From Bacteroidia bacterium (lineage in GTDB: Bacteria > Bacteroidota > Bacteroidia > UKL13-3), in NCBI GenBank assembly GCA_020049855.1, contig JAGVLJ010000074.1, positions 1 through 39,837 of the forward strand: DNA of 39,837 nucleotides, written 5' to 3'. The translations under genes and the position numbers were made by a program. Positions 1 through 39,837 of the stretch are shown in pieces. Within the stretch, counting starts at the first letter, position 1, and the number at the start of each line of letters is the position of its first letter. Under the pieces are notes generated by a model. The model ran no database searches. It was given only the letters and a program-made list of their open reading frames with translations, and had not been told where the DNA came from.

Positions 1-238
1 GTAGAGGAATTAAAGGCTATGCAAATTAAAAGCACCTGTAGATATGATTATCTTTTTTCATGCCATTTTTGGACTAAATCTTATTGAGTAATGGTATAAC
101 CTGTCAAATCAGAGGAAAAGCTTATTGCGAAAAAGAGCCATCATTGAATGTGTAAATGATAAACTAAAGAATAGTTGTAAAATTCAACACACACGAAACC
201 ATAGCAATAAACAATTTTTTAATGACCCTATGTATTAA
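1..238 (+). pseudogene. Remnant of an IS982-family transposase (C-terminal part)
   Basis: Translating 101-238 on the plus strand gives a stretch containing LLRKRAIIECVNDKLKN followed by KIQHTRNHS. I recognise this as the conserved C-terminal block of IS982-family DDE transposases (typically LLRKR-IIE-VND-LKN then QIEHTRHRS). Upstream, at about 3-35, another frame reads RGIKGYAN, resembling the family's G-DKGY block, but it is interrupted by stops. The C-terminus after HTRNHS is shortened by a stop at 236. With stops in every frame and no start, this is a dead fragment that may extend left of the window. It converges on rplQ. No terminal inverted repeat was recognised. The family call rests on recalled motifs, not on a search. 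Confidence 0.6.
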
Positions 239-274
239 CTAAGGAATTAGTTTGAATGAAGTATTATAAAACAA

Positions 275-304
275 AAAAGGATGGCTCGTTAGAACCATCC
301 TTTT
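275..304 (-). terminator. Rho-independent terminator after rplQ
   Basis: A perfect 10-bp stem (275-284 with 295-304) encloses a 10-base loop. On the minus strand it is followed by a run of T, the classic intrinsic terminator form. It lies 21 bases past the rplQ stop and closes the long ribosomal protein array. A-rich sequence on the other side may let it also stop plus-strand reading from the transposase remnant. Confidence 0.85.
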
Positions 305-324
305 CAGGGTGATATAAGGGTTAC

Positions 325-819
325 CTATTCGTTTGTAAAAGTTTCTTCAGCAGTAGTGGTATCAGCTGCAGCGGTTGTTTCTGCTTTCTTCTTGCTACCT
401 GCTCTGCGGGTACGACCTTTGGCAGCTTTTTTAATGCCTTTGCTTTCTGCCATCATCAGTTCGTTAAAGTCAACCAATTCAATCACGGCCATTTCGGCAT
501 TATCGCCTAAACGGTTACCTAATTTCAGGATACGGGTATAACCGCCTGGACGAGCAGCAATTTTATCGGCCACACTTCCAAATAATTCTTTTACCGAATC
601 TTTATTTTGGAGGTAACTGAACACCACCCTACGGTTGTTGGTGTTATCAGCTTTTGCTTTAGTGATTAGCGGTTCCACGTATTTGCGCAGGGCCTTGGCC
701 TTGGCAACAGTGGTTTTTATGCGCTTGTGCAAGATGAGCGATGATGCCATGTTTGACAACAATGCTGCCCGATGCGAAGCGGTTCTGCTTAATTTATTTA
801 CTGTATTTCCGTGTCTCAT
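325..819 (-). CDS. rplQ: 50S ribosomal protein bL17
   Basis: bL17 of the large subunit, near the exit tunnel. The N-terminus [13 protein letters not shown] and the block [21 protein letters not shown] (residues 90-110) are diagnostic. The usual bacterial length is about 120-130 residues. Here it is 164, because residues from about 122 form a Lys/Ala/Thr/Glu-rich tail of low complexity, likely disordered and surface exposed. It is the last gene of the array, 12 bases after rpoA and just before the terminator, the usual alpha-operon order. Confidence 0.97.
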
Positions 820-831
820 TACGCTGTGTTA

Positions 832-1827
832 TTATTCTTCGTTCAAACGGTATTTTGAAAGATCCATACCAAAGGTGAGGTTTTTCTCACGTACCAATTC
901 CTCCAGCTCGGCCAATGATTTTTTACCAAAATTGCGAAACTTCAACAGGTCGGCAATATCGTAGCTAACCAAATCGGCCAGTGTACGTATCTCAGCAGCT
1001 TTTAAGCAATTGTAAGCACGTACTGAAAGGTCGAGGTCGGAAAGTGGGGTTTTGAGTATTTTACGCATGTGTAAAATATTCTCATCCACCTCGGTATTAA
1101 CTTCTTTAATTTGAGTATCGAGGGTAATTGATTCGTCAGAGAAAAGCATGAAGTGCTGAATCAAAATTTTGGCAGCTTCCTTCAATGCATCTTCCGGGTG
1201 AATAGAACCATCGGTATTAATTTCAACCACTAATTTTTCGTAGTCGGTTTTTTGCTCCACGCGATAATCTTCAACGCTGTATTTTACATTTTTGATAGGA
1301 GTAAAAACAGAGTCAACCGGAATCAATCCAATCACTGCATCTTTAGGTTTGTTCTCTTCTGCAGGAATGTAACCACGACCTTTTTCAACGGTAATTTCGA
1401 GTTCAAGGTTTACAAATGTTTCCATATTGCAAATAACCATTTCGGGATTAAGAATACGGAAAGCAGCAGTATGCTTGGCAATATCACCGGCAGTAAATTG
1501 GTTTTGTCCTTTAAGCGAAATATAAATTTTTTCGTTATCGGCTGCCGAGTCATTGAGTTTTTTGAAACGAACCTGTTTTAGGTTTAACACAATCTCAACC
1601 ACATCTTCAATTACACCTTTGATGGTAGCGAATTCGTGATCGATGCCCTGGATTTTGAGCGAGGTAATGGCATAGCCTTCCAGAGAAGAGAGAAGAATAC
1701 GCCTCAAGGCGTTTCCAATAGTAACTCCGTAACCTTTTTCAAGCGGACGGAATTCGAACTGACCATAAAAGTCAGTTTCCTTATGCATGATAACTCTGTC
1801 GGGTTTTTGAAAAGCAAGTATTGCCAT
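832..1827 (-). CDS. rpoA: DNA-directed RNA polymerase subunit alpha
   Basis: The alpha subunit dimerises to nucleate RNA polymerase assembly and contacts upstream promoter DNA. The N-terminal assembly domain covers about residues 1-235 ([20 protein letters not shown] near 25-44). The C-terminal domain starts near 265 ([16 protein letters not shown]), with R270 and N273 at the places of the E. coli UP-element residues R265 and N268. Length 331 is normal. It lies between rpsD and rplQ as in most bacteria, with gaps of 27 and 12 bases. Confidence 0.98.
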
Positions 1828-1854
1828 GTTATTGTTTGTATTATTATTTGCTTA

Positions 1855-2460
1855 TTACTTAGAGTACAATTCAACAATGAGTTGTTCTTTGATATTTTCA
1901 GGTATTTGCTCCCTGTCGGGGTAGCTAAGGAAAGTTCCTTTATAGTTAGCAGCATCCCACTCAAACCAAGAAAATTTATTGCTTCTGTGACTGAGTGATT
2001 CTGTAATTGTTTCGAGTGATTTTGATTTTTCGCGTACGGCAATTACATCGCCAGGTTTTAACTGGTAAGAAGGGATATTTACCACCTCGCCATTAACGGT
2101 AATATGGCGGTGCGACACCAATTGACGGGCGGCACTGCGAGTATTAGCTACACCTAAACGGTAAACTGCATTATCCAAACGTGCTTCGAGTAATTTAAGG
2201 AGGTTTTCACCGGTAATCCCTTTCATTACCGCAGCTTTGTGGAATGTTTTTGCAAACTGACGTTCTAGCAAACCATACGTATATTTTGCTTTTTGCTTTT
2301 CATAAAGCTGAACTGCGTACTCTGAAAGTTTGGCTCTTTTACGCATTTGTCCGTGTTGTCCGGGAGGGTAATTTCTTTTCTCCATCGCTTTATCAGGACC
2401 AAAGATCGGCTCTTTGAAGCGTCTTGCTATTTTTGATTTAGGGCCAATATATCTTGCCAT
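1855..2460 (-). CDS. rpsD: 30S ribosomal protein uS4
   Basis: Primary 16S-binding assembly protein, 201 residues from the start [10 protein letters not shown]. The reading frame is open for 18 more codons upstream, but that part overlaps the intergenic space and end of rpsK and does not resemble S4, so the start at 2460 is used. The S4 RNA-binding domain runs from about residue 91 ([10 protein letters not shown]) through [20 protein letters not shown]. The protein has no cysteine at all, so it is the zinc-free form of S4. It follows rpsK by 23 bases. Confidence 0.97.
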
Positions 2461-2483
2461 GTTATACTTGTAATTTTTGTTCG

Positions 2484-2879
2484 TTAAACTCTTCTTTTCT
2501 TGGGAGGGCGGCATCCGTTATGTGGCAACGGAGTAATGTCGCGGATGGATGTTACTTCCAAACCTGCAATTGCAAGCGTACGAATAGCAGATTCTCTGCC
2601 CGAGCCCGGACCTTTGACAAAAACTTCTACTTTGCGAAGACCAAGATCGAAAGCCACTTTAGCACACTCAGAGGCGGCTAAGCCTGCTGCGTATGGAGTA
2701 TTTTTCTTTGAACCTCTGAATCCCATTTTACCGGCTGAAGCCCATGAAATAACCTGTCCCGTTGAGTTGGTAACAGAGATAATGATATTATTGAAAGAGG
2801 CGGTTATGTGAACCTGACCCACAGTGTCCACGTGAACCACACGTTTCTTTGTAACCTTTTTGCTATTAGGTGATGCCAT
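2484..2879 (-). CDS. rpsK: 30S ribosomal protein uS11
   Basis: Platform protein of the small subunit, in contact with the 16S 3' region near bS21 and uS7. Recognised by [19 protein letters not shown] in the middle, the loop [16 protein letters not shown] and the C-terminus [18 protein letters not shown]. Length 131 is normal. The N-terminus carries a short Lys-rich leader before the conserved fold. The order rpsM-rpsK-rpsD is the standard alpha-operon order, here with 20-odd-base gaps. Confidence 0.97.
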
Positions 2880-2900
2880 CTAATTTCGATTATTCAATTA

Positions 2901-3278
2901 TTATTTAGTAACTTTTTTCTTACCTGCAACCGTTTTACGTTTTCCTTTACGGGTACGTGAGTTGGTGCGGGTGCGCTGACCTCGTACAGGTAATCCTTTC
3001 CTGTGGCGCAGGCCACGATAGCAGCCAATATCCATCAATCGCTTAATGTTTAGTTGTTTTTCTGAACGAAGCTCCCCCTCTACTGTAATTCCATCGGTAA
3101 TGGCTTTACGGATGGTAGATAACTCGTCATCATTCCATTCGCTCACTTTTTTGTCCTGAGAGATTCCCGCACCATCAAGAATTTTAGCAGCCGTTGACGG
3201 GCCTATTCCGTAAATGTAGGTGAGACCTATAACGCCTCTTTTATTCTTTGGTAAGTCAATACCTGATATACGTGCCAT
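2901..3278 (-). CDS. rpsM: 30S ribosomal protein uS13
   Basis: Head protein of the small subunit that contacts the P-site tRNA and the central bridge to the 50S. Visible are [19 protein letters not shown] at the start, a helix-two-turn-helix region with [14 protein letters not shown], and the basic C-terminal tail with [18 protein letters not shown], which reaches the decoding site. Length 125 is typical. Only 3 bases separate the rpmJ stop from this start, suggesting coupled translation. Confidence 0.97.
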
Positions 3279-3281
3279 ATC

Positions 3282-3398
3282 TTAACCTTGTCTTTGTTTA
3301 AACTTAGGATTCTTTTTATTAATTACGTAAAGCTTGCCATTGCGCCTAACTACCTTGCAGTCGACACTACGCTTTTTGATTGATGCTCTTACTTTCAT
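3282..3398 (-). CDS. rpmJ: 50S ribosomal protein bL36 (zinc-free form)
   Basis: A 38-residue gene found by translating the space between infA and rpsM. It starts [20 protein letters not shown] and ends KFKQRQG, which is unmistakable bL36. The zinc form of the family has three Cys and one His. Here only C14 remains, so this is the zinc-independent type. It sits 7 bases after infA and 3 before rpsM, its normal place. Both ends were checked on the sequence (CAT at 3396-3398, TTA at 3282-3284 on the plus strand). Confidence 0.96.
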
Positions 3399-3405
3399 TG
3401 CTCAA

Positions 3406-3624
3406 TTATTTGTAACGGTACGTTATTCTTCCTTTAGAGAGGTCGTAGGGCGACATTTCAACTGAAACCTTGTCACCTGGCAATATCTTTATGTAGTTCA
3501 TGCGCATTTTGCCGGAGATATGGCAGATGATCTCATGACCATTCTCCAACTGCACCCTGAACATTGCATTTGATAATGCTTCAGTGATAGTTCCATCTTG
3601 TTTTATTAGTGCCTGTTTCGACAT
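3406..3624 (-). CDS. infA: Translation initiation factor IF-1
   Basis: Small OB-fold (S1-like) protein that occupies the 30S A site during initiation. The 72-residue length and the blocks [20 protein letters not shown] and [20 protein letters not shown] are characteristic. It lies between secY and rpmJ. In many Bacteroidota a methionine aminopeptidase gene (map) separates secY from infA. Here only 51 bases lie between them, so map must be elsewhere. Confidence 0.97.
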
Positions 3625-3675
3625 CTTTTCAAATGGGCTGCGAAATTACTCTATTCTTTTCAATTAATCAAATAC

Positions 3676-5034
3676 TTATGCGGCTCCAGCGGTTGTCTGC
3701 CTACCTCTTATCCTACCGCTTTTCATTAACCCATCATAGTGCCTCATTAACAGATGGCTTTCAATCTGCTGTAAGGTGTCAAGCACTACTCCAACCAAAA
3801 TAAGGAGAGACGTGCCTCCGTAAAACTGGGCAAACTGGCTATTGATATTAAACAATACGGCAATAGCAGGCAATATGGCTATTAATGAAAGAAATAAAGC
3901 TCCGGGTAAGGTAATTTTCGACATAATGGCGTCAATAAAGTCGGCTGTCGGTTTTCCGGGTTTTATGCCTGGGATAAAACCGTTATTGCGTTTCATGTCA
4001 TCAGCAATATTCACGGTGTTGAGTGATATAGCTGTATAAAAGTAGGTGAACAGAATAATCAGTACCGCAAAGGTAAAGTTGTACCAGAATGAGGTATAAT
4101 CTACAAATGCCCCTACAAATCCCTGTACACTTTCATTAGGGAAAAACTGTGCAATTGAAGACGGAATAAACATTAATGCCTGCGCGAAAATGATGGGCAT
4201 TACCCCGGCTTGATTTACTTTGAGCGGAATGTACTGACGAACTCCCCCGTACTGGCGGTTTCCTTCAATGCGCTTGGCATATTGCACCGGAATTTTCCGA
4301 GTGCCCTGCACCAATAAGATTACCAGCGTAATTACTCCCAGCAGAGCTACCAATTCAATAAGAAATACTACAGGTCCGCCACCTGCTTCGTTAATTCTTG
4401 AATTCAATTCTGCAATAAATGAGAATGGAAGACGTGCAATAATACCAACCATGATGATAAGCGAAATTCCGTTACCCAATCCTTTATCGGTAATGCGTTC
4501 ACCCAGCCACATAATAAATACAGTGCTGCAGGTAAGAATAACGATGGAAGTAAACATGAAGGTAAAATTCGAAATCATTTCAGGATTGGTAACTGAGAGG
4601 ATGGCACTTGGGCTTTCGTTTTTCAAATTGATTAAGTAACCGAACGATTGAACAGCTGTGATAATAATAGTTAGGTAGCGGGTAAGCTGATTAATTTTTC
4701 TGCGACCGTCTTCCCCGTCTTTCTGCATTTTCTGGAATGACGGAATGGCCATAGTGAGTAATTGCACTACAATGGAAGCAGAAATATAGGGCATAATACC
4801 AAGTGCGAAAATAGAACCACGGGCAAATGCTCCACCCGCAAACATATTGATGATTCCTAAAATTCCATCTTTAGATTGCTGGTTTAATTGCTGAAGTTGA
4901 TTAGGGTCAATGCCCGGAAGAACCACGTAGGTTCCGATACGGTAAATTACCAATAACCAAAGGGTATTCAGCAAGCGAACTCGCAAGTCCTCTATGCGGA
5001 AAATGTTTCGTATGGTTTCTATGAATCGCTTCAT
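3676..5034 (-). CDS. secY: Preprotein translocase channel subunit SecY
   Basis: Core pore of the Sec translocon in the inner membrane; partner SecE is encoded at 33079-33276. At 452 residues it has the family's ten hydrophobic segments, beginning with the first near residues 20-40 after the cytoplasmic start MKRFIETIRNIFRIEDLR. The typical blocks GIMPYISASIVVQLL, GLGNGISLIIM and the basic cytosolic loop KRIEGNRQYGGVRQYIPLK are present. It sits between rplO and infA, the standard spc-operon position. Confidence 0.97.
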   Translation of the reverse strand: MKRFIETIRNIFRIEDLRVRLLNTLWLLVIYRIGTYVVLPGIDPNQLQQLNQQSKDGILGIINMFAGGAFARGSIFALGIMPYISASIVVQLLTMAIPSFQKMQKDGEDGRRKINQLTRYLTIIITAVQSFGYLINLKNESPSAILSVTNPEMISNFTFMFTSIVILTCSTVFIMWLGERITDKGLGNGISLIIMVGIIARLPFSFIAELNSRINEAGGGPVVFLIELVALLGVITLVILLVQGTRKIPVQYAKRIEGNRQYGGVRQYIPLKVNQAGVMPIIFAQALMFIPSSIAQFFPNESVQGFVGAFVDYTSFWYNFTFAVLIILFTYFYTAISLNTVNIADDMKRNNGFIPGIKPGKPTADFIDAIMSKITLPGALFLSLIAILPAIAVLFNINSQFAQFYGGTSLLILVGVVLDTLQQIESHLLMRHYDGLMKSGRIRGRQTTAGAA

Positions 5035-5057
5035 TTACTTTTCTCTGTCAAAAAAGT

Positions 5058-5504
5058 TTAAATTTTGTTAGCAGTTCCACCAGCAGTTTCAATAGCTTTT
5101 ATAGCTGAAACAGAAAAAGCATTGGCGGTTATATCAACTTTGGCTGTCAACTCTCCACGACCTAATATTTTGACCAAATCGTTTTTAGATACTATACCAT
5201 GTTTTTGAAATACGGCATGATCAAATTTGGTAATTTTAGCTTCATCAGCCATTTTCTGTATAGCGTCAAGATTTACACCTACGTATTCTACTCTGTTCAG
5301 GCTCTTAAATCCAAACTTAGGAACACGTCTTTGTAATGGCATCTGACCGCCTTCAAAGCCGGCTTTGTTTTTAGTACCAGAGCGTGAGCCGGCACCTTTA
5401 TGTCCGCGTGTAGAAGTTCCACCGTGGCCTGAACCCTGGCCACGACCAATTCGCTTTCTTTTTTTGGTTGAACCTTCTGCGGGTTTAAGATTGCTTAAAT
5501 CCAT
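5058..5504 (-). CDS. rplO: 50S ribosomal protein uL15
   Basis: Large-subunit protein whose Gly/Arg/Lys-rich extended N-terminus threads into 23S rRNA. Visible are [16 protein letters not shown] and [12 protein letters not shown] (residues about 15-43), then [18 protein letters not shown] and a globular C-terminal half ending with [18 protein letters not shown]. Length 148 is normal. The rpmD stop lies 5 bases upstream and secY starts 23 bases downstream. Confidence 0.97.
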
Positions 5505-5509
5505 AATGA

Positions 5510-5689
5510 TTAAATATTTTCAACTTTCAATAAGTGACTTACCTTGTTTACCATTCCTAATATCTGGGGAGTGGCTTCCAGTTCTACGCATTGATTAACC
5601 TTGGTTAAACCAAGAGCCCTTACAGTTCTCTTCTGGTTTTCGCTGCGATCGATGGTGCTTTTTAGCTGTGTAATTTTGATCTTCGACAT
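5510..5689 (-). CDS. rpmD: 50S ribosomal protein uL30
   Basis: A 59-residue protein from the start [18 protein letters not shown] further in-frame ATG at 5701 would add four residues but would overlap the rpsE stop; the start at 5689 leaves a 4-base gap and fits the family length. The blocks [15 protein letters not shown] and [14 protein letters not shown] are characteristic of uL30, which many other bacterial groups have lost. Confidence 0.94.
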
Positions 5690-5693
5690 TGTA

Positions 5694-6212
5694 TTAACCA
5701 TTAAAAACCTTCTTTAATCCTAATCCGCGATGTTGAGCTACCGTAAATGCATCACGCATGTTTACCAGTGCATCAATAGTTGCTTTTACTACGTTGTGCG
5801 GATTTGATGAGCCTTTTGATTTGGCAAGCACGTCAGTAATCCCGGCACTTTCCAAAACAGCACGCATGGCTCCACCGGCAATTACACCAGTTCCGTGTGA
5901 AGCTGGTTTAAGAAATACGTTACCACCGCAAAATTTACCAATCATTTCATGCGGTACGGTTCCGTTAATAATGGGAACTTTAATCAATGATTTTTTTGCA
6001 TCATCAATTCCTTTGGTAATGGCATCGGTAACCTCGCTGGCTTTGCCCAAACCGTAACCTACAATACCTTTTCCATCGCCTACAACCACAATGGCTGAGA
6101 AGCTGAAGGTACGACCACCTTTGGTAACTTTGGCTACACGCTTAATGCTTACAACCCGTTCCTTAAGTTCGATGTCGCTTGATTTTACTCTTTTTATATT
6201 AGCTGTTGACAT
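5694..6212 (-). CDS. rpsE: 30S ribosomal protein uS5
   Basis: Small-subunit protein at the mRNA entry and decoding region, important for fidelity. The N-terminal double-stranded RNA-binding domain contains [20 protein letters not shown] and [17 protein letters not shown]. The C-terminal domain has [20 protein letters not shown] and [19 protein letters not shown]. Length 172 is normal. It sits between rplR and rpmD with gaps of 11 and 4 bases. Confidence 0.97.
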
Positions 6213-6223
6213 ACTGTTTGCAA

Positions 6224-6571
6224 TTAGAATTTAAGCCCCCCTTCACGTGCACCATCGGCCAGGCATTTAACGCGACCATGATACAAATACCCATTCCGAT
6301 CAAAAATTACGGTTTCAACTCCGGCCTCACGTGCCTTTTCGGCAATTAGTTTTCCTACTAAAACAGCTTTGTCAGATTTGGTAATTTTATCGGTCAGGCT
6401 TTTTGACGAAGCAGAAGCCAGCGTACTACCTTTTACGTCATCTATGATTTGGGCATAGATGTCTTTATTGCTCCGGAACACAGATAACCTTGGTTTTTGG
6501 GCAGTGCCAAAAATGCGACTTCTGATTCTCTTTTTTATTTTTATTCTTCTTTCCGTTTTTACGTTGCTCAT
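6224..6571 (-). CDS. rplR: 50S ribosomal protein uL18
   Basis: 5S rRNA-binding protein of the central protuberance. Recognised by [20 protein letters not shown] near the N-terminus, [18 protein letters not shown] in the middle, and a C-terminal [20 protein letters not shown]. Length 115 is typical. It is preceded by rplF (8-base gap) and followed by rpsE (11-base gap), as in the canonical spc operon. Confidence 0.97.
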
Positions 6572-6579
6572 ACGCTTAC

Positions 6580-7131
6580 TTATTTACCAGCCGATTTACC
6601 AGCTTTTCTTCTCAATTGTTCGTTTACAAACTTGATACCTTTTCCTTTGTATGGCTCAGGTTTACGCAAGGACCTGATTTTAGCAGCAACTTGCCCGACT
6701 AACTGCTTGTCAGCACTCTCGAGGGTGATGATTGGGTTTTTACCTTTTTCAGTTTCAGCTTTCACTTTTACTTCCTTAGGTACTTCCATATAAATGTGGT
6801 GAGAATAGCCAAGGGTTAAGTCAAGAATTTGACCATCGGTGCTAGCTTTGTAACCTACACCCACCAGTTCCTGCTTTAATTGATATCCCTGTGTAACTCC
6901 GGTAACCATATTATTGATAAGTGAACGGTATAATCCGTGCAATGCCTTGTGACGTTTACTGTCAGTAGGGCGGGCAACGGTTAGAACTCCATTGTCAATT
7001 TCTAATTTAATATCCGGATCAATAGTTTGCTTCAGTTCGCCTTTTGGACCTTTAACGGTAACAGAGGTGGGGGTTGTTTTTACTTCAACTCCTGAAGGAA
7101 CGGTAACGGGTAATTTTCCTATACGTGACAT
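6580..7131 (-). CDS. rplF: 50S ribosomal protein uL6
   Basis: Large-subunit protein at the base of the stalk near the factor-binding site. It has two tandem similar domains: [17 protein letters not shown] begins the first, and [19 protein letters not shown] starts the second, ending [20 protein letters not shown]. Length 183 is normal. Upstream of the start, GGAGG at 7143-7139 lies 7 bases from the ATG. That is a strong Shine-Dalgarno match, uncommon in this genome's other genes. Confidence 0.97.
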
Positions 7132-7146
7132 ACTTTTACCTCCCTA

Positions 7147-7545
7147 TTAATAAACATAACATAAAACCTCGCCACCTACATTGTTTAAGCGTGCTTCTTT
7201 ATCGGTCATTACACCTTTTGAAGTGCTTAGAATGGCAATACCTAATCCATTTATTACTCTTGGCATGGTATCAACACCGGTATAGTTACGTAAGCCCGGA
7301 CGGCTTATTCTTTTCATGGTGCGTATGGCCGGAGTTTTTGTAACCGGATGGTATTTGAGGGCAATCTTAATAACACCCTGATGATTGGCAACATCTTCGA
7401 ATTTAAAATTCAGGATGTAGCCTTTGTCAAAAAGCACACGGGTAATTTCTTTCTTCAGTTTTGAAGATGGAATTTCCACAATGCGATGATTTGCTTTGAT
7501 TGCATTTCTCACTCTGGTGAGATAATCTGAAATCGGATCTGTCAT
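7147..7545 (-). CDS. rpsH: 30S ribosomal protein uS8
   Basis: Primary 16S-binding protein of the central domain; in E. coli it is also the translational repressor of the spc operon. Visible are MTDPISDYLTRVRNAIKA, a central basic region around YHPVTKTPAIRTMKRISRPG and the C-terminal STSKGVMTDKEARLNNVGGE. Length 132 is normal. Unlike its neighbours it is preceded by an 85-base gap after rpsN, room for a regulatory element. Confidence 0.97.
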   Translation of the reverse strand: MTDPISDYLTRVRNAIKANHRIVEIPSSKLKKEITRVLFDKGYILNFKFEDVANHQGVIKIALKYHPVTKTPAIRTMKRISRPGLRNYTGVDTMPRVINGLGIAILSTSKGVMTDKEARLNNVGGEVLCYVY

Positions 7546-7565
7546 TTCTATTATACGTTGTTTAA

Positions 7566-7609
7566 GCTGCCCGGTAGTAAGCCATTTGGAATAACTCTTT
7601 CCGGCAAGC
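7566..7609 (-). promoter_or_regulatory. Possible stem-loop in the rpsN-rpsH spacer
   Basis: The 85-base spacer 7546-7630 is by far the widest gap in the spc part of the array, where gaps are otherwise 1-25 bases outside infA-secY. GCTGCCCGG at 7566-7574 can pair with CCGGCAAGC at 7601-7609 as 3 + 4 base pairs around a 2x2 internal loop. It lies directly ahead of rpsH. A uS8 autoregulatory site or a processing site is conceivable, but the pairing is modest and the idea is inference. Confidence 0.25.
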
Positions 7610-7630
7610 GTTGTTTGTTAATTTTTAAAG

Positions 7631-7900
7631 TTACCAACTGGCTTTAGTAACACCAGGAATTTTGCCCATGGATGCCATTTCGCGAAACATGTTACGGCAA
7701 AGACCGAAATCACGGATGTATCCGCGGGGACGGCCTGAAAGTTTGCAACGGTTTCTAAGGCGAACAGGTGAAGAATTACGTGGAAGTTTCTGTAAACCAT
7801 TCCAGTCACCGGCTTCTTTAAGGGCTGCCCTTTTTTCAGCAAACCGTACTACCAGTTTCTCTCTTTTTACCTGTCTGGCTTTAATTGATTCTTTTGCCAT
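7631..7900 (-). CDS. rpsN: 30S ribosomal protein uS14 (long, zinc-free form)
   Basis: Head protein of the small subunit. The 89-residue length and the N-terminus [16 protein letters not shown] place it in the long form. The C-terminal block [20 protein letters not shown] then MFREMA keeps single cysteines, not the paired CxxC knuckles of the 61-residue zinc form. It lies between rplE (6-base gap) and rpsH (85-base gap). Confidence 0.96.
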
Positions 7901-7906
7901 TTGTGT

Positions 7907-8461
7907 TTACTTATTTTGATTTTTAAAAGGAACTCCAAATTCTTTCAGAAGTGACAAGCACTCTTCATCAGTAGAGGCATCTGTAACAAACGTGATGTCC
8001 ATTCCCTGAATACGGCTTACTTTGTCAATATTAATCTCCGGGAAAATAATTTGCTCGGTTACTCCTAAAGTATAATTACCTCTACCGTCAAATCCTTTAT
8101 CATTAACCCCGTTAAAATCACGTACTCGCGGTAGAGCAACAGAGATTAAGCGATCAAGAAATTCATACATTTTATCTCCACGTAAAGTTACGCGGGTACC
8201 AATGGGCATATTAGCCCTAAGTTTAAAGTTGGAAATATCTTTTCTTGATTTGGTAGGTACAGCTTTTTGTCCCGCAATAAGAGTCATTTCTCCTACGGCA
8301 ACCTCTACCAGTTTTTTATCAGCTACCGCTGCCCCAACGCCTTGGTTGAGGCATATTTTGGTCAACCGTGGAACCTGCATTACGTTTTTGTAACCGAATT
8401 TTTCTTTCAGTGCAGGAACAACTGATTTTGTGTATTTTTCTTTAAGTCTGGGTGTATTCAT
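7907..8461 (-). CDS. rplE: 50S ribosomal protein uL5
   Basis: Binds 5S rRNA and contacts the P-site tRNA at the central protuberance. Visible are [20 protein letters not shown] near the N-terminus, [20 protein letters not shown] in the middle, and [17 protein letters not shown] followed by [15 protein letters not shown]. Length 184 is normal. Its ATG shares one base with the rplX stop (TAATG junction), implying translational coupling. Confidence 0.97.
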
Positions 8462-8799
8462 TACTTAATTACCTCCCCTGTAGTTTTAGCGTATCGAACT
8501 AATTTTCCATTTTCGTCAGCCTTGCGACCAATGCGGGTAGGCTTTCCATCATTTCCAATAACTTTTAAATTAGAGATATGGATGGGAGCTTCTTTCTCTA
8601 TAATTCCACCATTGGGATTTTGTGCGTTAGGCTTAGTGTGACGTTTTACAATATTTAAACCTTCAACTGTTGCACGGAGTTTTTGAGTAAAAATGGCAAG
8701 TACACGACCCTTCTGCCCTTTGTTGTCGCCACTAATCACCTGAACAGTATCGCCTTTTTTAATGTGCAGCTTTGGCTGCTTGTTAAATTTTCTTTGCAT
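8461..8799 (-). CDS. rplX: 50S ribosomal protein uL24
   Basis: Early assembly initiator of the 50S subunit. A KOW motif is visible near the N-terminus ([20 protein letters not shown]), followed by [13 protein letters not shown] and a C-terminal [20 protein letters not shown]. Length 112 is slightly above the E. coli 104. It overlaps rplE by one base and begins 2 bases after the rplN stop. Confidence 0.97.
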
Positions 8800-8801
8800 A
8801 A

Positions 8802-9170
8802 TTAAAGTACCTCCGGTGCTAATGATACAATTTTCATAAACTGTTTTTCCCTCAGTTCCCTGGCTACCGGTCCGAAGATACGGGTAGCTCTTGGTTCATC
8901 GGCAGCATTGAGTAACACACATGAGTTATCATCAAAGCGAATATAGGAACCATCAGCTCTGCGTACTTCCTTTTTGGTTCGTACGATTACTGCTTTTGAA
9001 ACAGTTCCTTTTTTAATGCCTCCTGAAGGAAGGGCATCTTTTACGGTGACCACAATTTTATCACCGATTGAAGCATAACGCTTGGCGGTTCCGCCTAATA
9101 CTCGGATACAAAGAACTTCTCTTGCTCCGCTGTTATCAGCTACTTTCAGCCTGCTTTCCTGTTGTATCAT
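8802..9170 (-). CDS. rplN: 50S ribosomal protein uL14
   Basis: Large-subunit interface protein, near bridge B8 and the site where silencing factors of the RsfS type bind. The start [20 protein letters not shown] and blocks [20 protein letters not shown] and [20 protein letters not shown] are diagnostic. Length 122 is exactly typical. Gaps of 2 bases on both sides show a tightly packed operon. Confidence 0.98.
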
Positions 9171-9172
9171 GT

Positions 9173-9436
9173 TTACTTAGCCCTTTCTACTATTTCAACC
9201 AAACGCCATCTTTTATCTTTACTCAACGGACGAGTTTCCATTACGCGTACTACATCATTGATGTTGCATTCGTTTTTTTCGTCATGAGCTTTAAACTTGG
9301 AAGTTTTCTTTACAAACTTTCCATATTTGGGGTGCTTTACCTTACGTTCAACGGATACAGTAATGGTTTTATCCATCTTATTGCTCACCACTTTTCCGAT
9401 GATTTCCTTACGTGTATTTCTTTCTACAGCTTCCAT
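9173..9436 (-). CDS. rpsQ: 30S ribosomal protein uS17
   Basis: OB-fold primary 16S-binding protein. Recognised by [20 protein letters not shown] and [19 protein letters not shown], then [20 protein letters not shown]. Length 87 is normal. It stands between rpmC (3-base gap) and rplN (2-base gap) in the standard order. Confidence 0.97.
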
Positions 9437-9439
9437 TTC

Positions 9440-9643
9440 TTACTTATTTATTACTTCCAGTTGCCTTTTTCTCATTTCAGTGAGAAGGCGGGCTATGGTA
9501 ACCTTTGTTGCTTTGATCTGGCTTGGATTTTCAATGGGGGCAACCGTATGGTTAAACGTCATCTTAGCCAGTCGTGCTTTTTCGTCTTTTAATTTTGCCA
9601 TCAACTCTTTTGACGACAATTCAACTATCTCATTATTTTTCAT
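9440..9643 (-). CDS. rpmC: 50S ribosomal protein uL29
   Basis: Small two-helix protein at the tunnel exit, a neighbour of uL23 and part of the docking area for trigger factor and SRP. Visible are the helical N-terminus with LSSKELMAKLKDEKARLAKM and the conserved NPSQIKATKVTIARLLTE. Length 67 is normal. It follows rplP by 15 bases. Confidence 0.96.
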   Translation of the reverse strand: MKNNEIVELSSKELMAKLKDEKARLAKMTFNHTVAPIENPSQIKATKVTIARLLTEMRKRQLEVINK

Positions 9644-9658
9644 GATTAGCTCTTCTCT

Positions 9659-10078
9659 TTATTCTGAATAATCAGTTCTAACTACGAACTTGGTTGTTAC
9701 CGGCAATTTTTGTGCAGCCAAACGCATGGCTTCTCTGGCAACGGCTACAGGAACTCCGTCTGCTTCAAACATGATTGTACCCGGTTTTACAATGGCAACA
9801 AAGTATTCAGGTGAACCTTTTCCTTTACCCATACGCACCTCAGCAGGCTTCTTGGTAATAGGTTTGTCAGGGAATATTCTGATCCAAACATTACCTTCTC
9901 TTTTCATGAATCGATTGATAGCAACCCTTGCAGCCTCTAACTGGCGGGAAGTGATGAAGGAAGGCTCAAGAGATTTGAGTCCGAATGATCCAAACTCAAT
10001 ACTGCTGCCCCGTGTGGCCAGACCTCTTACTCTTCCCTTTTGTTGCTTTCTAAACTTTTGACGTTTTGGTTGTAACAT
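9659..10078 (-). CDS. rplP: 50S ribosomal protein uL16
   Basis: Late-assembling protein that helps place the A-site tRNA. The start [19 protein letters not shown], the block [20 protein letters not shown] and the loop [19 protein letters not shown] (the region of the arginine hydroxylated in E. coli) are diagnostic. Length 139 is close to the usual 136-140. It lies between rpsC (25-base gap) and rpmC (15-base gap). Confidence 0.97.
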
Positions 10079-10103
10079 CTTATAAAATCTTATGAAACCT
10101 CAA

Positions 10104-10859
10104 TTATTTTTTTCTTGATCTTCTTTTATCTCCGCCACGTTCTCCGCGGTGGTCACCTCTGCCTTTAGGGCCTCCGGCATTACCGCCATGTCCTCCTTTT
10201 TCGATCATCCCGATATTTGGAGAAAGATCGCGTTTCCCAAAAACTTCACCACGGCAAATCCACACTTTGATACCAATTTTTCCATAAACGGTGTTTGCTT
10301 CGCAAATGGCGTAATCTATATCGGCACGCAAGGTGTGAAGTGGAGTACGCCCTTCTTTGTATTGCTCGGTACGAGCCATTTCTGAGCCCGCTAAACGACC
10401 GGAAGCAATTACTTTAATGCCTTCAGCACCCATACGCATGGTAGAACCAATGGCTGTTTTTATGGCACGTTTAAAAGAAACACGACCTTCAATTTGAGCG
10501 GCAATTGAATCCCCGACCAGTTTTGCATCTAACTCAGGCCGTTTTATTTCAAAAATGTTAATTTGAACGTCTTTATTGGTAAGCTTTTTAATTTCTTCTT
10601 TTATCTTATCAACTTCTTGGCCGCCTTTCCCGATAACAATACCGGGGCGCGAAGTGTGAACAGTGATGATAATTCTTTTAATGGTTCGCTCAATAACAAT
10701 TTTAGAGATCCCACCTTTAGGAATACGTGCAAAAAGATATTTGCGAATTTTTTCGTCTTCAATAAGTTTCTCAGCGAAATTTTTTCCACCGTACCAGTTG
10801 CTTTCCCAGCCTCTGATAATTCCAAGTCTTAATGCTATCGGGTTTACTTTTTGTCCCAT
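10104..10859 (-). CDS. rpsC: 30S ribosomal protein uS3
   Basis: Lines the mRNA entry channel and has helicase-related function with uS4 and uS5. [20 protein letters not shown] starts the protein. A KH domain is shown by [18 protein letters not shown], and the C-terminal domain by [20 protein letters not shown] and [14 protein letters not shown]. At 251 residues it is longer than the 233-residue E. coli protein. The extra length is a Gly/Arg/Lys-rich tail from about residue 221 with [14 protein letters not shown], which looks disordered. Confidence 0.97.
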
Positions 10860-10867
10860 ATTATTTT

Positions 10868-11254
10868 TTACTCTTGCGTTGTGGTTGTTTCTTCTGTACT
10901 ATTTACCGGATTCTTACTGTCAACAATCAGGGTTACGTGATTTGATCTTTTTCTTACACGGTATCCTCGTCCCTGTGGGGCAGGTCTCATCCTCTTAAGC
11001 ATTGGGGCAATATCAACGAAAACTGTTTTAACAATTAGTTCGCTTTCTTCCACCCGAACACCTTCGTTTTTCTGACCCCAGTTGGCGATAGCAGATAACA
11101 ACAATTTTTCTAAACGGATGGCATTATCCTGCTTGGCATTAAACTTAAGTATGCCTAAGGCTTTCTCCACACGTTGGCCGCGAATTAAATCGGCCAACAA
11201 ACGCATTTTGCGTGGCGAGGTGGGGCAATTTTTTAACTTAGCTACTGCTTCCAT
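10868..11254 (-). CDS. rplV: 50S ribosomal protein uL22
   Basis: Its long beta hairpin reaches the narrow part of the nascent-chain tunnel. Visible are [20 protein letters not shown] near the N-terminus and the hairpin [20 protein letters not shown], followed by [14 protein letters not shown]. Length 128 includes a short Thr/Glu-rich C-terminal tail. Gaps are 2 bases to rpsS and 8 to rpsC. Confidence 0.97.
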
Positions 11255-11256
11255 GT

Positions 11257-11526
11257 TTACTTGTCTTTCTTAATCGGGTGACCTTTAAATACGCGTGTAG
11301 GGGCGAACTCACCAAGTTTATGCCCTACCATGTTCTCAGTTACATATACGGGTATAAACTTGTTGCCGTTGTGAACAGCAAAAGTTTGTCCCACAAAATC
11401 GGGAGTAATCATGGTTCTGCGCGACCATGTTTTAATCACCGCTTTCTTTTTGCTTTCGGCTTGAGCTAGAACTTTTTTTTCCAGCTTTATATCTACGAAA
11501 GGACCTTTTTTCAGCGAACGAGCCAT
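11257..11526 (-). CDS. rpsS: 30S ribosomal protein uS19
   Basis: Head protein forming bridges to the 50S with uS13. Signatures are [38 protein letters not shown] and [20 protein letters not shown], then GEFAPTRVF. Length 89 is typical. It is placed between rplB (9-base gap) and rplV (2-base gap), the usual S10-operon order. Confidence 0.98.
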
Positions 11527-11535
11527 ATCTTCTTA

Positions 11536-12360
11536 TTACTTCTTACGTCTTTCAATAATAAATTTAGAACTTGTCTTTTTAGGATGACGTGTTTTGTACC
11601 CTTTGGCAAGTAAGCCTTTGCGTGAGCGTGGATGCCCCCCTGAAGCACGACCTTCACCACCACCCATTGGATGATCTACCGGATTCATTGCAACAGGACG
11701 TGTACGTGGTTTACGACCTATCCAGCGGCTGGCACCTGCTTTACCTTTACGCTCAAGGGTGTGGTCGGGGTTTGATACTGAACCGATAGAAGCCATACAG
11801 TTAGAAAGAATCATGCGGGTTTCGCCTGAACTTAATTTAACAATGGCATATTTACCGTCACGGTTCTGCAACTGAGCAAATGAACCTGCGCTGCGAGCAA
11901 GTTTACCTCCCTGACCGGGTTGCATCTCTATATTATATATGATACTTCCCAATGGAATTACAGTAAGCGGAAGCGCATTCCCAATTTCTGGAGCGGCTTT
12001 TGTGCCCGACATTATAGTTTGTCCTACTTTAATTCCTTGTGGAGCCAGAATATAACTTTTTTCTCCATCAGTATATTCAACCAGCGAGATAAATGCTGAA
12101 CGGTTTGGGTCATATTCAATCGTTTTTACAGTAGCTTCCATATCTACCTTGTTACGTTTGAAATCTATAATTCTGTATTTACGCTTATGACCTCCGCCAA
12201 TATAGCGCATGGTCATTTTACCGGAATTGTTACGCCCTCCTGATGCTTTTACTGGAACGGTAAGGCTTTTTTCAGGTATATTGGTTGTAATCTCTTCGTA
12301 CGAGTTTACAACTCTGAACCTGGTGCCCGGTGTTACTGGTCTTAATCTTCTAACTGCCAT
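11536..12360 (-). CDS. rplB: 50S ribosomal protein uL2
   Basis: Highly conserved protein next to the peptidyl transferase centre, needed for subunit joining. The OB and SH3-like domains are followed by the C-terminal segment [20 protein letters not shown], which contains the conserved histidine region, then [18 protein letters not shown]. The mid-region [20 protein letters not shown] is also typical. Length 274 is standard. Confidence 0.98.
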
Positions 12361-12368
12361 GACTTATC

Positions 12369-12659
12369 TTAAACGTTTTCAAAAAAATCAATTACCTGAC
12401 CTTCTTTAAGTGTAACAATCGCTTTTTTATAAGCAGGTTTCCTGCCTACTGATAACCCTTTACGAGTGAATCGGGTTTTATTTTTTCCTGCATGAATCAG
12501 GGTGCTGATAGTGGTTACATTCACATTGTACATTTTTTCAATTTCAGATTTTATCTGTGTTTTGGTAGCCAGTTTATCAACGATGAAACCGTATTGCTTT
12601 AACTTATCGGTTAAGGCAGTCATTTTTTCGGTTATTATCGGCTTCTTCAGTACGCTCAT
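12369..12659 (-). CDS. rplW: 50S ribosomal protein uL23
   Basis: Tunnel-exit protein and main docking point for trigger factor and SRP. Visible are KKPIITEKMTALTDKLKQYG, the basic IEKMYNVNVTTISTLIHAGK and the C-terminal GRKPAYKKAIVTLKEGQVID. Length 96 is normal. It begins 3 bases after rplD stops and is followed 8 bases later by rplB. Confidence 0.96.
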   Translation of the reverse strand: MSVLKKPIITEKMTALTDKLKQYGFIVDKLATKTQIKSEIEKMYNVNVTTISTLIHAGKNKTRFTRKGLSVGRKPAYKKAIVTLKEGQVIDFFENV

Positions 12660-12662
12660 TGC

Positions 12663-13292
12663 TTACTTATTTAATGTTTCTTCAATTGCTTTAACAGAGG
12701 TCTCAAGTAAAATTACGTTTTTAGCATTCATAATCTCATAAGTGTTAAGATCTGCTGCTTTCATTACTCTGGCTTTAGCCAAATTTCTGCTGGAGAGGTA
12801 GAGGTTTTTGTTGTAGTCAGAAACTACCATCAGCGTTTTAGAGTCATTTAGTTTCAAGTTTTCCAGAATGCTGATGTATTCCTTTGTTCTTGGCGAGTTC
12901 AGGTTGAACTCTTCAAGTACAATAATATTGTTTTCTTTTGCTTTATAGCTAAGGGCTGATTTACGGGCAACCTGCTTTAACTTTTTATTCAGTTTAAAAC
13001 TGTAATCGCGGGGACGGGGGCCATGGATACGAGCTCCGCCAACGAAAGTACCACTCTTGATACTGCCTTTACGCGAACCACCGGTTCCTTTTTGGCGATG
13101 CAATTTTTTGGATGAACCACTTACCTCGCTTTTCTCTTTTGCCTTATGAGTTCCCTGGCGCTTATTGGCAAGAAACTGTTTTACGTCAAGCCAGATAGCA
13201 TGGTCATTCGGCTCTACCGAGAACACTTCTTCAGTAAGCTTCACCTTGCGGCCTGTTTCGTTTCCCTGTGTGTTTAATACAACTAATTCCAT
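12663..13292 (-). CDS. rplD: 50S ribosomal protein uL4
   Basis: Tunnel constriction protein; in E. coli it also represses the S10 operon. The start MELVVLNTQGNETGRKV is chosen at 13292, where it follows the rplC stop by one base; an in-frame ATG four codons upstream would overlap rplC. The extended loop SSKKLHRQKGTGGSRKGSIK and GTFVGGARIHGPRPRDYSFK are diagnostic. Length 209 is typical. I see no S10-type leader, because rpsJ follows fusA directly. Confidence 0.96.
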   Translation of the reverse strand: MELVVLNTQGNETGRKVKLTEEVFSVEPNDHAIWLDVKQFLANKRQGTHKAKEKSEVSGSSKKLHRQKGTGGSRKGSIKSGTFVGGARIHGPRPRDYSFKLNKKLKQVARKSALSYKAKENNIIVLEEFNLNSPRTKEYISILENLKLNDSKTLMVVSDYNKNLYLSSRNLAKARVMKAADLNTYEIMNAKNVILLETSVKAIEETLNK

Positions 13293-13293
13293 C

Positions 13294-13911
13294 TTACTTT
13301 TCAACTAATACAAATGAACCTTTAGGACCGGGAACAGCACCTTTTACAACGAGGAGGTTCTGATCCTTGATTACCTTAATAATTTCAAGGTTTGTTTTCT
13401 TTACTCTGACACCACCCGTACGACCGGCCATGCGCATTCCTTTAAATACTTTGGAAGGGAATGAGGAAGCTCCAATTGATCCGGGAGCACGTTGGCGATC
13501 ATGCTGACCGTGAGTATTTCCTCCAACACCACTAAATCCATGACGCTTCACAACGCCTTGAAATCCTTTACCCTTTGATGTACCTACTACGTCAACAAAT
13601 TCGCCTTCGGCAAATAGCTCAACGGTGATAGTATCCCCAAGGTTTAATGGATTCTCGAATCCTTTGAATTCAGCCATTTTAGATTTAGGTCCACTGTTGG
13701 CTTTCTTCATATGACCCATGATGGCTTTTGGGGTATTCTTTTCTTTGCGGTCACCAAATGCAAGTTGGATGGATTTGTATCCGTCCGTCTCTTCATTTTT
13801 CACCTGAGTGACTACGCATGGACCAGCCTGAACAATGGTACAGGCCACGGCCTTACCGTTTTTGTCGTAAATGCTGGTCATTCCTATTTTTTTACCTATG
13901 ATACCTGACAT
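13294..13911 (-). CDS. rplC: 50S ribosomal protein uL3
   Basis: Early assembly protein with a loop reaching the peptidyl transferase centre. The start [20 protein letters not shown] is used at 13911; the next upstream in-frame ATG overlaps rpsJ. The loop [20 protein letters not shown] holds the glutamine methylated in many bacteria. The C-terminus contains [17 protein letters not shown]. Length 205 is normal. Confidence 0.96.
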
Positions 13912-13913
13912 GA

Positions 13914-14222
13914 TCAAACTTTAATTTCTACGTCAACACCGCTGGGCAGTTCCAATTTCATTAATGCATCAACTGTTTTTGCAGTTGAACTGTAAATGTC
14001 AAGAAGCCTCTTGTAGGAGCACAATTGAAATTGCTCTCTGGCTTTCTTGTTTACGTGGGGTGAACGAAGTACTGTATAAATCTTCTTCTCTGTTGGCAAC
14101 GGAATGGGTCCGCTTACCACAGCACCGGTTGATTTAACTGTACGAACAATTTTCTCCGCACTTTTGTCAACGAGGTTGTAATCGAATGACTTTAATTTAA
14201 TTCTAATCTTCTGGCTAACCAT
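13914..14222 (-). CDS. rpsJ: 30S ribosomal protein uS10
   Basis: Small-subunit head protein that also links ribosome and NusG, and is NusE in antitermination complexes. Signatures are [40 protein letters not shown] and [17 protein letters not shown]. Length 102 is typical. It follows fusA by only 5 bases, so the usual S10-operon promoter and leader are absent at this place. Confidence 0.97.
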
Positions 14223-14227
14223 TTTTA

Positions 14228-16333
14228 TTAAGCTTTTGCTGCTTTACCGTTTACTTTAGCTAATACCTCATCGGCAATCATTCTTGGTGTTTCAGCATAG
14301 TGCGAAAACTCCATAGTTGATGTTGCTCGACCGGAAGTAATGGTACGTAGAGTGGTTACGTAACCAAACATTTCTCCAAGTGGAACCTTTGCCTTAATTA
14401 CCTGCGAACCTGCACGCGTATCCATTCCTTCCATCATCCCTCTGCGTTTATTAAGGTCACCTATCACATCACCCATATTTTCTTCAGGGGTAAGTACCTC
14501 CACTTTCATAATTGGCTCAAGAAGCACAGGGCCTGCTTTGCGACAAGCTTCTTTAAATGCAATCTTGGCTGCCATCTCAAAAGAGAAGGAGTCAGAATCC
14601 ACCGGGTGGTATGATCCGTCAAACAAACGAACTTTAATGCTGTCAACCGGATATCCTGCCAATACACCATTGGTCATGGCAGAATCAAATCCTTTTTGTA
14701 CCGAAGGAATAAATTCACGTGGGATTGAACCTCCCACAATTTCGTTTACAAACTCCAATCCCGGTTTTTCAGGATTGCCCGGCAATAATTCAAATTGAAT
14801 ATCGGCAAATTTACCACGACCACCTGTTTGTTTTTTATACACTTCACGGTGTTCAACATTCTTGGTAATTGCTTCTTTATAGGCAACCTGCGGGGCTCCC
14901 TGATTACACTCTACTTTGAATTCACGTCTTAATCTGTCAACAATAATCTCAAGGTGTAATTCACCCATTCCGGAGATTACGGTTTGTCCGGTATCTTCAT
15001 CTGTTTTTACGCGGAAAGTAGGATCTTCTTCGGCCAATTTAGCCAATGATGTTCCGAGTTTATCAGAATCAGCCTGAGTTTTTGGTTCAATAGCTAAACC
15101 TATTACCGGATCAGGAAAATCCATTGCTTCCAGTACAATCGGATGTTTTTCGTCACACAAAGTATCTCCGGTGCGAATATCTTTAAAACCTACGGCTGCA
15201 CCAATATCTCCGGCACCCAGTGCATCAATTGGGTTTTGCTTATTGGCGTGCATCTGGAAAATACGGGATATACGCTCTTTATTACCACTGCGGGTGTTGA
15301 GTACGTAAGAACCTGCATCCAGCTTGCCCGAGTAGGCACGCATAAAGGCTAAACGACCTACATAGGGGTCAGTAGCAATTTTAAATGCCAATGCGGTAAA
15401 AGGCTCATCAAATGACGGATGTCTTTCAACAGCCTCACCTGTGTCGGGATTAGTACCGGTAATATGTTCTTTATCCATCGGGCTTGGCAATAATTCCATT
15501 ACCAGGTCGAGCATGGTTTGAACACCTTTGTTTTTGAATGAAGAACCGCAAACCATAGGAACTATTTTCATAGCTACCGTTGCTTTACGCAAGGCATCCA
15601 GAATTTCGCGTTCTGAGATAGATGTTGGATCATCAAAAAACTTCTCCATCAGCGTATCATCAAATTCAGACACGGCTTCTAAAAGTTTTTCACGGTATTC
15701 AGTCGCTTCTTCAATCATATCTTCGGGAATAGGAACTACTTCGTAGGTCATTCCTTTATCGGTTTCATTCCAAACCATTCCGCGGAAGTTGATTAGATCA
15801 ACTACTCCTTTAAAATTATCTTCAGCACCTAAAGGTAACTGAAGCGGCACTGCGTTGCTGCCCAACATTTCCTTCACCTGTTTTACCACGTTTAAGAAGT
15901 CGGCACCGGCACGATCCATTTTATTTACGAATCCAATACGGGCAACGTTGTAGTTATTAGCCAAACGCCAGTTGGTTTCCGACTGTGGTTCTACTCCGTC
16001 AACTGCCGAGAATAAGAATACCAACCCGTCTAACACGCGAAGGGAACGATTTACTTCAACGGTAAAGTCAACGTGGCCGGGAGTGTCAATGATATTGATA
16101 TGATACTGTTGATCACGGTATTTCCAGAACACAGTAGTAGCAGCCGAAGTAATGGTGATACCCCGTTCCTGCTCCTGAACCATCCAGTCCATGGTAGCAG
16201 CACCATCATGCACTTCACCTATTTTGTGATTTACACCGGCATAGTATAAAATACGCTCTGTTGTTGTGGTTTTACCCGCATCAATATGAGCTGCAATTCC
16301 AATATTACGTGTATATTTTAAGTCTCTTGACAT
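14228..16333 (-). CDS. fusA: Elongation factor G
   Basis: Translocase GTPase that moves tRNA and mRNA after peptide transfer. The P-loop AHIDAGKT is at residues 15-22, followed by the switch region [31 protein letters not shown] and the G4 [11 protein letters not shown]-terminal domains IV and V are present ([16 protein letters not shown] and [20 protein letters not shown]). Length 701 is normal. It stands between rpsG and rpsJ. The tuf gene usually found next in the str operon is at 33426-34613. Confidence 0.98.
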
Positions 16334-16349
16334 TTCTTATTCCTCGTTC

Positions 16350-16817
16350 TTATACTCTAAAGTGTGAGAAGGCTTTGTTAGCTTCAGCCATTTTGTGGGT
16401 ATCGTCTTTCTTCTTTACAGAAGCACCTTCCCCTTTTGAAGCAGCCACAATTTCTCCGGCTAATTTCTCGGCCATTGATTTTTCGTTGCGCGAACGGGCA
16501 TAGTTAATCATCCATTTCATCCCCACGGCTATTCTTCTGTCGGCAGGAACTTCCATTGGAATCTGGAAAGTGGCACCACCAACACGTCTTGCTTTCACCT
16601 CAACGGTAGGCATTACATTGTTCAGAGCCTTTTTCCATACATCTAAACCACGCTCCTGTGTTTTTTTCTCTACAATGTCCAAGGCTCCGTAGAATACAGA
16701 AAAGGCAGTGGTTTTTTTACCCTGCCACATCATGTTATTTACGAAACGGGTCACCAGCACATCGCTAAATTTAGGATCGGGTGACAGAATTCTTTTTTTA
16801 GCTCTCGACTTTCTCAT
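16350..16817 (-). CDS. rpsG: 30S ribosomal protein uS7
   Basis: Head assembly nucleator close to the E-site tRNA; translational regulator of the str operon in E. coli. Visible are MRKSRAKKRILSPDPKFSDV at the start, then VTRFVNNMMWQGKKTTA and VEVKARRVGGATFQIPMEVP. Length 155 is typical. Gaps are 15 bases after rpsL and 16 before fusA, too short for the long S12-S7 regulatory spacer known from E. coli. Confidence 0.97.
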   Translation of the reverse strand: MRKSRAKKRILSPDPKFSDVLVTRFVNNMMWQGKKTTAFSVFYGALDIVEKKTQERGLDVWKKALNNVMPTVEVKARRVGGATFQIPMEVPADRRIAVGMKWMINYARSRNEKSMAEKLAGEIVAASKGEGASVKKKDDTHKMAEANKAFSHFRV

Positions 16818-16832
16818 CTTACTGCTATGCGA

Positions 16833-17246
16833 TTATTTTTTGCCTTTCCCTTTAGCCGGAGCTGCTGCTACACCTGCTTTAGGTTTTTTAGTACCGTATT
16901 TCGATCTTCTTTGATTTCTGCCTTCCACTCCGGCTGTATCCAGGGCACCACGAACAATGTGGTAACGCACTCCTGGAAGGTCTTTTACTCTTCCGCCACG
17001 TACCAGCACAATCGAGTGTTCCTGAAGGTTATGACCTTCACCGGGAATGTAGGCATTCACTTCATTCTTGTTGGTAAGCCTTACACGGGCTACCTTACGC
17101 ATAGCCGAGTTTGGCTTTTTAGGCGTAGTAGTATAAACACGGGTGCAAACACCTCTGCGCTGCGGGCATGAATCGAGGGCCGGAGACTTGCTCTTCCACT
17201 CGGGGGTGCTGCGACCTTTTCTTACAAGTTGTTGTATGGTTGGCAT
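16833..17246 (-). CDS. rpsL: 30S ribosomal protein uS12
   Basis: Decoding-site protein and first gene of the array. The start [13 protein letters not shown] and the blocks [19 protein letters not shown] and [19 protein letters not shown] show unaltered lysines at the two positions where streptomycin-resistance changes usually occur. At 137 residues it is longer than the usual 123-124, owing to an Ala/Lys/Gly-rich tail. A strong promoter lies at 17283-17313. Confidence 0.97.
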
Positions 17247-17282
17247 AACTTTTTAATGCAAAACTTTTCGAAATTGGGACGG

Positions 17283-17313
17283 CAAAGGTAAGGGGAGTAA
17301 AACATATTTACAA
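17283..17313 (-). promoter_or_regulatory. Bacteroidota-type promoter of the 32-gene ribosomal array
   Basis: On the minus strand TTG (17313-17311), a 20-base spacer and TACCTTTG (17290-17283) match the Bacteroidota consensus TTG-N17-20-TAnnTTTG perfectly. The start point should lie near 17276, leaving a leader of about 30 bases before rpsL. No comparably good promoter was noticed in the few wider gaps further down the array. Confidence 0.85.
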
Positions 17314-17359
17314 GAGATTGAGAATAAATCTTTAAATTTTTTCACCCCGCTCTAATCTC

Positions 17360-17389
17360 TTGGAATCAAACACTTTTGCGTTATGTTTG
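17360..17389 (+). promoter_or_regulatory. Bacteroidota-type promoter of the Ycf48-like gene
   Basis: TTG (17360-17362), 19 bases, then TATGTTTG (17382-17389) is a full consensus match. Transcription should begin near 17396, about 45 bases before the start codon at 17441. It is divergent from the ribosomal promoter, whose -33 element lies 47 bases away. Confidence 0.8.
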
Positions 17390-17440
17390 GTGCTCAAAAG
17401 GGACGCGAAAGTAAGTCTTTAATTTTAAACCACAAGAGCT

Positions 17441-18490
17441 ATGTTCCGACTTTCAACTATTTATTTATTTCTGCTGATTATTTCAGCTCCCTTACGGTTG
17501 TTAGGGCAGGCTGAAATTAAGTTAATTGATTCAAGTAAAGCTGATTGTAGTTTTAGGGGGCTATCTGTAGTCACGGATAAAATAGTTTGGGTGAGCGGGA
17601 GCAAAGGCACCGTGGGCCGGTCGGTGGACGGGGGCCAAACCTGGACCTGGACCAAAGTGCCGGGTTTTGAAAAGTCGGATTTCCGGGATATTGAAGCCTT
17701 TGATAAAAACCGGGCGGTGATCATGGCCTCGGGTACCCCTGCCATTATTTTAAAAACAGTGGATGGAGGCCAAACCTGGAAACTGGTTTTTAAAGATGAC
17801 AGGCCTGAAATGTTTTTGAATGCCATGGATTTTTGGGATAAAAAACGGGGTATGATGGTGGGAGATCCTATAAACGGACATTTTGTGTTGCTGGAAACCA
17901 AAGACGGAGGAGACAGTTGGAAGTTATGGGATACCAGCCTTTGTCCCATAGCTTTAGATAGTGAAGCGGTGTTCGCTGCGAGTGGAACGAGTTTGAGGTT
18001 TTTTAGGGATAAGGCTAAGATTGCTTTTGTTACAGGGGGTAAATATTCACGAGTAGTTCTATACCAGACGTGTCCGCAATTTACGGTGTCTGCATTTCTA
18101 CCCATGACAAATGGAAAGCCTTCGCAAGGAACCTTTTCGTTTGCAATTAATAAAAAAGGAAACTTGGTTTATGTAGGAGGTGACTATAGCAACGATACAA
18201 GCCAACAACAAACCTTTTTTTACATAGATGAAAAAGCCAATGAAATTTTTGTAAAAGCCCCTTCTGGATATCGTTCGGGTGTGGAATTCTTAAGCGGTAA
18301 CAAGGTAAGGGTTATTTCCAGTGGTACCAAAGGGGTTGACTTATGTAATTATAAATCGTGTGGTTCGCATAATTGTTGGGAGTGTAATCAGGTTAGCACC
18401 TCTGGCTTCCACGCAGTCTGCAAAGCCAAAAAAGGCAAAGCTGTTTTTTTAGCAGGCAGCAAAGGGCGTATAGGTAAACTCATTTATTAA
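17441..18490 (+). CDS. Exported Ycf48-like beta-propeller protein
   Basis: A 349-residue secreted protein. A signal peptide is visible at residues 1-23 (FLLIISAPLRLLGQA). Three Asp-box (BNR) motifs of the Ycf48/sialidase-like propeller fold follow: SVDGGQTW (61-68), TVDGGQTW (106-113) and TKDGGDSW (153-160). The C-terminus AVFLAGSKGRIGKLIY is the closing blade. Proteins of this kind are common in Bacteroidota and are often labelled oxidoreductase or photosystem assembly factor by similarity; the true role is unknown. Oddly, where a fourth Asp-box would be expected there is a cysteine cluster (C302, C307, C312, C315). It has its own promoter and is transcribed away from rpsL. Confidence 0.85.
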   Translation: MFRLSTIYLFLLIISAPLRLLGQAEIKLIDSSKADCSFRGLSVVTDKIVWVSGSKGTVGRSVDGGQTWTWTKVPGFEKSDFRDIEAFDKNRAVIMASGTPAIILKTVDGGQTWKLVFKDDRPEMFLNAMDFWDKKRGMMVGDPINGHFVLLETKDGGDSWKLWDTSLCPIALDSEAVFAASGTSLRFFRDKAKIAFVTGGKYSRVVLYQTCPQFTVSAFLPMTNGKPSQGTFSFAINKKGNLVYVGGDYSNDTSQQQTFFYIDEKANEIFVKAPSGYRSGVEFLSGNKVRVISSGTKGVDLCNYKSCGSHNCWECNQVSTSGFHAVCKAKKGKAVFLAGSKGRIGKLIY

Positions 18491-18522
18491 GTTTAAAGTT
18501 TCTTGTTTAAAGTTTAAAGTTT
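18491..18522. repeat. Three copies of GTTTAAAGTTT
   Basis: Copies at 18491-18501, 18505-18515 and 18512-18522, the last two overlapping with a 7-base period. The tract begins directly after the stop of the Ycf48-like gene and precedes the broken transporter. It is AT-rich low-complexity sequence and could have favoured slippage; no function is implied. A short inverted repeat (18532-18537 with 18544-18549) follows, without a T run, so it is a weak terminator candidate. Confidence 0.6.
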
Positions 18523-18591
18523 TTCTGCGAGTTAGCTTTGCTGAGCTAAAGGTTCAGCGGGAAATAAACAATATTCTGTAGATTTGGCCTG

Positions 18592-19004
18592 ATGAAGAAA
18601 TTCATCACCCGCAATATTCTTATCTTATCCTTTGTAAGCCTTATTTACCGATGTGGCCGGTGAAATGCTGTACTCGGTGATGCCCATTTACCTGAAGGAA
18701 ATAGGATTTACCATTGTACTTATTGGTTTATTGGAAGGTGTGCCGAGGCTACTGCAGGTTTAAGCAAGGGTTTTTTGGGTAAGTGGAGTGATCAAACGGA
18801 AGGCGCCTGCCCTTTGTACAATTGGGCTATTTGTTGAGTGCCATTAGCAAGCCGCTCATGGTCGTATTTAGTATTTCCATGTGGGTGTTTGATGCCCGCG
18901 CCCGTGATGCCATGCTCTCTGCCGAAACCTCCAGATTTATTTTTTTGCACCGAAAAGAAAACGAAACTACTGGCAGAATGATGGCGGTGATTGGAATGAA
19001 ATAA
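18592..19004 (+). pseudogene. Broken MFS transporter gene
   Basis: An ATG at 18592 opens a frame reading MKKFITRNILILSFVSL. The sequence then needs a frame change near 18640 to read FTDVAGEMLYSVMPIYL and VLIGLLEG, a second near 18741 to read AEATAGLSKGFLGKWSD, and a third near 18800 to read RLPFVQLGYLLSAISKPLM. This matches the N-terminal third of major facilitator permeases of Bacteroidota. After WVF the usual helix-linking segment is missing by roughly 10-12 codons and the text resumes with ARDAMLSAE. The remaining two thirds are absent, and the last 70 bases are unlike the family. Three frame changes plus deletions mean a decayed gene rather than a single sequencing error. Confidence 0.8.
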
Positions 19005-19011
19005 TTAAATT

Positions 19012-19665
19012 TCACTTCTGTTTAAATCCACCTGCTTTCCAAGTTCTAAAGAAACTTGACCAAGCCAGCGGATCAAGCACTCGAATAGGTGGCGCCTGCC
19101 CCAAGTAATAATACTTAGCGGCTTCATAGTTCATCATTGTTCGCTGGCTTTCCCGCCCGTCAATAGGCATAGTGCGTTGCAGTTTAGCTAATTTTTCTTT
19201 CTCGGTATTGGCAAGAGCCTGTGAGTATTCATCCGTTTGCCCAGTAGCTAAAAAACGGTCTATTTCTTCCTTACTTGGCCATGGCCTTATCACTGTTTCG
19301 TTCAGGTAAATGGTATCCTCGCGCATCAGTTGTATCCACGAATATTTTGAAGTACTCAAATCTTTTGGAATCACCGTGTACATGGTTTTATAACCAATAG
19401 CTCTGAACATAATGGAATCACCCGCCCTGGCCACAAAATTAAAAAATCCGTCCCCATCTGCCATGCTTCCTTTGGTTGTTCCCACAATGGTAATAGAAGC
19501 ATAGGAAACTGCTTTAAGGCTATCATGTGATAATACGATACCTGAAAACTGAATATACTTTGGAGAAACACCAGCAGGTTTTGTATTACCGCTATTCCCG
19601 GTTTGGGCAAATACACCCGCCACTGCTGCTATCAATAACCCACATGCTAAAACGAGCCTGCTCAT
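19012..19665 (-). CDS. Exported protein with carboxypeptidase-regulatory-like domain
   Basis: A 217-residue protein with a clear signal peptide (residues 1-20, LVLACGLLIAAVAGVFA). A beta-sandwich of the CarboxypepD_reg-like type follows at about residues 38-105 (FSGIVLSHDSLKAVSYASIT, then GSMADGDGFFNFVARAGDSI and GYKTMYTVIP). This domain also forms the N-terminus of TonB-dependent outer membrane proteins, but no receptor follows here. The C-terminal 110 residues are helical, with PWPSKEEIDRFLA, and not recognised. It probably acts in the periplasm or at the outer membrane; the substrate is unknown. Confidence 0.75.
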   Translation of the reverse strand: MSRLVLACGLLIAAVAGVFAQTGNSGNTKPAGVSPKYIQFSGIVLSHDSLKAVSYASITIVGTTKGSMADGDGFFNFVARAGDSIMFRAIGYKTMYTVIPKDLSTSKYSWIQLMREDTIYLNETVIRPWPSKEEIDRFLATGQTDEYSQALANTEKEKLAKLQRTMPIDGRESQRTMMNYEAAKYYYLGQAPPIRVLDPLAWSSFFRTWKAGGFKQK

Positions 19666-19684
19666 ACACTTAATTTTTGATAGT

Positions 19685-19714
19685 CAAAGTTAGCCATTTT
19701 TGTGCCACTAATAA
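19685..19714 (-). promoter_or_regulatory. Candidate promoter for the carboxypeptidase-regulatory-like gene
   Basis: TAACTTTG (19692-19685, minus strand) fits TAnnTTTG. The -33 position, 19 bases upstream, reads TTA rather than TTG. Transcription would start near 19678, giving a leader of about 13 bases before the start at 19665. Confidence 0.45.
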
Positions 19715-19724
19715 ACGAATGAGC

Positions 19725-20942
19725 TTAAAAAATAATACCGCACAAAATAGTAATGGCTACCACAATGGGAGGAGACAGACGAAAGAAATACAATACCGCT
19801 GAGGTAAGTGCTACAATAATCAGATTAAGGGTACTAAAGCCCAAGGGTTCAAACAGCAAATAAGCCGATGCCACTACCAGCCCGGCAGAAGATGCATTAA
19901 TACCTGATATAGCTTTCTGAATACGCGGGTGACCTTTGAATTGATCCCAAATAGGATAAAGAAAAAAGATGAGTAAAATGCCCGGTAGAAAAATACCAAG
20001 ACTGCCCACAATAGAACCTAATAAAATACCTGAAATACCCCATTGACTCATGCTCATTCCGCAGGCAAATGAAGAAAAACTAAACACCGGCCCCGGAATG
20101 GATTGCAGCAACCCCAGCCCCGTGATAAAATCCTGTGCACTCATGTATTCCCTAAAATTTACAAACTGCTCATAAATCATGGGAATAAGTACATTGCCTC
20201 CGCCAAATACAATACTTCCGTAGCGGTAGGTGTTTTCAAATAACAGAAATGGGCGTGCAGCTTGTTGCCCATAGTTTGATTTGACATAAGCCGCCACTGC
20301 TGCCGAAATCAGAAAAATAGAAACAAAGAGAATAAAATTATCCCATCGCACATTGGTGATGCGGTAATACCCCTCCAGTTTTTTTTTGTCAGTAAAATTA
20401 GAAACTACGCCCCCAAACAACAGAATAATGGGAAAAACCAAAGGAGTGCGCATGAAAATAGCTGCCTGAGCGGCAATAATAAGTAAGAGCAATTCGGTGA
20501 TGGTTTTGGCAAACATTTGCCCAATGCTTACTGCCGCGTACACCATAAACCCAATTGCCATGGGCTGAATGTATTTAAGGCAACTCAAATCAATACTTGA
20601 ACTTCCGTAAGAACTCAATAACACAGCCAGAAAAAACATGATAACACTAGCGGGAAATACCCATACAGCAAGAGTGATAAATGCCAACATAGGACCGCCT
20701 AATTTAAATCCGATGGCCGTAACCGTTTGTGTGGAAGTGGGGCCAGGCAACATCTGGCAAAACGAGTTAAGTTCTTTCAAATCCTCTTGGGTGATATAGT
20801 GTTTTTTTGCTACCAGTCTCTTTAAAAACTGAACAAAATGCACCTGAGGTCCACCAAAAGCAGTTATAGATAAAACAAATACGTCCTTGATAAAAACAAG
20901 CTGCTTCAGCTTTCGGATGCGTATATTTGTATGCCTGCTCAA
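19725..20942 (-). CDS. chrA: Chromate ion transporter family protein (ChrA)
   Basis: Inner-membrane transporter of the CHR family, two-domain (long) type. The N-terminal half has SITAFGGPQVHFVQFLKR and QMLPGPTSTQTVTAIGFKLG. The C-terminal half repeats the pattern with YRYGSIVFGGGNVLIPMIYE and LLQSIPGPVFSFSSF, and many hydrophobic segments lie between. About 405 residues fits the family. The start is uncertain: an ATG at 21029 exists in frame, but its 29 extra residues do not look like ChrA and overlap the divergent lipoprotein. I prefer the TTG at 20942. The family exports chromate or related oxyanions; the real substrate is not shown by sequence. Confidence 0.85.
   Translation of the reverse strand: MSRHTNIRIRKLKQLVFIKDVFVLSITAFGGPQVHFVQFLKRLVAKKHYITQEDLKELNSFCQMLPGPTSTQTVTAIGFKLGGPMLAFITLAVWVFPASVIMFFLAVLLSSYGSSSIDLSCLKYIQPMAIGFMVYAAVSIGQMFAKTITELLLLIIAAQAAIFMRTPLVFPIILLFGGVVSNFTDKKKLEGYYRITNVRWDNFILFVSIFLISAAVAAYVKSNYGQQAARPFLLFENTYRYGSIVFGGGNVLIPMIYEQFVNFREYMSAQDFITGLGLLQSIPGPVFSFSSFACGMSMSQWGISGILLGSIVGSLGIFLPGILLIFFLYPIWDQFKGHPRIQKAISGINASSAGLVVASAYLLFEPLGFSTLNLIIVALTSAVLYFFRLSPPIVVAITILCGIIF
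20922..20929 (+). promoter_or_regulatory. Candidate -7 element for the lipoprotein gene
   Basis: TATATTTG matches TAnnTTTG, with CTG (not TTG) 18 bases upstream. It lies inside the 5' end of chrA on the other strand and would give a leader of about 75 bases before 21013. On the minus strand TACCTTCG at 20977-20970 is a one-mismatch -7 box that could serve chrA and fits the TTG start at 20942. Confidence 0.35.
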
Positions 20943-21012
20943 CTGAAAAATGAATTTAAATTTCCGATACGAAGGTACATTACCCTCGATAAAATTATTA
21001 ATAAAAGGAAAA

Positions 21013-21567
21013 ATGCCAAAAAATAACATTTTGGCAACCTTGTTTGTTGGTATCTTTTGGGTGAGTTGTACTAATCCTGCTCAGAAATTTACCACAGAAA
21101 CTGCTCAATTAGACACTATTCGCTCCCAAATAAATACCATGAAAGTTTGGTTTATGGTTGATGAACACAAAATAAGCAAACGCTATAAACACCTTACACA
21201 ACAGGATAGCATTATTCAATTAACCAACTTATCCGAGCAACTTCCAAAAGACTTAGGCCTGTCCATTGAAGAATTTAGGGCAATTCCGAATATTTATAGA
21301 AACTACCTGAACCTGTTTAAACAACAACAACGGCAACTCGACTCGCTTACGCAAAGCACCGATAGTTTACAAAACCTGCTATACAGCGAATCAATAGGAC
21401 GAAGAAAATTCAGGAAATTACTGGAGATCCACAAACAATGCACCAACAACCTGCAACTGGAGGTTGAAGCAACTGTTAAAAAAACCATAGAGGTTGAACC
21501 CACCTACAAGCGTATTCAGCCACATATCGACTCACTGGAACAATCAGCGATTAAGCTTGGGCAGTAG
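21013..21567 (+). CDS. Putative lipoprotein with coiled-coil regions
   Basis: A 184-residue protein of unknown function. The start at 21013 is chosen because it gives a compact lipoprotein signal: MPKNNILATLFVGIFWVSC with the lipid-accepting cysteine at residue 19. An in-frame ATG at 20950 would bury this signal. After the anchor the protein is rich in Gln, Ser, Leu and charged residues, with heptad-like stretches such as LFKQQQRQLDSLTQSTDSLQ, so long helices are likely. It converges on the DUF3467 gene and overlaps its 3' end by 17 bases (21551-21567). Confidence 0.7.
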   Translation: MPKNNILATLFVGIFWVSCTNPAQKFTTETAQLDTIRSQINTMKVWFMVDEHKISKRYKHLTQQDSIIQLTNLSEQLPKDLGLSIEEFRAIPNIYRNYLNLFKQQQRQLDSLTQSTDSLQNLLYSESIGRRKFRKLLEIHKQCTNNLQLEVEATVKKTIEVEPTYKRIQPHIDSLEQSAIKLGQ

Positions 21568-21871
21568 GACCCCCAAAAGTAAGCGGAAGACCCGGAATAT
21601 CGTCCTGTACCTTAATGGTACCAAAATTCTCCTCAAACTTGATGATATTATCCGACAATGCCATCAACAAACGTTTAGCATGCATTGGAGTTAATAAAAC
21701 CCGTGACTTAACTTTTGCCTTAGGAACCCCAGGCATAATGCGTACAAAGTCTATCACAAACTCACTGTTTGAATGGGTAATTATGGCTAGATTGGAATAC
21801 GTTCCTTCAGCTATTTCTTCTGATAACTCAATATTGAGTTGATTTTGATTTTCGTTTTTGTTGCTATCCAT
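21551..21871 (-). CDS. DUF3467 family protein
   Basis: A 106-residue cytosolic protein. The text LNIELSEEIAEGTYSNLAII, then FVIDFVRIMPGVPKAKVKS and LLTPMHAKRLLMALSDNI is what I know as DUF3467, a small conserved family often found just downstream of rpoC in Bacteroidota, as here. No biochemical role is known to me. Its ATG lies only 4 bases from a consensus -7 element, so the mRNA may be leaderless or nearly so. A strong terminator separates it from rpoC. Confidence 0.85.
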   Translation of the reverse strand: MDSNKNENQNQLNIELSEEIAEGTYSNLAIITHSNSEFVIDFVRIMPGVPKAKVKSRVLLTPMHAKRLLMALSDNIIKFEENFGTIKVQDDIPGLPLTFGGPTAQA

Positions 21872-21875
21872 ACTA

Positions 21876-21883
21876 CAAAGGTA
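21876..21883 (-). promoter_or_regulatory. Candidate -7 promoter element of the DUF3467 gene
   Basis: TACCTTTG on the minus strand matches TAnnTTTG and is identical to the -7 box of the ribosomal array promoter. No TTG is found 19-20 bases upstream. The start point would fall close to the ATG at 21871. The rest of the spacer 21884-22091 shows only a weak imperfect hairpin near 22046-22087. Confidence 0.45.
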
Positions 21884-22091
21884 ACTTTTTTTTAATTTAG
21901 GAAACGAAGAAGGAAAAAACCTGCATATCGCGGGTGTGATCGCCCATGATGAATATTAAACAGGCGTCTTGCATGCATAATAGGTAAGCAAGATGTTTAC
22001 TGATAGTAGTCTCTTGCGCTATTGGTTAGTTGCCTTAGTACATCCCCCAACCCCCTTCTCCAGCATTGCAATCTCATGCTGCAAGGGAGAC

Positions 22092-22140
22092 CTAAACAAA
22101 AAGAGTCCGCCAACTTTACTGACGGACTCTTTTTGTTTAG
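22092..22140 (-). terminator. Strong terminator after rpoC
   Basis: CTAAACAAAAAGAGTCCG (22092-22109) pairs without a mismatch with 22123-22140, an 18-bp stem around a 13-base loop. The GC core AGAGTCCG is flanked by A and T runs on both sides, so it can stop RNA polymerase in both directions. It begins 12 bases past the rpoC stop and ends the secE-rpoC unit. Confidence 0.9.
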
Positions 22141-22151
22141 CCAAAGCGTTA

Positions 22152-25100
22152 TTAGTTGGCCTTGGCTGCTTCTAAAGCTTCTTGTTTTGAAGCCATAAGT
22201 GATTCGTATTCTTCGCGCGAACCAACTACTAACTTATCGTAGGCGCGGTTTCCCGTACCGGCAGGAATGAGGTGACCAACGATCACATTCTCCTTCAAAC
22301 CTAATAATTCATCTACCTTACCATTAATAGCGGCTTCGTTCAGCACCTTAGTAGTTTCCTGGAATGATGCGGCACTCATAAAGCTATGTGTACCCAGTGA
22401 GGCACGAGTAATTCCCTGTATCATCGCTCCTGCTGTAGCTGGAATTGCATTACGCACTTCAACTAATTTCTGGTCTTTACGTTTCAGCATTGAGTTCTCG
22501 TCACGCAGCTTGCGTACACTCACAATTTGTCCCGCTTTAAGGTTATTTGAATCACCTGCATCAATAACCACTTTCTTGTCGTAAATCCAGTCGTTCTCCT
22601 CAATAAAATCAAATTTATCAGCAGCCTCACCCTCAAGGAAACGGGTATCGCCCGGATCTTCAATTTCCACCTTCTGCATCATTTGGCGCACAATCACCTC
22701 AATATGTTTATCGCTGATTTTTACCCCCTGCAAACGGTATACTTCCTGAATTCCGTTGGTGATATAACGTTGTACTGAAAGTGGTCCTTCAATACGCAGA
22801 ATATCCTGCGGACTAATGGCACCATCAGATAATGGAGTTCCTGCTTTTACGAAATCATTTTCCTGAACAAGGATATGCTTAGAAAGAGAAACAAGGTATT
22901 TTTTTACTTGTCCGTCACGTGACTCGATGATGATTTCACGGTTACCACGTTTAATACCTCCGAAAGATACTACACCGTCAATCTCCGTAACCACTGCCGG
23001 ATTAGAAGGATTACGTGCTTCAAACAATTCGGTTACTCGCGGAAGACCTCCGGTAATATCTCGTGTTTTACCAATAGTACGAGGTATTTTCACCAGAATC
23101 TGCCCAGCTACCACCGCTTCTTTATCTTCAGCGGCAAGGTGAGCTCCTACCGGAAGATTGTATTCTTTCAATACTTCACCTTTTTTATCAACGATTTGAA
23201 TGGAAGCAATACGAGTTTTATCACGACTTTCAATAATCACCTTTTCTTTGTGCCCGGTTTGCTCATCACTTTCTTCGCGGAAAGTAATACTCTCGATAAT
23301 ATTCGAGAATTGCACCTTACCGGCAAATTCCGAAAGAATTACTGCATTGTATGGATCCCAACTGCAAAGCAAATCTCCCTTGGCAACTTTTTGTCCGTCT
23401 TTCACCATTAAATGCGCTCCGTAAGGAATATTCACAGTGATGATGATGGCACGAGTTTTTTCGTCCAGAATTTTCACTTCACCTTGACGACCGAGTACAA
23501 TTTGCACTTCGCCCTCATCGGTTTTGAAACCAACGCTACGCACTTCTTCGAACTCCAGAATACCTCCAAATTTAGCTGTGAGTTGTGACTCGGCAGCAAT
23601 ATTAGATGCAGTACCACCCACGTGGAAGGTCCGAAGTGTAAGCTGGGTACCCGGCTCACCTATTGACTGAGCCGCAATAACACCAACCGCTTCTCCGTCT
23701 TGCACCATACGACCTGTTGAAAGGTTGCGCCCATAACATTTAGCACAAATACCAAATTTGGTTTCGCAGGTTAACGCGGAACGGATTTCCATTGATTCAA
23801 TGGCTGAATTTTCAATTTTATTCGCAATATCTTCGGTTATCTCCTCGCCCGATTTAACAAGCAATTCTCCTGTTATAGGATCGTAAGTATCATGTAAAGA
23901 TACGCGGCCTAATACGCGTTCATATAAACTTTCAACTACCTCCTCGTTATCTTTCAAAGCTGAAATAGGAATACCCCGAAGTGTTCCGCAATCTACTTCT
24001 GAAACTACAACGTCCTGAGCCACGTCATGCAACCTACGGGTAAGGTAACCTGCATCAGCTGTTTTCAAAGCTGTATCTGCAAGACCCTTACGGGCACCGT
24101 GAGTAGAGATAAAATATTCAAGCACCGAAAGTCCTTCTTTAAAGTTGGAAAGAATAGGATTCTCGATAATTTCACCCGTTCCACCACTTAAGTTTTTCTG
24201 TGGTTTTGCCATCAATCCCCTCATACCTCCCAACTGACGAATTTGTTCTTTCGATCCACGCGCCCCTGAGTCAAGCATCATGTAAATTGGATTGAAACCT
24301 TGGCGGTCGGATGAAATTTGTTTTAACAACGTATCAGAAATACGCGAGTTGACACGAGTCCAGATATCAATTACCTGATTATAGCGTTCGTTATTGGTGA
24401 TGAAACCATTGTTGTAGTTACTCCAGATTTCTTCCACTTCCTGTTGGGCTTCGCTAATGAATTTTAGTTTCTCATCAGGAACGCGCACGTCTGAAAGGTT
24501 AAAAGAAAGACCTCCTTTGAATGCATTATGATAACCAAGTTCTTTAATGTCATCTAGGAATTTGGCCGTAACGGCAGTGCCGAATTGTTTTACAATACCC
24601 CCGATAATATCACGCAGGTTCTTTTTAGTCAATGTTTCGTTTATGAAACCGTGACCTTTTGGAACAACCTGATTGAAGATAACACGACCAACAGTAGTTT
24701 CGAATAACACATTTTCAATTTCACCTTTATCATTTTTCACATCTACTTTTACTTTGATGAATGAGTGCATAGCAACCCTCCCTTCATTGTAGGCAATGAT
24801 TACCTCCTCAGGTGAATAAAAACGCAACCCTTCACCCAAGGCTTTGTGGGTATCAATACCTCTGCGCCCTTTGGTGATGTAATACAATCCCAACACCATG
24901 TCTTGAGAAGGAACGGTGATAGGTGTACCATTGGCCGGGTTCAATACGTTATGTGGTGCCAGCATCAGCATCTGTGCTTCTAAAATAGCAGCATTGCCCA
25001 GCGGTACGTGAACCGCCATCTGGTCACCATCAAAATCCGCGTTAAACCCCGTACACACCAATGGGTGCAACTGAATTGCTTTTCCTTCAATCAACTTAGG

Positions 25101-26456
25101 TTGGAAGGCCTGAATACCTAACCTGTGAAGAGTAGGGGCTCGATTAAGCAATACAGGGTGACCTTTCAGAATGTTTTCGAGTATATCCCAAATAACTGCC
25201 TCTTTACGATCAACTAATTTTTTAGCCGATTTAACGGTTTTAACAATACCCCTTTCAAGTAGTTTACGAATAATAAATGGTTTGAATAACTCAGCCGCCA
25301 TCCCTTTAGGAATACCACATTCGTGCAATTTAAGAGTTGGTCCTACCACAATTACAGAACGGCCTGAGTAGTCAACCCGTTTACCAAGCAGGTTCTGACG
25401 AAAACGTCCCTGTTTACCTTTAAGCATATCACTTAAAGATTTTAACGGACGATTACCTTCTGTTTTAACAGCACTCACTCTTCGGGTATTGTCGAGTAAT
25501 GAGTCAACTGCTTCCTGCAACATGCGTTTCTCGTTGCGTAAGATTACCTCGGGTGCTTTTATTTCAATCAAACGTTTTAATCGGTTGTTACGAATGATTA
25601 CTCTGCGGTAGAGGTCATTCAAATCAGACGTAGCAAAACGGCCACCTTCCAATGGTACTAATGGACGCAATTCAGGAGGAATAACCGGAAGAATTTTAAT
25701 CACCATCCACTCCGGGCGATTTTCGGCTTTCTCATTAGCAGAGCGGAAACTCTCAATTACTTTCAGACGTTTTAGTGCTTCCGTTTTGCGTTGCTGAGAA
25801 GTTTCGTTGGCCGCCTGATGACGTAAACTGAATGAAAGGTCGTCCAATTTGGTACGTGATAACAAATCCCACAAGGCATCACCACCCATTTTAGCAACAA
25901 ATTTGTTAGGGTCTGTATCATCTAGATACTGATTCTCTTTTGGTAACGAATCAAGAATATCGAGGTATTCTTCTTCGGTTAATAAATCTAGGTAATTGGT
26001 TCCGTCTTGTGCCTTAATCCCCGGCTGAATAACGATATAGCGCTCGTAATAAATCACCATATCCAGCTTTTTGGTAGGAACACCTAACAGGTACCCAATT
26101 TTATTTGGCAATGACCGGAAGTACCAGATATGTGCAACAGGAACTACCAAATTGATATGTCCCATGCGTTCTCTACGCACTTTCTTTTCTGTAACCTCAA
26201 CCCCGCAACGATCGCAAACAATCCCTTTGTACCGGATACGTTTGTATTTTCCGCAATGACATTCAAAATCCTTTACCGGACCGAAAATGCGCTCGCAAAA
26301 CAACCCACCCATTTCAGGCTTATATGAACGGTAGTTGATGGTTTCTGGTTTGGTAACCTCACCGTACGATCTTTGCAGAATCGTTTCAGGAGAAGCAAGA
26401 CTAATCTTAATCTTGGTGAAGTTGCTTTTTAATTTTATATCTTTCTTAAATGACAT
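22152..26456 (-). CDS. rpoC: DNA-directed RNA polymerase subunit beta'
   Basis: Catalytic large subunit. The N-terminal zinc site is C66, C68, C81, C84 (ECHCGKYKR and CDRCGVEV). The catalytic Mg-binding motif NADFDGDQM starts at N472, giving D474, D476 and D478. The second zinc site is C823, C897, C904, C907. Length 1434 is typical for Bacteroidota. It starts 19 bases after rpoB. AGGAGG at 26472-26467, 10 bases from the ATG, is a perfect Shine-Dalgarno core, rare in this clade. Confidence 0.98.
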
Positions 26457-26475
26457 GTAATACTCTCCTCCTTAA

Positions 26476-29400
26476 TTAATCAATGGTAATTTCAAGACCT
26501 AATCCTCTTAACTCGTGAACCAACACGTTGAACGATTCTGGAATGCCTGGGGTAGGTAAGTTATCTCCTTTCACAATGGCTTCATAAGTTTTGGCCCGAC
26601 CCACAATATCATCAGACTTAACAGTAAGAATTTCCTGAAGAATGTTTGATGCACCAAATGCCTCGAGTGCCCAAACCTCCATCTCACCAAAACGCTGACC
26701 GCCAAACTGAGCTTTACCGCCCAATGGTTGTTGCGTAATGAGCGAGTAAGGCCCAATAGAACGTGCGTGCATCTTATCATCAACCATATGACCAAGTTTC
26801 AACATATAAATAATACCTACTGTTGTTTTCTGGTGGAAACGCTCTCCGGTCAATCCATCGTACAGGTAAACGGCTCCGTCAATAGGGAGTTTGGCTTCAC
26901 TCATATATTTTTCAATATCCTCAATGGAAGCTCCGTCAAAAATAGGTGTTGCGAATTTAACACCAAGTTCTTTTCCGGCCCATCCCAATACGGTCTCGTA
27001 AATCTGTCCAAGGTTCATACGGGAAGGCACACCCAATGGGTTTAATACGATGTCAACAGGGGTTCCGTCTTCCAGAAAAGGCATATCTTCTTCACGTACA
27101 ATACGGGCTACAATACCCTTGTTACCATGGCGACCTGCCATCTTATCACCAACTTTAAGCTTACGCTTATCGGCAATGTATACCTTGGCAAGCTTAAGAA
27201 TACCCGCAGGTAATTCATCGCCCACCTGTATAGCAAATAACTTACGCTTGTAATCTGCGATTATATCGTTGGCTGCTACTTTATAGTTGGAAAGAATTTC
27301 TTTAATCAGGTCATTTTTCTCTTTATCCGTTGTCCAGTTATTGGCATTGATATTTGTGTAGTCAATATCCATCAATTGTTTTTGGGTAAACTTGGTTCCT
27401 TTTGGTATCAACTCTTCATTGTACACATTGGTTACCCCCTGCGAAGTTTTACCATTTACTACGGTAAACAATTTATCAACCAACACTCCTTTCAATGCTG
27501 CCATTGCCTTGTTATGTTCGTCTTCAATTTTACTTACTTTAGTTTTTTCTTCGCCCTTTGTAGCCTTATCTTTTTTAGTTCGTGCAAAAAGTTTTTTATC
27601 AATGATAATGCCTGAGGTTGAAGGTGGTGCCTTCATTGAAGCATCTTTGACATCACCGGCCTTGTCGCCAAAAATGGCACGGAGCAACTTCTCTTCTGGA
27701 GAAGGTTCTGTTTCGCCCTTAGGGGTGATTTTACCTATAAGAATATCTCCTTCATGAACCTCGGCACCTACACGAATCAATCCGTTTTCGTCTAGGTTAC
27801 GGGTAGCTTCTTCGCTCACGTTAGGGATATCATTGGTTAATTCTTCTTCGCCTCGTTTTGTATCACGAACTTCCAGTTCGTATTCGGTGATGTGAATGGA
27901 GGTAAACCAATCTTCCTTAGCTACACGTTCTGAAATTACAATCGCATCCTCAAAATTATATCCCTGCCATGGCATAAAAGCCACTTTTAGGTTTCGACCC
28001 AAAGCCAGTTCACCCTGATCAGTAGCGTGACCTTCGCACAATACATCGCCTTTTTTCACCAGTTGCCCTTTGCTCACCACAGGACGCTGATTGAGGCATG
28101 TATTCTGGTTAGTTCTTCTGAATTTGGTTAGCGGATATGATTTTACACTTCCGCTGAAATTAACAAGCAAATCCTTTTCAGTTTGCTCATATTTGACCCG
28201 AATTTCATTTGCATCTACAAACTCTACCACACCCGTTCCTTCAGCAACTATAAGTGCACGTGAATCTCGAGCCACTTTTCCTTCAAGTCCGGTTCCTACA
28301 ATTGGAGCCTGTGGTCGGATAAGCGGCACGGCTTGGCGTTGCATGTTTGAACCCATCAATGCACGGTTTGCATCATCATGCTCCAAAAATGGAATCATAG
28401 ATGCCGCAATAGATACAATTTGATTTGGAGCTACGTCCATATAATCCAATTTCTCTGGATCCACCATCGGGAAGTCGCCTTCGAAACGAGCTTTTACTTT
28501 TTGATCAACAAAGTTTCCGTCTTTAGCCACTTGTGCATTTGCCTGTGCAATCACTTTGCCGTCCTCGTCTTCGGCACTTAAGTAAACCACCGGTTTATCA
28601 ACAACTACTTTACCTTCAACTACCGCACGATAAGGAGTCTCAATGAATCCCATTCCGTTAATACGGGCATGAACACACAGTGATGAAATCAACCCGATAT
28701 TCGGACCTTCAGGAGTTTCAATAGTACACAAACGGCCATAGTGGGTATAATGAACGTCACGAACCTCAAAACCGGCACGATCACGACTCAAACCACCGGG
28801 ACCAAGAGCCGACATTCTTCGCTTATGCGTAATCTCAGCAAGGGGATTGGTTTGATCCATGAACTGTGAAAGCTGATTGGTGCCAAAAAAAGAATTAATT
28901 ACCGAGCTTAATGTACGGGCATTAATCAAATCGGCTGGGGTGAATACTTCGTTATCTCGAATATTCATACGCTCTCGAATGGTACGTGCCATTCGCGCCA
29001 AACCAACTCCAAACTGAGAATACAGTTGTTCACCAACAGTACGAACACGTCTGTTTGATAAGTGATCGATATCATCTACATCAGCCCGTGAGTTAAACAA
29101 CTCAATCAGGTATTTGATGATGGCAATAATATCGTCTTTGGTAAGAATTCGCACGCTCATATCCGTACCGCGATTTAATTTGCGGTTAATTCTGTAACGA
29201 CCTACTTCTCCAAGATCATAGCGTTTATCGGAGAAGAACAATTTTTCAAGAATACCCCTTGCTGTTTCTTCATCCGGTGGATCAGCATTACGCAATTGGC
29301 GATAAATATGTTCTAATGCCTCTTTACCAGAGTTGGAGGTATCTTTCTGAAGTGTATTCAGAATAATAGCAAAATCATTGTGATTCGCTTCCTCTTTGTG

Positions 29401-30288
29401 AAGAATAACAGTTTTAACACCTGCATCCACAATCATATCTATATGATCATCCTCAAGGGTAGTGTCGCGTTCAATAATAACTTCATTACGCTCAATGGAG
29501 ACCACTTCTCCTGTATCCTCATCCACAAAATCTTCAACCCATGTGCGAAGTACCCTGGCAGCAAGTTTGCGTCCAAGAACCTTTTTTAATCCTGCTTTAC
29601 TTACCTTAATTTCTTCAGCAAGGTCAAAGAGGTTTAAAATATCTTTATCGGTTTCGTAACCAATAGCACGTAACAGGGTGGTAACAGGGAATTTTTTCTT
29701 ACGGTCAATATACGCGTACATCACGTTATTAATATCGGTAGCAAATTCAATCCATGAACCCTTGAAAGGGATTACGCGAGCCGAATACAATTTGGTTCCG
29801 TTCGTATGATAGGTTTGTCCGAAGAATACCCCTGGCGAACGATGAAGTTGAGAAACAATAATACGTTCGGCACCATTGATAATAAAAGTTCCCTTTGGCG
29901 ACATGTAAGGGATAGTGCCCAAATACACGTCTTGCACAATGGTTTCGAAGTCCTCGTGCTCCGGATCGTTACAAGACAAGCGTAATTTAGCCTTAAGCGG
30001 AACGCTGTAGGTTAAACCTCTGTCAATACATTCTTCAATGGTGTAACGTGGCGGATCAACGAAGTAATCAAGAAACTCAAGAACGAAAATATTTCTTGAA
30101 TCGCTGATTGGGAAGTTTTCGGCAAATACGTTAAAAAGCCCTTCATTCTTTCTGTTTTCAGAAGAGGTTTCAAGTTGAAAAAACTCACGAAACGACTCTA
30201 CCTGTACATCGAGAAAATCGGGGTAATCAATTACCTTGTCAACTGAGGCGAAACTAATTCTTTCAGTGACGTTATTCTTATTAGCCAA
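26476..30288 (-). CDS. rpoB: DNA-directed RNA polymerase subunit beta
   Basis: Catalytic subunit forming the pincer and the rifampicin pocket. The rifampicin region reads [20 protein letters not shown] then [16 protein letters not shown], with D478, H488 and S493 at the E. coli 516, 526 and 531 positions, so the usual resistance residues are unchanged. The C-terminal [20 protein letters not shown] is the conserved clamp-interacting block. Length 1270 is normal. It follows rplL by 113 bases, a gap that contains a strong hairpin. Confidence 0.98.
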
Positions 30289-30350
30289 GTGATTTATTTA
30301 TTTAAAATGTGAAGGAACAAAAGAAAATGGAATGGATACAAATACATAGC

Positions 30351-30375
30351 TGACCCACGGCAAAAGCCGGGGTCA
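30351..30375 (-). promoter_or_regulatory. Hairpin in the rplL-rpoB spacer
   Basis: TGACCC-A-CGGC-AAAA-GCCG-GGGTCA forms a 10-bp stem with one bulged base and a four-base loop. On the minus strand no T run follows, so it is not a plain terminator. In E. coli the same spacer holds a partial terminator and an RNase III site that lower rpoBC relative to rplJL expression; an equivalent role here is inference. Confidence 0.6.
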
Positions 30376-30401
30376 ACTCATAATAACTTTGGGTAGTATG
30401 A

Positions 30402-30779
30402 CTACTTGAGTTCAACTTCTGCTCCTGCTTCTTCAAGCTTAGCCTTCAAGGTATTTGCTTCATCTTTAGAAACATTTTCCTTTACAGCTTTAGGAGCTCC
30501 GTCAACTAATTCTTTAGCCTCTTTCAAGCCAAGACCGGTTAGGTCTTTCACGAGTTTTACTACGTTGAGTTTTCCAGCACCTGCATTCTTAAGAATTACG
30601 GTGAACTCAGTTTGCTCAGCAGGAGCTGCTGCAGCAGCACTGCCGGTAACTGGAGCAGCAGCAACAGCTGCAGCAGCAGGCTCAATGCCGTACTCTTCTT
30701 TGAGAATCTGAGCTAACTCGTTTACTTCTTTTACTGATAAGTTTACCAACTGTTCAGCAAATGATTTTAAATCTGCCAT
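30402..30779 (-). CDS. rplL: 50S ribosomal protein bL12 (L7/L12)
   Basis: Stalk protein that recruits and stimulates translation GTPases; present in several copies per ribosome, anchored by uL10. The N-terminal dimer domain contains [20 protein letters not shown], an Ala/Pro-rich hinge spans about residues 33-55, and the C-terminal factor-binding domain has [20 protein letters not shown] and [19 protein letters not shown]. Length 125 is normal. It follows rplJ by 27 bases. Confidence 0.98.
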
Positions 30780-30806
30780 TTTTGTAAAGTATTAAATAGT
30801 TAACAA

Positions 30807-31340
30807 TTAAATTTCTTTTTTACTCGGGTTTTCTGAAAGTGTTTTTACGATACCTGCCAGTTTTCCTCCGGAAGACTTAAGCGCAGAAATCACGTTCTTG
30901 GCAGGTGACTGCAACAAGGCAATAATATCTCCAATTAACTCGTCTTTTGTTTTTAGTGCAATGAGGGTATCGAGTTGATTGTCGCCTATGAAAACTTCGT
31001 TCTCCACATAGGCCGCTTTTAGAGCAGGAATATTATTCCCCTTTCTAAAATCTTTGATGATTTTTGCAGGAGTTTTAAAATCTTCAGTGAACAAAATAGA
31101 GGAAGACCCCTTTAGTGACCCGTACATTGATCCGAAATCAACACCTGTGCTCTCAAGAGCTTTGCGAATAAGAGTATTTTTAGCTACTGTCATCTTCACC
31201 CCACCCTTAAACATAATCCGCCTCAACTCATTTGTTTTGTTTGCTGAGAGGCCTGATGTATCCGTAATATAGAAGCATTTACTCTTAGTTAAGTGATCTG
31301 TAAGTTCCGCAACTACATCGTATTTTTCTTGCTTTTTCAT
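30807..31340 (-). CDS. rplJ: 50S ribosomal protein uL10
   Basis: Stalk base protein that binds 23S rRNA and bL12 dimers. Signatures are KCFYITDTSGLSANKTNELR, VKMTVAKNTLIRKALEST and DFRKGNNIPALKAAYVE. The C-terminal helix for bL12 binding is near residues 140-177 (LLQSPAKNVISALKSSGGKL). Length 177 is normal. Only 5 bases separate it from rplA, so the leader at which L10-L12 represses in E. coli cannot be present in the usual form. Confidence 0.96.
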   Translation of the reverse strand: MKKQEKYDVVAELTDHLTKSKCFYITDTSGLSANKTNELRRIMFKGGVKMTVAKNTLIRKALESTGVDFGSMYGSLKGSSSILFTEDFKTPAKIIKDFRKGNNIPALKAAYVENEVFIGDNQLDTLIALKTKDELIGDIIALLQSPAKNVISALKSSGGKLAGIVKTLSENPSKKEI

Positions 31341-31345
31341 ATTGA

Positions 31346-32044
31346 TTAGATTCCTGGTATTGTCTTCGTGTCAACATTTACACTTGGGCTCATAGTACTC
31401 GACATGTAAACGCTTTTGAAATAGGTTCCTTTGGCTGACGAAGGTTTTAATTTCGCAACCGCCTGAATTAATTCTACAGCGTTTTCGTAGATTTTCTCCG
31501 GAGAGAAGGATGCCTTGCCAATGGCAGCGTGGATAATTCCCGTTTTATCAACTTTAAAGTCAATTTTACCGGCTTTTACCTCTTTAACAACTTTGCCAAT
31601 GTCGGTGGTAACAGTTCCGGTTTTAGGATTTGGCATTAGGTTACGTGGCCCGAGAATCTTTCCAAGTTTACCTAATTTTGCCATAATAGCAGGCATGGTA
31701 ACGATTACATCTACATCGGTCCATCCGCCCTCTATTTTTTTAATGTACTCGTCCAGTCCTACAAAATCAGCCCCAGCCTCTTTGGCCTCGGCTTCTTTTT
31801 CGGGTGTACACAATACAAGTACTTTTTTAGTCTTGCCCGTTCCATGCGGAAGAGCCACCACACCACGAACCATTTGATTTGATTTACGTGGATCAACACC
31901 CAAACGGATGTCAACATCTACCGATGCATCAAACTTGGTGGTGGTGAGTTCCCTCACGAGCTTTGCTGACTCGTTTAGGCTGTACTGCTTAGTACGATCG
32001 TACTTTGTCAGTACCACTTTTCTTTTTTTACTGATTGTTGCCAT
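31346..32044 (-). CDS. rplA: 50S ribosomal protein uL1
   Basis: L1-stalk protein that guides E-site tRNA out; translational repressor of the rplK-rplA unit in E. coli. Visible are [56 protein letters not shown] and a C-terminal [20 protein letters not shown]. Length 232 is typical. It follows rplK by 19 bases. Confidence 0.97.
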
Positions 32045-32063
32045 GATAACGTCTTAAAAAATT

Positions 32064-32510
32064 TTAGTTTTTAGACCATGGTGCATCTCCAGTCACTGCG
32101 ATTCCCATGCTTCGAGCTGTACCGGCCACCATCTTCATTGCTGATTCAACGGTGAAACAGTTCAGATCGGGCATTTTATCTTCAGCGATAGTTCGCACCT
32201 GATCCCAGGTCACCTGACCTGCTTTTTTACGATTAGACTCTGGCGAGCCCTTTTGGATTTTGCACACTTCCAGAAGTTGTGCGGCCACCGGTGGGGTTTT
32301 TATTACAAAGTCAAATGATTTGTCATTATAAACGGTAATTACAACCGGGAGTATTTTGCCTGTTTTATCTTGAGTACGGGCGTTGAACTGCTTACAGAAG
32401 TCCATAATATTAACACCCTTTGAACCCAATGCGGGTCCGATAGGAGGAGCTGGATTAGCTGCTCCGCCTTTAACTTGTAGTTTTACAAATCCGGTTACTT
32501 CTTTTGCCAT
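32064..32510 (-). CDS. rplK: 50S ribosomal protein uL11
   Basis: GTPase-associated-centre protein, target region of thiostrepton-type drugs. The N-terminal domain has [20 protein letters not shown] and [20 protein letters not shown]. The C-terminal RNA-binding domain ends with [17 protein letters not shown]. Length 148 is a little above the usual 141-142. It begins 4 bases after nusG stops. Confidence 0.97.
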
Positions 32511-32514
32511 AAAG

Positions 32515-33063
32515 CTATTCTTTTTCTACTTGTATAAAGTTCAATTCTAAAGGTGTTCTACGGCCAAAAATTTTCACCATCACCTTTAGCTTCTTTTTGT
32601 CTTCGTGTACTTCTTCAATTACCCCGCTAAAGCCGCTGAAAGGGCCGTCTGTTACCTTTACTGTTTCTCCAACAATAAATGGTTCAGAAATACTTTCCCC
32701 ATGCTCTGCAATTTCATCTACTTTACCCAAAATGCGATTTACTTCCGACATTCTGAGTGGAGAGGGAACTCCTTTGCCCCCTAAAAACCCAACTACCCCA
32801 TTTACCGAATCAATCGTGTGAGCCACCTCCCCTACCAATTCGGCCTGAATTAAAATGTAGCCTGGGAAATAACTACGTTCCTTTGAAGTTTTTTTTCCAT
32901 TTTTTATCTGGTAAACTTTCTCCATCGGAATCAGAATTTGAGGTACAAAGTTGCTTAGCCCTGCACGCACAAGTTCGGCCTCAATATGTGCCTTAACCTT
33001 TTTCTCTTGGCCGCTTATGGCTCTTACAACGTACCATTTAAAGTCTTGTGTAGTCCCGCTCAT
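32515..33063 (-). CDS. nusG: Transcription termination/antitermination protein NusG
   Basis: Binds the RNA polymerase clamp through its NGN domain and couples transcription to Rho or to uS10. The NGN domain spans about residues 8-115 ([20 protein letters not shown], then [15 protein letters not shown]). A KOW domain follows from about 125 ([20 protein letters not shown]). Length 182 is normal. The order secE-nusG-rplK is conserved in most bacteria. Confidence 0.97.
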
Positions 33064-33078
33064 GTTGATTTTTCAGAA

Positions 33079-33276
33079 TTAATTCTCAAAAAATTTATAA
33101 AAAATCTCCATGGCAAAATTGCTGGTAAAGTCAATTATAAAAACTACACCTGCAAAAATGATAGAGGCCACCATCACAATGATAGTACTGCTTTGCAACT
33201 CTTCCCAAGTAGGCCACGACACTTTTGTCATCAACTCCTCCGAGGTACTTTTAAGGTAAGCTATTACTTTTTCCAT
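33079..33276 (-). CDS. secE: Preprotein translocase subunit SecE
   Basis: A 65-residue single-span inner-membrane subunit that clamps SecY. The amphipathic segment STSEELMTKVSWPTWEELQS precedes one transmembrane helix at about residues 32-54 (IIVMVASIIFAGVVFIIDF). This is the short form, lacking the two extra helices of enteric SecE. It lies between tRNA-Trp and nusG; no promoter of its own was seen, so it is probably read from upstream. Confidence 0.95.
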   Translation of the reverse strand: MEKVIAYLKSTSEELMTKVSWPTWEELQSSTIIVMVASIIFAGVVFIIDFTSNFAMEIFYKFFEN

Positions 33277-33290
33277 TTTCTGTTGCTAAG

Positions 33291-33361
33291 CACGGGTGCC
33301 TGGGCTCGAACCAAGATCAACGGTTTTGGAGACCGCTATTCTACCATTGAACTACACCCGT
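33291..33361 (-). tRNA. tRNA-Trp (CCA)
   Basis: Folding the minus strand gives a 7-bp acceptor stem (ACGGGTG with CACCCGT), a D arm, an anticodon stem GCGGT/ACCGT with loop CTCCAAA, and a T arm CTTGG-TTCGAGC-CCAGG. The anticodon CCA reads UGG. The 3' CCA end is not encoded. It lies between tuf and secE, a place where many bacteria have trnW. Confidence 0.96.
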
Positions 33362-33368
33362 GGGTTAT

Positions 33369-33411
33369 AGACACCAAATGGAATCGGTGCTCCCAATTCC
33401 ATTTGGTATCT
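33369..33411 (-). promoter_or_regulatory. Perfect hairpin between tuf and tRNA-Trp
   Basis: ACCAAATGGAAT (33373-33384) pairs perfectly with ATTCCATTTGGT (33396-33407), with three further pairs beyond one mismatch (33369-33371 with 33409-33411). The loop has 11 bases. On the minus strand no T run follows and the tRNA begins 8 bases later. A processing site or a weak attenuator fits better than a full terminator. Confidence 0.65.
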
Positions 33412-33425
33412 GTTTAATTGAATTA

Positions 33426-34613
33426 TTATTTTATAATCTCAGTTACCTGACCTGCACCAATGGTACGACCACCTTCACGAATCGCGAAACGAAGACCTTT
33501 TTCCATTGCAATTGGCTGGATCAGATTCACGGTAATGGTAGTATTATCACCAGGCATTATCATTTCTACGCCTTCAGGCAGTACAGTTTCCCCTGTAACG
33601 TCTGTTGTGCGGAAATAAAACTGAGGACGGTATTTGTTAAAGAATGGGGTATGGCGTCCACCTTCTTCTTTGCTTAACACATAAACTTCAGCTTTAAATT
33701 CAGTGTGTGGAGTTACTGAACCTGGCTTACAAATAACCATTCCTCTTCGGATATCGTTTTTCTCAATACCACGAAGCAATAAACCTGCATTATCACCGGC
33801 CTCACCACGATCAAGAAGCTTACGGAACATTTCAACACCTGTAATAGTTGAAGTCATTTTTTCAGCACCTAAACCAATAATTTCTACTCCATCACCTACG
33901 TTGATAACACCACGCTCAATACGACCAGTGGCAACAGTACCACGTCCGGTAATTGAGAATACGTCTTCAACCGGCATAAGAAAAGGTAATTCAACTGCAC
34001 GCGGAGGAATTGGGATATAGGTATCAACTGCGTCCATCAATTCCATGATTTTTTCAACCCACTTAGAATCTCCATTCAAACCACCCAAAGCAGAACCTTT
34101 GATAATTGGAATTTCGTCACCAGGGAAATCATATTTATTTAAGAGTTCTCTAATTTCCATTTCAACAATCTCAAGCAATTCAGGATCATCAACCATGTCA
34201 ACTTTGTTCATAAAAACAACGATACGTGGTACACCAACCTGACGAGCCAAAAGAATGTGCTCACGGGTTTGTGGCATCGGACCATCCGTTGCAGCCACTA
34301 CTAGAATCGCACCATCCATTTGGGCAGCACCCGTAACCATGTTTTTAACATAATCAGCGTGTCCCGGGCAATCAACGTGTGCATAGTGACGGCCTGCGGT
34401 AGAATATTCTACGTGTGCCGTATTAATAGTAATACCGCGTTCTTTCTCTTCTGGAGCCGAGTCAATCGAATCGAATGATCTAGCCTCTGAAAGACCTTTG
34501 TCTGCCAGAACTTTAGTAATGGCAGCGGTTAATGTGGTTTTACCGTGGTCAACGTGACCGATTGTACCAATGTTTACGTGTGGTTTCGAGCGGTCGAAAT
34601 TTTCTTTAGCCAT
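33426..34613 (-). CDS. tuf: Elongation factor Tu
   Basis: GTPase that delivers aminoacyl-tRNA to the ribosome. The P-loop GHVDHGKT is at residues 19-26, followed by the switch [35 protein letters not shown] and G4 in [10 protein letters not shown]. Domains II and III contain [20 protein letters not shown] and [17 protein letters not shown]. Length 395 is normal. It is the only tuf in the window and follows four tRNA genes, as E. coli tufB does. Confidence 0.98.
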
Positions 34614-34719
34614 AGTTAACTATTGTTTGAGTTGTTTATATTATTTTCTTTAAACTTTTTTTACACCTAAAGCGGAACTAACCCGCTGTCTTTTTCCGGG
34701 ATTTCACCGGACACTTTTC

Positions 34720-34794
<75 letters not shown>

Positions 34795-34870
34795 ATACTC
34801 AGTTGTTTGGGTAAAATCATTTTCTATTTAGCAGTAAGTAGAAAACTTTCAACGTCAAACTCCCTTTTTG

Positions 34871-34943
34871 AGCGGGAGACCGGGCTCGAACCGGCCACCT
34901 ATAGCTTGGAAGGCTATCGCTCTACCAAATGAGCTACTCCCGC
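34871..34943 (-). tRNA. tRNA-Gly (TCC)
   Basis: Acceptor GCGGGAG/CTCCCGC, anticodon stem ATAGC/GCTAT and loop CTTCCAA give anticodon TCC for GGA/GGG. The T loop TTCGAGC is normal. CCA is not encoded. It is the third tRNA of the cluster in transcription order. Confidence 0.96.
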
Positions 34944-34985
34944 TTTTTGTCCTTCTTTGCCTTATTCCCGACAAATATGACCAAG

Positions 34986-35066
34986 TGGGGAGAGAAGGAT
35001 TCGAACCTTCGAAGATTTCTCAACGGATTTACAGTCCGTCCCATTTGGCCACTCTGGTATCTCCCC
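34986..35066 (-). tRNA. tRNA-Tyr (GTA)
   Basis: Acceptor GGGGAGA/TCTCCCC, anticodon stem ACGGA/TCCGT with loop CTGTAAA (anticodon GTA) and a long variable arm, as expected for bacterial tyrosine tRNA. About 81 bases; CCA is not encoded. Confidence 0.96.
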
Positions 35067-35076
35067 AAAACCACAG

Positions 35077-35149
35077 AGCCACTTGCCGGAGTCGAACCAG
35101 CGACCTACTGATTACAAATCAGTTGCTCTACCAGCTGAGCTAAAGTGGC
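35077..35149 (-). tRNA. tRNA-Thr (TGT)
   Basis: Acceptor GCCACTT/AAGTGGC, anticodon stem ACTGA/TCAGT and loop TTTGTAA give anticodon TGT for ACA and related codons. First gene of the tRNA-tuf transcript; CCA is not encoded. The candidate promoter is at 35221-35250. Confidence 0.96.
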
Positions 35150-35186
35150 ATCAGGATTTTATCCTAATAAGATATATTGAGAACAA

Positions 35187-35216
35187 CCTTTTGAAAACGA
35201 CTATTTTTTCAAAAGG
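35187..35216 (-). terminator. Hairpin between hpf and the tRNA cluster
   Basis: CCTTTTGAAAA (35187-35197) pairs perfectly with TTTTCAAAAGG (35206-35216), 11 bp with an 8-base loop. It may end the rpsU-xerC-hpf transcript, although only a short TTGTT follows. It also coincides with the likely first bases of the tRNA-tuf transcript, so it could instead be a 5' leader structure. Confidence 0.5.
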
Positions 35217-35220
35217 ACTG

Positions 35221-35250
35221 CAAATGTAGATAAAAAAACGTTATATGGAA
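35221..35250 (-). promoter_or_regulatory. Candidate promoter of the tRNA-tuf unit
   Basis: TACATTTG (35228-35221, minus strand) fits TAnnTTTG. At the -33 place, 19 bases upstream, the sequence is TTC rather than TTG. The predicted start near 35214 lies about 65 bases ahead of the mature tRNA-Thr. Confidence 0.6.
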
Positions 35251-35268
35251 ATTTTAGCTGATTTTTTT

Positions 35269-35568
35269 TTACTTGGCTCTCAGCTTCTCGTTGTAACGTT
35301 TTACCTGAGTTTTTAACTGATCTACTGCTAAATCAGTGGCCGCTTCAAATGACACAGAAGTGTGTTCGGCAAATAGGGGTTTTTGATTAACGTTTATCTT
35401 GATTTCCACTTGTTTATTTTCTTTTTCAGCAGCTTTCTGAACTTTCAGATACACCTCTGCCCCTTTTATACTATCGTGAAATGTTCCAAGTTTACTCACC
35501 TTGCGCTCAATGTAATCGATCAATTTGTGATCAGCATCAAAATGAATGGATTGAATTTCAATTTTCAT
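35269..35568 (-). CDS. hpf: Ribosome hibernation-promoting factor, short form
   Basis: A 99-residue protein of the HPF/RaiA (old name sigma-54 modulation) family that binds the 30S decoding site and keeps idle ribosomes inactive. The start MKIEIQSIHFDADHKLIDYI, VYLKVQKAAEKENKQVEIKI and the C-terminal FEAATDLAVDQLKTQVKRYN are typical of the beta-alpha-beta-beta-beta-alpha fold. There is no long-form C-terminal dimerisation domain. It is the third gene after rpsU and xerC, an order common in Bacteroidota. Confidence 0.93.
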   Translation of the reverse strand: MKIEIQSIHFDADHKLIDYIERKVSKLGTFHDSIKGAEVYLKVQKAAEKENKQVEIKINVNQKPLFAEHTSVSFEAATDLAVDQLKTQVKRYNEKLRAK

Positions 35569-35585
35569 AAGTCACTTTAATTTGT

Positions 35586-35624
35586 AAAAGCCTTTGGGTT
35601 TCCCGTTTCAACCTCTGGGCTTTT
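35586..35624 (-). terminator. Possible weak terminator or processing hairpin after xerC
   Basis: AAAAGCC (35586-35592) can pair with GGCTTTT (35618-35624), with an inner GGGTT/AACC pairing. On the minus strand the stem ends in TTTT then ACAAATT. It lies in the 90-base xerC-hpf spacer and may reduce, rather than stop, read-through into hpf. Confidence 0.35.
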
Positions 35625-35658
35625 GATTCTACATTATTTTGGCGGGAATGCGGTTTCA

Positions 35659-36546
35659 TTATGATTTAGGATGGGCTTGCTTGTGAACATTCTTCAGCCG
35701 CTCAATACTGCTGTGGGTATAAACCTGTGTAGCCGAAAGATTTGCATGCCCAAGTAATTCCTTAATAGCATTCAAATCCGCACCTTTATTTAAAAGGTGT
35801 GTAGCAAAAGTATGCCTGAGCACATGAGGACTTTTTTTATCAATTGTTGTAACCATGCTTAGAAAACGATTCACAACCAAGTAGGCAAATTTAGGATATA
35901 ATTTAACCCCTTTATCACTGCACACCAATTCCGGATTTGAAAATCCTGACCGCACCTTGAGGTTGAGATAATTAATTATACTTTTCTCTAACTCTACGAC
36001 CATAGGAATGATACGCTCTTTGTTCCGTTTACCAAGTACTTTTAGTGTTTTTCTTGAAAAATCCACATCGGATTCAAGCAACCCCAATAGTTCCGATAAT
36101 CGAATGCCTGTACAATATAATAATTCTATAATCAATTTATTCCTTGCACCTATAAAATCATTTGTAAAAAGCTCTCGCTCAAGCAACATTTTCATCCCCT
36201 TTTCTTCTACAAAGGTCGGAAGTCTTTTTGACGTTTTCGGGGCTTGTACTTTAAGTAAAGGATTTTTCTGTACTAAGCTTTCTTTTAGCAGGTATTTATA
36301 AAAAGTTTTGAGGGTTGACAGTTTTCGGTTTACAGATCGTGGATCAATGCCGCTATTTAACAACTCAACCACCCAACTCCTTATCACGGAATGGTTGATC
36401 TGATGTATTGAATCTATTTCATATTGTTGATGCACATAGTACAAAAACTGATTTAAGTCGGTTTCGTACGAGGTAGCCGTGTGCCCAGAATATTTCTTCT
36501 GGTGGATTAGATATTCAAGGAAACCTGTAATTAGATCAGGTTCCAT
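35659..36546 (-). CDS. xerC: Tyrosine recombinase XerC/XerD-like
   Basis: Site-specific recombinase of the type that resolves chromosome dimers at dif. The N-terminal SAM-like core-binding domain covers about residues 5-90. The catalytic domain shows the full set R149 (CTGIRLSELL), K173, H241 and R244 (SPHVLRHTFATH), H267 (LGHANL) and the nucleophile Y276 (QVYTHSS). Length 295 is normal for Xer. The position between rpsU and hpf is a chromosomal housekeeping place, with no phage or integron genes near. Whether it is XerC or XerD by descent cannot be settled here. Confidence 0.88.
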   Translation of the reverse strand: MEPDLITGFLEYLIHQKKYSGHTATSYETDLNQFLYYVHQQYEIDSIHQINHSVIRSWVVELLNSGIDPRSVNRKLSTLKTFYKYLLKESLVQKNPLLKVQAPKTSKRLPTFVEEKGMKMLLERELFTNDFIGARNKLIIELLYCTGIRLSELLGLLESDVDFSRKTLKVLGKRNKERIIPMVVELEKSIINYLNLKVRSGFSNPELVCSDKGVKLYPKFAYLVVNRFLSMVTTIDKKSPHVLRHTFATHLLNKGADLNAIKELLGHANLSATQVYTHSSIERLKNVHKQAHPKS

Positions 36547-36552
36547 AAATTT

Positions 36553-36747
36553 TTATGCGATACTTTCTGACTGCATAAACTGCTTGTAAGCAGCGCGAAT
36601 AACCTGTTGTCTGCGTTTAATGCAGGGCTTGGTAAATGATTGTCTTTCTCTAAGTTCTTTTACAACACCTGTTTTTTCAAATTTCTTTTTGAATTTTTTC
36701 AGTGCTTTGTCAAGTGACTCGTTTTCTTTTACGTTTACAATGATCAT
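36553..36747 (-). CDS. rpsU: 30S ribosomal protein bS21
   Basis: A 64-residue basic protein at the 30S platform, where in Bacteroidota it helps hide the 16S 3' end (anti-Shine-Dalgarno). Signatures are MIIVNVKENESLDKALKKFK, KFEKTGVVKELRERQSFTK and KRRQQVIRAAYKQF. The mRNA leader predicted from the promoter is about 20 bases and has no AGGAGG, so a Shine-Dalgarno feedback loop is not evident. xerC begins 6 bases after the stop, indicating an operon. Confidence 0.95.
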   Translation of the reverse strand: MIIVNVKENESLDKALKKFKKKFEKTGVVKELRERQSFTKPCIKRRQQVIRAAYKQFMQSESIA

Positions 36748-36772
36748 ACAACTATTTTGAAAAATTGGACTG

Positions 36773-36802
36773 CAAATATAGAAGTTGCCGGCTAATTTTC
36801 AA
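36773..36802 (-). promoter_or_regulatory. Bacteroidota-type promoter of rpsU-xerC-hpf
   Basis: TTG (36802-36800), 19 bases, then TATATTTG (36780-36773) on the minus strand is a full consensus match. The start point is expected near 36766. It lies in the 65-base gap between the acyl-CoA dehydrogenase stop and rpsU. Confidence 0.85.
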
Positions 36803-36812
36803 AGTTTTAAAT

Positions 36813-37982
36813 TTAATCCTTTAAGAGACTTCTTGAAATCACAAGCTTTTGAATTTCAGAAGTTCCCTCTCCAATAGTACAAAGTTTTGAATCCCGATAG
36901 AATTTTTCAACCGGAAAATCCTTGGTATATCCATACCCCCCAAAAATCTGAATAGCTTCGGTTGATGCCCATACAGCTGTTTCTGAACTATAGTATTTGG
37001 CCATAGCCGATTGTTTGGTAACCGGAAGTCCTTTGTTCTTTAAATCGGCTGCCTGCATGGTGAGGAGTTCGGCCGCTTCAATGCGTGTAGCCATATCGGC
37101 CAGTTTGAAAGCAATAGCCTGAAAACTTGCAATGGGCTGCCCAAATTGATAACGCTCTTTAGAGTATTTTACAGATGCTTCATAGGCCCCTTTAGCGATA
37201 CCCAACCCAAGAGATGCAATGGAAATTCTTCCACCATCAAGAACTTTCATTGCTTGCACAAAACCCTCTCCAACATTTCCTAAGATATTACTTTTATGAA
37301 CCCGGCAGTCTTCAAAAATGAGTTCTGCCGTTTCACTGGCTCTCATACCTAGTTTATTTTCCTTTTTGCCACCTTTAAATCCTGGAGTTCCACGTTCAAT
37401 TACAAATGCTGTTATACCTTTGGAATCTAATAATTCACCCGTTCGTACTAATACCACTGCCACATTACCCGAAATACCGTGGGTAATCCAGTTTTTAGTT
37501 CCGTTAATTACCCAAAAATCCCCTTCTTGTTTAGCAACACATTGCATACGCATAGCGTCTGAGCCAGTATTTGCTTCAGTTAATCCCCAAGCCCCAATCC
37601 ATTCGCCTGTAGCCAACTTAGGCAGCCATTTCTTTTTTTGTTCTTCATTGGCAAACTGCAAAATATGGCCGGTGCAAAGTGAATTATGAGCAGCCATTGA
37701 CAGCCCAACCGAACCGCAAACCTTTGCCAACTCAACTATTGCTGTTACGTATTCTGAATAGCCGAAACCTGCTCCTCCATATTGTTCAGGGACCAACACA
37801 CCAAGCAACCCGAGTTTCCCCATTTCGGTAAACATCTCGCGGGGAAAAATCTGGTTCTCATCCCACTCCATAATATTTGGGCGAATATGCTTTTCGGCAA
37901 AATCACGAACCATTCCGGCTATCATCTTTTGATTTTCGGTCTGTTCGAAATGTATTTGTGAAGTGGACTTTGAACTACTCAT
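36813..37982 (-). CDS. Acyl-CoA dehydrogenase
   Basis: FAD-dependent enzyme of fatty acid or branched-chain acyl-CoA oxidation, passing electrons to ETF. The N-terminal helical domain is followed by the first family signature GAWGLTEANTGSD (130-142), the beta domain with GTKNWITHG and the C-terminal helical domain with QIFGGYGYTKDFPVEKFYRD. E372 in CTIGEGTSEIQ occupies the catalytic glutamate place of short-chain and butyryl-CoA types. Length 389 is normal. The exact substrate is not decided by sequence. A possible -7 element TATTTTTG lies at 38006-37999. Confidence 0.92.
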   Translation of the reverse strand: MSSSKSTSQIHFEQTENQKMIAGMVRDFAEKHIRPNIMEWDENQIFPREMFTEMGKLGLLGVLVPEQYGGAGFGYSEYVTAIVELAKVCGSVGLSMAAHNSLCTGHILQFANEEQKKKWLPKLATGEWIGAWGLTEANTGSDAMRMQCVAKQEGDFWVINGTKNWITHGISGNVAVVLVRTGELLDSKGITAFVIERGTPGFKGGKKENKLGMRASETAELIFEDCRVHKSNILGNVGEGFVQAMKVLDGGRISIASLGLGIAKGAYEASVKYSKERYQFGQPIASFQAIAFKLADMATRIEAAELLTMQAADLKNKGLPVTKQSAMAKYYSSETAVWASTEAIQIFGGYGYTKDFPVEKFYRDSKLCTIGEGTSEIQKLVISRSLLKD

Positions 37983-37998
37983 ATACTAAATTAAACGA

Positions 37999-38028
37999 CA
38001 AAAATAAGAAATGCCCGTGTAAAGTCCA
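37999..38028 (-). promoter_or_regulatory. Candidate promoter of the acyl-CoA dehydrogenase gene
   Basis: TATTTTTG (38006-37999, minus strand) matches TAnnTTTG; the -33 place 19 bases upstream reads TGG instead of TTG. The leader would be about 10 bases. Confidence 0.35.
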
Positions 38029-38059
38029 CTACTGAACTAAAAGGCAATATTTGTAACAA

Positions 38060-39004
38060 TTATTCAAGGTCTATATATGGTCTAAGTTTAGAAATGGTAC
38101 TATCCGAAACCAAAACCACCTTCCTTAAATCGTCAACCGAACGATAGGAGCCGTGCTGCTCCCTGTAATTAATGATAGCGCGTGCGATATTAAACTTCCA
38201 GATATAAGGATGATTTTTCAACTGCTCAACGGTTGCTGAATTAATTTTTATTTTTTTAATGGCATCAGCTTTAATAAAAATTTGTGGCAATACTATTTTG
38301 AATAATGAATCTGTAAACCCCCAGACTTCCATTAATTGCTCCGGGTTGACAAATCCACCTAACTGGTTCCTGTATTTTAAAATGCGTTTGGCAAAGGATG
38401 GACCTATACCACTTAAATCAACCAACTGAACCGAATCTGCCGAGTTTATATCAAGAATAGATTTTGCTTGAGACTTATAACCTGAGGCAGGGTAATTAAA
38501 TTTTTTATTTTCTGATGCGGTGACTATGGCCGAATCTGGTAAGAGAACAAAGGCTTCGATTTTATCAAAAAAAAATTCATCTATGCTGTATAATTTAAGT
38601 AAGTCGGTCTTTTTTCTGAAACGTCCTCCAGCCCTTAAATAGTGTTGAATATTTTGAATCTGCCTTTTAGTAAACCCAAGTTTTTCCCCGTCTGCCTCAC
38701 TCAACTTGTTGGGGTCAAAAGGAAATAATTCGGTATGATCGGATGATTGGTGGGGGGCACTCCCAGTATCAGGTATTGCCTGTTGCACTGGCTCACGTTT
38801 GTGTATATCCTGATGTTTTTTTAGCTGAAGCATTTTTTCATCAGCTAACAGTAGCAGATCTCTCTGGGGTGAGACCCATAAAGGCATTGTGACATATACT
38901 ATTAAAGTTATTGCAAGAAGTACCAGTAGTAATAAAACTCCGCGCCTTTCACTCACAGAAAATGCGAAAAGTAATCGTAGCTGCCGTTTTAACTCCTTCC
39001 ACAT
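38060..39004 (-). CDS. Membrane-anchored helix-hairpin-helix (ComEA-like) protein
   Basis: A 314-residue protein with a cytoplasmic start (MWKELKRQLRLLFAF), one transmembrane helix at about 22-42 and a long outer part. Three helix-hairpin-helix modules are visible: about 93-142 (FDPNKLSEADGEKLGFTKRQ), 183-230 (LDINSADSVQLVDLSGIGPS) and 250-314 (KINSATVEQLKNHPYIWKF). The family binds DNA in competence proteins, but in Bacteroidota similar proteins occur widely and DNA uptake is not proved. No competence partners are in the window. The 129-base spacer to the next gene has a short imperfect hairpin near 39070-39115 without a T run. Confidence 0.8.
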   Translation of the reverse strand: MWKELKRQLRLLFAFSVSERRGVLLLLVLLAITLIVYVTMPLWVSPQRDLLLLADEKMLQLKKHQDIHKREPVQQAIPDTGSAPHQSSDHTELFPFDPNKLSEADGEKLGFTKRQIQNIQHYLRAGGRFRKKTDLLKLYSIDEFFFDKIEAFVLLPDSAIVTASENKKFNYPASGYKSQAKSILDINSADSVQLVDLSGIGPSFAKRILKYRNQLGGFVNPEQLMEVWGFTDSLFKIVLPQIFIKADAIKKIKINSATVEQLKNHPYIWKFNIARAIINYREQHGSYRSVDDLRKVVLVSDSTISKLRPYIDLE

Positions 39005-39133
39005 ATATTAAAAAAAGTTTACTTGTTATAATGTAGACGCGAAACCAATGAAACCTGAAACAGGCAATTTTTTGCATTCCTGTAATCGGAATAACTGCAA
39101 GGGAAAAAATTCATAGTAGACATATTTTTAGAT

Positions 39134-39837
39134 TTAGTGATGAACCTGTTTGAGTTGACTGTTTAACAGGAGCAGTCCCTCCTCAAAACTGTGAGGTTCA
39201 AAGTTCAGTTCCGCTTTGGCCTTATTTAAAATAAAGCCTGTAATTGGTGGTCGTTGCGCTCGTTGTTTTATATCCGAACTTTTAGATCTCTTAATGAGTG
39301 ATTTATCTAACTTCCAAAAATCGGCTACCCGCAATACAAGATCATAAACACTCATAAAATCTTTTCCGGAAATATGGAAAATACCAGTAGCACCCTTTTC
39401 GGCAATAAGCATGCACCCAACAGCCAAATCTTCAGCAAGAGTTGGAGTTCTGAATTGATCATCTACTACTGTAATACTTTTACCCCGCTCAAGAGCATCT
39501 TTAGCCCAAAGAACAATATTGCTTCTGCTCATTCCATTAACGACTCCATAAACTAAAACGGTGCGTACGATTGCCCACTTGCAGGTTGATTGCTGTACAA
39601 GACTTTCGCCTTGCAATTTTGAATGCCCGTAAAAACTCACTGGATCAGGCTTTTCCTCTTCAGATAGTGGGCCATGTGTTCCATTGAAAATAAAATCTGT
39701 TGACAGATGTATAAAATGAATCTTATGTTTTTCTGATGCTTGCAGCAGGTAATTTACAGCATCCACATTCATCTTTAAGCAGGTAACATGGTCATCTTCG
39801 CAGGCATCTACATTAGTCATGGCCGCTGCATGAATTA
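39134..39837 (-). CDS. RmlD-like dTDP-4-dehydrorhamnose reductase / NAD(P)-sugar reductase, 5' part outside the window
   Basis: The frame runs out of the window at its 5' end: codons before the first visible ATG (39820) read IHAAA, as in the conserved NAAAMTNVDACE block, so that ATG is internal and the Rossmann P-loop is missing here. Visible are HLSTDFIFNG and the catalytic YGHSK (Tyr and Lys of the extended short-chain dehydrogenase family), then FRTPTLAEDLA, typical of RmlD. The family reduces dTDP-4-keto-rhamnose in cell-surface polysaccharide synthesis, but no other rml genes are visible, so a related sugar reductase is possible. Confidence 0.82.
   Translation of the reverse strand, partial: IHAAAMTNVDACEDDHVTCLKMNVDAVNYLLQASEKHKIHFIHLSTDFIFNGTHGPLSEEEKPDPVSFYGHSKLQGESLVQQSTCKWAIVRTVLVYGVVNGMSRSNIVLWAKDALERGKSITVVDDQFRTPTLAEDLAVGCMLIAEKGATGIFHISGKDFMSVYDLVLRVADFWKLDKSLIKRSKSSDIKQRAQRPPITGFILNKAKAELNFEPHSFEEGLLLLNSQLKQVHH

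Follow-up and report, generated by a model that had tools for sequence, protein, structure and literature searches.

The window, that is, the whole stretch of DNA analysed here, is the 39,837-nt contig JAGVLJ010000074.1, the genome of which we label G000; G001 and G002 are its sisters from the same genus (g1). Against named Bacteroidota loci, the highest DNA identity of the window is 75.4%. Four of its genes, rpoC, rplF, rplE and rplX, are preceded by a strong Shine-Dalgarno (SD) sequence, and the window also encodes bS21, the product of rpsU (Table 1). SD strength was scored in 49 window ORFs as the ViennaRNA duplex energy (dG) between the region from -24 to -4 and a 16S rRNA tail, the sequence of which was taken from relatives. 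The start of the rpoC mRNA reads ...TTAAGGAGGAGAGTATTAC-ATG and that of rplF AATAGGGAGGTAAAAGT-ATG, while the SD of rplE sits within the final codons of rplX and the SD of rplX within the final codons of rplN (Pro-Glu-Val). At all four genes, the distance of the complementarity to the 16S tail from the start codon (7 or 10 nt) is within the 5-10 nt of a functional SD, and the next-strongest site in the window is that of rplN, with a dG of -9.0 kcal/mol. The four genes lie close behind the preceding gene (from a 1-nt overlap to 19 nt), and many equally packed genes of the window have no SD. The start region of rpoC shows less structure than its shuffles (z +1.5), and in the predicted fold the SD of rplF is partly paired. 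A first-pass annotation of this DNA had placed AGGAGG 10 bases ahead of rpoC and GGAGG 7 bases ahead of rplF, correctly as to both position and spacing, but its list was incomplete, as it passed over the equally strong sites of rplE and rplX.

Table 1. Coordinates of the SD sequences, the associated genes and the additional loci discussed in the text (energies in kcal/mol).
Feature	Position	Strand	Details
SD core AAGGAGG before rpoC	26467..26473	-	AGGAGG at 26467-26472; dG -11.1; 10-nt spacer
rpoC (RNA polymerase beta')	22152..26456	-	NCBIfam TIGR02386
rpoB-rpoC spacer	26457..26475	-	19 nt (17 nt in G002); contains the rpoC SD
SD core GGGAGGT before rplF	7138..7144	-	GGAGG at 7139-7143; dG -12.2; 7-nt spacer
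rplF (uL6)	6580..7131	-	NCBIfam TIGR03654
SD core GGGGAGGT before rplE	8471..8478	-	GGAGG at 8472-8476; dG -12.8; 10-nt spacer
rplE (uL5)	7907..8461	-	NCBIfam NF000585
SD core GGAGGT before rplX	8809..8814	-	GGAGG at 8810-8814; dG -10.9; 10-nt spacer
rplX (uL24)	8461..8799	-	NCBIfam TIGR01079
rpsU (bS21)	36553..36747	-	NCBIfam TIGR00030; sole bS21 gene in the genome
rpsU upstream region, no SD	36748..36781	-	dG +0.8; contains TATATTTG, a promoter-like element
Pirin gene	L148, ORF 8243-9104	minus (reverse-complement coordinates)
397-residue protein	L159, ORF 11364-12558	minus (reverse-complement coordinates)

As a group, the four window genes exceed the chance expectation weakly. A dG of -10.9 kcal/mol or lower, a cut-off chosen after seeing the data, is reached by four of the 49 window ORFs against 0.59 expected from 4,464 mock windows (binomial P 0.003), and none of the five window ORFs with mechanical or TTG starts showed an SD upon re-reading. 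Outside the window, six of 518 ORFs reach -11 against 6.1 expected. In the full sample of 558 ORFs (722,100 bases), for which the longest ATG starts were used and some starts are therefore wrong, nine do so against about 6.4 per mock set. A genome-wide excess of strong SDs, seen in an early set of 233 ORFs (seven at or below -11 against 2.0 in the mock set), was dropped on these figures. Weaker sites are avoided in this genome, as a dG of -5 or lower is found at 87 of the 558 ORFs against 132.5 and 154.5 in mock sets and, outside the window, at 77 of the 518 starts against 129.5 expected, which bears out the earlier statement that most genes lack SD sites. The genome-wide AGGAGG frequency, which had been proposed as a test of the sites, proved to be at chance level, with 197 occurrences of AGGAGG-N(3-12)-ATG against 209 of the reversed-pattern control. 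This count favours a reading in which the AGGAGG of rpoC is a roleless chance match in two related species and only the ribosomal-protein sites are functional, as does the proportion of mock windows that reach -11 (about 1.1%), which corresponds to about 30 genes by chance if a total of 2,600 is assumed.

The distribution of the rpoC site among relatives bears on the same reading. The rpoC start could be read in 49 of 58 family genomes (seven had no match), in 21 of 39 genomes from the rest of the class (one had no match) and in 79 of 80 named Bacteroidota loci; G001 was unusable for this comparison, as neither the rpoC start nor the rpoB end could be located in it. Within the family, the SD is present in two of the 49 genomes, G000 and G002, both of the window's genus, and the other 47 have sites weaker than -7. 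None of the 21 other class genomes reaches -7, and among the 79 named loci four reach -7, one reaches -9 and none reaches -11; outside the family, a site of the window's strength is thus missing from all 100 further Bacteroidota genomes that were read. Missing as well in 47 of the 49 family genomes, at -7, and in every one of the 21 class genomes, the rpoC SD looks newly arisen within one genus, and the suggestion that rpoC is a gene that keeps its SD finds no support as far as this comparison reaches.

In G002 (L083), the SD core of rpoC is identical and the start regions match apart from an indel of 2 bases, which leaves a spacer of 8 instead of 10 nt. We initially considered this near-identity as a sign of selection for the SD but rejected it, as neighbouring genes are equally conserved: 35/35 positions are identical between the two genomes at the starts of rplJ, rplK, secE, tuf and rpsU, and 34/35 at that of rplL, although rplJ, rplK, secE and tuf are without any SD. 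Since SD-less neighbouring starts are equally conserved, the conservation at rpoC has no SD specificity, which, together with the restriction of the site to two genomes, is in keeping with a chance match. On the other hand, the core has stayed intact despite a fourfold-site divergence between G000 and G002 of 0.45 in rpoC and 0.40 in rpoB. The rpoC site is real but confined to the genus, and conservation alone cannot separate it from chance.

Compared with background sites, strong SDs at other genes of the genus are more often retained, which also argues against a roleless match at rpoC. The 14 strongest SD matches of the sample outside the window were searched in both sisters; in G002, 11 of the 14 could be aligned from the protein start and 10 of these remained at or below -9.5, and in G001 six of the seven that could be so aligned did. 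For comparison, the aligned stretch from rpoC to tuf, which is mostly coding, has 82 strong complementary sites, that of rpoC among them, of which 40 remained at or below -9.5 when shifts of at most 2 bases were allowed (Fisher P 0.008), and the 10/11 figure is to be read with the choice of the strongest matches and the general conservation of start regions in mind. The strongest SD of the genome sample is that of a pirin gene, with a dG of -19.4 in G000, -14.8 in G002 and -16.3 in G001, and it is retained in both sisters despite diverged flanks. The other of the two clearest cases, likewise retained in both sisters, precedes the gene of a 397-residue protein, which found no match in Pfam or PADLOC (-17.3 in G000, -11.5 in G002 and -11.7 in G001). 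Weighing these points, we consider the chance-match reading of rpoC somewhat unlikely.

The ribosomal-protein sites have different histories. For rplF, 43 of 49 family genomes have an SD at -7 or lower and 22 of 49 one at -10 or lower, compared with 34.7% and 11.6%, respectively, of the mock windows taken upstream of the gene; across the family, the spacer that holds this SD is otherwise variable. The SD is found in 10 of 12 genera, being missing in g13 and g14, and outside the family 3 of 20 class genomes reach -7. Thus, by its distribution, the rplF SD is old within the family, and the expected conservation in relatives was borne out for rplF and failed for rpoC beyond its genus. The rplX SD includes a glutamate codon of rplN that is GAG, and not GAA, in 39 of 49 family genomes, whereas the other Glu codons of uL14 are GAG in 49 of 238 cases (Fisher P 6e-15, kinship ignored); this codon usage indicates that the rplX SD is maintained by codon choice. 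All three genus members have a strong rplE SD, at or below -10, as do 14 of 21 genomes from the rest of the class, but among the other 46 family genomes there is none; its presence in both the genus and most of the class genomes read makes it look ancestral. No SD precedes rpsR or rpsF in the genome of the window (dG +0.6 and +1.4).

The presumed partner of these sites is the 3' end of 16S rRNA. The assembly of the window's own genome has no 16S rRNA gene, but the 16S of the same-genus G001 and G002 ends in ...GGACCACCTCCTTTCT, with CCUCC intact in both. The 16S tail of G005 (genus g4; L197) carries GGATCATCTCCTTTCT in place of GGACCACCTCC and hence an altered anti-SD core, and genus g4 is also without an rpsU SD. 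Covariation of anti-SD and SD in G005 (CATCTCC, with AGGAGA before rplF) was considered and set aside as uninformative, as AGGAGA also occurs in genomes whose tail is standard.

The gene expected to bear an SD, rpsU, has none in any of the three genus members (L001, L313 and L330), the dG being +0.8 in G000 and G002 and -1.8 in G001, and in none of the three is it the ribosomal-protein gene with the strongest SD. Across the family, rpsU is present in 57 genomes and its upstream region could be read in 50. Forty of these, which represent nine genera, carry an extended SD at or below -13; the ten without an rpsU SD belong to g1 (3/3), g4, g5, g13 and g14. In a tree of four proteins from 59 genomes, g1 is basal in the family, with a support of 0.66 for the rest, g4, g5, g13 and g14 cluster (0.98), and so do the SD-bearing genera in the tree (0.965). 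A loss of the rpsU SD in the genus was considered but not retained, because the basal placement of g1, itself weakly supported, makes a single gain elsewhere equally possible. In g8, g10 and g12 (for example, in L316, L328 and L338), the main rpsU SD is preceded by another purine element, GGAGACT, and related GAGA(C/T) forms are found in the rpsU leaders of g2, g11 and part of g3.

The first-pass annotation had proposed a link between bS21 supply and the levels of RNA polymerase and uL6. In this model, ribosomes without bS21, the anti-SD of which is free, would preferentially start rpoC and rplF, so that a shortage of bS21 would raise beta' and uL6. In its favour are data from Flavobacterium johnsoniae, in which, by the account of McNutt et al. 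(2023; PMC9976891), ribosomes lacking bS21 favour rpsU and other strong-SD reporters. According to the same source, a tuf reporter with AGGAGGU rises more than 2-fold with a bS21 lacking its C-terminus, by 70% with bS21 Y54A and by 40-70% in a depletion strain, whereas AGGA is without effect. Consistent with such a model, Tyr54 of bS21 is conserved in all three genus members and, as noted above, the anti-SD is intact in both sisters with a 16S gene. However, rpsU, the sole gene shown to respond to ribosomes lacking bS21, is the one without an SD throughout the genus, and the rpoC SD is found in none of the family genomes that have an rpsU SD and were read for rpoC. Also, the energies of the four sites, -10.9 to -12.8 kcal/mol, all miss the threshold of -13 below which rpsU autoregulation is placed in that account (PMC9976891). 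We therefore regard the model as unlikely. Because rpsU has no SD here, the four SDs would not belong to a bS21 feedback loop based on SDs. Control of RpoC by bS21 is possible in view of the published reporter data but unsupported, as no result of this analysis connects the output of RpoC or uL6 with the supply of bS21.

A variant without feedback can be envisaged, in which the conserved SDs of rpoC, rplX, rplE, rplF, rplI, the pirin gene and the gene of the 397-residue protein serve chiefly those ribosomes whose anti-SD has been freed, and rpsU stands outside the set. Ribosomes that are poor in bS21 or otherwise incomplete would then raise RNA polymerase and large-subunit proteins and leave bS21 itself uncorrected; we hold such an open-loop regulon to be very doubtful.

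Based on the above, the explanation that we favour, if only modestly, is that the four sites are real SDs of moderate strength that aid initiation in an otherwise SD-avoiding bacterium, the rpoC site having been born within the genus. Each SD most likely contributes a measure of affinity for 30S subunits with a free 16S tail, and these would include subunits finishing the adjacent upstream gene. The added affinity would in turn support initiation inside tightly packed operons, an effect on translation that we infer from sequence. Given the published mechanism, a preference of ribosomes lacking bS21 for these starts would be expected, but it would be small. If such ribosomes do read the SDs of rpoC and of the large-subunit genes, the completeness of ribosomes would feed into transcription capacity, which would extend a mechanism demonstrated to date for just one natural gene. 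The family also constitutes a natural experiment: nine of its genera have an extended SD before rpsU and five lack one, which lets the roles of the rpsU site and of other SDs be compared among close relatives.

The sites described here have partial precedents. They resemble the extended rpsU SD of F. johnsoniae in motif and in their presumed partner, the 16S 3' tail, but are shorter and weaker than -13 kcal/mol, and in this genus rpsU itself is SD-less. The SDs of rpsR (bS18) reported in Bacteroidales, Cytophagales and Sphingobacteriales (Jha et al., cited in PMC9976891) are likewise moderate SDs in a class with a sequestered anti-SD, though in the present genome rpsR and rpsF are not among the SD-bearing genes. 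A further likeness is with the ribosomal-protein genes rplE, rplF, rplI and rplX, which are listed among the SD-bearing genes of some Bacteroidia by McNutt et al. (2023; PMC9976891) and are represented here by rplE, rplF and rplX in the window and by rplI elsewhere in the genome. The SD strengths given there have modes of -8 to -12, compared with -10.2 to -12.8 here as computed with a different program. rpoC, which is not a ribosomal-protein gene, differs from that set, and its name has no occurrence in the main text of that paper. Going by the set as given in that source, the sites of rplE, rplF and rplX fall within what has already been described for SD-bearing genes of the class.
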